Positions 1-64,000 of a DNA stretch of 64,000 bases are shown here, in pieces (within the stretch, counting starts at the first letter, position 1; every line of letters begins with the position of its first letter). The stretch comes from Flavivirga eckloniae (lineage in GTDB: Bacteria > Bacteroidota > Bacteroidia > Flavobacteriales > Flavobacteriaceae). The stretch is from the NCBI RefSeq assembly GCF_002886045.1, contig NZ_CP025791.1:4169001-4233000 (forward strand), read 5' to 3'. Both the position numbers and the translations under genes were made by a program. The notes under the pieces were generated by a model. The model was not told where the DNA came from. It did no database searches and saw only the letters and a list, made by a program, of their open reading frames with translations.

Positions 1-654
1 GATTTTCAAAAATTCATTTCAGGATTCCAAGTATTAAATACAGAATTAGTTATCTGTAACTTAGATCCTAAGGTTAATTTTAATTTGGAAATTACTATTG
101 AAAAAGGTAGAGGTTATGTTCCTGCAGAAGAAAATAAGAAAGCTGCTGCACCAATAGGAACGATCTTTACAGATTCAATATACACACCAATAAAGAATGT
201 TAAGTATAGTATTGAGAACTATCGTGTAGAGCAAAAAACCGATTACGAAAAATTAGTTTTTGAGATTATTACAGATGGTTCAATTACACCACAAGATGCC
301 TTAACAGAAGCAGCTAAAACGTTAATTCACCACTTCATGTTATTCTCTGATGAGCGTATCACTTTAGAAGCTGATGAAATTGCACAAACTGAAACATACG
401 ATGAGGAATCATTACATATGAGACAGTTGCTTAAAACTAAGTTAATCGATATGGATTTATCTGTACGTGCGCTTAACTGTTTAAAAGCTGCAGAAGTTGA
501 TACTTTAGGAGATTTAGTATCATTCAACAAAAACGATTTAATGAAATTCAGAAACTTCGGTAAGAAGTCTTTAACAGAACTAGAAGAACTAGTAAACGTT
601 AAAGGATTAAATTTCGGAATGGATTTAAGCAAATATAAATTAGATAAAGACTAA
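1..654 (+). CDS. rpoA: RNA polymerase alpha subunit, 3' part
   Basis: The frame is open from base 1 to the TAA at 652-654, so the 5' end lies outside the window. The residues before the first ATG (position 85) continue the alpha N-terminal domain, so that ATG is not the start. Visible are the end of the N-terminal dimerisation domain and, at the C-terminus, the alpha-CTD with its helix-hairpin-helix ending ([16 protein letters not shown]). The CTD contacts UP elements and activators. The order rpoA-rplQ is the usual end of the ribosomal protein/alpha operon, which supports the call. Identity is close to certain; only the length is unknown. Confidence 0.97.
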
Positions 655-701
655 CAATTTTAGATTTTAGAATGACGTATTAAAAAGGGTCAAATTTCTC
701 A

Positions 702-736
702 AATCAAAAATCGTAAATCAAGAATCATAAATCAAA
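702..736. repeat. degenerate 7-bp tandem repeat
   Basis: Five consecutive heptamers (AATCAAA, AATCGTA, AATCAAG, AATCATA, AATCAAA) lie in the rpoA-rplQ spacer. They look like a decayed member of the heptanucleotide array class seen elsewhere in the window (31708, 31855, 52450, 52625, 55360). Confidence 0.55.
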
Positions 737-804
737 AAATAACTCCTTTATAGTTTGCTCCTCAATAATGGGTAGTAGCAAGATAAAGGTTTAAAACAAA
801 TGTC

Positions 805-1284
805 ATGAGACACGGAAAAAAATTCAATCATTTAGGTAGAAAAACAGCTCACAGAAAATCAATGTTAGCTAATATGGCTTGTTCTTTAATAGAACACAAG
901 CGTATTAATACAACGGTTGCCAAAGCAAAAGCTTTAAAGCAATTTGTTGAGCCTATGATTACAAAATCTAAGGAAGACACGACTCACAACAGACGTATTG
1001 TAATGTCTCGTCTTAGACAAAAAGAAGCAGTTGCAGAATTATTTAGAGATGTAGCAGCTAAAGTTGCAGATCGTCCAGGAGGTTACACAAGAATTATTAA
1101 GCTTGGTAATCGTTTAGGAGATAATGCAGATATGGCTATGATAGAGCTTGTAGATTACAACGAAATTTACAACGCTGGCAAGCAGAAAGCTAAGAAAACA
1201 ACAAGAAGAAGTAGAAGAGGTGGTGCCAAGCCAGCTGCTGCTCCGGCCGTTGAGACTAAAGCAACAAACGAAGAGGAAGAATAA
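805..1284 (+). CDS. rplQ: 50S ribosomal protein L17
   Basis: L17 is a large-subunit protein near the peptide exit tunnel. The N-terminus [20 protein letters not shown] is the family signature, and the core runs to about residue 120. The 159-residue length includes a Lys/Arg/Ala-rich, then acidic tail (about 125-159), which is longer than the E. coli protein and common in Bacteroidota. The gene follows rpoA by 150 nt and is closed by an intrinsic terminator at 1309-1341, marking the end of the ribosomal operon. Confidence 0.97.
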
Positions 1285-1308
1285 ATGTTAATAAGCATTT
1301 GAAATATT

Positions 1309-1341
1309 AAGGATAAACTATTTTAGTTTATCCTTTTTTTT
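1309..1341 (+). terminator. intrinsic terminator after rplQ
   Basis: Ten-base arms AAGGATAAAC and GTTTATCCTT surround a 7-nt loop and are followed by a T-run. Confidence 0.85.
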
Positions 1342-1369
1342 ATGCAATTTTGCTAAACTTTTGAAAAAT

Positions 1370-2473
1370 ATGAAATATCAAAAAAGACAAAAAGCCATCA
1401 TTCTTCTAGCAGATGGTACTATTTTTTACGGTAAAGCTGTTGGAAACAAGCAAGGAACTTCTTTTGGCGAAGTTTGTTTTAATACAGGTATGACTGGTTA
1501 CCAAGAGATTTTTACAGACCCATCTTACTACGGGCAATTAATGGTAACAACAAATGCTCATATTGGTAATTATGGAACGAATGCCGATGAAGTAGAGTCG
1601 GATTCCATTAAAATTGCAGGGTTAATTTGTAAAAATTTCAGTTATGAGTATTCACGAGTAGATTCTGAAGGCTCATTGGAAGAGTTTTTAGATAAAAATA
1701 ACCTGTTGGCTATTTCAGATGTTGATACGCGTGCCTTAGTAAGCTATATTAGAGATAATGGAGCGATGAATGCCTTAATCTCTACAGAAGTTGATAACAT
1801 TGAAGGTCTTAAGAAGCAATTAGCAGAAGTACCTAATATGGAAGGTTTAGAGTTAGCATCAAAAGTGTCTACTAAAGAACCTTACTATTATGGAGATGAA
1901 AATGCAACGTATAAAGTAGCAGCTTTAGACATAGGAATTAAGAAGAATATCTTAAGAAATATAGCAAAAAGAGACGCTTATATAAAAGTGTTTCCTTATA
2001 ATTCTAAATTCGAGGATTTAGAAGCATTTAAACCAGATGGATACTTTTTGTCTAATGGCCCTGGAGATCCGGAACCATTGGTAGAAGCACAAGCTTTAGC
2101 AAAGGAAATTATAAAAAGAGATTTACCTTTATTTGGTATTTGTTTAGGACATCAGGTTATTGCCAGAGCGAATGGAATTTCCACCTATAAGATGCATAAT
2201 GGACATAGAGGTATTAATCACCCTGTGAAAAACCTGATAACAGGAAAAGGTGAAATTACATCTCAAAACCATGGGTTTGCAGTAAATAGAGAAGAAGCAG
2301 AAGCGAATCCGGATTTACAAGTAACACACTTGCATCTAAACGATGACACCGTTGCTGGTTTAGCCATGAAAAACAAAAATTGTTTTTCAGTGCAATATCA
2401 TCCCGAAGCAAGTCCTGGACCGCACGATTCAGAATACCTTTTCGATCAATTCATTGAGAATATCAAAAAATAA
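1370..2473 (+). CDS. carA: carbamoyl-phosphate synthase small subunit
   Basis: CarA is the glutaminase subunit of carbamoyl-phosphate synthase. It releases ammonia from glutamine for the large subunit, feeding arginine and pyrimidine synthesis. The N-terminal CPSase small-chain domain begins ILLADGTIFYGKAVG. The C-terminal class I amidotransferase domain has the nucleophile Cys in FGICLGHQ (about residue 258) and the HPE motif in QYHPEASPGP. The length of 367 aa is typical. The ATG at 1370 is preferred over an in-frame TTG at 1361. carB is not adjacent. The gene stands alone between two terminators, so it is probably monocistronic. Confidence 0.96.
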   Translation: MKYQKRQKAIILLADGTIFYGKAVGNKQGTSFGEVCFNTGMTGYQEIFTDPSYYGQLMVTTNAHIGNYGTNADEVESDSIKIAGLICKNFSYEYSRVDSEGSLEEFLDKNNLLAISDVDTRALVSYIRDNGAMNALISTEVDNIEGLKKQLAEVPNMEGLELASKVSTKEPYYYGDENATYKVAALDIGIKKNILRNIAKRDAYIKVFPYNSKFEDLEAFKPDGYFLSNGPGDPEPLVEAQALAKEIIKRDLPLFGICLGHQVIARANGISTYKMHNGHRGINHPVKNLITGKGEITSQNHGFAVNREEAEANPDLQVTHLHLNDDTVAGLAMKNKNCFSVQYHPEASPGPHDSEYLFDQFIENIKK

Positions 2474-2480
2474 AATAACG

Positions 2481-2521
2481 AAATAAGCCTCAAAAAAGCA
2501 CATTTTTTTTGAGGCTTATTT
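2481..2521 (+). terminator. intrinsic terminator after carA
   Basis: The arms AAATAAGCCTC and GAGGCTTATTT are extended by A-run/T-run pairing. The hairpin starts 8 nt after the carA stop and may work in both directions. Confidence 0.8.
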
Positions 2522-2704
2522 ATAACGCAATAGTTTGATGATTTTAGTTCATATTGAGAACTTTAGGTTGATGAAAACAAGATGCCGAAAAGTTCCTTTA
2601 TTTTACTAAAACGTTGTAGATGTAGTTTTGAGTATTTCTTCAAAAACATCTTAAAATAAAGAAGATTTAGCCGTAAATTTGAAGCAATAAAAGTTTAAAA
2701 ATAA

Positions 2705-4000
<1,296 letters not shown>

Positions 4001-4020
4001 TACCATTAGAATTTATAAAA

Positions 4021-4058
4021 AAAGCGATTATTATTTTTTAATAATCGCTTTTTTTTTG
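4021..4058 (+). terminator. intrinsic terminator after eno
   Basis: The arms AAAGCGATTATTA and TAATAATCGCTTT are followed by a long T-run. Confidence 0.88.
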
Positions 4059-4171
4059 GTATCAATTTTAGCAATATAGCAATTATAAAAACCTTTGGGT
4101 ACTTCCTTCTTAAATAGGGGGATATTTCGTAAATTAGCAACTGACTTCATAAATAAAAATTATTCAAATAC

Positions 4172-5458
4172 ATGGTTAAAACTGCTACGATAGAAATAGA
4201 TGGTCAGAAGACCGAATTGCCAGTAATCAAAGGAACGGAAAATGAATCCGCAATTGATGTTTCAAAACTTAGAAGTGCTACGAGAGGTGTAATAACTTTA
4301 GACCCAGGATATAAAAATACTGGTTCTTGCGAAAGTGCTATTACATTTTTAGATGGAGAAAAAGGTATTTTAAGATATAGAGGTTATTCTATTGAGGAAC
4401 TAGCCGAAAAAGCCGATTTTTTAGAAGTAGCTTACCTTTTAATTTTTGGAGAGTTACCTACTAAAGAGCAAAACGATAAATTTCATGACGATATTAGAGC
4501 AGAATCGATAGTTGATGAGGATATAAAAAAGATTGTTGATGCTTTTCCTAAAGCAGCCCACCCTATGGGGGTTATAGCTTCTTTAACAAGTGCTTTAACA
4601 TCGTTTAACCCTTCTTCGGTTAATGTAAATTCTGAAGAAGCTATGTATAAGTCTGTAGTACGAATTTTGGGTAAATTCCCGGTACTAGTAGCATGGACTT
4701 TCCGTAAGAAAGAAGGTTTACCTCTTGATTATGGCGATAATGAGATAGGGTATGTAGAGAACATTTTAAAAATGATGTTCAGAAAGCCTAATGGTGAATA
4801 TAAGCAAAACAAAATTCTGGTTGATGCCTTAGATAAACTTTTAATACTACATGCAGATCATGAGCAAAATTGTTCAACATCAACAGTAAGAATTGTTGGT
4901 TCGTCGCATGCAGGATTATTTGCATCGCTTTCTGCTGGTATTTCAGCATTGTGGGGGCCATTACATGGTGGTGCTAACCAAGCTGTTTTAGAGATGTTAG
5001 AAGCTATAAAAGCAGATGATGGCGATACTAAAAAATATATGGCCAAAGCGAAAGATAAAAGCGACCCATTCCGTTTAATGGGCTTTGGACACCGAGTATA
5101 TAAAAATTTCGATCCTCGTGCCAAAATCATTAAAAAGGCAGCGGATGAAGTTTTAGCTGATTTAGGAGTAGAAGACCCTATTTTAGATATAGCAAAAGGA
5201 CTTGAAAAAGAAGCTCTAGAAGATCAATACTTTGTAGACAGAAGACTTTACCCGAACGTAGATTTTTACTCAGGTATTATTTACAGAGCTATGGGAATAC
5301 CAACAGATATGTTTACAGTAATGTTTGCTTTAGGACGTTTACCAGGCTGGATAGCACAATGGAGAGAAATGCGTTTACGTAAAGAGCCAATTGGAAGACC
5401 GCGACAAGTTTATATTGGTGAAACTGAAAGAAAGTTTATACCAGTTGAGGAAAGATAA
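4172..5458 (+). CDS. gltA: citrate synthase
   Basis: Citrate synthase condenses acetyl-CoA with oxaloacetate at the entry to the TCA cycle. At 428 residues it matches the hexameric (type II) bacterial enzymes. It has the small N-terminal beta-rich segment (IDVSKLRSATRGVITLDPGY), the first active-site His in LWGPLHGGANQAV, and the second His region MGFGHRVYKNFDPRAK. The C-terminal GRLPGWIAQWREM and GRPRQVYIGE are also typical. It is followed by a terminator and is convergent with nothing, so it is monocistronic. Confidence 0.98.
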   Translation: MVKTATIEIDGQKTELPVIKGTENESAIDVSKLRSATRGVITLDPGYKNTGSCESAITFLDGEKGILRYRGYSIEELAEKADFLEVAYLLIFGELPTKEQNDKFHDDIRAESIVDEDIKKIVDAFPKAAHPMGVIASLTSALTSFNPSSVNVNSEEAMYKSVVRILGKFPVLVAWTFRKKEGLPLDYGDNEIGYVENILKMMFRKPNGEYKQNKILVDALDKLLILHADHEQNCSTSTVRIVGSSHAGLFASLSAGISALWGPLHGGANQAVLEMLEAIKADDGDTKKYMAKAKDKSDPFRLMGFGHRVYKNFDPRAKIIKKAADEVLADLGVEDPILDIAKGLEKEALEDQYFVDRRLYPNVDFYSGIIYRAMGIPTDMFTVMFALGRLPGWIAQWREMRLRKEPIGRPRQVYIGETERKFIPVEER

Positions 5459-5483
5459 ATTTATTACTTTTTGTAATATTGTT

Positions 5484-5519
5484 AAGCTTCATAATACTTT
5501 TATGAAGCTTTTCTTTTTT
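5484..5519 (+). terminator. intrinsic terminator after gltA
   Basis: The stem AAGCTTCATAA / TTATGAAGCTT (one mismatch allowed) is followed by a T-rich run. Confidence 0.82.
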
Positions 5520-5565
5520 AAGAGTAATATTTTTTAGAATAATTCAAAAAGTCTTTAATTATTAC

Positions 5566-5573
5566 TAGTTTTG
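5566..5573 (+). promoter_or_regulatory. candidate Bacteroidota -7 box
   Basis: TAGTTTTG matches TAnnTTTG and is 38 nt upstream of the start at 5611. No convincing -33 TTTG was found. Confidence 0.4.
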
Positions 5574-5610
5574 CGTCCTCAAATAATGAAATATCTTTTA
5601 AAGGTATCCT

Positions 5611-6525
5611 ATGTTAGAATTAAGCGTTAAAAACGAAACATCAAGATTAAGAGCAGTTGTATTGGGTACAGCTCAAAGTAATGGTCCAACACCAAAAGTA
5701 GAAGAGTGTTACGATCCAAAAAGTATAGAGCATGTATTGGCAGGTACTTACCCAAAAGAAGCCGATATGATTCTTGAAATGGAAGCTGTTGCTAAGATTT
5801 TTGAAAAATATAACGTTACCGTTTATAGGCCAGAGGTTATTAAAGATTGTAATCAGATATTTTCCAGAGACATAGCTTTTGTAATCGAAGACAAGATAAT
5901 TAGAGCCAATATTTTACCCAATAGAGAAGCGGAGGTCATGGCTATAAAACATGTTTGGGATCAGGTAGAAAAAGAAAAGAGAATTATATTGCCAGAAGAG
6001 TGTCATGTAGAAGGAGGCGATGTAATGCCATGGAATGACTATATTTTTATTGGAACTTATTCTGGCGAGGATTACCCAGATATCATTACCGCACGCACAA
6101 ATATGGATGCCGTTATAGCCATTCAAGAACTATTTCCTAATAAGATTGTAAAATCCTTTGAACTTAGGAAATCCAACACAAACGCAAAAGAGAATGCGTT
6201 GCACTTAGACTGTTGTTTCCAGCCTATTGGAAAAGATAAAGCCATACTCCATAAGAATGGATTTTTAATAGAACGCGAGTACGAATGGTTAGTCGATTAT
6301 TTTGGGGAAGAAAACATTTTTGAAATTACTAAAGATGAAATGTACCAAATGTATAGTAATGTCTTTTCAATATCTGAAGATGTAATAATTTCAGAAAAGA
6401 ACTTTACACGATTAAACAAATGGTTACGGGAAAAAGGCTTTACAGTTGAAGAAGTACCTTATGCTGAAATTGCTAAGCAAGAAGGTTTATTGCGTTGTTC
6501 AACCATGCCTTTAATTCGCGATTAA
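5611..6525 (+). CDS. arginine deiminase/dimethylargininase-family hydrolase
   Basis: A guanidino-group-modifying enzyme of the ADI/DDAH superfamily, 304 aa. These enzymes hydrolyse arginine or methylarginine to citrulline through a Cys thiouronium intermediate. The catalytic parts are visible: acidic IFSRDIAF (about residue 90), the EGGD motif (VEGGDVMPW, about 135), the His in ENALHLDCC (about 196), and the C-terminal Cys in LLRCSTMPL (about 297). Substrate cannot be told from sequence: arginine, methylarginine and agmatine-like substrates are all possible. A second family member, CtlX-like, is at 11156, separated from this one by a sugar cassette. I believe the two genes usually neighbour each other in flavobacteria, which makes joint arginine/citrulline metabolism likely. 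Confidence 0.85.
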   Translation: MLELSVKNETSRLRAVVLGTAQSNGPTPKVEECYDPKSIEHVLAGTYPKEADMILEMEAVAKIFEKYNVTVYRPEVIKDCNQIFSRDIAFVIEDKIIRANILPNREAEVMAIKHVWDQVEKEKRIILPEECHVEGGDVMPWNDYIFIGTYSGEDYPDIITARTNMDAVIAIQELFPNKIVKSFELRKSNTNAKENALHLDCCFQPIGKDKAILHKNGFLIEREYEWLVDYFGEENIFEITKDEMYQMYSNVFSISEDVIISEKNFTRLNKWLREKGFTVEEVPYAEIAKQEGLLRCSTMPLIRD

Positions 6526-6560
6526 TAGTTAAGTGCTAGAAACCCCATAAAAAAAATATT

Positions 6561-7433
6561 TTAAAGTTTTTTTCTGTATTCAGTTGGAGTCATTGCCAGG
6601 TATTTCTTGAATTGTCTGTGAAAGAAGGACATATTCTCATAACCACAGCTATAAGCTAAATCAAGTAGTTTACTATCGGTGTCTTGTAATAACAAGCAGA
6701 CTTTACGTATTCTAAATTCATTAAGATAATTGGTAAAAGACCTGCTAAATTGTTTCTTAAAGTATTTACAAAAAGCACTTCGGGTCATAAAAGTAAGATC
6801 TGCCATATCTTGAATAGTGATTCTTTCCTGATACTTTTCATCAATATAATTCAAAATAGACATAGTTCTCGAATCTGATTTTTCTGAGAATTTATAACGA
6901 GTCCCCACTAACGATAAAAGTTCTTTATCATTACAATTGGCTAGTTCCAGTAAAATATCTAATAAATCAATAATCTTCTTTGCGGGTTTCGAACCACATA
7001 ACCTTTCAAGCTTTTTACAAATAGCTTCATTAAATACCATGTTGGTATACTTAACACCAAACTTTGAAGCTTCCAATAAATTGTAAATAGATTTTAACTC
7101 AATATTAGAACTTATAAACTTATCTAATACGCTACTATCCCATTGTACACAAGCAGATTTTACGCCGTTAGAATATCCTTTTTCGTTTTTCCAGCAATGC
7201 GGTACATTTTCTCCAATAAATACTAAATCTCCAGGAACAAAATGGTCTATACTGTTTCCTGCATATCTAATACCGCTACTTTTTATAATATAAGTAAGTT
7301 CATAGTCTTTGTGATAGTGCCAAGGCGCATCAAAACGATCATTCTCATAAATAAAAGCATGAATGGAACCATCAATTTCGTGTGGAATTAGTTCTAATTG
7401 AGGTTTCATACGATATAAATATTTATTGGACAA
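6561..7433 (-). CDS. AraC-family transcriptional regulator (cupin + HTH)
   Basis: A 290-residue regulator. The N-terminal sugar-binding cupin half contains APWHYHKDYELTYII and PGDLVFIGENVPHCW. The C-terminal AraC double helix-turn-helix (about residues 190-290) ends FHRQFKKYLAMTPTEYRKKL. It is divergent from the sugar kinase at 7511 with 77 nt between starts. The usual reading is a local activator of the kinase-isomerase-aldolase genes that senses the sugar or an intermediate. Met9 is an alternative start. Convergent with the ADI-like gene. Confidence 0.9.
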   Translation of the reverse strand: MSNKYLYRMKPQLELIPHEIDGSIHAFIYENDRFDAPWHYHKDYELTYIIKSSGIRYAGNSIDHFVPGDLVFIGENVPHCWKNEKGYSNGVKSACVQWDSSVLDKFISSNIELKSIYNLLEASKFGVKYTNMVFNEAICKKLERLCGSKPAKKIIDLLDILLELANCNDKELLSLVGTRYKFSEKSDSRTMSILNYIDEKYQERITIQDMADLTFMTRSAFCKYFKKQFSRSFTNYLNEFRIRKVCLLLQDTDSKLLDLAYSCGYENMSFFHRQFKKYLAMTPTEYRKKL

Positions 7434-7485
7434 TATAGTACATATTTTGTCATAATTAGGACTTAAAATGGGAATTTTTTTGCTA

Positions 7486-7493
7486 TAAATTTG
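7486..7493 (+). promoter_or_regulatory. candidate -7 box of the sugar cassette
   Basis: TAAATTTG fits TAnnTTTG and lies 17 nt before the kinase ATG, in the divergent control region shared with the AraC-type gene. Confidence 0.5.
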
Positions 7494-7510
7494 ACTTAAA
7501 TAGTTAAGTT

Positions 7511-8416
7511 ATGAGAGTTTTGTGTAGTGGATTGAATGTGGTAGATGTATTAGTATCTACGCCACTTAATATAAACCAAGGCGGGAAAAACCCTTGCGAA
7601 AAGATTTTATTACAGGGAGGTGCCCCGGCTGGCAATGCTGCTTGTGCCATAGCAAGATTGGGGCATGATGTATCGTTTTTGGGGTATTTCGGTAATAACC
7701 CCTTAAGTATGGTTGCTAAAGAAGAGCTTACCAAACATGGTGTTAAAGACGATCTTTTTGTATTCAAAGAACAAGCATCTCCAGCGATTGCCGTTGTTCA
7801 AATTGATGACGCTGGAGAACGTACCGTTCTGTATTCAACAGAATCATATATTCCATTTTCTCCAGAAGATATTGATGAAAACATCGTGAAGGATTTCGAT
7901 TTAATCCTGGTAGACGGTTATGACACCGAGATAAACTTGCACCTATTAAGATTGGCACACAGATTTGGAATAAAAAGTGTGTTGGATATGGAAGTAGCAG
8001 AAAAGCATATCATGAAAGAAATGTTAGCATTATGTACAGATGCTATTCTTCCTCTTGAGGCAGCAAAAAGTATATCGGGAAAAGAAAATACAATCGAAGC
8101 GCTAAAAGATGTTTCAGAAATAACAAAAGCGCAGGTTGTTATTACAGATGGTGCTAATGGTGCTTATGCCTTACAAAATGGTGAGTTGGTTCACCAACCA
8201 GCATTTAAAGTAAAAGTTGTTGATACTACAGGCTGCGGCGATTCGTTTCATGCGGCATACGCATCTGCTTTACTACAAGAGTTTAGTTTAACAGACAGGA
8301 TGCTCTATGCAAGTTATTACGCTTCACAGGTAGCACAGCATTATGGAGGCAGAACCTATCTGCCTAATAAAAGTTTTATGGAAGAAAACTGTCCATTGTT
8401 TATAAAAGATAAATAG
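7511..8416 (+). CDS. PfkB-family carbohydrate kinase
   Basis: A ribokinase-like (PfkB) sugar kinase of 301 aa. The N-terminus carries the sugar-binding GGAPAGNAACAIARLG signature. The C-terminal ATP/anion-hole signature is DTTGCGDSFHAAYASALL, with the catalytic Asp in GCGD. It would phosphorylate a ketose, most simply at C1, before the aldolase step encoded two genes downstream. Start at 7511 follows a -7 box closely. First gene of the operon kinase-isomerase-aldolase (8-nt gap, then a 17-nt overlap). The exact sugar is unknown. Confidence 0.88.
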   Translation: MRVLCSGLNVVDVLVSTPLNINQGGKNPCEKILLQGGAPAGNAACAIARLGHDVSFLGYFGNNPLSMVAKEELTKHGVKDDLFVFKEQASPAIAVVQIDDAGERTVLYSTESYIPFSPEDIDENIVKDFDLILVDGYDTEINLHLLRLAHRFGIKSVLDMEVAEKHIMKEMLALCTDAILPLEAAKSISGKENTIEALKDVSEITKAQVVITDGANGAYALQNGELVHQPAFKVKVVDTTGCGDSFHAAYASALLQEFSLTDRMLYASYYASQVAQHYGGRTYLPNKSFMEENCPLFIKDK

Positions 8417-8424
8417 AAAATATT

Positions 8425-9933
8425 ATGGAGTTGCTAAAAGAATTATCCATTAAAGAAGGTATTGTAAGCCACTTGTTCGAAAAAGTTATTACGCCTAAAA
8501 AACCTAATTATATAGCTAAAATGGCATTGGTAGGTATAGGTCTTGAAGAACATTTCGATTGGCAATCAATTTTAAAAAATTATAGTAGAGCCAAATCAGG
8601 TTTAGCTAAGGTGCTTCCCAAAGAGCGTTTTCAATTAATAGCCTCAGAAGAACCTATTCAAACCAAAGAGGCTATTTTTACATGGCTTAAAGACATGCAA
8701 GCACAGGGTATTGATGGTATTATTATATACCAAGCCTCATTTATAGCCGGAGACCTGGCGGCCACATTGGCACGCTGGTTAAATCAAAACAAAATTCCAA
8801 TATTAAGCTGGTCTCACGATGAAGAAACAGGAGGAAGATTGTCTAATAATAGATTGTGTGGACAAAACTTTCTATTGAATATTTTAAACTCATGCGGTGT
8901 AAAATATTCGTGGCTTTTTGAATCGCCCGAAGATAACGAGTTTAGCAGTAACATTTTAAAGTTCGCTAAATCGGTTTACGTAAAAGCCTCGATCAATCAA
9001 AAATCGGTAGGCATGGTTGGCGGATTTAGAGTTCCGGGTTTTTATGACTGTGAGTTAAACGAACTTTCACTATTAAATAGGTTTGGAATAAAAATAGACC
9101 GAATTGATTTTGATACTATTTGGCAACATGGAAAGAAGTTTAAGGACTCAACAATTCAAGAGATAAGGAAAGAGCTGCTTAATCATCCGTTGTGTAAATT
9201 TAATAATGTAACCGATCAGCAAATAGATAAATCCATCCGATTGTCTCTAGCTATGGCAGACTACGCACGTTTAAATGACTATTTGGGAATAGGGCTTAAA
9301 AACTGGCCCGAGCTTTTCGATCATTATGGAATAGCAGGTGATGGAGCAGGGGCTTTAGTGCAGGACTTAGGAATACCTGTGGCCGATGAGTCTGATATGG
9401 GAGCTTTACTAACCATGATTTTAATGAATCAAATAAGCTTTGAAGAAGCCATCCCTACATTGGTGGATTTGTCATTAATCAATAAAAGCAATAACCGAAT
9501 AGGCTTCTGGCATTGTGGAGGTGCACCTACAAAGCTTATTAATAGTGCTACAGGGTACGAAGTAAGAAACCACAGTATCTTAGAAAATTTTGATGTAGAT
9601 AGTAGTATGGGGATGTTGTTAGAGTTTTTACACAAGCAAGGTTCTGTAACAATTGCAAAGTATCAGTATCCAGATGCATCACGAGTTATGGCATGGGAAG
9701 GTGATATTTTACCTTCAGAAATGGCATTTAGAGGAAGCTATGCCGAAGTAGAGCCGAGGAAAAATTCAGCAGGAGATATTTTAAGTACCGTGTTAAATAA
9801 TGGTTTAGATCACCATTGGATTATTGGTCGCGGATATTTACAAAAAGATTTAAATGAATTAAATCATTGGTTAGGAATAGACAATATTGAAATAGAAATA
9901 AGTAAAGATCATTTGTATGGACACAGCAATTAA
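8425..9933 (+). CDS. L-fucose isomerase-like sugar isomerase
   Basis: A 502-residue protein of the FucI/AraA-like sugar isomerase superfamily, which converts aldoses to ketoses using a divalent metal. Supporting segments are the N-terminal Rossmann-like part (GIDGIIIYQASFIAGDLAA), the metal-binding region with VADESDMGALLTMILM, and FWHCGGAPTKL. The C-terminal His-rich NNGLDHHWIIGRGY could supply the metal His. It is shorter than E. coli FucI (about 590 aa) and clearly not an orthologue, so the substrate may differ from fucose or arabinose. Sits between a PfkB kinase and a class II aldolase, giving an isomerise, phosphorylate, cleave order. Confidence 0.75.
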   Translation: MELLKELSIKEGIVSHLFEKVITPKKPNYIAKMALVGIGLEEHFDWQSILKNYSRAKSGLAKVLPKERFQLIASEEPIQTKEAIFTWLKDMQAQGIDGIIIYQASFIAGDLAATLARWLNQNKIPILSWSHDEETGGRLSNNRLCGQNFLLNILNSCGVKYSWLFESPEDNEFSSNILKFAKSVYVKASINQKSVGMVGGFRVPGFYDCELNELSLLNRFGIKIDRIDFDTIWQHGKKFKDSTIQEIRKELLNHPLCKFNNVTDQQIDKSIRLSLAMADYARLNDYLGIGLKNWPELFDHYGIAGDGAGALVQDLGIPVADESDMGALLTMILMNQISFEEAIPTLVDLSLINKSNNRIGFWHCGGAPTKLINSATGYEVRNHSILENFDVDSSMGMLLEFLHKQGSVTIAKYQYPDASRVMAWEGDILPSEMAFRGSYAEVEPRKNSAGDILSTVLNNGLDHHWIIGRGYLQKDLNELNHWLGIDNIEIEISKDHLYGHSN

Positions 9934-10798
9934 AAATAACGTAAAGACGATTTACAATGAAGACTATAAAAGTCTTAAAGAATTATTCATTGATTATAGA
10001 GCTACCCAACGCTGCTTGCCATCTTTTAATGTTAATGATAATTACGATTTAAGGGCAGTGGTGGAAGCTTCAGATGAGATGGATACCCATGTTATGGTTA
10101 TGACCTATCCGCCAGTAGCAGAGCTTAACACTACAGAGGTTTTTCGTTCTCTGGTAGATGGCTTTAAAAAAGGATTCAAGAACGATATTTATCTTCACCT
10201 AGATCATAGTACATCTGTAGATTTGTGTAAAAGAGCGATAGATTCAGGTTACGATTCTGTTATGATTGACGGGTCTCAAGTATCCTTAAAAGAGAATATA
10301 AAAATGACAAAACAGGTAGTTGATTATGCGGCTTCTGCTGGTGTTGTTGTAGAAGCCGAAATAGGAAAGATAATGGGACGTGATGTGGTTGTGAAATCCG
10401 ATAATGATTTTTTGGCAGATGTAGATGAAGTTAAGCAATTATTTGAGACAACTGGTGTAGATATAGTTGCTGTAGGTATTGGTACTGCACACGGATTTAC
10501 GCCAACCGAACCTAAAATACATTTCGATAGATTACAGGAAATAGCAGAGGCAATTCCAGCACCTTTGGTTTTACATGGGGGAACAGGAATTCCTGATGTA
10601 GATATTCAAAAATCAATAAATATGGGGATGAGCAAAATTAACATAGGTACTATAGTGCATACTACCTATATGAAACATGCTTTCGAAGAAATTAAGAAAG
10701 CAGGAAACGACGCTTATCCACCATTTATTATGAAAAAGGTGCTTCCCAAAATAAAAGATGTTGTTAAGGATCGACTGAAAGCGGTTAATTTTAAATAA
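9917..10798 (+). CDS. class II ketose-(bis)phosphate aldolase
   Basis: A zinc-dependent class II aldolase of the Fba/GatY/KbaY family, 293 aa. The metal ligands are recognisable: His in IYLHLDHSTS, His in VGIGTAHGFTP and His in PLVLHGGTGIP, with an acidic VVEAEIGKIMG segment. The C-terminal NIGTIVHTTY corresponds to the phosphate-binding NIDT-like loop. It would split a ketose phosphate into dihydroxyacetone phosphate plus an aldehyde. The start overlaps the isomerase end by 17 nt, implying translational coupling. It is not the glycolytic Fba by context. Confidence 0.87.
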   Translation: MDTAIKNNVKTIYNEDYKSLKELFIDYRATQRCLPSFNVNDNYDLRAVVEASDEMDTHVMVMTYPPVAELNTTEVFRSLVDGFKKGFKNDIYLHLDHSTSVDLCKRAIDSGYDSVMIDGSQVSLKENIKMTKQVVDYAASAGVVVEAEIGKIMGRDVVVKSDNDFLADVDEVKQLFETTGVDIVAVGIGTAHGFTPTEPKIHFDRLQEIAEAIPAPLVLHGGTGIPDVDIQKSINMGMSKINIGTIVHTTYMKHAFEEIKKAGNDAYPPFIMKKVLPKIKDVVKDRLKAVNFK

Positions 10799-11129
10799 TA
10801 ACACTATAAGCGGAGGTGCTAATTTCACAAATTCAAATGAATTATCTTCTTTATTAGTTTGTTTATTATTAAGTAAATAGTGTTTATTAATTTGTAAATA
10901 AGACTTATAAAATATAATAGACTTCAAATCTGTCTGGATATAAGACAGACTGAAAGTCTGATTCGTTGCAATGATTAGCCACAAGAGATCTTTATCATAC
11001 CGATGAATCTATCTGTGTAAATTTGTGAAATCCGTGGCTTAATTATAGTAGCATTTTGGAGTTTCTTAGAATAAGCAACTTTTAACCTTTTTTTTGAAGA
11101 AAACATAATATAATTACAGTTTAATAGTA
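10799..11129. other. intergenic spacer with decayed short repeats
   Basis: A 331-nt spacer without a gene. It holds a small hairpin (CTGTCT/AGACAG near 10938-10955) and an ATCTGTG/ATTTGTG/ATCCGTGG series near 11010-11038 with a period of about 10 bp, resembling low-complexity spacers common in Bacteroidota. No gene or clear terminator seen. Confidence 0.4.
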
Positions 11130-11137
11130 TAATTTTG
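11130..11137 (+). promoter_or_regulatory. candidate -7 box upstream of ctlX-like gene
   Basis: TAATTTTG fits TAnnTTTG, 19 nt before the start at 11156. Confidence 0.45.
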
Positions 11138-11155
11138 CATTTTATTTAAGACAAG

Positions 11156-12091
11156 ATGCAACAAACAACCAATACCATATTGATGGTTCGTCCTATAAAC
11201 TTTAGGATGAATGAGCAAACAGCTGTAAATAATTATTATCAAAAAGTAATAGATAATCTATTGCCTGAAACGGTTAACGTCAAAGCACAGCAAGAATTTG
11301 ATGCATATGTTGAAAAACTAAGAGCGATAGGTGTTAATGTTGTAGTTGTAAATGATACCGACGATACAGATACTCCAGATTCTATTTTTCCAAATAATTG
11401 GATATCGTTTCACGAAAATGGTAATGTTGGTATATACCCGATGTTTGCAGAAAACAGACGGTTGGAGCGGCGAGAAGATATTTTAGATAATTTAGAAGAA
11501 AAAGGGTTTCTAATAAATGATATTGTAGATTATACCAGTGCTGAGGAAGAAAAGGTATTTCTTGAAGGAACGGGAAGTGTGATACTGGATCGTGTAAACA
11601 GAAAAGCGTATTGCGCATTGTCGCCAAGGGCAGATGAAGATTTGTTTATAGAATTTTGTGAAGATTTTGAATATACCCCGGTTGTATTCACTTCTAACCA
11701 AACAGTTAACGGTGAACGCAAAGCGATATATCATACCAATGTTATGATGTGTTTGGGAGAAACCTTTGCGGTTATTTGTTTAAGTAGTATTGACGATAAA
11801 AAAGAACGCAAAAACGTCATAGCCAATTTAAAGGAAACGAACAAGGAAGTTATAGATATTACCGAAGCACAGGTTAATAATTTTGCAGGTAACATGTTGC
11901 AAGTAAAAGGAGCCAACGACGAAGGTTATTTAATTATGAGTCAAGCAGCCTACGATTCTTTAACAGCATCTCAAATAGAGCGATTAGAAAAACATACTAA
12001 AATATTGTCCAGTTCTTTAAATACTATAGAAGCTTGTGGCGGGGGTAGCGCACGTTGTATGATGGCTGAAGTATTTTTGCCTAAAGCTTAG
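11156..12091 (+). CDS. ctlX: CtlX-like citrulline/guanidino hydrolase
   Basis: A second guanidino-modifying enzyme-family protein, 311 aa, resembling the flavobacterial/Francisella CtlX group required for citrulline use. Family marks are DSIFPNNWISFHENG, the His in KAIYHTNVMMCLG, NNFAGNMLQVKG and the C-terminal catalytic Cys in SARCMMAEVF. An EGTGS loop replaces the EGGD of the ADI-like neighbour. Expected role is cytosolic hydrolysis of citrulline or a related ureido/guanidino compound. It converges on the histidine kinase gene with only 5 nt between the stops. The name rests on pattern recall, not alignment. Confidence 0.75.
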   Translation: MQQTTNTILMVRPINFRMNEQTAVNNYYQKVIDNLLPETVNVKAQQEFDAYVEKLRAIGVNVVVVNDTDDTDTPDSIFPNNWISFHENGNVGIYPMFAENRRLERREDILDNLEEKGFLINDIVDYTSAEEEKVFLEGTGSVILDRVNRKAYCALSPRADEDLFIEFCEDFEYTPVVFTSNQTVNGERKAIYHTNVMMCLGETFAVICLSSIDDKKERKNVIANLKETNKEVIDITEAQVNNFAGNMLQVKGANDEGYLIMSQAAYDSLTASQIERLEKHTKILSSSLNTIEACGGGSARCMMAEVFLPKA

Positions 12092-12096
12092 TATAC

Positions 12097-14166
12097 TTAA
12101 TCGCCATTAGGTCTAGATTTAGGTAATTGTACATAGAATGTACTACCTACACCTTGGGTGCTTTCTACCCAGATTTTACCGTTATTTAATTCTATTAGTT
12201 CCTTACAGATAGAAAGTCCTAAACCGGTACCTTTTTCATTGTTGGTACCAACGGTTGTAAACGAGCTGCTTTTAAACAGTTTTTCCAGATTTTGTTTAGA
12301 AATACCAATACCTGTATCTGCGATACTTACAATACAGCTTCCGTTACTAATATGGTTCGAAATAGTAATCGTATCACCACTTTTACAGAATTTTAAAGCA
12401 TTAGCGAGTAAGTTCTGTACAACGATTTCAAACATACTTCTATCGGCATAAGCAAAGTCTCGTAAAGAATGATCAACTAAACTAATGCCTTTACTTTCCA
12501 TACGCTGTTCAACAAGTTTAACCTTGTCTTCAAAAACTTCCTGAATGTCAAACAAGCTTGGTTTTGGTTCTAAGGACTGCATTTGAGACTTAGACCAGTT
12601 TAATAAATTAAACAATAATAACGATGCATTATTTGCATTTTCACTTAATTCAGGAATTAAATTATCAAACTCTTCTCTGGATAAAGAACCGTCTTTAAGT
12701 AAATCTATAAAACCATTAATAGAAGAAAGAGAGTCTTTTAAATCGTGGGAAACAATTGAAAATAGTTTGTCCTTTACATTATTAACATTTTCAAGATGTT
12801 TGGTTTGCTCTTGAAAAGCTACGTTTTGTAGTTCAATTTTAATATTCTTTTCTTCTAACTCTTGAGTGTACTTAATATTATTATTACGTTTAAGGTAGAT
12901 AAGCACCAAAAACGTAGATACAATAGCAAGAGCAGCCAGTAAAGCATAAAATATTATCTTAAACCTGTCGAACTCTTCCTTGTTTTTAATTGGCTCTGTT
13001 TTAGGAGTAGTGGCTACTTCATTATTAACAGCAGGCTTGTCAAAATTCGGATTCAGTTCTAGTTCTACAGGTTTTTCTTCTTCTAGGCTTATTTTAACAG
13101 CCTCCTTATTAAGCTTGTCCTTTAAATCGTAATACTGTCGCTGCCAAACAAAAGCTCTATCAAATCGTTTTTTAATAGAATCTAACGACTTCATTAATCT
13201 ATAATGCTTGAGTAATTCTGTTTTATTATCGATTCTTTTCGCCAAAGCACCAGCCTCAAGCAATTGTTTTTCAGCTAAGATTAATTTTCCTTGTTGTAAA
13301 TTTAAATCGCCCAGATTATTTAAAGCAGTCAATAAGCCTTCATTATAACGGCCACGCCTGTTAAGTCTTAAACCTCTAACCAAATATTTAGCAGCATTGT
13401 CGTAGTCATTAAACTTCAAATACTCACCACCTAATTTAGGATAAACACGTCCACGAATAGAATCGTTAATTGTTTTTTTGTTAGCCAGAACTTTTTCGTA
13501 ATATTCTATGGCTTTTCTATGTTCCTTCTTAAAGGAATATAATTCTGCTAACTGACTATTAGATCGATTGGTGCCTTTAGAGTCTTTTAATTGTTCCTGA
13601 ACTTCTAGAGCTTTTAAGTAAAACTCTATAGCTTTATCAGAGGCATTAATATTATAATAAGCATCAGCCAAGTTGCTATAAGCCAATCGCAGATCATTTA
13701 ATAAGTCTCTTTTCTCTAACTCTTTAATGGCTGCAAGCGAGAATTGTAAGCCTTTGGCATAATTTCCTCGTTTAATTTCAATTAAACCAATGCTGTTATT
13801 TACCTTGGCAACACCAAGTGTGTCCTCTAATTGATAAAATAAAGCTTTAGACTTTTCGTAGCCACTAACAGCATTTATATAATCATCTTTTTTTGCATAA
13901 ATTAATGCTTTATAAAAGGTGATTTCTGCTATACCTTTATTATAGTTTAAATTATTAGAGAGTTTTTCACTTTCAATGATGTACTTTAAAGCTCTATCAT
14001 AATCATTTATATCGTAAAGTGACTTAATAAGCTTAATAGAAGTTTCTATTTTTAAAGTATCTTGGGTTTGGTAAGCTAATTCTAGGGCGAGGCTATCCAC
14101 ATCATTGGTTTGGGAAAAACCAATCGACATAAATAAACATATAATTAAATTAATTATCTTCCTCAT
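12097..14166 (-). CDS. TPR-containing sensor histidine kinase
   Basis: A 689-residue membrane kinase. A signal peptide (MRKIINLIICLFMSIGFSQ) leads into about seven tetratricopeptide repeats (to about residue 330), which face the periplasm. A transmembrane helix follows (about 403-425: FYALLAALAIVSTFLVLIYL), then a coiled coil, HisKA with the phospho-acceptor His in FSIVSHDLKDSLSSI, and HATPase with NLLANALKF, DTGIGI and GTGLGLSI boxes. This layout is common in Bacteroidota. No receiver-domain partner is adjacent, so its target is unknown. Confidence 0.92.
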   Translation of the reverse strand: MRKIINLIICLFMSIGFSQTNDVDSLALELAYQTQDTLKIETSIKLIKSLYDINDYDRALKYIIESEKLSNNLNYNKGIAEITFYKALIYAKKDDYINAVSGYEKSKALFYQLEDTLGVAKVNNSIGLIEIKRGNYAKGLQFSLAAIKELEKRDLLNDLRLAYSNLADAYYNINASDKAIEFYLKALEVQEQLKDSKGTNRSNSQLAELYSFKKEHRKAIEYYEKVLANKKTINDSIRGRVYPKLGGEYLKFNDYDNAAKYLVRGLRLNRRGRYNEGLLTALNNLGDLNLQQGKLILAEKQLLEAGALAKRIDNKTELLKHYRLMKSLDSIKKRFDRAFVWQRQYYDLKDKLNKEAVKISLEEEKPVELELNPNFDKPAVNNEVATTPKTEPIKNKEEFDRFKIIFYALLAALAIVSTFLVLIYLKRNNNIKYTQELEEKNIKIELQNVAFQEQTKHLENVNNVKDKLFSIVSHDLKDSLSSINGFIDLLKDGSLSREEFDNLIPELSENANNASLLLFNLLNWSKSQMQSLEPKPSLFDIQEVFEDKVKLVEQRMESKGISLVDHSLRDFAYADRSMFEIVVQNLLANALKFCKSGDTITISNHISNGSCIVSIADTGIGISKQNLEKLFKSSSFTTVGTNNEKGTGLGLSICKELIELNNGKIWVESTQGVGSTFYVQLPKSRPNGD

Positions 14167-14646
14167 ACAACATTTATAATTACGACTATAATAAAAGCAA
14201 TAATTAAAGGTGTCTTAACTTTGAGGGAATGTAAGATCGCTTTATTAAGCTGTAACGTATTTGTTAGTGTTAAAATTTCCAAACAATATGGATTTTTAAT
14301 AGCTTTACTAAACAAAAGTTGGAAAAAGCAATTTTAAAATCTAATTTCTGCGTTTTAATGCGAATAAATTAGACGAAAGGAAATGAGCTTTTTAACATAA
14401 AAATCGACGAATAGATGAACTGCAAAAATCATAGAATAAGAGCACTTTTGTCGATGAAATGCACAATCACGTTCAGATCCTTTTTTATGCTAGTTATAAT
14501 TAAATGTTAATGAACTATTTATGCTTTTTTATTTTAAAACCTATTTGGCCTTTAATTTTTATAGTCGACCGTTTTATTAAGGCTAATTTTGCAAGTAATG
14601 CTTTAATAAAAGTTTTATCTTTGCTCTCTTAAAAATTGACCATAAA
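14167..14646. promoter_or_regulatory. divergent control region, kinase/argS
   Basis: A 480-nt spacer between divergent genes. The only strong signal is TATCTTTG at 14616-14623, a -7 box 23 nt before argS, with a second possible box TAATTTTG at 14584-14591. No ORF, hairpin or repeat of note was found. Confidence 0.5.
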
Positions 14647-16431
14647 ATGAGCCTTCAAGAGACTTTATCCAATCAAGTAAAGCAAGCAGTAAAATCCAGC
14701 TTTGATATAACATTGGAAACGGTAGAATTTCAAGCAACTCGAAAAGAGTTTGCAGGAGATATTACCGTTGTAATCTTCCCTATGTTACGTTTTATTAAAG
14801 GGAATCCTGTACAAATAGGAGAAACCATTGGTAACTATTTGGTGGAAAACATTGCAGATGTTAAGGGGTTTAATGTGGTAAAAGGCTTTTTAAATGTTGA
14901 GATTAACGATTCATATTATATCAACTTTTTTAACAATATAAAGCAAAATGATGCTTATGGTTTAGTTTCACCCAAGGCGGAAGACAAAGCGGTTATGGTT
15001 GAGTATTCTTCGCCGAACACAAACAAACCATTGCATTTAGGACATGTACGTAATAATCTTTTAGGCTATAGCGTTGCAGAAATTTTAAAAGCAGCAGGAA
15101 CTAAAGTTTACAAAACTCAAATTATAAACGATAGAGGAATTCATATTTGTAAAAGTATGTTGGCCTGGAAGCGTTTTGGTAATGGAGAGACTCCAGAGAG
15201 TACGGGATTGAAAGGAGACAAGTTGGTAGGTAATTATTATGTAAAGTTCGATCAAGAATATAAAAAGGAGATTGAAGAATTGGTCGCTACAGGCATGTCT
15301 CAAGAAGAAGCCAAGAAACATGCTCCAATTTTATTAGAAGCTCAGGATATGCTTTTAAAATGGGAAGCAGGAGAAGAAGAAACAGTGGCGCTTTGGAAAA
15401 AAATGAATGGTTGGGTTTATGATGGATTCAATATTACCTATAAAAATCTAGGTGTAGATTTTGATACCTTGTATTATGAAAGTAATACTTATTTATTAGG
15501 AAAAGAGTTTGTTGCTGAAGGATTAAAATCTGGTGTTTTCGTTACAGAAGAAGATGGTTCGGTTTGGTGTGATTTAACCGAAGACAGATTAGATAAAAAA
15601 ATAGTACAACGAGCTGATGGTACTGCAGTTTATATGACTCAGGATATTGGTACTGCGATACAGCGTATAAAGGATTTTCCAGATGTTGGGGGTATGGTTT
15701 ATACGGTTGGTAATGAACAGGATTATCACTTTCAGGTGCTGTTTTTAATTCTTAAGAAATTAGGATTTGAATGGGCGAAAAACCTATATCATTTAAGTTA
15801 TGGTATGGTTGATTTGCCTAGCGGAAAAATGAAAAGTAGAGAAGGTACTGTAGTTGATGCCGACGATTTAATTGACGAGATGGCAAAAACAGCCAGAGAT
15901 ATTTCTGAAGAATTAGGAAAACTTGATGGCTATACCGAGGAAGAGAAACAAGCCTTGTATAAAACAATTGGTTTAGGGGCTTTAAAGTATTATATTTTAA
16001 AGGTAGATCCTAAAAAACGTATTTTATTCGATCCTAAAGAATCTATCGACTTTCAAGGGAATACAGGTCCTTTTATTCAGTATACCTATGCAAGAATTCA
16101 ATCTATACTAAGAAAGGCCGCTTCAACTACGATCAGTGACCAAAATATAAGTGAAATTAGTCTTCACGAAAAAGAAAAAGAACTGCTAAAACAAATTCAG
16201 TTATTTCCAGAAGTGGTACAAAATGCGGCCGCACAACATAGTCCGGCATTAATAGCTAATTACACTTACGATTTGGTTAAGGAATTTAATTCCTTTTATC
16301 AAAATGTATCCATTTTAGGAGCAGATAACGATAACGAAAAGGTATTTAGAGTACAGCTTTCAAATACAGTAGCTAATACGATTAAAAATGGATTTGGTTT
16401 GTTGGGGATTGATGTTCCTGAACGTATGTGA
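14647..16431 (+). CDS. argS: arginine--tRNA ligase
   Basis: Class I aminoacyl-tRNA synthetase charging tRNA(Arg), 594 aa. The N-terminal Arg-specific additional domain is followed by the HIGH-type motif PLHLGHVRNN (about residue 131). The KMSKS-like region LPSGKMKSREGT follows at about 394, and the DALR anticodon-binding domain ends the protein. Complete and intact. A decayed second copy of its last ~85 bp lies 2.7 kb downstream at 19104-19186, so the genes between were apparently inserted at the argS 3' end. Confidence 0.97.
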   Translation: MSLQETLSNQVKQAVKSSFDITLETVEFQATRKEFAGDITVVIFPMLRFIKGNPVQIGETIGNYLVENIADVKGFNVVKGFLNVEINDSYYINFFNNIKQNDAYGLVSPKAEDKAVMVEYSSPNTNKPLHLGHVRNNLLGYSVAEILKAAGTKVYKTQIINDRGIHICKSMLAWKRFGNGETPESTGLKGDKLVGNYYVKFDQEYKKEIEELVATGMSQEEAKKHAPILLEAQDMLLKWEAGEEETVALWKKMNGWVYDGFNITYKNLGVDFDTLYYESNTYLLGKEFVAEGLKSGVFVTEEDGSVWCDLTEDRLDKKIVQRADGTAVYMTQDIGTAIQRIKDFPDVGGMVYTVGNEQDYHFQVLFLILKKLGFEWAKNLYHLSYGMVDLPSGKMKSREGTVVDADDLIDEMAKTARDISEELGKLDGYTEEEKQALYKTIGLGALKYYILKVDPKKRILFDPKESIDFQGNTGPFIQYTYARIQSILRKAASTTISDQNISEISLHEKEKELLKQIQLFPEVVQNAAAQHSPALIANYTYDLVKEFNSFYQNVSILGADNDNEKVFRVQLSNTVANTIKNGFGLLGIDVPERM

Positions 16432-16446
16432 TTTTTTTGGTTTGTT

Positions 16447-16574
16447 TAACGGTAAATTGTATGAGTAGTGGCAGATTACGGGATTCTTTTCTGTCAAACT
16501 GCTACCCAGTTTGAGCAGACTACAATCCTTGATATTTAGAACTTTCTCTGCCATTACTTATACAAAATGTTAGC
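16447..16574. repeat. ~130-nt imperfect palindrome, copy 1
   Basis: The element begins TAACGG and ends GTTAGC. Its arms fold back: TTGTATGAGTAGTGGCAG at the left pairs with CTGCCATTACTTATACAA at the right (16 of 18 positions). It starts 15 nt after the argS stop. Related full-length copies are at 22345-22474 and 25814-25943. Half copies are at 18989-18998, 23432, 23908-23916 and 26426. They separate single genes, much as attC sites separate integron cassettes. Confidence 0.75.
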
Positions 16575-16583
16575 AACTGGGCT

Positions 16584-17597
16584 TTATTCTGTTTCATATA
16601 GTTCTTTATTAATTTCATTTATCAAGTCCATCAATTCAGGTCTAATTTGATTTGATAAAAGTATCAAAAAATAACCAGTTTCTGAATCAATTTGGTTATA
16701 TGCTCCAAATGAAGCCAACGAACCCGTATGAGATGTTATTTTACTATTATTCTCGTTAATATCCCAGCCAAAACCATAGTTCACAATTTTTCCGTTATTT
16801 AATTTTGTTGGCATGAACATTAGCTCTTGGCTCTCAACATTTATCAATTTATGCTTAAATAGTGCTTTATCCCATAAGTATAAATCTTCTATTGTTGAGA
16901 TTAATCCACCATCTGCTGTAGTCATTAAATAATCATTTCGGTTCCAGTTTTCATCGTATCCAATCGCCCTGTCAATGTTTGTTCCTTTATTTACAAAGGT
17001 GTTTTTCATTCCAATTGGTTTAAATAAGTTTTTATTTAGGAAATTACCATAACTTTTTCCGGAAACACTTTCAATCATCTCTCCAAGAAGGAAATATCCA
17101 GTATTGCAGTATTGATGTTTCGAATTAGGAGCAAATTTTAACGTGTCCTTTTGATTTAAGAATTTATAAATTGAATCTTTTTGATTATAGATATCATTCT
17201 GCCAGTAATCAGGTATCCCAGACGTATGATTCATTAGATTCCTGATTGAAATATCTTCCATTGATTCAGGAACATCAATATAGTCTCCAATTTTATCATC
17301 TATGGTCAATTTTTTGTCTTCATGTAGTTTCAATATAGCTACTGATGTAAACTGTTTGGTTAATGAAGCAATTGGAATTAAAGTGGATAGACTATTCATT
17401 TCTTTTCTTTCAAAATTTTTTAAGCCAAAAGAACCTTGAAATAATATTTTATCTTTCTTGGCAATCAAGATTGAACCATTTAATAAACTGTCGGACGAAT
17501 ATTTTTCAACTATCGATGCTAAATTTTCATTTAATATTTGACTAGAAGCATTCATGATGCTTAAAACCATGAATGTAATTATTGTTATTTTTTTCAT
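16584..17597 (-). CDS. secreted serine hydrolase (beta-lactamase family)
   Basis: A 337-residue class C beta-lactamase-like hydrolase. The signal peptide ends near SSQ (about 20). The catalytic SxxK is SLTK in PIASLTKQFTS (about residue 75), the YxN motif is YCNTGYF and the KTG-like motif is HTGSLASFG. Such proteins include esterases and D-amino-acid peptidases; true antibiotic resistance is unlikely from family membership alone. It stands alone, flanked at its 3' side by a palindromic element, in a region that looks inserted after argS. Confidence 0.87.
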   Translation of the reverse strand: MKKITIITFMVLSIMNASSQILNENLASIVEKYSSDSLLNGSILIAKKDKILFQGSFGLKNFERKEMNSLSTLIPIASLTKQFTSVAILKLHEDKKLTIDDKIGDYIDVPESMEDISIRNLMNHTSGIPDYWQNDIYNQKDSIYKFLNQKDTLKFAPNSKHQYCNTGYFLLGEMIESVSGKSYGNFLNKNLFKPIGMKNTFVNKGTNIDRAIGYDENWNRNDYLMTTADGGLISTIEDLYLWDKALFKHKLINVESQELMFMPTKLNNGKIVNYGFGWDINENNSKITSHTGSLASFGAYNQIDSETGYFLILLSNQIRPELMDLINEINKELYETE

Positions 17598-17652
17598 ATT
17601 AGTATATTTATTTAGGTACTTCTTTCACCTGTTTTTTAGACATTAAAAACAG

Positions 17653-18030
17653 TTATGATTTTCGCTCAATAATTATACTTGCGACAAACCATAACATAAT
17701 TGAGAACAAGTAAATAAGAATTCCATATAGAGTTGAAACCATGGATGTTTTAATTCCTGCATAAACCATTGCAGGAGAAATATCACTGGCTTTTTCAATG
17801 GCTGAAAATGCTTGGTAAAAACCAATTAATTGTGCAAATATTCCAATAATCAATGCAAACAATCCGATTGATTTTCCATATTTAATCAATCGCAGGCATT
17901 TGTCTTTATTTAATTGTTTAATTTTGAAAAAAACAAAAAGATGATAAATTATCCATGCACATAAAATAATTAGCAAGATTGTTAGAATACTCATAAATAT
18001 GGGCCCACCCATAAAAAATAAATCTTCCAT
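17653..18030 (-). CDS. MotA/TolQ/ExbB-type membrane protein, short
   Basis: A 125-residue membrane protein (starting at Met9 of the longest frame, MEDLFFMGGP). It has three hydrophobic segments: about 8-32, 53-75 and 95-120. The segment AGIKTSMVSTLYGILIYLFS resembles the proton-channel helices of MotA/TolQ/ExbB proteins, which energise outer-membrane processes. No ExbD/TolR partner is adjacent, and the protein is shorter than ExbB, so function is uncertain. Divergent from the LytTR gene. Confidence 0.6.
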   Translation of the reverse strand: MEDLFFMGGPIFMSILTILLIILCAWIIYHLFVFFKIKQLNKDKCLRLIKYGKSIGLFALIIGIFAQLIGFYQAFSAIEKASDISPAMVYAGIKTSMVSTLYGILIYLFSIMLWFVASIIIERKS

Positions 18031-18173
18031 AATAATAATTTTTATAATTAACACTCAAGCTAAACTAATGTAAGTGTGAATTTTAAGCAATGTCGAATCC
18101 AGTTCTAAACCTGTTGTTTGCCAACACTAATTCGAAATGTAAATATTTTTAATCAAATTAGAGGAAAAATATT

Positions 18174-18944
18174 ATGAAGATTAAATCATCAAATTTATAT
18201 TACCATATTTTATATTGGATTTTCGTTATTGTTGTCCTAACATTAGCATTTGGACGGTCTTGGGATAATAAAATTGCTGCATTTTTTTTTGTAAGTATGC
18301 TTTTACCAATTGTTTTAGGGACTTCCTATTTCTTTAACTATTTCTTAGTTCCGAGATTATTGTTTAAAAAACAGATTCTGAAACTTTCTTTATATACAAT
18401 ATATACTCTAATCATTTCTCTTTACTTAGAATCCATTGTATTAATGTTTTCATTTGTTTACTTCGGCAATTTCAGTTTTCAAAATTTAGGACCAAATGCT
18501 TCAGACACAATTTTATTAGCTGCAGTCTTATACTTATTAGTATTTATAGGAGCTTTCATTTTAATGTTGCTTCAAGCTAGAGAAAATAATAAGGTTATTG
18601 AATATCTTTCTTCAGAGAATGGAAAATTGAAGATTTCATTTTTAGAAATTCTTTCAAATAGAAAAATTGTAAAAGTATCATATAAAGATATAATATACAT
18701 AGAAAGCTTGTCCGACCATATAAGGATCAACACGAATAATGAACAGATTAAGAGTAAAGAAAAAATAAGTAATTTAATGAGCAGATTACCTGATGTTTTT
18801 TTGAGAATTCATCGTTCATTTATAATTAACACAGAAAAAATAAAAGAAATTTCTTATGACAGAGTTTTAGTAGGCAGGTTTAGGTTAAACATTGGACGTA
18901 GTTATAGAAAAGAAGTAAAAGAAGCTTTAAAAACAATAAGGTGA
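18174..18944 (+). CDS. membrane LytTR-type transcription regulator
   Basis: A 256-residue protein with four hydrophobic segments (about 10-27, 34-55, 65-95, 108-135) and a C-terminal LytTR DNA-binding domain. The domain shows KVSYKDIIYIESLSDHIRIN and FLRIHRSFIINTEKI. It lacks a receiver domain, so this is a membrane-tethered one-component regulator, a type known in Bacteroidota. The likely local target is the divergent ExbB-like gene or the serine hydrolase. A half palindrome GTTGCTAACG at 18989-18998 follows it. Confidence 0.85.
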   Translation: MKIKSSNLYYHILYWIFVIVVLTLAFGRSWDNKIAAFFFVSMLLPIVLGTSYFFNYFLVPRLLFKKQILKLSLYTIYTLIISLYLESIVLMFSFVYFGNFSFQNLGPNASDTILLAAVLYLLVFIGAFILMLLQARENNKVIEYLSSENGKLKISFLEILSNRKIVKVSYKDIIYIESLSDHIRINTNNEQIKSKEKISNLMSRLPDVFLRIHRSFIINTEKIKEISYDRVLVGRFRLNIGRSYRKEVKEALKTIR

Positions 18945-19103
18945 AATAGGTTAATTACGATCACTCTTAGTAGTGTCTCTTTTGCCTTGTTGCTAACGAC
19001 TTAATATGAATTTAATGTTTTATATTGAATGCTAAACGAAGTTATGTTTTTTACTCACAAAGTCAAATCATGAAATCTATATAATGTATTATTTTTAAGT
19101 ACT

Positions 19104-19186
19104 ATTCTTAGGGGTCAGATAACGATAACGAAAAGTATTAGAGTACAGCTTTCAAATACAGTTACTATACTCTTAAAAACGGATCT
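19104..19186 (+). pseudogene. decayed duplicate of the argS 3' end
   Basis: About 85 bp match argS 16313-16396. They include an identical 19-bp block at 19115-19133 and an identical 23-bp block from about 19140. Two single-base deletions separate the blocks and break the frame. It is non-coding now. It marks the far boundary of a 2.7-kb segment (serine hydrolase, ExbB-like, LytTR) lying next to the intact argS, as expected if the segment integrated at the 3' end of argS with duplication of the target. Confidence 0.8.
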
Positions 19187-19453
19187 TTATTTTTAAGGTT
19201 TGTACAAAAACACTAGTATTAGCTAATCATATTTATTTTAAGTACCTTTACAAAAGGATTACTAATCTTTTGGTATCAATCATTCACTATCAATTTTGTT
19301 GATGAGCCCCAAGGCAAATTCATCACATTAGCAGACTTCATACTTATAGTTGAATTATCATAAAACTAGTCCAAACGTCAGAGTACTAAGATTTAGTACG
19401 CTAGAAGCTTAAATGGGCATTTAGTTTTTTTTGATGGTATTAATACATATTAT

Positions 19454-20251
19454 ATGAATAGTGATTCAGACAATTATTGTGGTCAAAATCGCATAACAAC
19501 AGCATTACTTCTTGCAGCTGGTACTGGAAGTCGCCTTTATCCCCTAACAAAAAATGTTCCCAAATGTCTTACTCTTGTAAATGATAAATCGATTCTAGAA
19601 AGACTTATTAAAAATTTAAAAAGTCAAGGATTCAAACGACTTGTAATCGTAACTGGTCATGAACAAGAATGTATTATGAATTATCTTGGAGAAAAATCAG
19701 GAAACATTCGCATTGAATACGTTCATAGCCCCTTGTATAAAACTACAAATAACATTTATTCGCTTTGGATGGCTCGTAACATAATAAATGAGCCTTTTGT
19801 ACTTTTTGAAAGTGATTTGGTATTGAACTCTTCTTTGCTTGATGAGATGGTTTATCCCGATAGAATGGCTATAGCTCGCATGCAGCCTTGGCTAAATGGA
19901 ACAACGGTTTCTGTTAACAAGACTAATATGGTTACTGAATTTCAAAAAGGAACTACCGAATCATATACTGATATCCGATATAAAACTGTTAATATATACA
20001 GCTTTTCGCTTTTGTCATGGCAAGCGATTATTAAGTGCTTGAATCGGTATATTGAAGCGGGCAGTGTTAATTGTTATTATGAAATTGTTTTTTCTGAGAT
20101 GGTAGACAATAAAAGTCTGTTGTTCGAGTCGGTTTCATTTGACCATAAACCATGGTACGAAATTGATACGATAAAAGATCTAGCTAAAGCTGAATTATTA
20201 TTTCCAAGTGAAACTAAAAAGCTTGCAAATGTTGAAAATGCAATTGCATAA
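19454..20251 (+). CDS. nucleotidyltransferase (LicC/PntC-like cytidylyltransferase)
   Basis: A 265-residue sugar-nucleotidyltransferase fold. The NTP-binding signature is LLAAGTGSRLYPLTKNVPKCL, with Lys and the GxGxRL loop (about residues 19-39), and the metal Asp is in FVLFESDLVLNS. Its size and NNIYSLWMA/KPWYEIDT segments resemble LicC-type phosphocholine or PntC-type phosphonate cytidylyltransferases more than RmlA. It starts an operon with an aminotransferase-like enzyme (21-nt gap) and a CDP-alcohol phosphatidyltransferase (4-nt gap), so CTP activation of a phosphorylated or phosphonate headgroup is inferred. Confidence 0.75.
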   Translation: MNSDSDNYCGQNRITTALLLAAGTGSRLYPLTKNVPKCLTLVNDKSILERLIKNLKSQGFKRLVIVTGHEQECIMNYLGEKSGNIRIEYVHSPLYKTTNNIYSLWMARNIINEPFVLFESDLVLNSSLLDEMVYPDRMAIARMQPWLNGTTVSVNKTNMVTEFQKGTTESYTDIRYKTVNIYSFSLLSWQAIIKCLNRYIEAGSVNCYYEIVFSEMVDNKSLLFESVSFDHKPWYEIDTIKDLAKAELLFPSETKKLANVENAIA

Positions 20252-20272
20252 TAATTTTAGGATGTAAATACG

Positions 20273-21376
20273 ATGGAAAGCAAATATAAAACACAAGAAG
20301 AAAAATACGAATATATATCCAAACAACATGGGGGCTATTATAGGCATAATTTTACCGATCACGCATACCTGTATAATTTATATTTTCCACCAAGGGAGGT
20401 TATTAACCATTTAAAGGATAATATTGATAATTTGGTTCTTAACTATCCAATGGCACAAAATGCACTTGCCGAACTTATTAGTGATATTATAGATCAACCA
20501 ACCGAAAGAATTGTTGTAGGGAATGGGGGCGCAGAAATTATAAAAATATTATCGGGACGTTTAGCTAAAAAAATAATTGTTCCCGTACCGTCTTTTAATG
20601 AATATGCGAATGCAGCACCAGAAGGACAAGCAGTGGAGTTTCCACTTGAATTTCCTTCTTTCCAACTCGATGTAGATAAATTTGCAGACGAGGCTATAAA
20701 AGTTGGTGCAGATATGGCTGTTGTGGTTACACCTAATAATCCTACGTCGATGTTAGTTCCAAAAAGCGATTTAATCCGACTGTCTGAAAAGCTAAGGAAA
20801 CACAATTGCATGCTTATTATCGATGAATCATTTCTTGATTTTGCCAATAACAAAGAGCAAATAAGTTTGGAGCAGGATATTGAGAAATATCCAAATATGG
20901 CTATTCTAAAAAGTATGAGTAAAGCCTATGGCATCTGTGGCCTTAGAATTGGGTATTTGTTAACGGCTAATTTAGATTTTTCTAAGTCTGTTCGTAATGG
21001 TGTTCATATTTGGAATATTAATGGATTTGCTGAAGAGTTTCTTCGAATACTTCCCCAATACAAACATGAATTTGAGGATAGTTGCAAAATAGTTAAAGCA
21101 GATAGAGATGTGTTTTATAAAAAGCTATGTGCTATTGATGGGATGCATGTTTTTAAACCAGATGCAAATTATATTTATTGTCGTTTACCCGATACAGCTT
21201 TAAGTGGGCCAGAAGTGACAAAACGACTTTTTATTGAGCATAATATTTATATAAAAGATAGTGTTGGAAAAACCCAACCTGATGCTGATAGATATGTTCG
21301 GATTGCTAGTCGTACTAATGAGGAAAATGCTAAACTTATTGAAGCGTTGAAGAATGTGATGTATGTAAAAGGTTAA
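20273..21376 (+). CDS. PLP-dependent class I/II aminotransferase-like enzyme
   Basis: A 367-residue fold-type I PLP enzyme resembling histidinol-phosphate aminotransferase and CobD. The PLP-binding Lys is in SMSKAYGICGLRIGY (about residue 221), the cofactor Asp in IIDESFLDFA, and VTPNNPTSMLV is the pyridine-ring region. Since the downstream gene is a CDP-alcohol transferase, it more likely makes or decarboxylates an amino-alcohol phosphate or phosphonate headgroup than histidine. Substrate is unknown. In some bacteria the cytidylyltransferase and a transaminase of this type are one fused protein. Confidence 0.78.
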   Translation: MESKYKTQEEKYEYISKQHGGYYRHNFTDHAYLYNLYFPPREVINHLKDNIDNLVLNYPMAQNALAELISDIIDQPTERIVVGNGGAEIIKILSGRLAKKIIVPVPSFNEYANAAPEGQAVEFPLEFPSFQLDVDKFADEAIKVGADMAVVVTPNNPTSMLVPKSDLIRLSEKLRKHNCMLIIDESFLDFANNKEQISLEQDIEKYPNMAILKSMSKAYGICGLRIGYLLTANLDFSKSVRNGVHIWNINGFAEEFLRILPQYKHEFEDSCKIVKADRDVFYKKLCAIDGMHVFKPDANYIYCRLPDTALSGPEVTKRLFIEHNIYIKDSVGKTQPDADRYVRIASRTNEENAKLIEALKNVMYVKG

Positions 21377-21380
21377 TAAG

Positions 21381-22037
21381 ATGAGTGAAAAAAAACAAGC
21401 GGGCATGCTTACTTTTGCCAAGGATTTGCCAAATATTTGTTCTCTACTAGGATTGTTCTGTACTGTATTAGCAATCTATTTTGCTATAAAAGGAAATTTT
21501 TCGGGAGCAATTATTGCCATGTTATGGGCCGCATTATTCGATTGGTATGATGGAATTATAGCACGTAAAATTAAAGGAAGAACTAAAGAACAAGGTGTGT
21601 TTGGAGGGCAACTCGACTCAATGATAGACATTGTAAGCTTTGGCGTTTTGCCTGCAATATTACTTTTAAGCTATGGAGATTATAATATATGGTTTATACC
21701 AGGTGCATTTGCAATTATTGCAGCTTGCGCCATTAGGCTGAGTTATTTTAATATTTATGGACTTATTGATAGTAAAACCTATATGGGACTTTCTGTTGAT
21801 AACAATGCACTCATCCTTGCTTTTGTTTTTTTATTCGAAAACCTCTTCCAACATGCTACCTTTTCGATACTTATTTATATCGTTATAATCATTCTAGCAG
21901 TCCTTAATTTATCCTCCATACCAACACCTAAATTTACAGGAAAGTGGATTTATGTTCTAATAGCCTATGTATTGGTTATGACAAGTTTTTTTGGATACCA
22001 ATTATGGAGCGTAGATGCAGCCCTGTTAATTAAATAA
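21381..22037 (+). CDS. CDP-alcohol phosphatidyltransferase
   Basis: A 218-residue integral membrane enzyme of the CDP-OH-P family with about six hydrophobic helices. The motif DGx2AR...Gx3Dx3D is present: WYDGIIARK, then GGQLDSMID. However, 12 residues lie between AR and G instead of the usual 8-9. The following DIVSFG segment is like phosphatidylserine synthases. It should join a CDP-activated partner to an alcohol in the membrane. With the two upstream genes it could add an unusual headgroup to a lipid or form a related phosphodiester. Confidence 0.85.
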   Translation: MSEKKQAGMLTFAKDLPNICSLLGLFCTVLAIYFAIKGNFSGAIIAMLWAALFDWYDGIIARKIKGRTKEQGVFGGQLDSMIDIVSFGVLPAILLLSYGDYNIWFIPGAFAIIAACAIRLSYFNIYGLIDSKTYMGLSVDNNALILAFVFLFENLFQHATFSILIYIVIIILAVLNLSSIPTPKFTGKWIYVLIAYVLVMTSFFGYQLWSVDAALLIK

Positions 22038-22100
22038 TCAGAATGTTCATCTCTTTTTTCGAATTGTGTTAATATTGGTAAATCCATTTAGTTTGTCGTA

Positions 22101-22334
22101 TTAATTCATTGAATTTGTCCAAACTAAAATAATTATGATTAACATAAATACACCTAAAATGTCAGGTAATCTGTTGATCAAGTTAATATATAGAGGAGTC
22201 TTTTTTTTAGAATTCGTTACAATAGACTTAAATATGCTTTTTAAGAAATCCGTAACTAGTGGAAACGTAAATTTTAACCATAAATATGATAAAACTAAAA
22301 CTATGGTAATGATTATTTTATTGCTTAAATCCAC
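22101..22334 (-). CDS. small two-helix membrane protein, unknown function
   Basis: A 77-residue frame starting at a GTG, with hydrophobic segments at residues 6-28 and about 57-74 and a basic KSIVTNSKKKTP loop between. The hydrophobic pattern supports this strand over the overlapping plus-strand frame. It lies against a palindromic element (22345-22474), like other single genes of this region. Function unknown. Confidence 0.5.
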   Translation of the reverse strand: MDLSNKIIITIVLVLSYLWLKFTFPLVTDFLKSIFKSIVTNSKKKTPLYINLINRLPDILGVFMLIIIILVWTNSMN

Positions 22335-22344
22335 TTATTTTTAA

Positions 22345-22474
22345 TAACGGTTTGTGTATGAGCAGTAGCGGGTTTTTCGCAACTGCTTTTCAGGTTACGA
22401 TATACTTTAATTTAACGAAAAAACGGTTTGGGTGTTAACCTAAACCGCTATTGCTTATAGGACAACGTGTTAGC
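22345..22474. repeat. ~130-nt imperfect palindrome, copy 2
   Basis: Starts TAACGGTTTGTGTATGAGC and ends ACAACGTGTTAGC. GAGCAGTAGCGG at the left pairs with CCGCTATTGCTT at the right. Same size and ends as the copy at 16447. Confidence 0.75.
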
Positions 22475-22495
22475 TGCTGGTTTTTGTCAATTTCA

Positions 22496-23410
22496 TTATA
22501 ATTTTCTGACAGGAACACATATGTCAACTTTAAAAGTCCCATTTTCAGGTTCTTCAGGATACAATTCGAAACAAGCTCTGTCATCTGGTTGATATCCGCT
22601 TGTCGGAAACCATTTTCCCATAAGCCAATCCCAAGCCTTTTGAAATTCATCGGCTTTTACTGTGAATCTTGCAACTACATATTTTCCTTTTTCAAGAACC
22701 ATTTTTCCAATCTCTCCATCAACAGAAGTATTTTCTGGAACGGTCAAACAAACACTTGTTCTTAATTTGTTTTTGTCAGCAACATTTACATCGTCGTGGT
22801 AAACAATGGCTGTTTGGAAATCTCCGTTGTCCAAAAGCCCTTTTGGTACAGCCCAAGCAAATAGTTTACTGAACAATCTTTCAAATAATTCGGCATCTCC
22901 TTGATAAGGCCCAATATGTCTTAAATAAACCACAGGGATGTTTGGTAATTCTTTTATTTCAATGCTTTCGTTGTTTTTCATATCTACTTTCCATTTAATT
23001 GATTTCGTTTGATTACAAATGTAAATGGAAGGTGTTTTAATAGCTTTATCCGTAATGCTATTCACTTTATCCAAATTGCTATTTTTCGTTCGGAACGAAG
23101 TAGCAGATTCTTTGAAATTGGACTTGAAGTTTTTTGAAAACACAGGCAAACTTTTAAATCCGCATTTAAAAGCTATTTCAGAAATTGAGTCGTTTCCGTG
23201 AATTAAGAGTGATGCAGCTTTTTCTAACCGGAGTCGAAGAATCAATTGAAATGGTGTTTCACCGGTGATGCCTTGAAATATTCTGCTGAAATGAAATTTT
23301 GAGAAGTTGGAAACCTTTGCCAATTCGTTCAATGAAAAATCATTGTCCAAATTCTTTTCAATATGGTCAATTACATTGTTTATTCTGTATTTGTACTCAT
23401 TGTCAATCAT
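22496..23410 (-). CDS. AraC-family regulator with GyrI-like effector domain
   Basis: A 304-residue Rob-like regulator. The N-terminal AraC HTH (about 1-105) has FSKFHFSRIFQGITGETPFQ. The C-terminal GyrI/Bacterial_transcription activator effector-binding domain (about 150-304) has LPNIPVVYLRHIGPYQG and the ending EEPENGTFKVDICVPVRK. Such proteins respond to small, often lipophilic, ligands. The start at 23410 (MIDNEYKYR) is preferred over 23431, because the longer version would begin inside a half palindrome (CTAACGG at 23432). Confidence 0.87.
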   Translation of the reverse strand: MIDNEYKYRINNVIDHIEKNLDNDFSLNELAKVSNFSKFHFSRIFQGITGETPFQLILRLRLEKAASLLIHGNDSISEIAFKCGFKSLPVFSKNFKSNFKESATSFRTKNSNLDKVNSITDKAIKTPSIYICNQTKSIKWKVDMKNNESIEIKELPNIPVVYLRHIGPYQGDAELFERLFSKLFAWAVPKGLLDNGDFQTAIVYHDDVNVADKNKLRTSVCLTVPENTSVDGEIGKMVLEKGKYVVARFTVKADEFQKAWDWLMGKWFPTSGYQPDDRACFELYPEEPENGTFKVDICVPVRKL

Positions 23411-23465
23411 TGAGTTCGTTCCAATTTGCATCTAACGGCAGTCTGTCTCAAAATTACCTTTAATT

Positions 23466-23762
23466 TTATTTAAATATATGCAATTTTAGATATTTTGGAT
23501 GATGACACCAGAATAATAGGATTTTATTAAAACAGCTAATATTATAAGATAGTATGGTTTTGATCTTATTTAAAGGATTACAAAGTGTTTTGAGATCTAT
23601 TTTTGGGTGTTTTAGTTTGTTTTTTGGCTTCCATCCTAGGTTGATTAACCTTTTTAAGTTGTATGCCAATGCGATAAAGCCAAAGTCGGCACTAGCGGAT
23701 CGGATTTTATACCAGTTACCATTAGAAGTTAGCGTCTGTTTTTCAGGGCAGGTGATAAGCAC
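23466..23762 (-). pseudogene. transposase C-terminal remnant (IS1182/IS5-like)
   Basis: The minus-strand frame reads SNGNWYKIRSASADFGFIAL then AYNLKRLINLG, resembling the C-terminal end of DDE transposases (FA-x-AYNL-type helix). Two in-frame stops precede the frame just upstream and there is no catalytic part. It is therefore a fragment of an insertion sequence, not an active element. The family assignment is from the short motif only. A plus-strand frame over the same bases is considered an antisense shadow. Confidence 0.45.
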
Positions 23763-23925
23763 TCTAGTTTTAGTTTATTACTGAGCTAAATATAAAAATT
23801 TTGTTTTTACCTTTTCTACTATAAACACCAAATTTTATATTTAGCGGACTTTGTAAATATGCACAGAACTTTCGGTTTAGCACAATTGTCCTATGTTTTT
23901 TAACATTGTTGGCAACTAGCTTTAT

Positions 23926-24366
23926 TCAGATTTTCCAAATGAACCTTTCTTTTGTTTTAGAATCAGCTCCTAATTTTTTATAAAAGTCAATTGCTTTTTT
24001 ATTAAAATCAGGTGTTTGCCATTGAATTTCTGAACAATTTATAGATTTTGCATACTTTCTTATTTTCTCCATAATTTGTGTTCCTATGCCTTTTCCTCTA
24101 GTTTTTTCATTTAAATACAAACAATCTAAATAGATATAATAATTTGCATTCCAAGTAGAAAACTGTTTCATAAAGGTTGTGTAACCAACAATTTCATTAT
24201 TCAGTTCTACAACTAAACATTCTACAATATCAGTATTGAAAATATAATTGTTTAATCGGTTTAGGTTATCATCACTTAAAGCGCTTGCCTTTTCAAATGT
24301 GGCGTGCGCTTTAATTAATTTTTTAATAGCCTCGAAGTCTCTTTTTTCTGCAATTCTTATTGTCAT
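23926..24366 (-). CDS. GNAT-family N-acetyltransferase
   Basis: A 146-residue acyl-CoA-dependent acetyltransferase. Motif A with the acetyl-CoA pyrophosphate loop is LYLNEKTRGKGIGTQIMEKI (about residues 83-102), and DFNKKAIDFYKKLGAD is motif B. Related to spermidine/diamine or small-molecule acetyltransferases; substrate unknown. It follows the rhodanese gene by 11 nt and is probably co-transcribed. A half palindrome (GTTGGCAAC, 23908-23916) lies just beyond its 3' end. Confidence 0.85.
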   Translation of the reverse strand: MTIRIAEKRDFEAIKKLIKAHATFEKASALSDDNLNRLNNYIFNTDIVECLVVELNNEIVGYTTFMKQFSTWNANYYIYLDCLYLNEKTRGKGIGTQIMEKIRKYAKSINCSEIQWQTPDFNKKAIDFYKKLGADSKTKERFIWKI

Positions 24367-24377
24367 AAATTATCAAT

Positions 24378-24770
24378 TTAACAAGCACATTCAAACATAG
24401 AGCCTTTGGTAGAATTTGTTCCTTCGGTTGCATAGCCGTCAAATTTCCACCATTCAATTCCGCCCATAAGCTCTTTTACTTTAAAGCCCAATTTAACCAT
24501 TTTTAACGCACCTTTTGTTGAAGCGTTACAACCAATACCGTCACAGTAAGTAACATATGTTTTTGATTTGTCAAGATGCTTTGTCGTTTCTTCGTTCATT
24601 TCTCTGTGCGGAATGTTAATTGCAGTTGGAATATGTTCTTTATCAAATCCAAAGGCCTGTCGTGCATCCAATGCAATATAATCTGTGCTGTTTTCAAAAC
24701 CATCATATAAATCTGAAGGATCCATTTCGTAAGCTAATTTGTTTTTGTAAAATTTAATTTGTTCGTTCAT
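24378..24770 (-). CDS. rhodanese-like sulfurtransferase
   Basis: A single rhodanese domain of 130 aa starting at MNEQIKFYKNK (nine extra codons upstream are possible). The substrate-recognition loop IALDARQAFGFDKEHIPTA and active-site segment VTYCDGIGCNASTKGA are visible. The catalytic Cys is probably the one in GIGCNAS, followed by a Lys. The family transfers sulfur to thiophilic acceptors. Divergent from a LysR regulator (135 nt apart), which likely controls this gene and the acetyltransferase. Confidence 0.85.
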   Translation of the reverse strand: MNEQIKFYKNKLAYEMDPSDLYDGFENSTDYIALDARQAFGFDKEHIPTAINIPHREMNEETTKHLDKSKTYVTYCDGIGCNASTKGALKMVKLGFKVKELMGGIEWWKFDGYATEGTNSTKGSMFECAC

Positions 24771-24905
24771 AATTTTTATGATTTTAATTTGATACAAACC
24801 TAATGATACTGATTGTTTGGAAATAGTATTGAAATTGAATGATTCTAATTTATAAATGAAAATATTTCAAATTCAGCTTTATCATATTGTTGTAATTTTG
24901 AAACT

Positions 24906-25796
24906 ATGGAAATCAAATATTTTAGACTTATAAAAACAATTGCAGAAGAAGGTAGCATTGCTAATTCATCAGATAAATTATTTCTAACTCAATCAGCTTT
25001 AAGTCATCAATTAAAAGATTTAGAGGGGCAACTTGGATTTAAGGTTTTTCATAGAACTAGAAACAAATGGGTTTTAACTGAAGAGGGTAAAGAACTCAAC
25101 AAACTTGGTTGTGAAATATTGAATAGTTTAGAAAAGGGATTTGATACCATTAAGAGAATAAGAAAAGGTTCTATTGGTAATATAAAAGTAAGTACAGAGT
25201 GCTATTCGTTTTATCAAGGTTTGCCTAATTTTATTCAAAAAATGGGTTTATTGTATCCCAAAATTAACCTAGAACTAATTTTAGAAGCCACACATCAACC
25301 AATTTCAAAGTTATTGTCTAATGATATTGATATCGCTATTGTAACCTCAAAACCTGAAAATAGTCTATTATCAAGCATAGAAATTTTTGAAGATGAAATT
25401 TATGCAATTATGCATAAAGAAAATACTTTAAGTGATTTAGAATTTTTAGATGTAAGTGATTTTGCAGAGGCACATTTAATAATACATTCTTTTCCATTAG
25501 AAACCGTTTCTGTCTACGAACATTTTCTAAAACCAAACAAGATAATTCCTTCTAAAATTTCTGCTATTCCGTTAACAGAAGTTGCTTTAGAAATGATTGG
25601 TGCAAATTTTGGGATAATGTGTATGCCAAAATGGGCACTAAAATCTTTTAAACTTCCAGAGGAATTGATTTATAAAAAAATTGGAAAAAGCGGATTAAAG
25701 AGAAATCATTTTTTAGTTATTCGCTCTGCTGATAAATCTAAAAAGTATATTCAAGATTTCATTTCAAACTTTACAGACGAATTTTCAATGGTGTAG
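24906..25796 (+). CDS. LysR-family transcriptional regulator
   Basis: A 296-residue LTTR. The N-terminal winged HTH (about 1-65) shows the usual GSIANSSDKLFLTQSALSHQ and LEGQLGFKVFHRTRNKWVLT. The rest is the periplasmic-binding-like effector domain. Placed divergently from the rhodanese and acetyltransferase genes, which are the expected targets with a small sulfur- or amine-related inducer. A full palindromic element follows 17 nt after its stop. Confidence 0.92.
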   Translation: MEIKYFRLIKTIAEEGSIANSSDKLFLTQSALSHQLKDLEGQLGFKVFHRTRNKWVLTEEGKELNKLGCEILNSLEKGFDTIKRIRKGSIGNIKVSTECYSFYQGLPNFIQKMGLLYPKINLELILEATHQPISKLLSNDIDIAIVTSKPENSLLSSIEIFEDEIYAIMHKENTLSDLEFLDVSDFAEAHLIIHSFPLETVSVYEHFLKPNKIIPSKISAIPLTEVALEMIGANFGIMCMPKWALKSFKLPEELIYKKIGKSGLKRNHFLVIRSADKSKKYIQDFISNFTDEFSMV

Positions 25797-25813
25797 AGTT
25801 TTTAGCTTGTTGC

Positions 25814-25943
25814 TAACGGTTTGTGTAAGGATAATTACGTGATTAAGCAACTAACTTACTAAAAATAGATTGAACCAAAGGAAAATCCGCAAGATTTTCC
25901 GAGTAGGCTAGAACCAAGCAATTGTTTTTTACATTTTGTTACC
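25814..25943. repeat. ~130-nt imperfect palindrome, copy 3
   Basis: Begins TAACGGTTTGTGTAAGG after TTGC and ends TTGTTACCTGCTGG, the same outer sequence as copies 1 and 2. Its arms are more diverged. It also contains an internal perfect stem GGAAAATC/GATTTTCC. Confidence 0.65.
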
Positions 25944-25952
25944 TGCTGGTTT

Positions 25953-26417
25953 TTAATCCGCTGGCAAATATCCGTTTTCAAATTTATTTATTAATTCCGT
26001 TGTTTTGTCAAACGCTTTTTTAGTCACGTCAACAATTACAATTTGGTTGATTTTAGTTTCGGAATTGAAAGTCAGATTTAGTCCAAACCAAATTCCATTT
26101 TCAAAATCCTCATATCTAACCGTCATAATATGATGTTTTGGTAAAAAGTGGTCGTCAATATCAATATCTCGGAACACAATTTCCTCGTCAGCTATATTAT
26201 GAATTAGATCGGCTTGTTTTCCAACTCCGCATATATAACCAACATTTCGGTCAATCGATTTTCTGATTATTTCTTCAAAATAATTCGTTTTCTTTTCGTT
26301 AGCTATTAAAATCAGACACCAATTGTCATTCGGAAAATCCGAAATCCAATTCTTTTCAGTATCAAATTCTACAAATTTTATTGCTCTATTTGTTATGTTT
26401 GTTTTGATCTTTTTCAA
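25953..26417 (-). CDS. hypothetical protein, 154 aa
   Basis: Not recognised. A soluble alpha/beta-looking protein with no signal or membrane segment. The start is a TTG (MKKIKTNITNRAIKF), since no ATG lies near. It is enclosed by palindromic element copy 3 on one side and a half element (TAACGGTTTGTGG at 26426) on the other, so it forms a one-gene cassette-like unit. Could be an immunity- or stress-type accessory protein, but nothing in the sequence shows it. Confidence 0.6.
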   Translation of the reverse strand: MKKIKTNITNRAIKFVEFDTEKNWISDFPNDNWCLILIANEKKTNYFEEIIRKSIDRNVGYICGVGKQADLIHNIADEEIVFRDIDIDDHFLPKHHIMTVRYEDFENGIWFGLNLTFNSETKINQIVIVDVTKKAFDKTTELINKFENGYLPAD

Positions 26418-26670
26418 CTTGCAAGTAACGGTTTGTGGATGAAATGTAGCGTGTAAAAAGACACTAACTTTTCGATTAATACAGAACTGAATATTTTATA
26501 TTTTTTCACTTTGATTAAAGCGTATTGGTGATATAATTTAGTTTCTCCATTGTTTTTGATTACAGAATGAGTTTCGTATTCTTTTGGGATTCCTTTATAG
26601 TTTTTAAGTGGGGGCTTTTAAATTGTTGTTGTAATGGCTTTATTAATAACGTTTAAACACTAAGTTTTTT

Positions 26671-27240
26671 TCATTCATTTGTAACGCTGAACTTAATCTT
26701 GAACGCTCCATTCTCAACATCAACAAATGTAGATTCATCCTTAAAGTGACCAAATCCAGTTCCTGTTAGAAAAAACCGACCTGAAAATTCACCTGTTATA
26801 AAGTTGTCTGTAACCTCTGTAATTGTCAAATTTAACCCATCGGTAGTTGAGCCAATGAATTTACAACCTGAATCTATTCCTCCACATCTTTGATCTTCAA
26901 TTGCAAGGTTATTATCCCAAGCTATGTCTGCACTGTTATTTGTCCAATTGGAATAGGGAAGAGAAGCCTGTATTATATCCAAGTCGTGAATTCTAACCGA
27001 CCAATAGCCACCAGAAGTAAGCTGATCCTTGTTTTTATATGCTTGTAGCCATGTTTCTTTTGACTCGCTGAAAAATGTGTTCGAGACATTTGTATCCTTG
27101 AGATTTATTTGTTGGTAATTTTCAAGTTTTGAATTGACAATACCTTGAATATATGTTTCATGAACGATTGGATTTTGATCATTATCATTTGAACATGACA
27201 TGAAGATAAGAATAAAAGTAATGCGAATAAAATGTTTCAT
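26671..27240 (-). CDS. secreted lipoprotein, unknown function
   Basis: A 189-residue protein with a lipoprotein signal (MKHFIRITFILIFMSCS; lipobox Cys16) followed by an acidic stretch (SNDNDQ), as in surface-exposed Bacteroidota lipoproteins. The mature part is beta-rich (NLTITEVTDNFITGEFSGRF), like small calycin-type or DUF-type extracytoplasmic proteins. No catalytic motif seen. Probably a single transcription unit. Confidence 0.75.
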   Translation of the reverse strand: MKHFIRITFILIFMSCSNDNDQNPIVHETYIQGIVNSKLENYQQINLKDTNVSNTFFSESKETWLQAYKNKDQLTSGGYWSVRIHDLDIIQASLPYSNWTNNSADIAWDNNLAIEDQRCGGIDSGCKFIGSTTDGLNLTITEVTDNFITGEFSGRFFLTGTGFGHFKDESTFVDVENGAFKIKFSVTNE

Positions 27241-27346
27241 GGTTTAATAGGTTTAGATTGTAATTATTTTCTTAGTAGATACCATTATGGTTGAGAGGTT
27301 GCGTAAACTTAATGTTAACAATTAGATGAATGGACTTTTGTGGAGT

Positions 27347-27526
27347 TTAATGAATCTCTTTAATATCTTCACTTTCAGTATCATCATTTTTCTTTTCAAT
27401 AAGCTCAATAGTATATTTAGGTAGATTGTCCTTTTTATAAAAAACCATGGGCACAGGTAGTACAGAAGCCAAAGCAATTATGAATATTAAAGCGAAAAGC
27501 CTTAATGTTTTTTTTAAAGTCTTCAT
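27347..27526 (-). CDS. small membrane protein, 59 aa
   Basis: ATG at 27526 to TAA at 27347. The protein starts MKTLKKTLRLFALIFIIALA, a strongly hydrophobic helix after a basic start, continues with SVLPVPMVFYKKDN and ends with a charged tail. The pattern (basic N-terminus, one helix, charged C-terminus) and the coherent frame support a real short gene of a type common and uncharacterised in flavobacteria. Function unknown. Confidence 0.55.
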   Translation of the reverse strand: MKTLKKTLRLFALIFIIALASVLPVPMVFYKKDNLPKYTIELIEKKNDDTESEDIKEIH

Positions 27527-27638
27527 AATAGAATAGTAGTGGTAACATCAATAAAGATGTTATCGGTTAAAAAATAAGTTGAAATATTACCAGAATAATG
27601 GTAATTAACGTGAATCTTGCTTAAGAATTCAAGGTGTT

Positions 27639-27783
27639 CCTCCTTTTTAAAAAGGGAGGTGGATCCCGATGAAATCGGGATTCGGAGGGTTATATTTGTT
27701 TGTTATTTTTAATAAAACTCCTCTTTCTTCCAATTTTTATCAAAATCGAAATTCATTCTCCTCTTTAAATTAAAGAGGAGAGC
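27639..27783. repeat. cluster of three perfect inverted repeats
   Basis: CCTCCTTTTTAAAAAGGGAGG (near-perfect palindrome, 27639-27659) is followed by ATCCCGAT/ATCGGGAT (27663-27681). A third palindrome with arms CTCCTCTTTAA/TTAAAGAGGAG lies at 27761-27783. This CTCC...GGAG type recalls spacer repeats around small mobile elements in Bacteroidota. No gene lies between them. Confidence 0.6.
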
Positions 27784-27878
27784 ACAGTGACAATAAAAAA
27801 ATAGTTCTGAAACAAGTCTGGGACACACACAGACATAAATTCTCTTATCCAAGATTCGCGTTAATTAGTATAGAATGA

Positions 27879-28259
27879 CTATTCTAAGAAGGTACTTTTA
27901 GAATTGGTTGAGTGTGCACGAGCTATGAGATTTTGCTTAAGAAGAGTATCGTAGTCTTCAAACTCTAATATGTTTTTCTTTTGAGATTTTAAAGTAATGG
28001 TAAAGTTAAAGGTATGAATGTTTAATAGCGATTTAAAACTAAAAACAATATACTCGTTGAATACTACTTTATGAACCCTTTTAGAGGAAGTCTTGTATGT
28101 CTTGGTGTTAGATTCGTTACGATTATGTTTGCTAACAACAAGCTCTGTTTGAGGTTTCTCGTAATTAGAAGAAATACCAGTAAATCCCGAAAATGATACT
28201 AATGAAATTAGTAAAACGAGACAACTGAATATATTTGGTATTCTTTTTAAATACGACAT
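27879..28259 (-). CDS. hypothetical exported protein, 126 aa
   Basis: A 126-residue protein with an N-terminal hydrophobic segment (IFSCLVLLISLVSFSGFTG, about 9-27), probably a signal peptide. The basic, low-complexity mature part is not recognised. It lies 17 nt downstream of the TonB receptor gene and is probably co-transcribed with it, so it may be an accessory of that uptake/signalling system. Nothing more can be said from sequence. Confidence 0.55.
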   Translation of the reverse strand: MSYLKRIPNIFSCLVLLISLVSFSGFTGISSNYEKPQTELVVSKHNRNESNTKTYKTSSKRVHKVVFNEYIVFSFKSLLNIHTFNFTITLKSQKKNILEFEDYDTLLKQNLIARAHSTNSKSTFLE

Positions 28260-28276
28260 ATAACAAAGATAGGAAT

Positions 28277-30643
28277 TTAAAAATGAATTCTTAAACTTAC
28301 ATTAGGTGTGATGCCAAGTGATTCATTTTCAATGGTATTGATCGCATTGGTGCTATCGTCAGTATTATTTAGAGTATAATACGTGTTAATAATATTCTTT
28401 TTATTTAAAACATTCCAAACCGATGCGCCAATTGTTGCTCGGGTTGTATTAGAAACATTAAAATTATAAGTGGCAGAACAATCTGCACGAAGGTAGTTTT
28501 CTAAGTTAGTGCTATTAGGTGTGGCGTAAGTTATGATTCTGTCATCTGGATCGTCGTCTGCACTTGGAAGCGTGGTTGGTTTACCAGAGTGCCAATTTAG
28601 CCCCAATGCTAGTTTTAGTCTATTTTGGGTGTAAGTTCCTGCAAAAGAGAATATATGCCTAATATCTGCATTATTAGGGAACTTATTGCCGTCGTTTAAA
28701 GTAGGGAATAGGTAATCGTTTTTACTGTAAGAGTAGGATATCCAACTGCTCACGGCATCTCCAAATTGTTTGTTTAATAAGAAGTCTATGCCCTTAATCT
28801 CGTAGCTTCCAATACCATTTTTAAATTGATATTGGTTTTGAAATCCTTGACTTCTTGTGGTAATGCCATCCACTTTTTTTATATAAGCTTCAGCACTAAT
28901 TAATAGTTTGTTTTTTTTATAATGAATACCAGTCGATAGTTGTTTGCTTTTTACTACCGGAATGGGTTGAAACGTTTTATCGTTTTCGGTTACAGGCTTC
29001 TCATTGTTATTGGATAATACCCATCGACGTTTTTCAATGCCTAAGAAGTCATTTTGTAGATCGATAATTTGGGATGTTGTTTGATGTTTCAGCTCGCCTA
29101 ATACTTCGAACCTAAAATTATTTAAAAAGCGTTGACTAAATCCTAATCTTGGTTCTGCTAAAAACAATTTAAATTTATTGATGTAATTTAGTCGTACACC
29201 TACATTTAATCTGGTTTGAACGTTCTTCGAAAGCAGCGATGTTTCGGCATAAACGGCATGACTTCTAATAACCTTCTTAATAAAACTTCTAAAAACTGGA
29301 TTATTAACGTCTTCTAAATTACTTATCCCAATTTCTGAGAAATGGTAGCCGCCATTTATTTTTAGTTGGTCGCTGTGGTTGTAATTAATATCAAATTTAG
29401 AAGTACCGTCGTATACTTCGTTTTTTTGAATGAGGCGTTGGTCATTAAAAACATCGAAATTCGTAGCATCCAAATCATAATTGGAGAGATAGACTTGATA
29501 AGTTGTAGAAAGTTTATTGGTCCAATCTCTAGTGTAAGTTAACCCTACAGCTGTGTTTCGCTGAGATAGTTTACTTATTAAGGCTTCATCCGGATTGTTG
29601 TTGGTTGTTAACAGTTCTTCATAGTTTAATTTGTTGTCTACATTTAAAAAATGAAACCTGATCCTGTCTTTTTTAGAAATGTCGTACAAGAACTTTGTAG
29701 CAATATCATAAAAATAAAACGATTCGTTTTGAGAAATGGAATTGTTGTTGCTGTTATTAAAGTCCGAATCTTGAAAAACACGTTTAAAATATTGGTCGTA
29801 AGTTGGGGTTATAACCAGATCGGTAACAGAACGTCGGGTTGATAATTGCAATTCTGTTTTTTTCGACAACGGAATTTTAACATGACCATCGGCATTAATC
29901 AAGTTAAAACCAATGCCACCGCTAAACTCGTTATTAATATCATCAGATAATTGGATGTCTATGATACTTGAAATACCATCGCCATATTTAGCACTGCTAC
30001 CATTTTTATAAACATTAACACGTTTGGTTGTATAGGGGTTAAAAGCAGAAATGAGTCCGAAAAAATGCCCGGATTGGTACATTTTTATACCATCCCATAA
30101 GAGTAAATTTTGATCGTGTGTGCCACCCCTTATATTTATATTCGATACCATTTCGTCTGCACTTAAAACCCCCGGAAGTGCTTGAATGGTTTGTAAAACA
30201 TCAGGTTCTATTAAACCGGGAAGGATACCAAAAGCCTCTGGTTTTATGGTAATGGAGCCGTCGTTTAGTTTTGCAATACCACTTGTAAGGTAGTTGGTAA
30301 CAATAATCTCTTCAAGGTTTTGTACAGCGTAATTGTCTTTTTTTTCTTCTTTTAAAAGTTTAATGGCAATAAAACGGCTATCTAATAATTCGAAATCCAG
30401 ATCGGTTTCTTTTTTAAGGAATTCTAAAATGGCTTCTAAAGAAAGGGTTTCGTCTGGTAAGACAGTAGTTTTATCTTTAATCGTTTCGTCGGCGTAGGAA
30501 AAACTAATATTGTAACGCGTTTCAAGAATATTTAAAACAGATAAAAGTGATTGTTTTTCTTTTTGAATGGTTTGGGCACTTAAGCATATAACATTCAAAA
30601 AAAACAATAATATAAAAATAGAAAGGGTACTTTTCCTATTCAC
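28277..30643 (-). CDS. TonB-dependent receptor with STN signalling domain
   Basis: A 788-residue outer-membrane receptor. After a signal peptide (to about 24), an STN/secretin-like domain (about 25-95: SVLNILETRYNISFSYADET) can pass the signal to the FecR protein. A TonB plug (about 130-240; ILPGLIEPDVLQTIQALPGV, NINIRGGTHDQNLLLWDG) and a beta-barrel ending in FRIHF-like NVSLRIHF follow. The terminal aromatic residue suits outer-membrane insertion. Overlaps fecR by 8 nt. The gene set sigma-FecR-receptor is the cell-surface signalling layout; the imported ligand is unknown and no SusD gene is present. Confidence 0.92.
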   Translation of the reverse strand: MNRKSTLSIFILLFFLNVICLSAQTIQKEKQSLLSVLNILETRYNISFSYADETIKDKTTVLPDETLSLEAILEFLKKETDLDFELLDSRFIAIKLLKEEKKDNYAVQNLEEIIVTNYLTSGIAKLNDGSITIKPEAFGILPGLIEPDVLQTIQALPGVLSADEMVSNINIRGGTHDQNLLLWDGIKMYQSGHFFGLISAFNPYTTKRVNVYKNGSSAKYGDGISSIIDIQLSDDINNEFSGGIGFNLINADGHVKIPLSKKTELQLSTRRSVTDLVITPTYDQYFKRVFQDSDFNNSNNNSISQNESFYFYDIATKFLYDISKKDRIRFHFLNVDNKLNYEELLTTNNNPDEALISKLSQRNTAVGLTYTRDWTNKLSTTYQVYLSNYDLDATNFDVFNDQRLIQKNEVYDGTSKFDINYNHSDQLKINGGYHFSEIGISNLEDVNNPVFRSFIKKVIRSHAVYAETSLLSKNVQTRLNVGVRLNYINKFKLFLAEPRLGFSQRFLNNFRFEVLGELKHQTTSQIIDLQNDFLGIEKRRWVLSNNNEKPVTENDKTFQPIPVVKSKQLSTGIHYKKNKLLISAEAYIKKVDGITTRSQGFQNQYQFKNGIGSYEIKGIDFLLNKQFGDAVSSWISYSYSKNDYLFPTLNDGNKFPNNADIRHIFSFAGTYTQNRLKLALGLNWHSGKPTTLPSADDDPDDRIITYATPNSTNLENYLRADCSATYNFNVSNTTRATIGASVWNVLNKKNIINTYYTLNNTDDSTNAINTIENESLGITPNVSLRIHF

Positions 30644-31532
30644 GTTTTAATATTATAGTATTGTTTGTTTTACTATAAGTTACACGTAAAGGTAAGGTAA
30701 TTGACTTTAAAGCTACATCAATATTGTCATGTGCAAAACTACCAGTAAATAATTGTTCTGTATCAATATTTAATGTTGTGATATCAACACCGTATTGTCT
30801 TTCAAACTCGGTAATAACCGTTTTATAAGGTAAACTTTTAAAAGTACTTTCGTTATTTAACCACGAAGGCGATGAGCGGTTTTCTTTTTCTTTAGCAATT
30901 ATTTTCCCATCGATAATTAAAAAACTGTCACCAGGATTTAACTTCGTTTCTTGAGAATTGTAAGTAACGCCAACTAAACCTTCGTAGCAAATAACTTCAA
31001 AATAATTTTTCCAATGTTTTACATTGAATTGGGTTCCATAAACAGTAACAAACCCTGTTTTTGTTTTTACTTTAAATGATGACCCTTTAGCAACTTTAAA
31101 AAAAGCTTCACCATCAAGTTCTACTTCCCTATTATGTTTCCAATCTTTTTTATTGAATACCAATAACGATTTTGCATTTAGCGACACACTAGAAGCATCA
31201 GGTAAGTCTATGGTCGTTTTTTGTGCAAATTCGGTACTTATAGTAGTATCTAAAGTGGTCGTGTAATAATACAAACCAAAACAAACGGCAAGGATAGCAG
31301 CAACACGCATTAATGGTTTAAACCATTGTGTTGATGACTTTTTATTGCTTCTAATCGTACTTAAAACAGTATCTAGCTCTTCAGATGTATTATAATCATC
31401 TGCCTTAAAAGCTAGCAAGCCTTCATTTAACTTCACCAAATCGTCATAGTCTTCAAGCGCTTTAAACGCTTCAAGCTCCTGATCATTCAGATCGTTATTA
31501 AGCCATTTCGATATTAAAGTTTCTCTTTCCAT
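30636..31532 (-). CDS. FecR-family anti-sigma factor
   Basis: A 298-residue inner-membrane anti-sigma regulator. A short cytoplasmic N-terminal part (about 1-70) is followed by one membrane helix (about 75-90: PLMRVAAILAVCFGLYYY). The periplasmic FecR domain has FKVKTKTGFVTVYGTQFNVK, and the C-terminal segment (FERQYGVDITTLNIDTEQLF) is of DUF4974/STN-contact type. It should hold the ECF sigma at 31933-32448 until the receptor signals. The two genes are separated by 400 nt carrying two heptanucleotide arrays. Confidence 0.92.
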   Translation of the reverse strand: MERETLISKWLNNDLNDQELEAFKALEDYDDLVKLNEGLLAFKADDYNTSEELDTVLSTIRSNKKSSTQWFKPLMRVAAILAVCFGLYYYTTTLDTTISTEFAQKTTIDLPDASSVSLNAKSLLVFNKKDWKHNREVELDGEAFFKVAKGSSFKVKTKTGFVTVYGTQFNVKHWKNYFEVICYEGLVGVTYNSQETKLNPGDSFLIIDGKIIAKEKENRSSPSWLNNESTFKSLPYKTVITEFERQYGVDITTLNIDTEQLFTGSFAHDNIDVALKSITLPLRVTYSKTNNTIILKRE

Positions 31533-31707
31533 TTGTTCGCATTTATTGTTCTTTAACTGTAAAATGCAATTTGTAAATTAAATTTAGAAATGATATTGAA
31601 ATTTCAAAATTACGCACTCCATAAATTCCTATTACAATTATAAAACAGTTAACTTTTATTTTTTCCTACCCTTACTTTAATTTTTTTTTCAAAAAACTTA
31701 AATTTTG

Positions 31708-31795
31708 GTGTTCAGTGTTCAGTGTTCAGTGTTCAGTGTTCAGTGTTCAGTGTTCAGTGTTCAGTGTTCAGTGTTCAGTGTTCAGTGTTCAGTGT
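31708..31795. repeat. heptanucleotide tandem array GTGTTCA, 12.6 copies
   Basis: Perfect 7-bp repeats over 88 nt between the FecR and sigma genes. The near-perfect copies suggest recent expansion by slippage. A second array with a different unit starts 60 nt away. Confidence 0.95.
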
Positions 31796-31854
31796 AATTT
31801 TTTATAAGAAATAAAAGATACAAAATAGATGAGCTAAATTCAAAAAGTATAACT

Positions 31855-31934
31855 TTCTATCTTCTATCTTCTATCTTCTATCTTCTATCTTCTATCTTCT
31901 ATCTTCTATCTTCTATCTTCTATCTTCTATCTTC
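31855..31934. repeat. heptanucleotide tandem array TTCTATC, 11.4 copies
   Basis: Perfect 7-bp repeats over 80 nt. The array runs into the stop codon of the sigma-factor gene (TGA on the minus strand at 31933-31935), so the array begins exactly where coding ends. Confidence 0.95.
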
Positions 31935-32448
31935 ACAACTCCTTAATCTCCTTCCTCAATTTTTCCAAAGCACCATAAATACGTTTTTCAACCGCTTTAG
32001 TAGAAATATCTAAAAGCTCAGCAATTTCTTTAAATCGTTTTCCTTCAACCCTGTTCATCATAAAAGCAGTACGTTGTGCATCTGTTAAATTAGCCAGTGC
32101 GTTTTGCAGTTTGTCCATATATTCATTTTCCCGCATTAAAAACTCTGGACTCTCATTAGTATACATTTTAGGCTTGGTTTGTTGATGTTTTAAAACAACT
32201 TTTTGATGAGCGACTTCATTCAACATTAAATTATTGGCGGTTGTAAAAACAAAACTCTTAGCCTTATCGGGAGAAATCTTTTTACAGTTTTCCCAGAGTT
32301 TAACAAATGCTTCCTGCACTTTATCCTTTGGGTTTAATAATTCGCCAAACTTATAATATAAAAAATTGTGTAAATCTTTAGAGTGCTTGTTAAATATGGA
32401 AGAAAACATACGTTCTTCACATATGTTTTCATGTAGTTGTTTCCCCAT
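31933..32448 (-). CDS. ECF RNA polymerase sigma factor
   Basis: A 171-residue sigma-70 family ECF protein. Region 2 (about 20-85) includes LHNFLYYKFGELLNPKDKVQ and FVKLWENC, and region 4 (about 110-165) includes ALANLTDAQRTAFMMNRVEG and FKEIAELLDISTKAVEKRIY. It would direct transcription of the downstream surface-signalling genes when released by the FecR protein. Transcribed divergently from the acidic lipoprotein gene, a possible second target. Its stop codon lies within a heptanucleotide array. Confidence 0.93.
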   Translation of the reverse strand: MGKQLHENICEERMFSSIFNKHSKDLHNFLYYKFGELLNPKDKVQEAFVKLWENCKKISPDKAKSFVFTTANNLMLNEVAHQKVVLKHQQTKPKMYTNESPEFLMRENEYMDKLQNALANLTDAQRTAFMMNRVEGKRFKEIAELLDISTKAVEKRIYGALEKLRKEIKEL

Positions 32449-32539
32449 TATATTTTGGTGATTGATATCGCTAAATTAAAAAAAAAGAAAATACAGGGTA
32501 GGAATTTTTAAAGTTATCCTGTTTTATAATCAAAAAGCT

Positions 32540-34372
32540 ATGTTTAACCCAAAATTAAATATCATGAAATCTAAATCAAATATCATGAAGTCTAAAATTA
32601 GAACATTATTATTACTTCCTTTTTTTGCTCTATTATTGTTTACCTCATGTCAGGAAGAGAAAATAGATATTATTGAACCTGAAGAAGGAGAAGCACTTGT
32701 TGCAGAATCTACACTAACATCTTTTATTAGCGCTACGTCTGCCAAAGACGGATCTGCAGATAATATTATTGATAAAGCAAGTTGTTTATCTGTTGAATTA
32801 CCAGTTTCTGTTGTAGTTAATGGTCTTGAAATTATTGTTGACTCTACAGAAGATTACAAGGTTATTGAAGCCATCTTTAATAAGTTTGATGATGATGAAG
32901 ATAGATTGGATATCGTTTTTCCTATTACTATCACTTTAGCAGATCACACAGAGATTGTACTTAACAATCCTAATGATTTAGCAAACTTAATTAAAGAATG
33001 TAAAGATGAAAACGAACCAGATGACGATATTGAATGTATCGATTTTCAATACCCGATATCTTTTTCTGTTTACGATGCCGATTTCCAAGTTATTGATGTA
33101 ATTACAGTTGAAAACGACAGAGAGTTACATAAGTTTATTAAGCGTGTAAAAGAAAGAGACGTTTTTGCAAGCCTTAATTTCCCAGTAACTATGGTTTACG
33201 CCGATGGTACTACCAAAGATGTAAATAATAATGAAGAATTGGAAAAAACTATTAGAGAGGCAAAAGACACTTGTGATGAAGATGATGATAACGATTATGG
33301 TGATGACGATTTCACTAAAGAACGTTTAGATGAGTATTTAAAAATTTGTCCTTGGGTTGTTTACGAGTTTAAGAGAAACAATCAAGATAATACTGCAGAG
33401 TACAAAGAATATGCATTAAATTTTAAAGAAGACGGTGTTGTTAAAATGCGTGCAAGAAATGGAGATATTTTAACTGGTACCTGGAATACACGAGTAAGTG
33501 ATAGAGGCGCTCTGTTAAAGTTAGAATTCGATAGTATGGCAGATTTTACTTTAGAGTGGATCGTATACGATATTGAATATGGTAAGATCAAGCTTTACGA
33601 AGTTGGTGGTAACAGAATCATCATGAAGAAAAACTGTGATGTTATCTTTGATGTTACTAAAGAAAGAATTAAAAACTATTTACAAGAGTGTTTATGGAGA
33701 ATAGCTCGTTTGAATATCGACGGTATCGATAGAGAAAAAGAGTATATAGGAACACCTTTTAACTTCTTGGAAAACGATGTTGTTAAGCTTAGAGTTAATG
33801 GAGAATTGATTGAAGGTACCTATAGCGTAACGCCATTGAATTCAGAAGGATTTATCCTAAAAATAGTTTTAGAAAACAGACCAGAGTTACAATTACAATG
33901 GTATGTTACTTTCCTTGAACCAGGTTTAATAAAACTTGAGGATTTAAACCACAGAGAAAACAAAATGGTGTTAGAAAGACACTGTGCAGATGGCGATGAA
34001 GATATAAACTATATTGTTGATGTTCTTACTTCTTCCTGGGGAGCAGGTTGGGATAAAGGTTGGAAAGTAGCCTCTTATATTGATAAAGATGTAAACAAAA
34101 CTCAAGACTACTTAGATTATGCAATTGCTTTCTCGGAAGCTGGTTCTATAAAAGTGACGCATGCTGTTAATGATATTGCTATAGATGGTTCATGGTTAGC
34201 TTATAGAAATGAAGGCTTATACCTAGGTATGCATTTTGGAATTGAAGCACCGTTTGGTGATCTTAACCATAGATGGAAAATAAATTCGATTACTGAAAAT
34301 AGAATAGAATTAAAAGACTACAATGCTAACGGTGGCATAGAAAGAATACTAGTTCTTGAATTAGAGTGGTAG
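32540..34372 (+). CDS. acidic multi-repeat lipoprotein
   Basis: The protein has up to 610 residues. The lipoprotein signal actually begins at Met16 (MKSKIRTLLLLPFFALLLFT, then SC). Start choice is unsure because the first codons are a near duplication: NIMKSK occurs twice and three ATGs are in frame (32540, 32564, 32585). The mature protein has two ~85-residue repeats (LSVELPVSVVVNG..., IDFQYPISFSVYD...), an Asp-rich linker (EDDDNDYGDDDF) and three ~110-residue repeats starting ERLDEYLKICPWVVYEFK, ERIKNYLQECLWRIARLN and VDVLTSSWGAGW. These look like lipocalin-type barrels. Divergent from the sigma factor. Function unknown; probably surface exposed. Confidence 0.75.
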   Translation: MFNPKLNIMKSKSNIMKSKIRTLLLLPFFALLLFTSCQEEKIDIIEPEEGEALVAESTLTSFISATSAKDGSADNIIDKASCLSVELPVSVVVNGLEIIVDSTEDYKVIEAIFNKFDDDEDRLDIVFPITITLADHTEIVLNNPNDLANLIKECKDENEPDDDIECIDFQYPISFSVYDADFQVIDVITVENDRELHKFIKRVKERDVFASLNFPVTMVYADGTTKDVNNNEELEKTIREAKDTCDEDDDNDYGDDDFTKERLDEYLKICPWVVYEFKRNNQDNTAEYKEYALNFKEDGVVKMRARNGDILTGTWNTRVSDRGALLKLEFDSMADFTLEWIVYDIEYGKIKLYEVGGNRIIMKKNCDVIFDVTKERIKNYLQECLWRIARLNIDGIDREKEYIGTPFNFLENDVVKLRVNGELIEGTYSVTPLNSEGFILKIVLENRPELQLQWYVTFLEPGLIKLEDLNHRENKMVLERHCADGDEDINYIVDVLTSSWGAGWDKGWKVASYIDKDVNKTQDYLDYAIAFSEAGSIKVTHAVNDIAIDGSWLAYRNEGLYLGMHFGIEAPFGDLNHRWKINSITENRIELKDYNANGGIERILVLELEW

Positions 34373-34451
34373 TATAAGTGTTATTATTTATAAAAGGAAA
34401 ACTTATTTTTTCGGTTTTTAGGTTAATTAGCTAAGTAAGTATCCTTTATAT

Positions 34452-34490
34452 GAGCTGTCAAATTTATATCCAGTTTGGCAGCTCTTTTTT
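34452..34490 (+). terminator. intrinsic terminator after the lipoprotein
   Basis: Arms GAGCTGTCAAA and TTTGGCAGCTC are followed by six T. Confidence 0.88.
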
Positions 34491-34537
34491 ATTCCATATT
34501 TTATAATGAGCCACTTTATTAATACGCTTCAAATCAT

Positions 34538-34545
34538 TAACTTTG
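34538..34545 (+). promoter_or_regulatory. candidate -7 box of ffh
   Basis: TAACTTTG fits TAnnTTTG and lies 25 nt before the ffh start. Confidence 0.55.
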
Positions 34546-34570
34546 CGACTCTTAAAATTAAAAGTAAATT

Positions 34571-35899
34571 ATGTTTAATAATTTAAGCGATAAATTAGAT
34601 AAAGCTTTACACGTTTTAAAAGGACATGGAAGCATCACAGAAGTAAATGTAGCCGAAACTTTAAAGGAAGTTCGTCGTGCATTACTCGATGCCGATGTTA
34701 ATTTTAAGATAGCTAAAGAATTTACAAATAGAGTAAAAGAAAGAGCACTCGGTCAAAATGTTTTAACAACATTACAACCAGGTCAGTTAATGGTAAAAAT
34801 CGTAAAAGATGAGTTAACTGAGCTTATGGGAGGCGATGCAGAAGGCGTAAACCTCTCGGGGACACCAAGTGTTATTTTAATGTCTGGTTTACAGGGGTCT
34901 GGTAAAACAACTTTCTCGGGTAAACTTGCTAATTATCTTAAAAATAAGAAAACCAAAAAACCATTGTTGGTAGCTTGTGATGTGTATCGTCCAGCTGCGA
35001 TAGATCAATTACATGTTGTTGGAGAACAAATAGGTGTTGAGGTTTTTAGTGACAGAGGAAATAACGATCCGGTGGCTATTTCTAAAGCTGGTATTGCTCA
35101 TGCAAAAGCAAACGGACATAATGTTGTTATTATAGATACCGCAGGTCGTTTGGCTGTTGATGAGGCCATGATGACAGAAATATCAAACATTCATAAAGCC
35201 ATTCAACCACAAGAAACCCTGTTTGTAGTAGACTCTATGACAGGTCAGGATGCCGTTAATACAGCTAAAGCATTTAACGATTCATTAAATTTTGATGGTG
35301 TTGTTTTAACCAAATTAGATGGTGATACCCGTGGTGGAGCTGCAATTACGATAAAATCTGTAGTAAATAAACCCATTAAGTTTATTGGTACAGGTGAAAA
35401 AATGGAAGCCATTGATGTGTTCTATCCATCTCGTATGGCAGATCGTATTCTTGGTATGGGGGATGTTGTTTCTTTAGTGGAAAGAGCTCAGGAACAATTT
35501 GATGAAGAAGAGGCACGCAAGCTTCAAAAGAAAATAGCTAAAAACCAATTTGGTTTCGACGATTTCTTAAAGCAGATTCAGCAGATTAAGAAAATGGGTA
35601 ACATGAAAGACCTTATGGGCATGATTCCTGGTGCAGGGAAAATGATGAAAGATATTGATATTGATGATGATGCCTTTAAAGGAATAGAAGCTATTATTCA
35701 TTCCATGACACCTAAAGAGAGAAGTAATCCGGGAATTATAAATTCAAGTAGAAAAATACGTATTGGAAAAGGCTCTGGGACTTCTGTACAAGAAGTAAAT
35801 CAGTTGTTAAAACAATTTAACCAAATGAGCAAGATGATGAAGATGATGCAAGGCGGTGGCGGTAAGAAGATGATGCAAATGATGAAGGGGATGCGTTAG
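34571..35899 (+). CDS. ffh: signal recognition particle protein Ffh
   Basis: The SRP54 homologue, 442 aa, binds 4.5S RNA and signal peptides and delivers ribosomes to FtsY. The N domain (1-85) is followed by the GTPase domain with G1 GLQGSGKTTFSGKLA, ACDVYRPAAIDQL, G3 DTAGRLAVDE and G4 TKLDGDTRGG. The methionine-rich M domain (about 300-442) ends in a Met/Lys/Gly tail (MMKMMQGGGGKKMMQMMKGM). Standard length. Single promoter upstream; heptad-like sequence follows the stop. Confidence 0.97.
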   Translation: MFNNLSDKLDKALHVLKGHGSITEVNVAETLKEVRRALLDADVNFKIAKEFTNRVKERALGQNVLTTLQPGQLMVKIVKDELTELMGGDAEGVNLSGTPSVILMSGLQGSGKTTFSGKLANYLKNKKTKKPLLVACDVYRPAAIDQLHVVGEQIGVEVFSDRGNNDPVAISKAGIAHAKANGHNVVIIDTAGRLAVDEAMMTEISNIHKAIQPQETLFVVDSMTGQDAVNTAKAFNDSLNFDGVVLTKLDGDTRGGAAITIKSVVNKPIKFIGTGEKMEAIDVFYPSRMADRILGMGDVVSLVERAQEQFDEEEARKLQKKIAKNQFGFDDFLKQIQQIKKMGNMKDLMGMIPGAGKMMKDIDIDDDAFKGIEAIIHSMTPKERSNPGIINSSRKIRIGKGSGTSVQEVNQLLKQFNQMSKMMKMMQGGGGKKMMQMMKGMR

Positions 35900-35909
35900 T
35901 TTTAGTTAG

Positions 35910-35944
35910 CAGTATTCAGTCTCAGTGTTCAGTCCCAGTCTCAG
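35910..35944. repeat. degenerate heptad-like repeat after ffh
   Basis: CAGTATT, CAGTCTC, AGTGTTC, AGTCCC, AGTCTC in succession, beginning 11 nt after the ffh stop. The unit resembles the GTGTTCA array at 31708. It is decayed, with 6- and 7-nt spacing. Confidence 0.45.
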
Positions 35945-35957
35945 TTTTTAGTTATAT

Positions 35958-36329
35958 ATGGATTTTAAACAATTGATAGCATATAAGAAAGCATTTGATT
36001 TATCGATGGACATTTTCAATATTTCAAAAGCTTTTCCAAAAGAGGAAACTTATTCGTTGACAGATCAAATTAGAAGAAGTTCTCGTTTAGTATGTGCTAA
36101 TATAGCTGAAGCTTATAGAAAGCGGAGATATCCTAAACATTTTACAAGTAAACTTACAGACGCAGATGGGGAAAACTCAGAAACAAATACTTGGTTAGAT
36201 TTTGCATTGGCTTGCCAATATATATCTTCCGAGGATCATTTGAGATGTGCAGAACAAGGAAAAGAGATAGGAAAGCTAATAAATTATATGATTAACAATT
36301 CCAGTAAATTTGGAGTTAAACTTGAATAA
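35958..36329 (+). CDS. four-helix-bundle protein (23S rRNA IVP family)
   Basis: A 123-residue protein of the S23/IVP family. It begins MDFKQLIAYKKAFDLSMDIF, a helix with the family's KAxxL pattern, and shows the conserved EETYSLTDQIRRSSRLVCAN and NIAEAYRK segment near residues 30-52. In other bacteria such genes sit in 23S rRNA intervening sequences or alone in accessory DNA; the role is unknown. It interrupts the ffh-folD interval and is flanked by short duplicated sequences, suggesting a mobile origin. Confidence 0.85.
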   Translation: MDFKQLIAYKKAFDLSMDIFNISKAFPKEETYSLTDQIRRSSRLVCANIAEAYRKRRYPKHFTSKLTDADGENSETNTWLDFALACQYISSEDHLRCAEQGKEIGKLINYMINNSSKFGVKLE

Positions 36330-36347
36330 AAAACGAATTACAATGTT

Positions 36348-36455
36348 GGTTTTAGTGAGGCAGAGTAAGGAACTGTAACTAAGGCTGAAAAATAATAATA
36401 ATATGTGGTTTTAGAGAGCAGCGTATGGAACTGCGACTGAGACTGCGACTGAAAA
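36348..36455. repeat. direct repeat of ~45 nt, two copies
   Basis: GGTTTTAGTGAGGCAGAGTA...GCTGAAAA (36348-36391) recurs as GGTTTTAGAGAGCAGCGTAT...ACTGAAAA (36407-36454) in the spacer between the four-helix gene and folD. The copies share most positions, and the second contains an extra CTGCGA/CTGAGA series. Confidence 0.6.
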
Positions 36456-36464
36456 CTGTATATA

Positions 36465-37346
36465 ATGACAATTCTAGACGGAAAGAAAGTTAGTAACGAC
36501 ATTAAAGATGAAATAGCTGTTGAGGTTCAAAAAATAAAAGATAAGGGAGAAAAAGTACCCCATCTTGCAGCGGTTATAGTAGGAAATGATGGTGCCAGTC
36601 TAACTTATGTTGGTAGTAAAGTAAAAGCCTGCGAACGTGTAGGTTTTGAGTCTACTTTAGTACAAATGTCTAATACAACAAGTGAGGTTGAATTATTGGA
36701 TAAAATAAAAGAACTTAATGATAATCCAGAGATTGATGGTTTTATAGTGCAGTTGCCATTGCCTCCGCAAATTAATGAGCAAAAAGTATTATTAGCTGTA
36801 GATCCAGATAAAGATGTAGATGGTTTTCACCCTACAAATTTTGGCAAAATGGCTCTGGACATGTCTACCTTTATTCCAGCAACACCATTTGGCATTTTAG
36901 AATTACTAGATCGTTATGGCGTTGAAACAAAAGGAAAGCACACCGTTGTTATTGGACGTTCTCATATTGTTGGTAGACCCATGAGTATCCTAATGGGGCG
37001 TAAAGGATTTCCAGGTAACTCTACGGTAACCTTAACACATAGTCACACCAAGAATATCACTCAAATAACATCGCAGGCAGATATCATTATTTCGGCATTA
37101 GGAGTTCCTAATTTCTTAAAAGCAGAAATGGTTAAAGATGACGCTGTTATTATAGATGTAGGTATTACACGTGTTACAGACGAAACCAGACCAAGAGGTT
37201 ATAGAATAGTAGGAGATGTAGATTTTGCAAACGTTAGTAAAAAAGCAAGTTATATTACACCAGTTCCAGGTGGTGTAGGTCCTATGACAATTGCCATGCT
37301 GCTTAAAAATACATTACTAGCTAGAGAGAGACATAAAAACATGTAA
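36465..37346 (+). CDS. folD: methylenetetrahydrofolate dehydrogenase/cyclohydrolase
   Basis: A bifunctional FolD of 293 aa for one-carbon metabolism. It oxidises 5,10-methylene-THF with NADP and hydrolyses the methenyl product. The catalytic Lys lies in SLTYVGSKVKACERVGF (about residue 56). Other marks are IVQLPLPPQIN, DKDVDGFHPTN, and the NADP loop VVIGRSHIVGRPMSILM. The C-terminal signature is TPVPGGVGPMTIAML. Standard length and intact. Confidence 0.97.
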   Translation: MTILDGKKVSNDIKDEIAVEVQKIKDKGEKVPHLAAVIVGNDGASLTYVGSKVKACERVGFESTLVQMSNTTSEVELLDKIKELNDNPEIDGFIVQLPLPPQINEQKVLLAVDPDKDVDGFHPTNFGKMALDMSTFIPATPFGILELLDRYGVETKGKHTVVIGRSHIVGRPMSILMGRKGFPGNSTVTLTHSHTKNITQITSQADIIISALGVPNFLKAEMVKDDAVIIDVGITRVTDETRPRGYRIVGDVDFANVSKKASYITPVPGGVGPMTIAMLLKNTLLARERHKNM

Positions 37347-37578
37347 ACAATAGTTTTTGCACAGATAAAGTACGTTATGAATCTCTCGCTATACTTTGTA
37401 ACAGCTTTTTTGTTTAAACTAGTTAATTTCACCTGAAAAAGAAAAAATAAAACGCCTGAAAATTAAAAACCCACGGTTAATATTTAGGTCGTTTATTTTT
37501 TAATTATTTTAACTTTTTACAGATAATAATTGCCACTAATTTTAGTTATAATAGGTAGTTGTCTGTAAATAAATTGCT

Positions 37579-37719
37579 ATGAATAAAATGACAAATTTAC
37601 CTAAAGAAAGTAAATCAATATTTGAAGAAATAGATAAACTAAAAAGAATGAATGATCTCTTAATCTTGATTCTTGTTTGTCTTTTTGCTCTTTTATTAGC
37701 GCTTATATATATTAAATAG
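37579..37719 (+). CDS. small single-helix membrane protein, 46 aa
   Basis: ATG at 37579 to TAG at 37719. A charged N-terminal half with coiled-coil character (NLPKESKSIFEEIDKLKRMN) is followed by one strong hydrophobic helix (LLILILVCLFALLLALIYI). The composition is unlike chance. Function unknown; it stands alone between folD and the GH130 gene. Confidence 0.5.
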   Translation: MNKMTNLPKESKSIFEEIDKLKRMNDLLILILVCLFALLLALIYIK

Positions 37720-38011
37720 ATTTCCACACATCCAGAAAACAATACGCTCCTCCTATAGGTGAAAAACCTAAGTTGTTTGTTTCTAAAGCTACTTTAATAC
37801 GCATATAGTACTTTATTCTTCGGTTAAATTATAAGGGGGTATCTTTTCTACACTTGTACTTATCCCATATCAGTATAGATATACTGAAATTTAGGGTCGA
37901 GGCATCACATTTAATAGACTTATTTGTCCCAATAACCAGAAGTAAGTAAATTATTGTTAAAATAATTATTGTTATATTGTCCTACATATTATACGTAAAT
38001 ACTTATATTTT

Positions 38012-39871
38012 ATGGCAATAAATATCAATAGACTTAAGATTTTTTTCACTCCAGACCCGAAAAGGGTCATCGTTCGTTTTTTTATGCCCGGCGGAGAAGA
38101 GCGTGCAAAAAAAATTATAAAGCGGGTAATAGCAATGCCTGAAGCAGTTGCATCGCAAGTATTGAATCAAACTCTTAGGGATTTTAGTAACCGACACCGA
38201 AATATAACTCGAATACTTTTAAAACATTATGAAAGGGTAACCTTTTTATTTCCAGGATTAGAAATAGATGCTAACAGTATTTCTAAGGAGGTTAAACTGC
38301 TAATAGGAGCTTATTTTACTCACGAATACTCCATCGAATCAGCAGCATTTTTTAATCCTTCAATGGTAGAAGACCCGGATCAATCCCATTTAGAAAAAGG
38401 ACAAAAAAGGGTTATTGTTAGTTTTAGAGCCACAGGAGAAGGTCATGTATCGTCTATAGTTTTTAGAGGAGCAATTTTAGATAAAAACAATAATCTAGAG
38501 TTTAGTCCAGTAAGTAAATTGGTCGACATTGCCGAAACAATACAACTACACGAATATAAAAAAGAAGACTTCATACATAAGTTGAAAGATATGAAGTTCG
38601 ACGATACCGAAGTCGTAGAAAAAATAATAGGTAATTTAAACGAAACATTTCTTTTTAGAGAGCTCATTAAAAACATTAACCAGTTTGAAAATGACCACGA
38701 AATAACCATAGAAAATAATAAAGTACTTCATGCTATTAAGTTTATTGCAAACGCCCAGTATAAAATTAGCTTTTCTCTAGATACGGCGATAAGTGAGCGG
38801 GTTATTTTTCCGGTAACAGATGCGGAAAGTAATGGGCTTGAAGATGCTAGATTTGTAAAGTTTACAGATGATAATGGCGATGTAAAGTATTATGCAACAT
38901 ATACTGCCTATAATGGTTTTGTTATTATGCCTCAGCTTATGGAAACGACCGATTTTTATACGTTTACGGTAATGCCTATTTATGGGAAGCATGCACAGAA
39001 TAAAGGCATGGCTTTATTCCCTAGAAAAGTGAATGGTAAATATGCTATGCTATCTAGACAAGATGGTGAGAATAATTTCATTATGTATAGCGATCAGGTA
39101 AATAATTGGGACGACGACCCCATATTACTTCAAGAACCTGCTTATCCATGGGAATTTGTGCAATTAGGTAATTCTGGCTCTGCTATAGAAACTAAGGATG
39201 GGTGGCTTGTTATTACGCATGGAGTGGGTGCTATGCGTAGATATGTTTTAGGTGCTATTTTATTAGATTTAAACGATCCTACTAAAGTGTTGGCACAATT
39301 AGATAATCCTTTATTGGTCGCTAATGAGATGGAACGAGAGGGCTATGTGCCTAATGTGGTTTATTCCTGCGGTTCCATAATAAACAATGGTAATATTATT
39401 ATTCCTTATGCAATGAGTGATACCAGTAGTGGATTTGCTCATGTGTCTTTACAAGAGGTGCTGGAGAATATGATATATAATGATGGAAGAGAAAATGGAG
39501 TTCCATTAAATGGTGCAAAACGCATATTATTGGTAGACGATGATAAAACTAACCTGGCAATGGTAAGTCAAATGCTTATTGAAGATGGGTATTTAGTTGA
39601 TGAGGCCACGGACGGCGTTCAAGCCTTAGTCGCTATTGGTAAAAGTACGTATGACTTAATACTTAGCGATATAGAAATGCCAAACTTTAATGGCTATCAA
39701 TTACTGGAATTCATAAAAAAAGAATCTATAAAAATACCAGTTGTATTCATTAGTTCATATAATAGTGAAGCGGATGAAATAAAAGGGCTACAATTGGGGG
39801 CTGCCGAATATTTGCCCAAACCAGTGCAAAAAGATTTATTGAGGTTGCGTTTAAAAAATATTTTTAGGTAA
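38012..39871 (+). CDS. GH130 glycoside phosphorylase fused to a receiver domain
   Basis: A two-part protein of 619 aa. Residues ~90-490 match GH130 phosphorylases, which cleave beta-mannosides with phosphate. Marks are SNGLEDARFVKFTDDNG, YYATYTAYNGF, the GSAIETKDGWLVITHGVGA region and LGAILLDLNDPTKVLAQ. Residues ~503-619 are a response-regulator receiver domain. Its acidic pair is in RILLVDDDKTN, the phospho-acceptor Asp553 in LILSDIEMP, the Ser/Thr switch in VVFISS, and Lys603 in YLPKPVQ. A metabolic enzyme carrying a REC domain implies control by phosphorylation. It converges with the GT4 glycosyltransferase at 40006, a likely metabolic partner. No output or DNA-binding domain is present. 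Confidence 0.82.
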   Translation: MAININRLKIFFTPDPKRVIVRFFMPGGEERAKKIIKRVIAMPEAVASQVLNQTLRDFSNRHRNITRILLKHYERVTFLFPGLEIDANSISKEVKLLIGAYFTHEYSIESAAFFNPSMVEDPDQSHLEKGQKRVIVSFRATGEGHVSSIVFRGAILDKNNNLEFSPVSKLVDIAETIQLHEYKKEDFIHKLKDMKFDDTEVVEKIIGNLNETFLFRELIKNINQFENDHEITIENNKVLHAIKFIANAQYKISFSLDTAISERVIFPVTDAESNGLEDARFVKFTDDNGDVKYYATYTAYNGFVIMPQLMETTDFYTFTVMPIYGKHAQNKGMALFPRKVNGKYAMLSRQDGENNFIMYSDQVNNWDDDPILLQEPAYPWEFVQLGNSGSAIETKDGWLVITHGVGAMRRYVLGAILLDLNDPTKVLAQLDNPLLVANEMEREGYVPNVVYSCGSIINNGNIIIPYAMSDTSSGFAHVSLQEVLENMIYNDGRENGVPLNGAKRILLVDDDKTNLAMVSQMLIEDGYLVDEATDGVQALVAIGKSTYDLILSDIEMPNFNGYQLLEFIKKESIKIPVVFISSYNSEADEIKGLQLGAAEYLPKPVQKDLLRLRLKNIFR

Positions 39872-39908
39872 GCATCTAAAAAATTAATTGTATTAATAGG
39901 ATATTAGA

Positions 39909-39998
39909 GGTTGTTTTTAAAAAGACTTTCAGTCGTTTTCCCAGTCTGTCGACAGGCAGATTTCTGAATGTTACTTTTTGATACAACCTCGTTTTTGT
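39909..39998. terminator. long hairpin between convergent genes
   Basis: GAGGTTGTTTTTAAAAAG pairs with CTTTTTGATACAACCTC around a ~55-nt loop that itself can fold. A T-run follows. Position between two convergent genes fits a two-way terminator. Confidence 0.6.
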
Positions 39999-40005
39999 CG
40001 TCTAC

Positions 40006-42255
40006 TTAAATTGTAAATATTTCGTCTTCAGCCAATACGTTTTGAGAGTCTTCTAATACGTTTTGCTGACTATTCCATACGGTTAAATAGGATAGCAAAT
40101 AAGAAATAGTACTTTCTGCTCCTTGATTTCTATTTACGCAATGTGGTTCTAAACCATCACAGCAGCCTTTAGATTCTTCATCGTATAAAGGTATAAGTAA
40201 ATCGTTATTACCAGTAAACCAACTAAAAGATATAAGCATTCTTTCGTGGTATTTCTTTTCTTTGGTAATTTCAAAAGCTTTGTTGTACATCATGGTCATC
40301 GCCATGGCATTAATGGGTTGCTGTCCATGTGCAGGTCGTTTTTTGCCTTTATAATACCACGTGTTACCTACTAAAGAAATTCTGTTGTTTTTGTAAGTTT
40401 CTTTGTCTAGGAAGTCGGTGCTTTTGCTTGCTACATCATAAATTTCTTTATCTTTTATTAGGTCGTATGCATGCCAAAGTGCTAAAGGTATTATGGCATT
40501 ATCATAGCATAAAACTGGCTCGAACCATTTCCAATCCTTATCACTTTCTTCTTTGTATTGGTGCAATAATTTGTATGTTAGTAAATTTGTTAAATGTATT
40601 ATGCCTTCGTTATCCGGATAACGTTTTAAAAAGTGGCAAAGTCCTATTATAACACTAGCAATGGCTCTTATTGATGTGATTTTTTCGAAATGATGATAGG
40701 CTTTAAAGAAGATGTCTTTCGCAAACTGGAAATGGCTGTCGTTAGGAGCTAATCTAATTAAGTATCCCATAGCCCAAATGGTTCTTCCAAAGGAATCTTC
40801 AGAGCCTTTTTCGTCTAAAAACTTTTTTTCGTAACTCATATCATTATGAAAAAAGCCGTCTTCCATTTGCATGAGTTTAATATATCTTAAATATACTTCC
40901 GAAAGCTCTAACGAGTTCCTGTCAATACCAAACTCATAAGCCATTAAAACCAGTAATAAAGCTCTTGAATTATCGTCTAGGCAATACCCCTCTTTGTAAT
41001 CGGGAACAGAATAATTTGCATGTTCTATTATGCCCATATCATCGGTTAACCGTTTAATATGATCCATACTAAACTTAGGCATTGTTAGAGGTTTTTCTTC
41101 TAAATTGGTAGGAGGTTTGTTATCTGTGTTGCTAAGTACTTTAATGTATCGTAGGCCAATTTTATCCCAATATAGTTCCTTACCATAGTTGAAAGCAGCC
41201 GCTTTTATCTGGTCAATGCTATCCGGGTTATCTAATAGATCACACAAGGTTTCTGCCAGAGCATCACTATTGCCAAAGGGGAATGTTTTTCCTTTGTTAT
41301 AGGCAAGTAATTCTTTTGCATGCCAAAAAGGCGTCGAAACTATGCACGCTCCGGCACCAATAGCATAGCAAATCGTACCACTTGTTATTTGTGCTTCATT
41401 TAAGTATGGTGTGATGTATATGTCAGATTCTACTAGAAAAGATTTTATATCCTCTTCTTTAAAAAAGGCATCCTCAAAAATAACATTGTCGGCTACATTA
41501 TTGGATTTAGCTAAGTCTTTAAGATAATCACGATACTCTTCGTTAGAATGCTTTTTTACATTCGGATGCGTTTGCCCCAGTACGACATAAACGACATTCG
41601 GATGTTTCTTTATTACTTTGGGTAAGGCATTAATAACGGTTTCAATACCTTTACTACGGCCTAAAAACCCAAATGTACCTAACACTTTTTTTCCTGAGTA
41701 ATCAAATCTTGTATTCGTAGCTTCTATGTTGGAAAAATCGGGTACGCCGTGATGAATAAATTCAATTTTTTGAAGCGGTATTTCGTAAATCGCAGTTAAA
41801 AAATCAATAGCTAGATGACTCATAACTACCAATTTTTGTGATAATTGACCTATTTTTTTTAGAATGTGTTTTTCATGATAGCTCGGAGTTTGTAGTATGG
41901 TATGTAATGTTGTAACAATAGGCATTTTTAATTGCTGCAACAGATTTAATACATAAACACCACTTTCTCCTCCAAAAATTCCAAATTCATGTTGGAAGAT
42001 ACAAACGTCGGCATCTATGTCATTTATTAAATTAGCGGCTATACTATAATCTTTGGCTTCTTGCTGCCTTATAGTACATTTAACAATGTCGGGATATTCA
42101 TATACCTGATCATGGTCGTTCATAGCGACTACGAAAACCTCATTTTTAGTTCCTTGGTTGTCGTTTGCTGCTAGAATAGAATTAGCTAGGTTGGTTGTAA
42201 ACGTTGCAATGCCACAACGTCTGGGCATATAATTGCCAAGAATAACGATTTTCAT
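40006..42255 (-). CDS. GT4 glycosyltransferase with C-terminal helical domain
   Basis: A 749-residue cytosolic enzyme. Residues 1-~385 form a GT-B GT4 transferase. The N-terminal ILGNYMPRRCGIATFTTNLA loop, FGFLGRSKGIETVINALPKV (donor-side lobe) and ITSGTICYAIGAGACIVSTP (EX7E-like region) are visible. Residues ~400-730 are an all-helical domain with Trp/Asn/His-rich motifs (GYCLDDNSRALLLVLMAYE, GRTIWAMGYLIR, ARPAHGQQPINAM-like) resembling an (alpha/alpha)6 barrel. Pairing with a GH130 protein suggests synthesis or remodelling of a mannose-containing oligosaccharide. Substrate is unproven. Confidence 0.8.
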   Translation of the reverse strand: MKIVILGNYMPRRCGIATFTTNLANSILAANDNQGTKNEVFVVAMNDHDQVYEYPDIVKCTIRQQEAKDYSIAANLINDIDADVCIFQHEFGIFGGESGVYVLNLLQQLKMPIVTTLHTILQTPSYHEKHILKKIGQLSQKLVVMSHLAIDFLTAIYEIPLQKIEFIHHGVPDFSNIEATNTRFDYSGKKVLGTFGFLGRSKGIETVINALPKVIKKHPNVVYVVLGQTHPNVKKHSNEEYRDYLKDLAKSNNVADNVIFEDAFFKEEDIKSFLVESDIYITPYLNEAQITSGTICYAIGAGACIVSTPFWHAKELLAYNKGKTFPFGNSDALAETLCDLLDNPDSIDQIKAAAFNYGKELYWDKIGLRYIKVLSNTDNKPPTNLEEKPLTMPKFSMDHIKRLTDDMGIIEHANYSVPDYKEGYCLDDNSRALLLVLMAYEFGIDRNSLELSEVYLRYIKLMQMEDGFFHNDMSYEKKFLDEKGSEDSFGRTIWAMGYLIRLAPNDSHFQFAKDIFFKAYHHFEKITSIRAIASVIIGLCHFLKRYPDNEGIIHLTNLLTYKLLHQYKEESDKDWKWFEPVLCYDNAIIPLALWHAYDLIKDKEIYDVASKSTDFLDKETYKNNRISLVGNTWYYKGKKRPAHGQQPINAMAMTMMYNKAFEITKEKKYHERMLISFSWFTGNNDLLIPLYDEESKGCCDGLEPHCVNRNQGAESTISYLLSYLTVWNSQQNVLEDSQNVLAEDEIFTI

Positions 42256-42613
42256 GTTTTTCTTTTTTAAAGGTTAAAAGAAAGTATTGTGTTAGTAAAT
42301 ACAAACATTGAAAGTTAATTCTTTAAAGTAGGATAATACAACAAATTTGTAGTTGTTTTCAACACGGTTATTAACAATTTGAATTTTATAGGTTGACTAA
42401 TAGGAGGTTATGGTTTAGGGCGTAGAATTCGAAATGGTAGATATGTATTCGAAAAATATAAAACTATTCGTTTTATTTCGGTTTATGGAGCCTAAAAATT
42501 GATATAAATGGCGAGCTTAAAACGATGTTACAGCGCGATTAAAAGTAGGAACAAGTGTAGGGCTGGAGGCATTGAATTATTGATACTTAACTGTAATAAT
42601 TAGCCAAACGATT
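42256..42613. other. intergenic spacer, nothing recognised
   Basis: A 358-nt AT-rich spacer upstream of the glycosyltransferase start. No ORF, hairpin or repeat that I can support. Confidence 0.4.
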
Positions 42614-43039
42614 TTATTTGACAAACAGTTGCTCCATATCTTTAAAGGACTTAAACTCTAATGCATTTCCGGAAGGGTCTTTAAAGAACATGGTGGCTTG
42701 TTCACCAATTAGGCCCTCAAACCGGATGTAAGGGGCAATGATAAAATCGACATTTTTACTTTTAAGGCTTTCTGCAAAAGCGTGAAACGTATCCCATGGA
42801 AGAACAACTCCAAAATGAGGTACGGGAACATCTTTTCCATCCACTAAATTGGTGTGTAAACTGTCCGATTCTTTTGGTTTATAATGAATAACCAATTGAT
42901 GACCGAAAAAGTTGAAGTCTACCCAAGTATCACTGCTCCTACCTTCCTTAAAACCTAATACATCTCTATAAAAAGTTCTGCATTTCGAAAGGTTGTTAAC
43001 CGGTATAGCTAAATGGAAAGGAGGGATAGGGCTATTCAT
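42614..43039 (-). CDS. VOC-family (glyoxalase/dioxygenase fold) protein
   Basis: A 141-residue vicinal-oxygen-chelate protein. It begins with [20 protein letters not shown], with the metal-ligand His early, and ends [15 protein letters not shown], holding the usual Glu ligand. This subgroup lacks a proven reaction; annotations range from glyoxalase to dioxygenase. It precedes the next minus-strand genes by 10 nt in transcription order and may be the last gene of a run starting at 45019. Confidence 0.88.
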
Positions 43040-43049
43040 AATTAATAAG

Positions 43050-43808
43050 CTATTTTTTTGCTCTTCTTGCTGATTCTTGATATTCTTTGGTAGAATTTTT
43101 AATTAAAAGATTTAACTCATTAAGTTCATCTTTTGTTAATTCTCGATATTCACCAATAGGCATGTCCATTTTTATGTTCATTATTCTAACCCGTTTAAGT
43201 GTTTCTACCTCGTAGTTCAAATACTCGCACATGCGGCGTATTTGCCTGTTTAAGCCTTGGGTTAAGATGATTCTGAATTTGTAGGTGCTTAATTTTTCGA
43301 CTTTACATTTTTTAGTCACTTTGTTCAATTCTGCAAGTGGAATACCACCAGACATACGCTCTATAAATGTTTGTGATATGGGTTTGTCTACAGTTACAAT
43401 GTATTCCTTTTCATGATTGTTACTGGCACGCAAAATTTTATTTACAATATCGCCATCGTCGGTTAAAAGAATTAAACCTTCACTTGGTTTGTCAAGTCTA
43501 CCGATTGGGAAAATACGTTTTGGATAGTTTATAAAGTCTATAATATTATCTTTTTCAACAGAAGTGTCTGTGGTACAAACAATCCCTACAGGTTTGTTAA
43601 AAGCGAGATAAACAAAGCTTTCTTTGGTGTTTTTTACTTCCTTACCATCAACATGAACTACATCACCGGGTGCAATTTTTGTTCCCATTTCTGGAATAAC
43701 ACCATTTATGGTTACGCGTCCTGCTTCAATAAGTTTGTCCGCTTCGCGACGCGAACAATATCCAACTTCGCTTAAGAATTTATTTATACGTTTTAACTGT
43801 ACTTCCAT
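43050..43808 (-). CDS. rluF: 23S rRNA pseudouridine synthase, RluF-like
   Basis: A 252-residue RsuA/RluF-type pseudouridine synthase. The N-terminal S4 RNA-binding domain is about residues 3-60 ([20 protein letters not shown]). The catalytic domain has the Asp in [20 protein letters not shown] (about residue 102) and [16 protein letters not shown] near the end. RluF modifies 23S U2604 in E. coli. Between RluF, RsuA and RluB/E the size and S4 layout fit RluF best. Expected to act on the ribosome in the cytosol. Confidence 0.87.
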
Positions 43809-43827
43809 GCCTCAAAAGTACAACATT

Positions 43828-44655
43828 TTATGCGTTTAAGAAGTCAATAACAAAATTGTGAACAGCGTCATTTTTCAGACCATGGCCAAAGCCTTTTGTT
43901 GCAATAAACTCAACTTTTTCGTAGTTTTTCTTGAACTTTAAGCCATCTGTAAAAGGAATAATTCGATCCTTTTTATCGTGTACGACCAATATTTTTGCGT
44001 CTATTTCTTTTGAGAAATTAGCAGCGGAATAATATTCGGGCAAATGGTTGTATTTTTTTAATACATACTGAGACATGCCTTTGGAAACTTTTTTGTTGTA
44101 ACCCATCATGGTTTCATAGCGATCAAAAATATCAACAAAATCTGAGGGAGCTCCCAATGTGATTATTTTTTCAACAGATTCCAACTGTTTCTTATACTGC
44201 GAAAAGATGGTTGATGTGCCTCCAACAGAATGTCCTATTATGGTGTTTGCATTAAATTTTTTTGCAACGGTATGTATGCATTCCGAATAGAGCAAAGCGT
44301 TAAATAGTTTTCCACTGGAATTACCATGTCCTGGGGCATCTATTGCTATAACTGTATAATCTAAAGATTTTAAAAGTTCTATTAAGTCTTTCCATCTATA
44401 GGAATTGCTTTCCCAACCATGGGCTAATAAAACAGTATCTTTTTTGCCTTTCCAGCAATAAGTTTTTATTGAAATGTTTTCATAAACTATGTCTTCTTGA
44501 ATAGCTGTGTTGAGGTATTGTACTTGTTCGTCCTGAATTCTTCCTTTTTGGGGAGTTGAGAATAGTTTAATGGCTAGTTTTGCCGCATAATTTGGTGAAA
44601 AATAGCTTAGCAAGTTTATGTAATAACCAATGATTTTTATAAGGTTTTTATTCAT
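43828..44655 (-). CDS. alpha/beta hydrolase
   Basis: A 275-residue alpha/beta hydrolase. The oxyanion region is DTVLLAHGWESNSYRW, the nucleophile elbow NTIIGHSVGGTSTIF (Ser about 141), the acid in ILVVHDKKDRIIPF and the catalytic His in ATKGFGHGLKND. All triad members are present, so it should be an active esterase- or peptidase-type enzyme; substrate unknown. It overlaps the upstream cupin gene by 8 nt (translational coupling). Confidence 0.88.
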   Translation of the reverse strand: MNKNLIKIIGYYINLLSYFSPNYAAKLAIKLFSTPQKGRIQDEQVQYLNTAIQEDIVYENISIKTYCWKGKKDTVLLAHGWESNSYRWKDLIELLKSLDYTVIAIDAPGHGNSSGKLFNALLYSECIHTVAKKFNANTIIGHSVGGTSTIFSQYKKQLESVEKIITLGAPSDFVDIFDRYETMMGYNKKVSKGMSQYVLKKYNHLPEYYSAANFSKEIDAKILVVHDKKDRIIPFTDGLKFKKNYEKVEFIATKGFGHGLKNDAVHNFVIDFLNA

Positions 44656-45019
44656 TTGGTTCTCTGTTTACTAAGTCGATAGAAAAAGCAGGGGTACAGA
44701 TAGCAATATATTCACATGGTTCATTAAAGGGGTTGGAATATTGGACTCTGGTGTTCTTTTCAATTTTAATGGATTGACCGGCTTCTAAAACAATGGTTTC
44801 ATCTTCAATAATAAATTGCTTTTTCCCTTTTATTATAAAAGTGAACTCGTCAAACTCAGGTGTTTGAAAGGGTTCGCTCCACCCGGAAGGCGCCTTCATA
44901 TGGGCAATACTAATTTGTGAGTTGCCATCTGTTGCCAGCCCAAAATGTTCTTTAATTACTTTTCCATCATTAGTAGGAACAACGAATGGATTGTTCTGAA
45001 TTGTGTATTTTTTCCTCAC
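44648..45019 (-). CDS. cupin-domain protein
   Basis: A 123-residue single cupin. FQTPEFDEFTFIIKGKKQFI and GQSIKIEKNTRVQYSNP correspond to the two cupin motifs, but with few of the metal-binding His residues. Metal binding is therefore doubtful, and a small-molecule-binding or sensing role is possible. First gene of the cupin-hydrolase pair. Confidence 0.8.
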   Translation of the reverse strand: MRKKYTIQNNPFVVPTNDGKVIKEHFGLATDGNSQISIAHMKAPSGWSEPFQTPEFDEFTFIIKGKKQFIIEDETIVLEAGQSIKIEKNTRVQYSNPFNEPCEYIAICTPAFSIDLVNREPNE

Positions 45020-45122
45020 TACTTATTTACTTGTAAGTTTGTTTTCTTTTAACTCTGCATCCCAAACGTTTAGCTCTGTGCTTCAAAATTCAAGCTTCAT
45101 GCTTTGTACTACAAGAGCCTAA

Positions 45123-46094
45123 CTATTTCATGGGTTTCTTCTTGATCATGCCGCCTTTTAAATCTTTAACAATTCCCATGACGGTAAATGCATTTCTATC
45201 AATTTTATCAATTTCGGTTTGTAATTTGGCAAGTTCTAAACGTGTTACTATCGTATAAATGATATCCTTATCGTAACTATTGCCTTGTTTGCCGTAACCT
45301 CCTTTTCCTGCATATATGGTACAGGCTCTCCTTAACTTTTCGGTTAGCATGAGCCTCATTTCTTCATGTTTATTGGATATTATGGTAACTCCAACATATT
45401 CTTCTACACCATCGACCACAAAATCTACAGTTTTTCCTGCTGCTAAATAAGTAAGCATGGCATAGAGTGCTGTTTCTATGGAAAGTATGTATGCTCCTAT
45501 TGAAAATATTATAATGTTGATTAATAATAAAACATCTCCAATGGTTAGCGATAATTTTCTACTTAAAAATATGGCTAAAACCTCAGTGCCATCAATAACA
45601 CTTCCGCCTCGCATAGACATGCCTATACCTAATCCTAAAAAGAATCCCCCAAAAACAGCAATGAGTAGTTTGTCTTCGGTTATGGTGGGATAATCTACAA
45701 AGTGCACCACAAGAGCTAAAAGTGTGATAGCTGCAATACTCTTTATTGCAAACTTAGCACCTATGGTTCGAGAAGCAAGGATTAAAAATGGAAGGTTTAC
45801 CAATACCAATAACAACCCTAGTTTTAAGGAGGTAACATTTTCCAATAATAAAGAAATACCTGTGGCTCCTCCATCAATGAATTGGTTGGGTAGTAAAAAA
45901 CCTTTTAAACCGAATCCAGCAGAAAATACACCAATAATAATTAAAATGTATTCTTTTATGGCATGGGATAACTCTACATGAAGCTTTCTAGCTAGCGGAA
46001 CTATTTGTTTTTTACTTACAGGTTTATCTGCTTGCTTTTTTTCAAGCCGTTTGCGAGCAATGTCTACTAATAGTTTAGAGAAGAATGGATTCAT
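45123..46094 (-). CDS. YitT-family membrane protein
   Basis: A 323-residue inner-membrane protein of the YitT (DUF161 + DUF2179) family. A cytosolic start (about 1-50) is followed by five hydrophobic helices (about 50-225), including GFGLKGFLLPNQFIDGGATG and GGFFLGLGIGMSMRGGSVID. The C-terminal soluble DUF2179 domain (about 235-310) has KRAC-like TIYAGKGGYGKQG and IYTIVTRLELAKLQ. The transported substrate is not established for the family. Confidence 0.9.
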   Translation of the reverse strand: MNPFFSKLLVDIARKRLEKKQADKPVSKKQIVPLARKLHVELSHAIKEYILIIIGVFSAGFGLKGFLLPNQFIDGGATGISLLLENVTSLKLGLLLVLVNLPFLILASRTIGAKFAIKSIAAITLLALVVHFVDYPTITEDKLLIAVFGGFFLGLGIGMSMRGGSVIDGTEVLAIFLSRKLSLTIGDVLLLINIIIFSIGAYILSIETALYAMLTYLAAGKTVDFVVDGVEEYVGVTIISNKHEEMRLMLTEKLRRACTIYAGKGGYGKQGNSYDKDIIYTIVTRLELAKLQTEIDKIDRNAFTVMGIVKDLKGGMIKKKPMK

Positions 46095-46105
46095 TTGTTT
46101 TCATG

Positions 46106-46666
46106 CTAATGCATATTCCAGTTTAAGAAAAAATATTTTATTTTGGCGTTATCTGGAATATGCGTTGCTTCTAATTTTACGTCCATATTAAATCTAAGAT
46201 TTGCAGGAAGTTCTTTTTTATCTATAACAAAACTTGCGTTTAGTTCATTTACAATGATATGCACAGAGTTAATCAGGCTATTTATTTTCGAAATCTTATA
46301 AGCACTCGAAATTTCTTTAAATGTGCTTAGGTTAGAGATGCCCTTGTCGGTTTTATATCTTGGATCGATGATTTGAATACTTTCTATAACCGATGTAGAG
46401 TCTAAAGCTTGGTAGGGGGAAAGGCTTAAAAGCTGCTTGCCACCTTTTTCATATACATCTATGTTGTTTGTACCGCCTGCAAATTCGTCACCGCTAATAA
46501 ATTTTACTAACGAGTCTTTAGCAAAAATACTTTCAAGGTCTTTTACTTGGGTAGAGTCTGTTAATAATCCAAGATGTTGTTTACCAATTTCAAAAGGATC
46601 TTGTTCCTTCTTGCAACTGGAAAATAAAAGGCTAAGTATTATAAGGCTTAAAAATGGTTTGTACAT
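46106..46666 (-). CDS. lipoprotein, unknown function
   Basis: A 186-residue protein with a lipoprotein signal (MYKPFLSLIILSLLFSSC; Cys18) and a charged KKEQD start to the mature part. No domain recognised. It is 12 nt downstream of nothing obvious but lies 11 nt before the YitT gene in transcription order, so the two may share a transcript. Confidence 0.7.
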   Translation of the reverse strand: MYKPFLSLIILSLLFSSCKKEQDPFEIGKQHLGLLTDSTQVKDLESIFAKDSLVKFISGDEFAGGTNNIDVYEKGGKQLLSLSPYQALDSTSVIESIQIIDPRYKTDKGISNLSTFKEISSAYKISKINSLINSVHIIVNELNASFVIDKKELPANLRFNMDVKLEATHIPDNAKIKYFFLNWNMH

Positions 46667-46712
46667 TATTTTAAAAATGATTTTGAGGTTAGTAAACTGT
46701 AATGGTCTAGTA

Positions 46713-48260
46713 CTATTTTTTAAGTACTTTGGTTAAAATACCAAAAACGCTTCTTATAAATGTAGCACTTGTGAGTACTTTAACAATTGGATTCATTCTG
46801 GTGCTTCTTCTGCTGGAAGAACGTGTCGATGTACGTTTTTTGGATGCCGCTTTTTTAAGAGCTTCCTTTTCTTGTCGGGCTTTCTCTTTAGCTTCTTCGG
46901 CTTCGGCTTGTTTTATTTTTTCATTAAGTATTTCATAAGCACTTTCCCTATCAATGTCCTTATTGTATTTTTTTACCAGTTTTGATTCGGAAAGTAATGT
47001 ACTTAATTCCGTTTCGGTTAAAATATCCATTCTACTCATAGGAGCTCGCATCATGGTAGCAGCCAGTGGTGTTGGTCTACCTTTTTCATCTAAAGCAGAT
47101 ACTAAAGCTTCCCCAATACCTAATGATGTTAGTACTTCTGTAGTGTCGTAATACTCAGAGTCCGGGTAATTTTCAGCGGTTAATTTTATAGCCTTTCTAT
47201 CTTTAGCGGTAAATGCTCTTAAGGCGTGTTGTACTTTTAAACCCAGTTGCCCTAAAACAGCTTCAGGAACGTCTGTTGGGTTTTGCGTTACAAAATATAA
47301 TCCTACTCCTTTACTTCGTATTAATTTTACAATGCTTTCTATTTGGCTCAATAATGCTTTTGATGCTTCATTAAATATTAAATGAGCTTCGTCTATAAAT
47401 AGAATTAATTCAGGTCTGTCGCTATCACCTTGTTCTGGAAATGTTGAATATATTTCTGCTAATAAACTTAGCATAAATGTAGAGAACAACTTAGGCCTAT
47501 CTTGTATATCGGTTAATCTTATAATGTTGATATAACCACGGCCATTCTCATCTATTCGTAACAGGTCTTGAGTGTCGAAAGATGTTTCACCAAAAAACAA
47601 ATCTGCGCCTTGTTGTTCCAACTCAACAACTTTTCGCAAAATAGCTCCGGTAGACGCTGTTGAAATTCTACCATAAGCTTCTGCAAATTCAGCTTTTCCT
47701 TCTTGGGTGGCGTATTGTAATATTTTTTTAAAATCCTTTAAATCGAGGATAGGTAATTTATTGTCGTCGCAGTATTGGAATATAACGGCTACAATTCCGG
47801 ATTGTGTTTCGGTTAAATCTAAGATTCTAGAAAGCAATACGGGACCAAACTCGCTTACGGTTGCTCTTAAGCGCACCCCTTCTTGTTCGGAAAGTGTTAA
47901 AATTTCAACAGGAAAACTTTTAGCCTCAAACGGAAGCCCTATTTTTTCATGACGTTCATCAATTTTTGGGTGTCCAGGACTTGGTTGTGCCAATCCGCTT
48001 AAATCTCCCTTAATATCCATAAGTAATACAGGAACACCTTTATCGCTCAAGTTTTCTGCTAAAACTTGTAATGATTTTGTTTTCCCTGTTCCGGTTGCAC
48101 CGGCAATTAAACCATGACGATTCATGGTTTTTAAAGGTATTTTTACATGAGCACCCGTAACGGTTTCACCGTTTAACATGGCAGCACCTATTGGAATAAA
48201 ATCCCCTTTAGTCGTATTGCCTTCGGTTATGAGTTTGAAAAAAGCCTCCTTATTATCCAT
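46713..48260 (-). CDS. HerA-like ATPase (DUF853 family)
   Basis: A 515-residue P-loop NTPase of the HerA/FtsK-like DUF853 group. Walker A is AGATGTGKTKSLQVL (about residue 50), Walker B with acidic pair is LILFIDEAHLIFNEAS (about 290), and the sensor region is GVGLYFVTQNPTDVPEAVLG. A Lys/Glu-rich coiled coil and a basic Ser/Arg-rich tail end the protein. HerA ATPases pump or translocate DNA, often with NurA, but no nuclease is adjacent. Its cellular role is undefined. Confidence 0.87.
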   Translation of the reverse strand: MDNKEAFFKLITEGNTTKGDFIPIGAAMLNGETVTGAHVKIPLKTMNRHGLIAGATGTGKTKSLQVLAENLSDKGVPVLLMDIKGDLSGLAQPSPGHPKIDERHEKIGLPFEAKSFPVEILTLSEQEGVRLRATVSEFGPVLLSRILDLTETQSGIVAVIFQYCDDNKLPILDLKDFKKILQYATQEGKAEFAEAYGRISTASTGAILRKVVELEQQGADLFFGETSFDTQDLLRIDENGRGYINIIRLTDIQDRPKLFSTFMLSLLAEIYSTFPEQGDSDRPELILFIDEAHLIFNEASKALLSQIESIVKLIRSKGVGLYFVTQNPTDVPEAVLGQLGLKVQHALRAFTAKDRKAIKLTAENYPDSEYYDTTEVLTSLGIGEALVSALDEKGRPTPLAATMMRAPMSRMDILTETELSTLLSESKLVKKYNKDIDRESAYEILNEKIKQAEAEEAKEKARQEKEALKKAASKKRTSTRSSSRRSTRMNPIVKVLTSATFIRSVFGILTKVLKK

Positions 48261-48357
48261 ACATTAGAATTTTGCCTAAAAATACAGGAAAAAAAGAAGA
48301 AGAAAAAAATTAGTAGTAATTATAAAACATATCTTCTTTTTTAAGGAGTTTCTTCTA

Positions 48358-48981
48358 TTATTCACGCCATTTTACCCAAATAATCGCAGCAGGGTCATCA
48401 ACACCAGAACCGGCAGATCTGGCTTTTAACATGATATAATCCCCAGCGTTAAAATCGATGTTAAACGTAGTTCTTGTAAAAGAACCTCCAGAAAGGCTAA
48501 ACCTTCCATCTAGGGTAGGGTCTGCATTGTTTCCCACATTGGAGCCATTAATTACAAGATCAAAACTTTTAGATGTATTTCCTCCTGAAGATTCTATGGT
48601 TAAGTAAACAATAGTACCATCGAAAGGCATTTTTGGTCCGGTATCATTTTCTGTAGATGAATCGTCCCCAAGGTCTCCTCCAAACCATAGCATATCATCA
48701 TCTGCAGTGAATGCGTAACCATATTGAAGTGCTGTAGTTTCAGTACTAAGCCATTTGGCTCTGGTTGCATCGTACATAAATAGTTTGTCACCAATAACGG
48801 CGAGTTGCCCGGTTACAGAACCGGTTGGTGCAGATTGCGGGTTTAATTCTAATGCAGGAATCCCGGTGTTAGTTGTTTCAATTTCTAATTCGGCAGTTGG
48901 AGAGGTCGTACCAATTCCAACTTGAGAGAAGCTATAATAACTGCATAGCAGCATTATAACACAGTAGGTTATTTTTTTCAT
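48358..48981 (-). CDS. secreted GIGTT-type protein
   Basis: A 207-residue secreted protein. It shares the N-terminal signal peptide and leader (MKKITYCVIMLLCSYYSFSQ, VGIGTTSPTAELEIE) with the PA14 proteins at 49921 and 50727, but its remainder differs (DLVINGSNVGNN, beta-rich). The VGIGTT-P motif is typical of flavobacterial exported proteins with tail-spike-like starts. The gene is the downstream-most member of a tandem minus-strand set, with shared starts and different C-terminal domains. Confidence 0.7.
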   Translation of the reverse strand: MKKITYCVIMLLCSYYSFSQVGIGTTSPTAELEIETTNTGIPALELNPQSAPTGSVTGQLAVIGDKLFMYDATRAKWLSTETTALQYGYAFTADDDMLWFGGDLGDDSSTENDTGPKMPFDGTIVYLTIESSGGNTSKSFDLVINGSNVGNNADPTLDGRFSLSGGSFTRTTFNIDFNAGDYIMLKARSAGSGVDDPAAIIWVKWRE

Positions 48982-49097
48982 TTTGGAGAGAGAGGTTATT
49001 AAGCAATTTACTTTGGTTATTAAATAAATAATGTATTTCTATTTATGTCATATGTTTGTTTTAAGTTATTTAATTTAGAGATTATTATTGGGTTACT

Positions 49098-49325
49098 TTA
49101 CTTGTTTAACAAAAATGGAATGGTAAGACAATATCTGCATTGCTCATCCATACTTAACACAGATGTTTCTCTATCTGTTACAGCACCAGTTCCATAATAA
49201 GGGGATTTAATGTTACCACCGGAAACATCAATTCGAGCTTGTGGATTAGTATAACTGAAGCCCATTTGGATAAAGTTATTATAATGACCACGAACTGGCA
49301 TTAAAGAATAAACTATTTTTTTCAT
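49098..49325 (-). pseudogene. truncated copy of PA14-family gene
   Basis: The 75-residue frame aligns with the start of the gene at 51404 (MKKIVYSLM, then NPQARIDVSGGN, then YYGTGAVTDRETSVLSMD). It lacks the PA14 domain and has a damaged signal peptide. It is therefore a truncated, probably non-functional duplicate. Confidence 0.75.
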
Positions 49326-49510
49326 TGTTTGAGAGTGTGTGAAAAAGCAATTTATTTATGTCACTAATATATTAAATAAAGCATTTATGTCAATATTATT
49401 TGCTTTAAGTCATTTAGTTTTTTTCATTAATATGTTGTTAATCGATTTTTTGTGAAAATTACTCAAACTAGCACAAATTTTCTTACTTAACATTCACGTT
49501 AATAGTAAAT

Positions 49511-49629
49511 TAATACTTACAAACGAACTTACTGTACAAGAGTCTGGATTTATCGTACTAATTATGTATTTAGGAAAAAACATAATAGCGCGTACAAAGC
49601 AACATTATAGAGTAAGCCATTTTTTTCAT
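49511..49629 (-). pseudogene. relic of a further PA14-family copy
   Basis: ATG at 49629 starts MKKMAYSIMLLCTRYYVFS, then a stop: a signal peptide like its neighbours. About 30 nt on, bases matching the 3' ends of the full genes (plus-strand AGTCTGGATTT at about 49540) remain. Almost the whole body is deleted. Rest of the 595-nt interval 49326-49920 holds no gene I can support. Confidence 0.6.
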
Positions 49630-49920
49630 TTTATAAGAGGGATTTAGAGCAATTTGTTTTTCAATTATAACATATGAATTTAAACAACGAGAAATTAAAA
49701 TCAAAATATAATATAATGAACAATAGAGGCCTAAACCTTTTTTTGAGTTATTAGATACAAGGTTGAACCCTCGGTAAATAAAGGGATGTGGTTACTATTA
49801 AAGTAAGGTTTTTATGTTGCTTATTAAAAAAACAGATGTAGGCGCATTGCTTCGAGACTTGTAAGAATTAATAACTGATTTAGCAGAGTTTTTGATGTAA
49901 ACGATATTTTAACAGCTAAT

Positions 49921-50595
49921 TTATTTAACGAAAAACTGATTAGCGTTTATAGTAGAGCCTACAACATAAGAATCTGGATTTGTTCCCCAAGTAAATAGCA
50001 TAGAAATAGTTCCAAAATTTTCGTAATACCAAAATTCTATTTTGTGCTCTCCTTCTGCCAATGTAATACTACCGCTAACTGTTGCAAGAGGCGGAGGGTT
50101 ATCTGTCCAGTTTTCAATAACTAGAATATCGTCTATAAATACTCTACTGCCATCATTAGTTCTGGCATTAAGTGTAAAAGTTCCTGTGTTTTTAACTCTA
50201 AGTATTCCTGAATAACGTACAATAAATCCATCGGCGTCTGGTGCTATAGCTAATAACGCAGCATCGTTCATGTCGTTATTTAAAATGCCTTGAGAAGTAG
50301 ATATACCCAATGTGCGTTTATTACCAATATTGGGTTGGGTGGTATTTACTATATCCCATGTATGATATTGCAGTCCTTTGTTTAAAGGAATTTCAATAAT
50401 ATCTCCGTCATTTTCTACTCCTAATAAAAATTGTTCGGTTCCTATGATTGTACCATTTCCATAGCTAGAAAATTTAACAGTCCCATTGTCAACATCAAGT
50501 TGCGCCTGGGGATTGTTTGTTCCAATGCCTATTTGAGCAAATGTATGGCCATACACCCAAAAAAATATTACTGCGTGATAGACTGCTTTTTTCAT
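49921..50595 (-). CDS. secreted PA14-domain protein, copy A
   Basis: A 224-residue secreted protein. A signal peptide is followed by IGIGTNNPQAQLDVD and then a PA14 beta-sandwich (about 85-210). The sandwich shows GFIVRYSGILRVKNTGTFTL, NARTNDGSRVFIDDILVIEN and EGEHKIEFWYYEN, the usual PA14 core. PA14 domains bind carbohydrates. About 65% alike by eye to copy B at 50727, which lies 132 nt upstream in transcription order. Probably cell-surface or secreted. Confidence 0.85.
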   Translation of the reverse strand: MKKAVYHAVIFFWVYGHTFAQIGIGTNNPQAQLDVDNGTVKFSSYGNGTIIGTEQFLLGVENDGDIIEIPLNKGLQYHTWDIVNTTQPNIGNKRTLGISTSQGILNNDMNDAALLAIAPDADGFIVRYSGILRVKNTGTFTLNARTNDGSRVFIDDILVIENWTDNPPPLATVSGSITLAEGEHKIEFWYYENFGTISMLFTWGTNPDSYVVGSTINANQFFVK

Positions 50596-50726
50596 TCTTT
50601 GTTAGAGTGGTTAAGGAGTTACTTACTTTAAATTTATTCATGTGTGGGGGGATGTATTTGTTTTATAAATAGTATTTAAAAGGCATACTGTTTTATGTTT
50701 TATTACAGTTTATTAATTCTGTTTAC

Positions 50727-51404
50727 TTATTTAGTAAAAAATTGGTTGGCGTTAATTATGGAACCAACAGGGTAAGAATCTGGATTTGCACCCCAGGTAA
50801 ATTCCATAAATTCACTAATGGTGTTTTCATAGTACCAAAATTCAATTTTATGATCTCCCTGTGCCAGAGTAACACTATTAGAGCGCGTGGTAGAAGGTTG
50901 ATCGAACCAATTTTCAAGAACAAGAACATTGTCTATGTAAATCCTGCTACCATCATCAGATCTTGCATTAAATGTAAATGTTCCTGTATTATTAACACGT
51001 ATAGTACCTGTATAATAAATTATGTATCCATTATTATCGGGTGCTATTGCAGCTCGAGCAGCATCGTTTAAATTACCGTTGTGTACGCCTTGAGAGGTAG
51101 ATACGCCCAGAGCTCTTATATTATCAATATTGGGTTGGCTTGTGTTGGATATGTCCCATGTATAGTATTGAAGCCCAGTACGATTAACTGTGTTTAAGGG
51201 AGATTCAATGATATTTCCATCGCTATCTACACTTAAAAGGTATGTTTCGGTACCTGTTATAGTGCCGGTACCATAATCTGAAAATCTGACATTTCCGCCG
51301 GTAACATCAAGTTGGGCCTGCGGATTTGTTGTTCCAATACCTACCTGGGAAAAACCAGAATAATGTATACAAAACAGTAGCATAGAATAGGCAATTTTTT
51401 TCAT
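50727..51404 (-). CDS. secreted PA14-domain protein, copy B
   Basis: A 225-residue paralogue of the gene at 49921. It has a signal peptide (to SQ, about 20), VGIGTTNPQAQLDVTGGN, and a PA14 domain with NGYIIYYTGTIRVNNTGTFT, NARSDDGSRIYIDNVLVLEN and QGDHKIEFWYYEN. Its C-terminal INANQFFTK matches copy A. The best preserved member of the tandem set and the likely parent of the truncated copies at 49098 and 49511. Confidence 0.87.
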   Translation of the reverse strand: MKKIAYSMLLFCIHYSGFSQVGIGTTNPQAQLDVTGGNVRFSDYGTGTITGTETYLLSVDSDGNIIESPLNTVNRTGLQYYTWDISNTSQPNIDNIRALGVSTSQGVHNGNLNDAARAAIAPDNNGYIIYYTGTIRVNNTGTFTFNARSDDGSRIYIDNVLVLENWFDQPSTTRSNSVTLAQGDHKIEFWYYENTISEFMEFTWGANPDSYPVGSIINANQFFTK

Positions 51405-51789
51405 TTGTTGAGAGATTTAGGGGTGTTCATTTCAATTAAACAAAGTCAAATTATAAAAACAGAATTTAAAATCAAAGTATAATATAACAAGGTAAGGATG
51501 ATACGGTCTCTTTAAATGGCGATTTATAATAGCTTACTCTCTGTAAACGAAGGGGTTTGGCTATAATTTAAGAAAGAACTTTATGTCATTTAATAATTTC
51601 ATAATGTAGGTTTTAAGCTTCTATTTTTGTAAGAATAAATATCTTTTTTCTCTTTATGAAATTTAAACGACTTCCTTAATTTAAATAGATTTTTGGGATG
51701 CAAAATTAAACCGAGCTGTAACAGATTTACAAAAAGAGAAGAGGCAAATCTAAATATAAAAACTAGGTATGAAAATAGGCATTTATATG

Positions 51790-51797
51790 TATCTTTG
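51790..51797 (+). promoter_or_regulatory. -7 box deciding the queE start
   Basis: TATCTTTG fits TAnnTTTG and ends 6 nt before the ATG at 51804. This makes the mRNA nearly leaderless and excludes the longer frame that begins at 51693. Confidence 0.6.
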
Positions 51798-51803
51798 CGG
51801 CCT

Positions 51804-52433
51804 ATGAAAGAAATGATTCAGTTACAGATAGATAGAGGGGAAATGCTTCCTTTAATGGAAGAGTTTTATACGATTCAGGGCGAAGGGTACCATAAGGGAA
51901 CTGCTGCTTATTTTATTCGTATTGGGGGATGTGATGTGGGATGCCATTGGTGCGATGTTAAAGAAAGTTGGAATGCCAATTTACATCCACCTACCGAGAC
52001 TGTTAACATTGTTGAAAATGCCAAAAAGTACAGCGATACTATTGTTGTAACTGGAGGTGAGCCTTTAATGTGGGATATGACAGTTTTAACAGAGCGATTA
52101 AAAGACAAAGGGCTTCAGGTACATATAGAAACATCTGGTGCTTATAAATTTACTGGTACTTGGGATTGGGTTTGTTTATCTCCAAAAAAAACAAAGCTGC
52201 CCACTGAAGAGGCTTATGAGAAGGCTGATGAACTTAAGATGATTATTTATAATAAAGATGATTTTCGTTTTGCTGAAGAGCAAGCGGCTAAAGTTAATAA
52301 AGACTGCATTTTGTATTTACAACCGGAATGGAGTAAGCGAGATAAGGTAGTGCCAGAGATTGTAGATTATGTTATGGCTAATCCTAAATGGAAAGTATCG
52401 CTTCAAACGCATAAGTATTTGAATATTCCTTGA
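51804..52433 (+). CDS. queE: 7-carboxy-7-deazaguanine synthase
   Basis: A radical-SAM enzyme of 209 aa that makes the deazaguanine ring for queuosine. The N-terminal substrate segment [20 protein letters not shown] is followed by the 4Fe-4S motif [10 protein letters not shown] (Cys-x3-Cys-x2-Cys, about residues 40-47), and [11 protein letters not shown] is the SAM-binding GGE region. The chosen start gives the usual length; a 37-codon extension exists but falls upstream of a promoter box. Other queuosine genes are not nearby. Confidence 0.93.
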
Positions 52434-52445
52434 GTTTTTTAGTGT

Positions 52446-52549
<104 letters not shown>

Positions 52550-52576
52550 GTTCTGTTTGGTTGAATGATAAAAATA

Positions 52577-52616
52577 AAAATGTTCCTAATAGTTTTATAC
52601 TAAATAGGAACATTTT
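52577..52616. terminator. bidirectional terminator between convergent genes
   Basis: The perfect arms AAAATGTTCCTA and TAGGAACATTTT surround a 16-nt loop between queE and the DUF2911 gene. A- and T-runs on both sides fit termination in both directions. Confidence 0.75.
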
Positions 52617-52624
52617 AGTTTTGC

Positions 52625-52708
52625 CTAGCTTCTAGCTTCTAGCTTCTAGCTTCTAGCTTCTAGCTTCTAGCTTCTAGCTTCTAGCTTCTAGCTTCTAGCT
52701 TCTAGCTT
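52625..52708. repeat. heptanucleotide array CTAGCTT, 12 copies
   Basis: Twelve perfect 7-bp units. The array ends one base before the stop codon of the minus-strand gene at 52710, the same placement as the array at 31855. Confidence 0.95.
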
Positions 52709-52709
52709 A

Positions 52710-53252
52710 TTACTTTGTAAAAGGTACTGCAACTCTCGTTGTTCCCCATCCTAAATGCATGTTTATGTTACCATCTCCTTCGGCAAAAGCAATAGAGAAT
52801 GCGTCTAAAGGTTCTCCAGATGTTACAGGTACAGATAAACGTGCCACATCGTTACCTTCTTTATAGAAATAAGATCCCCAAACGTTTAAGTCTTTACTAA
52901 TAATTGCTGTCCATTCTTTATCTCCCGGAATAGCATAAAATGTATAAGTCCCTGCTTTTACAGAGGTCTTTCCTAATTTCATATCTGTATATAAAGTTAG
53001 TTCAGCAGCTTCGTTAGCTCCTAGTCTCCAAACTTTACCATTTGGTGCTAAAGTAGCCATGTCTCTTCCTTTAAGTTGAGGTCTACTATAAACTATTTTA
53101 ATAAGTTTATTGGCGTCTTTGTAGCTTGTAGGAAATGCAGCGGCATCCATCGGGCTCTTATCTAATTTTGAGAATTTTTGAGCATTCACATTGGCAGATA
53201 ATAGCATAATAAATGCAAAAGCAATTGCTGAGAAAAATGTTGATTTTTTCAT
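52710..53252 (-). CDS. DUF2911-family exported protein
   Basis: A 180-residue protein with a signal peptide (MKKSTFFSAIAFAFIMLLSA to NAQ, about 25). DUF2911 features are IVYSRPQLKGRDM, WRLGANEAAELTLYTD, and AGTYTFYAIPGDKEWTAII. The family is frequent in Bacteroidota and uncharacterised; a beta-sandwich periplasmic fold is likely. It stands alone. Its stop codon touches a heptanucleotide array. Confidence 0.9.
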   Translation of the reverse strand: MKKSTFFSAIAFAFIMLLSANVNAQKFSKLDKSPMDAAAFPTSYKDANKLIKIVYSRPQLKGRDMATLAPNGKVWRLGANEAAELTLYTDMKLGKTSVKAGTYTFYAIPGDKEWTAIISKDLNVWGSYFYKEGNDVARLSVPVTSGEPLDAFSIAFAEGDGNINMHLGWGTTRVAVPFTK

Positions 53253-53367
53253 AATGAGTTTTTACGTTTTAAGATTAGAATTTTTTAAAGATAAATGTAA
53301 ATCCTGTTAAGATTCTTATAAAAGTCGTTTGCCGATGTTAAAGTTTACATTTTGGAGCATAAAAAAA

Positions 53368-53497
53368 GAAGGTGTCTAAAAAGTTCTTGAATTGTCATTT
53401 TGAGCGCAGTCGAAAAATCTCAACACTTTAATAAACAGATGTTTAATTTTATGAGATTCTTCACTATGTTCTGAATGACACTTTTTAGATACCCTCT
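53368..53497. repeat. 130-nt long inverted repeat
   Basis: AAAGAAGGTGTCTAAAAAG (53366-53384) pairs with CTTTTTAGATACCCTCTTT at the far end (17 of 19). Inside, a TTGTCATTTTGAGCGCAGTC segment and a GTTCTGAATGACA segment also face each other. This sequence type is an interspersed spacer repeat that I recall from many flavobacterial genomes. It sits downstream of the gatB::aspS gene and may end that transcript. Confidence 0.75.
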
Positions 53498-53522
53498 TTG
53501 TAAGGTTTTATAGTGCGAAAAA

Positions 53523-56500
53523 TTACTTTTTCATTATTTTCACGTTCATTTCTTCTACCTTTTTATCCGATAATAAAGAAGGTGCTCCGAATAATAAATC
53601 TTCACTGGTTCCTGTTTTTGGGAAAGCCATGACTTCTCGAATGGATGCTTTTTTCTCCAAGATCATCATTAGTCTGTCTACACCCCATGCAATACCTCCA
53701 TGAGGCGGCGCGCCATAATGGAAGGATTCGTACATGGTGCCAACGCTTTTAAGCATTTCTTCTTTGTTGTATCCCATGTTCTTATAAGTGGCTTCTAATA
53801 TTTCGGGCTTATGGGCACGAACCGAACCGCCTCCTATTTCGTAACCATTTAGAATAAGATCGTATTGTTGGGCAATAATGTTTCCCATTTCATCGTCGTT
53901 ACCATTCATATGTTTTTCAATATCATAAATGGCAGGCATGGAGAAAGGGTTGTGAGTAAACGTCCAGCGTCCTTCATCTGTTTTTTCAAACATAGGGAAG
54001 TCCACCACCCAGGCAGGTCTTAGCTCCTTAGGGTTGATTAAGCGCAACATACTTCCCAGCTCTTGACGAACTGCATCCAGGGCTTTATTGGCCGTTGCAT
54101 AATCTGCGGCAGAGAAAAATACAATATCGCCTATTTGAGCATCTGTAGCTTTAATAATACCAGTAGCAATATCTTCGCCTAAAAACTTGATAATTGGCGA
54201 TTGTAAATCGTTCTCGTTAACAATAATATATGCTAAACCGCCTAAGCCGTTTTGCTGAGCAATAGCAGTTAACTTTTCTATTTGTCCTTTAGATAAACGT
54301 TTGTTTCCTTGTTCTTGAGCTGATACTTTGATGCATTTTACAATACCGCCTTCTTCAATAGGTTTGCTGAATACCTGGAAGGTTGTATCTTTTACAATAT
54401 CTGTTATGTCTTGTAGTTTTAAACCAAAACGTAAATCGGGTCTGTCGCAACCGTAATTATCCATCGCTTCTTTATAGGTAAGTACTTCAAACGGATGTAA
54501 AATCCATTTTTTACCGTAAATTTTCTTAACGATGTCGTTAAACATGTTTGTGTTCAAGTCTATAATTTGTTGCATACTGGCATAGGCCATTTCGATATCC
54601 AATTGTGTGAATTCCGGCTGACGATCGCCTCGGGAATCTTCATCCCTAAAACAACGGGCAATTTGGAAGTACTTTTCGTAACCACTTACCATAAGCATTT
54701 GTTTAAATTGCTGAGGTGCTTGTGGTAAGGTGTAAAATGCACCTGCTTGTTTACGGGAAGGTACTATAAACTCTCTTGCACCTTCGTCTGTTCCTGCACT
54801 TAAAATAGGCGTTTCAATTTCAAGGAAATTTTGCTCGTCTAAAATATCGCGCATCATTTTAATTACCTTATGTCGATTAACGATAACCCTACGAACATCA
54901 TCATTTCTATGATCTAAGTACTTGTGTTTAAAACGAACATTCTCGTTGGTTTTCGTGGCTCTTTTAATTTCGAAAGGTAATGTTCTGGACAGGTTTAAAA
55001 TTTCTAAGGAAGCCGTTTCCATTTCTATTTCACCTGTACGTAAAGCTGCATTAAAATCATCATCATTACGTTTAACAATGGTTCCAGTAACCGTTATAAC
55101 CGATTCGGGTTTTAATTTTACAAGCTCGTCTAAGTTAGGGAACGATTCTCTACTTAGTCGTACTTGGAAAACTTCGTTGCTGGAGTCTCGTAAATCAATA
55201 AAAATAAGCTCTCCATGATCTCGAACACTCGATACCCAGCCCGAAAAAGTAACATCCTCGGAGATATTAGCTTCAGAGATATCCGAAATTAAATGCGTTC
55301 TGTATTCGTCTTTTATAACGATAGGAATTTCTGGTAAAACCTCTTCTTGTATTTTTGTAGTTGGTTGCCCATTGTTGGTTGCTGGTTGTTGACTGCTGGT
55401 TGTTGGCTGCTCTGTTTTTGCTGATGCAGAGCTTTGCAACTGATTAAGAATCTCTTCTCGAATTACTTTTCCGGAAGCACCTTTACCAATAATGGCAATG
55501 ACCTTACCTACTAAAATACCAGCTTTTCCTTGGTTACCAGCTTTGATATCGTTTGCAACAGCTTCATTCTCTGAAATTACTTTTGCAATGGCATCCTCAA
55601 TTTGAGATTTAGAGATTGTATTGTCTTCAAAATACTTGTTGTAATTGAAATCCCTGTCTTTTAGATAAGACGTTATGGCATTTTGAACTAATACGGATGT
55701 TATTTTCTCATCCTTGAAAAGTTGGAAAATTTCAATAAGGTGTTCAATTCTGTGTATATCTGCATACTCGTCTGCACCAATATTATTCACTAACGTTTTT
55801 GCAACAAACGATGGGTCGTTAAGCGCTTTGTTTATTGTCATAAACGTTTTTGAGCGTAAGGAATCTGCTGTAAAAAATTTGGCATCCTGTGGTAGCACGC
55901 CGCCTTTAATCAAGATTGATTCTACGGCATAGGGCAGGGTACTGGTATCTACCTGAATAGAATCGACTACTTCTTTAATAGAAACAAAAGGTAAATCGGG
56001 TTCTGATATAAAACGATAATCGGCCTCGAACTCCTTTTTACGCATCGTTTTGGTTTGCTTTAATTCGGCATCCCATAAAACGGTGGTTTGTTCTGGTCGA
56101 AACTCCTTGTGTTCGATGTAGTAGTTGAATTGTTTTTCAACTTCTTCTTTTAAAGCTTCTACCATAAACTTAAACGAGTTTAAGTTTTTTATTTCGGTAC
56201 GTGGGTTTAAAACATAACTGTGTTTTTTACGTAATGATACAGAAACGTCCGATTTAAATTCTCCTTTTTCAAGGTTAGCTTCAGATATTTTTAAATTCTG
56301 AACGATACGTTGAATGTACTGCGCATAAATTGAAGCATCTTCAATATGGCGAATACATGGTTCTGTTACAATTTCTATAAGGGGAACACCGGCTTTATTA
56401 AAATCGACCAGCGAAACCTTTTTTTCGTGCATCAATTTAGCAGCATCTTCCTCAATATGCACTTGCGTTAAATTAACGGTGAATTGAGACCCATCGTTTC

Positions 56501-56870
56501 GGTAACAAGATACCTGTCCGTCTGGTATGATGGGGTTGTGAAACTGCGTAATTTGGATGTTCTTTGGGTTATCCGGGTATTCGTAATGTTTTCTGTCCCA
56601 TGAAATCACATCGTTTTCGAAAGATGACTTTACAGCTTTTCCAAAATAAATAGCTTTATTAAGTGCTTCTTTGTTAATGGCAGGTAAAACCCCCATTTGT
56701 CCTGTACAAACAGAGCATATATTTTCGTTTGGTGTTAGTGTTTCCATGTCGCCGTTTGGGCAAGAACAAAACAACTTGGTTTTGGTATTTAATCGTACGT
56801 GGGTTTCTAGTCCGATTACCAATTCTAACTCGTGGGCTTTTAATGCCGCGTCTAATTGTTCCAGTTCCAT
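53523..56870 (-). CDS. gatB-aspS: GatB amidotransferase subunit fused to aspartyl-tRNA synthetase
   Basis: One 1115-residue frame holding two complete enzymes. Residues 1-~477 are GatB: the kinase domain starts ELVIGLETHVRLNTKTKLFC with the Zn-type CSCPNGD...CSVCTGQ cysteines, and the YqeY tail has GNQGKAGILVGKVIAIIGKG. A Pro/Thr/Gln/Asn linker (~478-512) is encoded by 7-bp repeats. Residues ~513-1115 are a bacterial-type AspRS: OB-fold anticodon domain, motif 2 YFQIARCFRDEDSRGDRQPE, GAD insert, and motif 3 GIAWGVDRLMMIL. His552 in the anticodon-domain loop (VRDHGELIF) matches non-discriminating AspRSs; E. coli has Leu. Together these would form Asp-tRNA(Asn) and amidate it. The start overlaps the gatA stop. 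No frameshift seen. Confidence 0.93.
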   Translation of the reverse strand: MELEQLDAALKAHELELVIGLETHVRLNTKTKLFCSCPNGDMETLTPNENICSVCTGQMGVLPAINKEALNKAIYFGKAVKSSFENDVISWDRKHYEYPDNPKNIQITQFHNPIIPDGQVSCYRNDGSQFTVNLTQVHIEEDAAKLMHEKKVSLVDFNKAGVPLIEIVTEPCIRHIEDASIYAQYIQRIVQNLKISEANLEKGEFKSDVSVSLRKKHSYVLNPRTEIKNLNSFKFMVEALKEEVEKQFNYYIEHKEFRPEQTTVLWDAELKQTKTMRKKEFEADYRFISEPDLPFVSIKEVVDSIQVDTSTLPYAVESILIKGGVLPQDAKFFTADSLRSKTFMTINKALNDPSFVAKTLVNNIGADEYADIHRIEHLIEIFQLFKDEKITSVLVQNAITSYLKDRDFNYNKYFEDNTISKSQIEDAIAKVISENEAVANDIKAGNQGKAGILVGKVIAIIGKGASGKVIREEILNQLQSSASAKTEQPTTSSQQPATNNGQPTTKIQEEVLPEIPIVIKDEYRTHLISDISEANISEDVTFSGWVSSVRDHGELIFIDLRDSSNEVFQVRLSRESFPNLDELVKLKPESVITVTGTIVKRNDDDFNAALRTGEIEMETASLEILNLSRTLPFEIKRATKTNENVRFKHKYLDHRNDDVRRVIVNRHKVIKMMRDILDEQNFLEIETPILSAGTDEGAREFIVPSRKQAGAFYTLPQAPQQFKQMLMVSGYEKYFQIARCFRDEDSRGDRQPEFTQLDIEMAYASMQQIIDLNTNMFNDIVKKIYGKKWILHPFEVLTYKEAMDNYGCDRPDLRFGLKLQDITDIVKDTTFQVFSKPIEEGGIVKCIKVSAQEQGNKRLSKGQIEKLTAIAQQNGLGGLAYIIVNENDLQSPIIKFLGEDIATGIIKATDAQIGDIVFFSAADYATANKALDAVRQELGSMLRLINPKELRPAWVVDFPMFEKTDEGRWTFTHNPFSMPAIYDIEKHMNGNDDEMGNIIAQQYDLILNGYEIGGGSVRAHKPEILEATYKNMGYNKEEMLKSVGTMYESFHYGAPPHGGIAWGVDRLMMILEKKASIREVMAFPKTGTSEDLLFGAPSLLSDKKVEEMNVKIMKK
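55360..55415. repeat. eight heptads encoding the GatB-AspRS linker
   Basis: Plus-strand units in strict 7-bp register: GTTGGTT, GCCCATT, GTTGGTT, GCTGGTT, GTTGACT, GCTGGTT, GTTGGCT, GCTCTGT. They lie exactly at the domain junction and encode the Gln/Pro/Thr/Asn linker. Adding or losing one unit would shift the reading frame. Confidence 0.8.
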
Positions 56871-58270
56871 TATATCATGTCTTTTAAGAAGTTAGCAAAC
56901 TTCAAAACGAGTTCGTCATTATTTTTTGCTGCCGTAAGTTGTAAGCCTGTTTCTGTACCTTGAGGAATGGTTAGGGTTGGCAGGTGTCCTAAACTAAAAC
57001 CTACGGTATAGGCATCGGATAAATACATGGCTAAAGGGTCTTTTAAACTATCTCCGATTTTTGGAGGTCTACTAGGTGTAACAGGCGATAGGATGATATC
57101 GACTTCTTCAAAATCTTTTTCAAAATTTTCAGAAATAGCATCTCTTAAAGCGAGACCTTTTAAATAGATTTCATCGGAAAACCCCTGAGATAATACCTGG
57201 TTACCACCAACAATTCTTCGTTTGGTTTCTTCGGAAAATTTCTCTGATCGGGTAATAGCGTACGATTCCTTTAGGTTTTTATCTTCTATACGGTCGCCGT
57301 AATTCGTACCGTCTAAACGCGATAGATTAGAGGCTGTTTCTGCCATAGCTAAAGTATAATAGGTAGAAACCAGAATATCAGATTTAAAGAAATCGAGTTC
57401 TTTTACTTCTATACCTTTTGCTTTTATTTTTTCGATAGTTGCTAAAAAATCGGCTTTTATTTGTGCATCTATGGCTTCGCTTTCAATAAAGTTTTTAAAA
57501 TAGCCAACAGTTTTAATGTTGGATGCATTTAAAATACTGTCTTCTTCTATAGTTTTAGAAGTGTATGTGGTTTGATCCTTTGTGTCTTTACCACTCATGG
57601 TGTTTAAAACAATACGGATATCTTCAACAGATTTTGCCAATGGTCCTACGCAATCTGTAGATGAAGCGTAAGCCATTAAACCATAACGCGAAATACGCCC
57701 GTAGGTTGGTTTTAAACCGTATACGTTATTATAGCCTGCGGGCTGACGTACAGAACCACCGGTATCGCCACCAATAGAAAAAATGGTATAGTCTTTAGCA
57801 ACGTTTACGGCAGATCCGCCACTGGAACCTCCTCCAACTAATTCTGGGTTTACAGCGTTTTTTACGGCACCAAAAATGGTGTTTTCGCTCGATGATCCAT
57901 GGCCAAAACTATCGCAGTTTTCCTTAACAATTGGTATAGCGCCCGCATCCAATAATTTTTGAATGGCAGTAGCTGTATATGCCGATTTGTAGTTTTTGAG
58001 TAAGTCTGAGCTTGCTGTTGTATACGTGCCTTGTAGCATGTATACGTCTTTAATTCCAAACGGAATTCCTTCTAGTAAGCCAATGGTCTCGCCATTTGCA
58101 ATTTTGGCATCTACCAGGGCTGCTCGTTCTAAAGCCAAGTCTGTTAATAAAGAGTTTACGGTGTTATGAGTATTCTCTTTAAGTAAGCTTAGTTTTTCTT
58201 GTACCAAGTCTACACAAGATATTTTCTTATCCAGCAGTTGCTTATGGATGTGTTGTATTTGAGATTCCAT
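56870..58270 (-). CDS. gatA: GatA amidotransferase glutaminase subunit
   Basis: The amidase-signature subunit of GatCAB, 466 aa, which releases ammonia from glutamine for GatB. The Ser-Ser-Lys triad is present: Lys74 (GIPFGIKDVYM), cis-Ser149 (GGGSSGGSAVN) and nucleophile Ser173 (GGDTGGSVRQPAGY). It lies between gatC-like (2-nt gap) and gatB::aspS (1-nt overlap), so the three genes form one operon under the leader at 58622-58694. Acts on misacylated tRNA together with the fused GatB-AspRS protein. Confidence 0.95.
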   Translation of the reverse strand: MESQIQHIHKQLLDKKISCVDLVQEKLSLLKENTHNTVNSLLTDLALERAALVDAKIANGETIGLLEGIPFGIKDVYMLQGTYTTASSDLLKNYKSAYTATAIQKLLDAGAIPIVKENCDSFGHGSSSENTIFGAVKNAVNPELVGGGSSGGSAVNVAKDYTIFSIGGDTGGSVRQPAGYNNVYGLKPTYGRISRYGLMAYASSTDCVGPLAKSVEDIRIVLNTMSGKDTKDQTTYTSKTIEEDSILNASNIKTVGYFKNFIESEAIDAQIKADFLATIEKIKAKGIEVKELDFFKSDILVSTYYTLAMAETASNLSRLDGTNYGDRIEDKNLKESYAITRSEKFSEETKRRIVGGNQVLSQGFSDEIYLKGLALRDAISENFEKDFEEVDIILSPVTPSRPPKIGDSLKDPLAMYLSDAYTVGFSLGHLPTLTIPQGTETGLQLTAAKNNDELVLKFANFLKDMI

Positions 58271-58272
58271 AT

Positions 58273-58542
58273 CTATTCTTCAATAACTTTAGAAACTACT
58301 AAATAGCCATTTTTCTCTTTTGGGAAATTCTCTTTTATGATTTGTTTTTCTAAAGCAGAGCTTTCAATCACTTCATCATCCCTCAAATTATTTATAGATA
58401 CGCAATTATTATGATTATGATCAAAGGGATTATTATTTGTTGCTTGTGCATTTTTAATTACATCAAATAACTTATTTACAGCCTCGGAAGGTTGTGCGCC
58501 TTTAATACTCGACAATACGTCGACTGTCATAATTTTACTCAT
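58273..58542 (-). CDS. gatC: GatC-like subunit with atypical N-terminus
   Basis: An 89-residue protein whose last ~40 residues (NNLRDDEVIESSALEKQIIK and NGYLVVSKVIEE) match the GatC belt that wraps GatA and GatB. The usual N-terminal helices with the LARLELS-type motif are missing. In their place are an unrelated MSKIMTVDVLSSIKGAQPSE start and an Asn-rich stretch (TNNNPFDHNHNN). Position directly before gatA supports the role. A canonical gatC elsewhere in the genome cannot be excluded. Asn codons here could also slow translation when Asn-tRNA is short; that is inference. Confidence 0.78.
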   Translation of the reverse strand: MSKIMTVDVLSSIKGAQPSEAVNKLFDVIKNAQATNNNPFDHNHNNCVSINNLRDDEVIESSALEKQIIKENFPKEKNGYLVVSKVIEE

Positions 58543-58563
58543 GGTTTCATTTATTAGATTAAT

Positions 58564-58592
58564 AAAAAAGCCTTCCGAATTCGGAAGGCTTT
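58564..58592 (-). terminator. attenuator terminator of the gat-aspS operon
   Basis: A perfect palindrome GCCTTCCGAATTCGGAAGGC (58570-58589) is followed on the minus strand by six T. It lies between the leader peptide and gatC. The upstream GGAAGG (58612-58617, minus strand) can pair with its CCTTCC arm and would form the competing antiterminator. Confidence 0.85.
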
Positions 58593-58621
58593 ACATATTT
58601 TTAAACAATAACCTTCCAGTC

Positions 58622-58669
58622 CTAAAAATTAGGATTATTGAAATTATTATTGTTATTATTTCTTGTCAT
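58622..58669 (-). CDS. Asn-rich leader peptide of the gat-aspS operon
   Basis: A 15-codon frame, MTRNNNNNNFNNPNF then TAG, with nine Asn codons. It begins 18-20 nt after a -7 box and is followed by mutually exclusive hairpins. Translation would stall when Asn-tRNA(Asn) is scarce. The stalled ribosome leaves GGAAGG free to pair with the terminator's first arm, so the operon is read. With ample Asn-tRNA the ribosome reaches the stop, covers that segment, and the terminator forms. A longer frame from 58720 (MMFSKFIL...) ends at the same stop but starts upstream of the -7 box. An Asn run this dense just before a terminator and an amidotransferase operon is unlikely by chance. Confidence 0.85.
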   Translation of the reverse strand: MTRNNNNNNFNNPNF

Positions 58670-58686
58670 AGTACTCGTTCTATTGT

Positions 58687-58694
58687 CAAAGATA
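58687..58694 (-). promoter_or_regulatory. -7 box of the gat-aspS leader
   Basis: TATCTTTG on the minus strand fits TAnnTTTG. It places the transcript start about 10 nt before the leader-peptide ATG. No clear -33 TTTG. Confidence 0.6.
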
Positions 58695-58744
58695 GATAGA
58701 ATAAATTTACTAAACATCATTTTTTACTCGTGGAATATTTTTAT

Positions 58745-59294
58745 TGTCATATTATTAAAAAACTTAAAATTAATTTATTAGTTCTACAATAATTATTCGT
58801 TTGGGCTTAATTCTTTACAGAATATTTTACAGCAAAAAGTAAGGAAAAATGATTTTATTCCTGTTCTGTCTATTAAATTGTAACCATATGAAACAGTAAA
58901 GGTTTCCATGGGCTAATATTTGTTAAACTGAAAAGTTTAAATATAAATAAGCTTTAGAGTAACCGTTAATATTAACTATGTTATTTACACTTTTGATGCT
59001 TGTTGACTGAAAATTTAATGAAAACAATCATTTTTGTATAGCTCCGTTTAATGATTATTGGATAGTTTTGTTATCTATTTCTTAATAGAGTTGTCCCGGT
59101 CTTTCTAAATAAAGTTTTAATGTTATAAAAGTAATATTAAGATAAAGGTTACACGCATATGATAGTGTGAAGTGATTGTTTACAAATTAATAATACTTTT
59201 TTGATAAAATCGGTATGAGATTTGTTGGGGTAATATCTTAATTAATGAAACAGACAATTAAATAGCCTCAAATTAGAACTTAGGACGATAATCT
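58745..59294. other. AT-rich spacer upstream of the AraC-type gene
   Basis: A 550-nt spacer between the divergent gat operon and the regulator at 59295. No gene, repeat or hairpin that I can support, and no GTC-T(n)-GGG boxes like those downstream. Confidence 0.4.
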
Positions 59295-60368
59295 ATGCTA
59301 ACCAAAAGAATAAATAACTGGTTTACTCACTTTAAAAAATATTTTTTTACATATAAAGATGGCTTTTTTGAATTGAATTTTTTGATGAATTCACCAAAAG
59401 TAATGATTGAGAGTGTGAGGAGAATGCCGTTTATGAATTGTGATACAAAAAACCAAATCATAAAAAACGATAATCTTTTTTTTGAAGCAGACATGCATTA
59501 TCAGGAGTTGGAAGAAGGTCTTTGGGTTATGTATGCTAAGGCATTTTATAAAACGAATGTATGTTTTAAAATGATATACGATGAGTATATACCTATTGAA
59601 TATTATTCATTAAGCTATAATGTTTTAGAAAATAAGCTATTTAAAAAGAGACCAACTAATAGTGATATTAATTATACGAATGAAACATGGAGTTTGGTAA
59701 AACCCGCAACAACTTATGTGGATAGTCAATTAAAAGGAACAAAGGCAGAACATCTAACTATTTATTTTACAGAAAAGTGGTTAACTCGTAATATTTTTAG
59801 CGATTTAAGATTTAATAATAATAGTTTTAAGGATTTTTTTAATTCTAAAGACCAAACGCATATTGTATGGTCTGGAGATACCAATTTTGTTAATAATGAG
59901 TTTCATGATATTGCAAAAACTATTCTAGAAAAAGGGTATCAGGGTGTAGCCAATGTATTTGCTTTAAAGTTTAAAGTGTATAAATGTATTCAGGATTTGT
60001 TTTTAGAAGAAACTAAAAATATAAAGCTAAACCCCAATTTATCTAATGTAGCCCTTTTAAAGCAATTAAAAATTGAAAACTTTTTAAAGGAAAATCTGGA
60101 GGGCAAATTTGTTGGAATTGAGTATTTGTGTGGCAAATTTAAAATATCTCCAACAAAACTTAAGCATGATTTTAAGGAGGCTTATGGTGTGTCGTTGTTG
60201 CAATATTTTCAAAAAGCCCAAATGCGAAAAGCTAAAGATTTGATAGAAAATAAAGGTCATAAAATTAACGACATAGCTTTAAGATTTGGTTATGAAAAAG
60301 CTAGTAATTTTTCTAATGTGTTTTTAAAACACAATGGTAAATTGCCATCATTTTACAAGAAAAAATAG
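59295..60368 (+). CDS. AraC-family regulator next to four repeated cassettes
   Basis: A 357-residue protein. The C-terminal ~100 residues are an AraC HTH (YLCGKFKISPTKLKHDFKEA, YFQKAQMRKAKDLI, DIALRFGYEKASNFSNVFLK). The N-terminal ~250 residues are an unrecognised effector domain, not the cupin type of the regulator at 6561. Followed by four promoter-like cassettes bearing paired GTC-T(n)-GGG boxes, with the spacing expected of an AraC-class activator, and by no ordinary structural gene until gyrB. Inference: it controls these cassettes. Confidence 0.85.
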   Translation: MLTKRINNWFTHFKKYFFTYKDGFFELNFLMNSPKVMIESVRRMPFMNCDTKNQIIKNDNLFFEADMHYQELEEGLWVMYAKAFYKTNVCFKMIYDEYIPIEYYSLSYNVLENKLFKKRPTNSDINYTNETWSLVKPATTYVDSQLKGTKAEHLTIYFTEKWLTRNIFSDLRFNNNSFKDFFNSKDQTHIVWSGDTNFVNNEFHDIAKTILEKGYQGVANVFALKFKVYKCIQDLFLEETKNIKLNPNLSNVALLKQLKIENFLKENLEGKFVGIEYLCGKFKISPTKLKHDFKEAYGVSLLQYFQKAQMRKAKDLIENKGHKINDIALRFGYEKASNFSNVFLKHNGKLPSFYKKK

Positions 60369-60512
60369 CGAAAAAACGTTTTAAGTTAAGGTAGATCTCT
60401 TTTCGATTTTAATCGAATTTACCAAACTATAAGCAGTCTTTTGTTTAGTAGCTGCCATGCTTTACAAGCAGTTGCATAGTTTTCTTCACTTTGTGAAAAA
60501 TAATTAAAGAGA

Positions 60513-60748
60513 AATGTCCTTTTTGGGGGTTTTTAGTCTTTTTGGGGGGTATTTTAAATCATGGGCTTTATATCTTTGCACATTACATTAAGTTAAAACT
60601 ATGGTGGATTTATTATGTTGTTTTATATAACATTTTAAATTATTATAATTTTAGGTAAGTTAAGTCCCAAAAAAAACTAATAATAAACCGTGGGGGTTAA
60701 AGATTTATTAGCTTTTTAAAGCCGTCATCTCATCGACGGCTTTTTTTA
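60513..60748 (+). ncRNA. repeated cassette 1: paired boxes, promoter, terminator
   Basis: GTCCTTTTTGGGGG at 60516 and GTCTTTTTGGGGGG at 60536 are 20 nt apart. A TATCTTTG -7 box starts at 60571, 35 nt after the second box. The predicted transcript (about 60585-60748) holds no ORF beyond 9 codons (ATG at 60601) and ends in GCCGTC-loop-GACGGC plus seven T. Best read as a small RNA or a decayed peptide cassette. Confidence 0.55.
60718..60748 (+). terminator. terminator of cassette 1
   Basis: Stem AAAGCCGTC / GACGGCTTT, 8-nt loop, T-run. Confidence 0.85.
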
Positions 60749-61056
60749 TATTCAAACTTTAGTTTTTACCCTAATCTCAACAAGGGGAGTTTACATATAA
60801 AACGAAAAACGTCTGGTACATTTCAGATTATTAATCAGATTGTAAAGATCTTTAAAGCGGCTCCGAATAACTTTAACAAAATAGATGCTGGGCTTTTAAA
60901 TAACAGTGTTTATTTTATGCTTGTTTTGTGTTAAAAGTTCTACAGCACACACAAAAACATTCAATAATGTCCTTTTTGGGTTGAGGTTAGTCTTTTTTGG
61001 GTTCAATAGTTAGAGGTTGGGTTTATATTTTTGACAAAAATTCAATTCAAATCACT

Positions 61057-61197
61057 ATGAATGATGTAGGTATGGCTGTTGATCCTGATACACCATTAAC
61101 AATAGTCAATAGTATGTTTAATACTTTATTGTTGTTTAAAACCGATTCCAATGTACCCGATAATAGTCTTTCTTCATATCAGACGGAAGATGTATGA
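61057..61197 (+). CDS. small ORF of cassette 2, 46 aa
   Basis: ATG at 61057, 24 nt after the -7 box, to TGA at 61197. The peptide (MNDVGMAVDPDTPLTIVNSM...) has no signal or membrane segment and no match I know. The ATG is at the same distance from the promoter as ATGs in cassettes 1 and 3, which favours translation. Function unknown. Confidence 0.4.
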   Translation: MNDVGMAVDPDTPLTIVNSMFNTLLLFKTDSNVPDNSLSSYQTEDV

Positions 61198-61237
61198 AAA
61201 ATAAAAGGTATAACAATATTAAAAATCAATGCCCCGC

Positions 61238-61310
61238 TAGAAAACGAGCTTGCATTTAACATGTGCCCCAACCCCAATAAGGTGGTTAAATGTTAGCTCA
61301 ATGTTTTCTG
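61238..61310 (+). ncRNA. imperfect hairpin in the cassette 2 transcript
   Basis: TAGAAAACGAGCTTGCATTTAAC faces GTTAAATG-TTAGCTCAATGTTTTCTG across a C-rich loop, giving three stacked stems (AGAAAAC, GAGCT, CATTTAAC). It suggests a structured RNA downstream of the small ORF. Confidence 0.5.
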
Positions 61311-61486
61311 GCCCTTATCAAATTATAATTAATTACGGCAGGTTGTAAAAACCTTTATGTAGTTCCTTGTAATTTTAATAAAATAGTTTAAGTAATGGGT
61401 TTTATATTGTTAAAGATACCTGACATACTGTAGTCCATACAAAGAAACTACTCGTTAGAAAGTAGTCCGCCCTATTTATTAATTTT

Positions 61487-61515
61487 AAAAGCTGCCGTTT
61501 TTGGTAGCTTTTTTT
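61487..61515 (+). terminator. terminator of cassette 2
   Basis: AAAAGCTGCC / GGTAGCTTTT with a 6-nt loop and T-run. Confidence 0.8.
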
Positions 61516-62018
61516 GCTTGAAGCGGTTTATACCAGTTTTAATTTAACTCGATTTAAAAACAGTCTAACTTTAACGATAAATGCACTAAAAATGTTACTT
61601 GTCGCCTTGAGTACCTCGACAATGCATAAACTAAAGTCGAAAGGTCATTAAAATCTACAAATTTAATAGGTTTAGACTTTAGCCTGTCTTGAGTACAGAC
61701 GGAAGATTCAACCCTTTAGATGTGTTTAAGTTTTTGACATTCAATGTAATATCGTTGTAATTGCGTCGAGTAATTAAGTTAGAAATAGTATTGGGTGTTG
61801 TGAGTGTAGTTTGTATCTAAAATTTAAAAATTATAGGCTATTGGTCTTTTCGGGATATGTTGGTCTTTTTGGAGTGAAGTAATGGTCTGAGAGTTTATAT
61901 TTTTGGCAAAATTTTAAAACTGAATTATTATGAGTAAAACAGTTTGGTAATCACTGATCATACAATTTACCGTTGGCAAACATTAAAAATGAAACATAAA
62001 CAATTGAATATTTAACTA

Positions 62019-62150
62019 ATGAAGCAAGTTTACACTTTTAGCTTAACTTTATTATTTTCATCTTTTTTAAGTTTAAATACCCAAAGTCTTTTAGGGGTAG
62101 ATACTTCTATTGATTTGGCACATGCAGGATTTCAGAATGATTTTGTTTAA
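62019..62150 (+). CDS. small exported-peptide ORF of cassette 3, 43 aa
   Basis: ATG at 62019 to TAA at 62150. The start MKQVYTFSLTLLFSSFLSLN looks like a signal peptide, leaving about 20 residues (LLGVDTSIDLAHAGFQNDFV at the end) if cleaved. Could be a secreted peptide, or a relic of a longer exported protein. No homologue recognised. Confidence 0.4.
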   Translation: MKQVYTFSLTLLFSSFLSLNTQSLLGVDTSIDLAHAGFQNDFV

Positions 62151-62340
62151 AACAGGAGTAGTTGGTTTTTATATAAAGCTTTTCGAACGGAGAGATTGAT
62201 TAAGCTAATTTAACCAATAATTATATTTAATTAAGTAACCTTATTTTGTGTCATACTTATTATTGTAAATCCTTAAGTTTAAACACAAAAAAAGCTAGTA
62301 ATTGTAATTTAAGTAGGTTTTCTTTTACTGGGCTTTTATG

Positions 62341-62367
62341 GCTGCTCGAATACGAGCAGCTTTTTTT
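62341..62367 (+). terminator. terminator of cassette 3
   Basis: Perfect stem GCTGCTCG / CGAGCAGC, AATA loop, seven T. Confidence 0.9.
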
Positions 62368-62515
62368 ATGAACCTTAATTTTCATTAAAACTTTACAGCT
62401 ATAGACTAATAACGAAATGCCCTTTTGGAGGTGTTTGGCCTTTTTTGGGGTTTAAAAGAGAAACTAGGTTGTCTGTTTTTGATAAAGTTTTAAGCCCTAA
62501 TAGCGATAACTTAAC

Positions 62516-62662
62516 ATGATTTTGCTTGTGAGCCATCTTTTTGCTATGGCAAGAAAGCTATTTGATAGACAAATCACAGGAAATATGTCTTTAGCTAACG
62601 CGGTTACATGCATTAAACCGAATGGATGCAAAATTATTAAGACATGGAGTTTTCTATTATAA
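62516..62662 (+). CDS. small ORF of cassette 4, 48 aa
   Basis: ATG at 62516 to TAA at 62662. MILLVSHLFAMARKLFDRQI is moderately hydrophobic at its start; two Cys (TCIKPNGCK) lie near the end and could form a loop. No recognised family. Coding status is uncertain. Confidence 0.35.
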   Translation: MILLVSHLFAMARKLFDRQITGNMSLANAVTCIKPNGCKIIKTWSFLL

Positions 62663-62740
62663 ATAATACCCAAAACGCTGTGTTCAACACAAAAAACTAG
62701 TGGTTAATAAAAAGTGATCTTAAACTTGTAAACTAGTTTT

Positions 62741-62771
62741 AAAAGCTGTCATATTATTGACGTCTTTTTTT
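62741..62771 (+). terminator. terminator of cassette 4
   Basis: AAAAGCTGTC faces GACGTCTTTT with one mismatch, followed by a T-run. Confidence 0.65.
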
Positions 62772-63004
62772 GTTAAAAATAGGTCGTTTTTTTTATTTAT
62801 ACGATTAAAAAGATCTTGGTGTTAATTCAGAATATCGCTTTTAAAGGGCTTTATGTTTTTATGCGGGATTCAAAAGAAGAAAATAAGCTAAAATCTAATT
62901 TAAGGTGCTTTTCATGCGATTTAAGGCATTTTTAAGAAATTAACAATTGTTGATAATTATTGTATAAAGTCTCAGAAATGCTTTTTAAAGGGGGGATGAT
63001 TTTG

Positions 63005-63012
63005 TATATTTG
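63005..63012 (+). promoter_or_regulatory. candidate -7 box of gyrB
   Basis: TATATTTG fits TAnnTTTG, 73 nt before the gyrB start. Confidence 0.5.
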
Positions 63013-63084
63013 TTAGTAACCAAACAATGATGCCTTTGCATCATTTTTTTATGATTTGAAATCAAATATAAAGACAAAAATTTT

Positions 63085-64000
63085 ATGAGCGAAGAAAATA
63101 AAAATCAATATTCGGCAGATAGTATTCAGGCTTTAGAAGGTATGGAGCATGTACGTATGCGTCCGTCCATGTATATTGGTGATGTTGGCGTACGTGGTTT
63201 ACATCATTTGGTATACGAAGTTGTAGATAACTCTATAGATGAAGCGTTAGCAGGTCATTGTAACAACATTACCGTGACGATTAATGAGGATAATTCTATA
63301 ACCACTGAAGATGATGGACGTGGTATCCCTGTAGATTTACATAAAAAAGAAGGGGTTTCTGCTCTTGAAGTTGTAATGACTAAAATTGGAGCAGGAGGTA
63401 AATTTGATAAGGATTCTTATAAAGTATCTGGAGGATTGCACGGTGTTGGTGTAAGTTGTGTAAATGCCCTATCGGAACATTTAAAAGCAACTGTTTATAG
63501 AGGAGGAAAGGTTTACGAACAAGAGTATGAGCGTGGAAAAACCTTGTATCCTGTTAAAACCATTGGAGATACCGATAAACGCGGAACTACGGTTACCTTT
63601 AAGCCAGATTCTACTATTTTTACCCAGACTTTAGAATATAGCTACGATACGTTAGCAAGTAGACTGCGTGAGTTAGCTTATTTAAATAAAGGTATTACTG
63701 TACATTTAGTAGATAAGAGAACTAAAACTGAAAATGGCGAATACGAAGGAGAAACATTTTATTCTGAAGAAGGGCTAAAGGAATTTATAAAATATCTGGA
63801 TGCAACCAGAGAACCTTTAATGAAAGATGTTATAGCCTTTGAAGGAGAAAAGAATGATGTGCCAGTTGAGGTAGCGATGGTTTATAATACATCGTATGCA
63901 GAAAACTTACATTCTTATGTAAATAATATTAATACACACGAAGGAGGAACACATTTATCAGGTTTTCGTAGAGGTTTAACCCATACACTAAAAAAGTATG
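63085..64000 (+). CDS. gyrB: DNA gyrase subunit B, 5' part
   Basis: The frame is open from the ATG at 63085 (MSEENKNQYSADSIQALEGM) to the window end, about 305 codons, so the 3' end is missing. The GHKL ATPase domain is clear: the QALEGMEHVRMRPSMYIGD start, NSIDEALAG with the catalytic Glu region, DDGRGIPVD, and the GGLHGVGVSCVNALS ATP lid. The transducer domain begins before the end (THLSGFRRGLT). Supercoils DNA with GyrA. GyrB rather than ParE is favoured by the N-terminal residues but is not proven by the fragment. Confidence 0.94.
   Translation, partial: MSEENKNQYSADSIQALEGMEHVRMRPSMYIGDVGVRGLHHLVYEVVDNSIDEALAGHCNNITVTINEDNSITTEDDGRGIPVDLHKKEGVSALEVVMTKIGAGGKFDKDSYKVSGGLHGVGVSCVNALSEHLKATVYRGGKVYEQEYERGKTLYPVKTIGDTDKRGTTVTFKPDSTIFTQTLEYSYDTLASRLRELAYLNKGITVHLVDKRTKTENGEYEGETFYSEEGLKEFIKYLDATREPLMKDVIAFEGEKNDVPVEVAMVYNTSYAENLHSYVNNINTHEGGTHLSGFRRGLTHTLKKY

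What the first reader, a model, noticed from the sequence alone, without database searches (positions are those of the whole stretch)
58564..58694. Asn-rich leader peptide and attenuator in front of gatC-gatA-gatB::aspS
On the minus strand a TAnnTTTG box is followed by a 15-codon ORF, MTRNNNNNNFNNPNF, with nine Asn codons. Next come a segment GGAAGG and a perfect terminator palindrome with six T, just before gatC. GGAAGG can pair with the terminator's CCTTCC arm. A stop-codon hairpin (CCTAA/TTAGG) can hide GGAAGG instead. This is the classic His/Trp/Phe-type attenuation layout, here tuned to Asn-tRNA(Asn). It implies that the operon's job is to supply Asn-tRNA, and possibly asparagine, rather than Gln-tRNA. 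I know of no description of Asn-codon attenuation of GatCAB.
Basis: partly seen in the sequence, partly recalled or inferred. Interest (0 to 1): 0.94.

Follow-up and report, generated by a model that had tools for sequence, protein, structure and literature searches.

The report
Asparagine-sensing leader switch before gatC-gatA-gatB::aspS
A marine bacterium appears to make its asparagine directly on transfer RNA, with enzymes switched on when ribosomes stall on a run of asparagine codons; asparagine-codon control of this pathway was not found in the papers searched.

Summary
A TAnnTTTG box, the 15-codon ORF MTRNNNNNNFNNPNF, GGAAGG and an 11-pair terminator precede gatC-gatA-gatB::aspS. This leader and terminator occur before gatC in 58 of 88 distinct Flavobacteriaceae regions; 30 lack them. 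A ribosome stalled on Asn codons leaves GGAAGG free to pair with the terminator's first arm (predicted in 58 of 58); one at the stop codon covers it and the terminator forms. Covariation support is weak, and no experiment was possible.

Gene content suggests the purpose. The fusion occurs in 23 of 149 family genomes. All 23 have AsnRS and GlnRS; none has AsnB or AsnA over cut-off. Of 125 genomes without the operon, 114 have one. None of 50 further carriers has AsnB over cut-off, though some carriers hold longer AsnB-like proteins. So the operon most likely replaces AsnB by tRNA-dependent asparagine synthesis, and the leader reads Asn-tRNA. Leader-peptide attenuation and the pathway are each known; the Asn leader, the GatB-AspRS fusion and their combination were not found in the literature searched.

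The parts
58687..58694 (-). TAnnTTTG -7 promoter box (TATCTTTG)
   Evidence: Sequence. A TAnnTTTG box lies within 35 nt before the leader ATG in 57 of 58 leaders. TAnnTTTG is the sigma-A consensus in Flavobacterium psychrophilum (PMC9723704, passage).
58622..58669 (-). Leader ORF MTRNNNNNNFNNPNF, nine Asn codons, TAG stop at 58624-58622
   Evidence: Sequence; leader of this pattern in 58 of 88 regions; Asn kept through AAT/AAC changes.
58621..58633 (-). CCTAA/TTAGG hairpin over the stop codon, possible pause hairpin (role inferred)
   Evidence: Of 5 pairs 3 never vary, one varies on one side, one changes on both sides in one sequence; 94.8% of cells paired, the innermost pair open in 15 of 58.
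58646..58654 (-). Segment A (AACAATAAT, Asn codons) that can pair with GTTATTGTT at 58612-58604
   Evidence: 96.7% of cells pair, no pair with changes on both sides. Actual Asn codon order pairs better than permuted order in 35 of 58, equal in 1, worse in 22.
58612..58617 (-). Segment B, GGAAGG, antiterminator arm, 4 nt after the stop codon
   Evidence: B:C helix paired in 98.1% of cells, nearly invariant, no covariation. Predicted to form in 58 of 58 with a stalled ribosome.
58567..58592 (-). Intrinsic terminator AAAGCCTTCCGAATTCGGAAGGCTTT, T run to 58564
   Evidence: 99.5% of cells paired, two pairs with changes on both sides, each in one sequence.
58273..58542 (-). gatC
   Evidence: Pfam PF02686 23.9 bits over its cut-off of 23; NCBIfam gatC 27 bits, below its cut-off of 47.1.
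56870..58270 (-). gatA
   Evidence: TIGR00132 432.7 bits is the best family but below its cut-off of 481.1. GGSSGGS and DTGGS[VI]RQP in 88 of 88 loci examined, GIKD in 85 of 88.
53523..56870 (-). gatB::aspS fusion, 1115 aa
   Evidence: GatB NF004012 (residues 14-479) and AspRS NF001750 (522-1114) both over cut-off; RDHG motif.

Best explanation
The element is a ribosome-mediated transcription attenuator that reads the supply of Asn-tRNA(Asn) and controls an operon that makes asparagine on tRNA. Shown: promoter box, Asn-rich ORF, antiterminator and terminator arms and their conservation; gene content. Inferred: RNA polymerase transcribes the leader while a ribosome translates it. With enough Asn-tRNA the ribosome reaches the TAG stop; its footprint covers GGAAGG four bases on, so the CCTTCC arm pairs with the distal GGAAGG and transcription ends. 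When Asn-tRNA is scarce the ribosome stalls in the Asn run, GGAAGG stays free, pairs with CCTTCC and keeps the terminator from forming, so gatC-gatA-gatB::aspS is transcribed. The fused AspRS would charge tRNA(Asn) with Asp and the attached GatCAB would amidate it to Asn-tRNA(Asn). This route stands in for the missing AsnB.
For: Anatomy. Leader and terminator in 58 of 88 distinct regions over many genera. Asn at codons -4, -5 and -6 before Phe in 57, 55 and 53 of 58 leaders while AAT and AAC switch. With a ribosome stalled on the third Asn codon, CCTTCC pairs with the stop-to-C segment at mean probability 0.99 (58 of 58 over 0.5), against 0.38 with the spacer shuffled; with a ribosome at the stop the terminator pairs at mean 1.00 (58 of 58). 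The next long ORF upstream is divergent (59295-60368 +), so the terminator serves no upstream gene. GatB_N occurs in exactly the 23 fusion carriers of 149 genomes. AsnRS over cut-off in 148 of 149, all carriers included. GlnRS over cut-off in 24 of 24 carriers. AsnB over cut-off in 108 of 149 and in 0 of 23 carriers, and in 0 of 50 further carriers, taken from the 80 named loci. AsnA in 10 of 149, no carrier. The leader model found a 24th carrier, G124, whose operon is cut by a contig end and which also lacks AsnA and AsnB over cut-off. [quoted passage not shown]
Against: No expression data. The antiterminator helix shows no covariation because it hardly varies, and the A:B helix has no pair with changes on both sides. 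Thirty of 88 regions have no leader. In naked RNA cut off before the distal arm the antiterminator forms in 44 of 58, so without translation the default may be read-through. Nine of 23 carriers, G124 (PF00733 E 4.4e-74) and 23 of 50 further carriers hold a longer AsnB-like protein that could make free asparagine. Carriers are clustered: on an AsnRS tree of 100 genomes the operon changes state 5 times, and only 2 independent pairs lie on well supported branches, too few for a test. At the second recalled specificity position the fused AspRS has neither expected residue.
Confidence: 0.85

Rival explanations
1. The leader is a general translation or growth sensor rather than an Asn sensor: any slowing of the leader ribosome gives read-through, and the Asn run merely reflects AT-rich sequence needed for pairing with GGAAGGTTATTGTT.
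For: AAT at -1, +1 and +2 and CCT are nearly invariant as nucleotides (57 or 58 of 58), so RNA-level constraint is present; A:B pairs in 96.7% of cells.
Against: Asn is kept through AAT/AAC changes at -4 to -6; the actual codon order is hardly better for A:B pairing than permuted order (mean -9.32 against -9.17 kcal/mol); the codons match the likely product of the operon.
Confidence: 0.08
2. The GatCAB-AspRS operon is an accessory route used beside another asparagine synthetase (the longer AsnB-like proteins), for instance under stress, rather than the only route to asparagine.
For: Nine of 23 carriers have a PF00733 protein at E 3e-58 or better, with frames of 572-640 aa for the best match, as has G124 (E 4.4e-74, frame 604 aa). 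Of 50 further carriers 23 have NF006949 matches at E below 1e-30 but under the cut-off.
Against: Fourteen of 23 carriers, the window's genome among them, have no PF00733 match better than E 5e-5, and 27 of 50 further carriers have no NF006949 match better than E 7e-13. The longer kind also occurs beside true AsnB in non-carriers such as G004, G080 and G082.
Confidence: 0.25
3. The terminator and ORF are an ordinary intergenic terminator with a chance ORF.
For: The covariance model gave 70 of 149 genomes a match at E up to 0.01, and the best match away from gatC (G114, E 7.2e-6), the only such match inspected, was a plain terminator without leader ORF.
Against: Only ORF of its kind in 64 kb, none in 20 shuffles; 58 of 88 regions keep it; matches at E 6.4e-14 or better occur in 14 of 149 genomes and all 14 lie before gatC.
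Confidence: 0.02

Closest known systems
Ribosome-mediated attenuators of amino acid operons (trp, his, phe leaders; Rfam Phe_leader RF01859)
   Same: Leader ORF rich in the regulatory codon, antiterminator and terminator sharing an arm, placed between promoter and first gene (general layout recalled).
   Different: Regulatory codon is Asn, and the operon makes an aminoacyl-tRNA. The Rfam match is below threshold (39.1 of 55 bits).
[quoted passage not shown] 2012, 2013; seen only as citations and remarks in PMC4206432)
   Same: RNA-level control of tRNA-dependent amidation for asparagine in a bacterium with extra AspRS and GatCAB genes.
   Different: A T-box binds tRNA directly (recalled); here a translated leader reads Asn codons. 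No T-box among the matches in 52000-60500.
tRNA-dependent asparagine synthesis of Deinococcus radiodurans and Thermus thermophilus (PMC4206432: abstract, sections 16 and 17)
   Same: AsnRS, GlnRS, GatCAB and a second AspRS; no AsnA or AsnB.
   Different: The second AspRS there is of archaeal type; here it is of bacterial type and fused to GatB. In that survey 18 genera have AsnRS, GlnRS and GatCAB without Asn synthetase, Bacteroidetes among them, and a second AspRS is reported for 5 of the 18, all Deinococcus-Thermus.
Leader peptide attenuation in flavobacteria (PMC9723704, section 19 and passages)
   Same: Reports strong clues for leader peptide attenuation before amino acid biosynthesis operons in Flavobacterium psychrophilum.
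   Different: The section names pheA and hisG among conserved 5' elements and does not mention gatC or Asn; its Table S7 was not seen.

Membership tests
Leader-peptide transcription attenuator | Short ORF with clustered regulatory codons between promoter and first gene | tested here: met
Leader-peptide transcription attenuator | Intrinsic terminator upstream of the first structural gene | tested here: met
Leader-peptide transcription attenuator | Mutually exclusive antiterminator sharing the terminator's first arm | tested here: met
   By prediction: 58 of 58 with stalled ribosome; conserved but no covariation
Leader-peptide transcription attenuator | Regulatory codon matches the product of the operon | tested here: met
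   By gene content only
Leader-peptide transcription attenuator | Read-through rises when the cognate charged tRNA is scarce | not testable with these tools
   Needs expression experiments
Rfam Phe_leader RF01859 | Score at or over the gathering cut-off of 55 bits | tested here: not met
   39.1 bits, E 0.00077
T-box riboswitch | Match to a T-box covariance model | tested here: not met
   Two matches up to E 1 in 52000-60500, neither a T-box
tRNA-dependent asparagine synthesis | GatCAB and a further AspRS | tested here: met
   ordinary AspRS also present at G000:C1:2466897-2468645
tRNA-dependent asparagine synthesis | No AsnA and no AsnB | tested here: met
   This genome: best NF006949 match E 4.4e-12, under cut-off; best PF00733 match E 9.2e-4; no AsnA match
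tRNA-dependent asparagine synthesis | AspRS charges tRNA(Asn) (non-discriminating) | tested here: inconclusive
   VRDHG in 90 of 90 fusions. PDB chains 5w25 and 4rmf, named Asp/Asn ligases, and 4o2d have RDHG; 1c0a has RDLG (that these are mycobacterial and E. coli enzymes is recalled). Own ordinary AspRS has RDKG. That this position sets specificity (His31 in Pseudomonas) is recalled. A second recalled position is Asp here, neither the Gly nor the Lys expected.
tRNA-dependent asparagine synthesis | tRNA(Asn) with U1-A72 | tested here: met
   one tRNA(Asn) seen in the loci of 30 of 38 tRNA matches, the other 8 matches not read

The most novel reading that the evidence does not exclude
A closed loop without a free metabolite: a covalent GatB-AspRS enzyme has replaced asparagine synthetase in a large group of Flavobacteriaceae, makes asparagine only as Asn-tRNA(Asn), and is itself switched on by ribosomes that stall for lack of that same product. 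Leader and leaderless promoters have been exchanged repeatedly in front of the same operon (14 changes at the least on the fusion tree, 10 of them forced by well supported branches).
Probability: 0.55. Interest if true: 0.8.

Novelty: new variant of a known kind. Interest (0 to 1): 0.74.

Why it matters
It would be an amino acid leader for asparagine and ribosome-read control of tRNA-dependent amidation, neither found in the papers searched. It would explain how many flavobacteria without AsnB or AsnA make asparagine. It would also show a second AspRS in a group not named among those with an extra AspRS in the survey section read (PMC4206432, section 16; its tables S1 and S2 were not seen), here fused to the amidotransferase. 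The AspRS specificity, the fused enzyme and the attenuator can each be tested directly in harmless organisms.

Tried and rejected
Rejected: the stop hairpin as the element that hides GGAAGG, because the two do not overlap. Rejected: strong selection on A:B pairing, because permuting the Asn codons changes the mean duplex energy by only 0.15 kcal/mol. Rejected: the same leader before asnB in non-carriers. In 8 of the 108 genomes with AsnB the 350 nt before asnB held no terminator by the script's rule and no Asn-rich ORF, and no match at E 6.4e-14 or better lies in a genome without the operon (G124 proved to be a carrier). Not found: a wider leader family in the class; 1 of 395 genomes matched at E up to 1e-5, the window's own. 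That search used strict filters with 9 candidates scored per genome, and the sample held one fusion carrier, so it is a weak negative. Of the GatB matches listed for other genomes of that class sample none has a frame as long as the fusion's (list cut). Not used: fold_alignment, structure prediction, fold searches. PMC2965389 (premature terminator survey) holds none of the terms asparagin, gatC, Bacteroid, Flavobacteri or asnS in its main text (otherwise only its listing was seen).

Counting notes: 101 loci were examined for leaders (L031-L130 plus the window). Three without gatC or gatA (L084, L093, L094) and 10 duplicates were dropped, leaving 88. L125 has only 158 nt upstream and counts as leaderless. 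In one search only 54 of 58 leaders passed 0.5 for the antiterminator; this is probably a mis-set register of GGAAGG where the motif occurs twice, so one search counts pairing with the whole stop-to-C segment. The tree used 100 of the 149 genomes, one gene and a short search, with 9 of 97 inner branches well supported. Fisher's tests (p 3e-16 and 1e-19) ignore relatedness and are not relied on. Model E-values are rough.

Full report
What is there. The minus-strand sequence holds, in order, the box TATCTTTG (58694-58687), the leader ORF MTRNNNNNNFNNPNF (58669-58622), a small hairpin over its stop, GGAAGG (58617-58612), an 11-pair terminator (58592-58567) with six T, then gatC (start 58542), gatA and a 1115-aa GatB::AspRS fusion. 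The next long ORF upstream, an AraC-type regulator at 59295-60368, points the other way. The leader RNA folds better than all 200 shuffles (z -6.2). The ORF is the only one of its kind in the window and none arose in 20 shuffles.

Conservation. The fusion was found full length in 23 of 149 Flavobacteriaceae genomes, and 80 named loci were fetched (306 stretches encode a relative, the best 80 are kept). After removing incomplete loci and duplicates, 88 distinct upstream regions remained, and 58 carry the leader and terminator. They include regions of Flavivirga, Algibacter, Polaribacter, Seonamhaeicola, Confluentibacter, Aestuariibaculum and Mariniflexile. Asn is kept while AAT and AAC exchange at codons -4, -5 and -6; nine leaders, several from Polaribacter, have an Arg codon at -2. 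Thirty regions lack the leader, among them those of the four Lutibacter loci, of Tamlana and of Flavobacterium alvei. Of these 30, 27 share another promoter-like motif 27-45 nt before gatC. On the fusion tree of 88 rows the leader state needs at least 14 changes, 10 forced by well supported branches, so the two control regions have been swapped or lost repeatedly.

RNA structure. The terminator pairs in 99.5% of cells, with two pairs changed on both sides; the antiterminator GGAAGGTT/AGCCTTCC pairs in 98.1% but is nearly invariant and gains no covariation support. With the leader masked as by a ribosome on the third Asn codon, the CCTTCC arm pairs with the segment after the stop with mean probability 0.99, 58 of 58 over 0.5, against 0.38 when the spacer is shuffled. 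With a ribosome at the stop codon the terminator forms in all 58. GGAAGG lies 4 nt after the stop in this window, inside the expected footprint (footprint size recalled). In naked RNA cut off before the distal arm the antiterminator still forms in 44 of 58, so a leader that is not translated may read through.

What the operon is for. GatB_N occurs in exactly the 23 fusion carriers of 149 genomes, and GlnRS is over its cut-off in 24 of 24 carriers, so GatCAB is not needed for Gln-tRNA. AsnRS is over cut-off in 148 of 149, all carriers included. Housekeeping AsnB (NF006949) is over cut-off in 108 of 149 genomes and in 0 of the 23 carriers. AsnA is found in 10 of 149, none a carrier. With G124 counted as a carrier, 0 of 24 carriers and 114 of 125 others have AsnA or AsnB over cut-off; 11 others have neither, one of them (G079) with an AsnB match just under the cut-off in a short frame. 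In 50 further carriers, taken from the 80 named loci, AsnB is over cut-off in none. G124 was first counted as lacking the operon. The leader model hit it at E 6.5e-17, and its contig ends early in gatA, after leader and gatC; it does hold an AsnB-like protein (PF00733 E 4.4e-74). The window's own genome, one contig and 99.99% complete, has no AsnA, no AsnB over cut-off and no PF00733 match better than E 9.2e-4. Limits: carriers are clustered, with 5 changes on an AsnRS tree of 100 genomes and only 2 independent pairs on well supported branches. Nine of 23 carriers and 23 of 50 further ones have longer AsnB-like proteins.

The enzyme. The AspRS part has VRDHG in 90 of 90 fusions. PDB chains 5w25, 4rmf and 4o2d (mycobacterial as recalled; the first two named Asp/Asn ligases) have RDHG, and 1c0a (E. 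coli as recalled) has RDLG. Ordinary AspRS of 8 genomes of the family, the window's own among them, have RDKG in 7 and RDLG in 1 (L024 and L141 are the same gene). Motif 3 (GGIAWG[VIL]DRL) is present in 87 of 87 fusions of 1100 aa or more. The motif QAPQQFKQ is in 88 of 88 fusions, against QSPQTFKQ in those 8 ordinary enzymes. The tRNA(Asn) read has U1-A72. Specificity for tRNA(Asn) remains unproved.

Known work. PMC4206432 (abstract, sections 16 and 17, passages) describes bacteria with AsnRS, GlnRS and GatCAB but no Asn synthetase, Bacteroidetes among them, and gives the T-box case of C. acetobutylicum by citation. PMC9723704 (section 19, passages) reports clues for leader peptide attenuation before amino acid operons in Flavobacterium psychrophilum. 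Listings for Asn-codon attenuation and for a GatB-AspRS fusion showed no description. Only these two papers and, for a word search, PMC2965389 were opened, and the library lacks most subscription journals. Rfam has no match over threshold in 52000-60500. The model finds the leader in 1 of 395 genomes of the class, the window's own, so it seems confined to this family as far as sampled.

Noticed in passing
window 53523-56870 (-): GatB and AspRS are one polypeptide joined by a Ser/Thr/Gln-rich linker; no report of this fusion appeared in the listings.
   Followed up: partly
L112, L116, L117 and 24 other leaderless loci: A conserved promoter-like motif around TTT[CT]GTA[AG]TTT lies 27-45 nt before gatC in 27 of 30 leaderless operons.
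   Followed up: partly
L092:8038-8149: The leader ATG lies 291 nt before gatC, with about 165 nt more than usual between terminator and gene.
   Followed up: no
L109, upstream of gatC: Polaribacter sp. Hel1_85 has neither leader nor the alternative motif but a different hairpin with eight T (AAGCTCGATCGAGCTTTTTTTT) before gatC.
   Followed up: no
L097, L105, L124, between terminator and gatC: A similar stretch containing TATGTTTCAG lies between terminator and gatC, perhaps a short dispersed repeat.
   Followed up: no
G098, G116, G092, G041: Genomes at least 93% complete with no GatB and no AsnA or AsnB over cut-off: possible asparagine auxotrophs or another route; G098 has longer AsnB-like proteins.
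   Followed up: no
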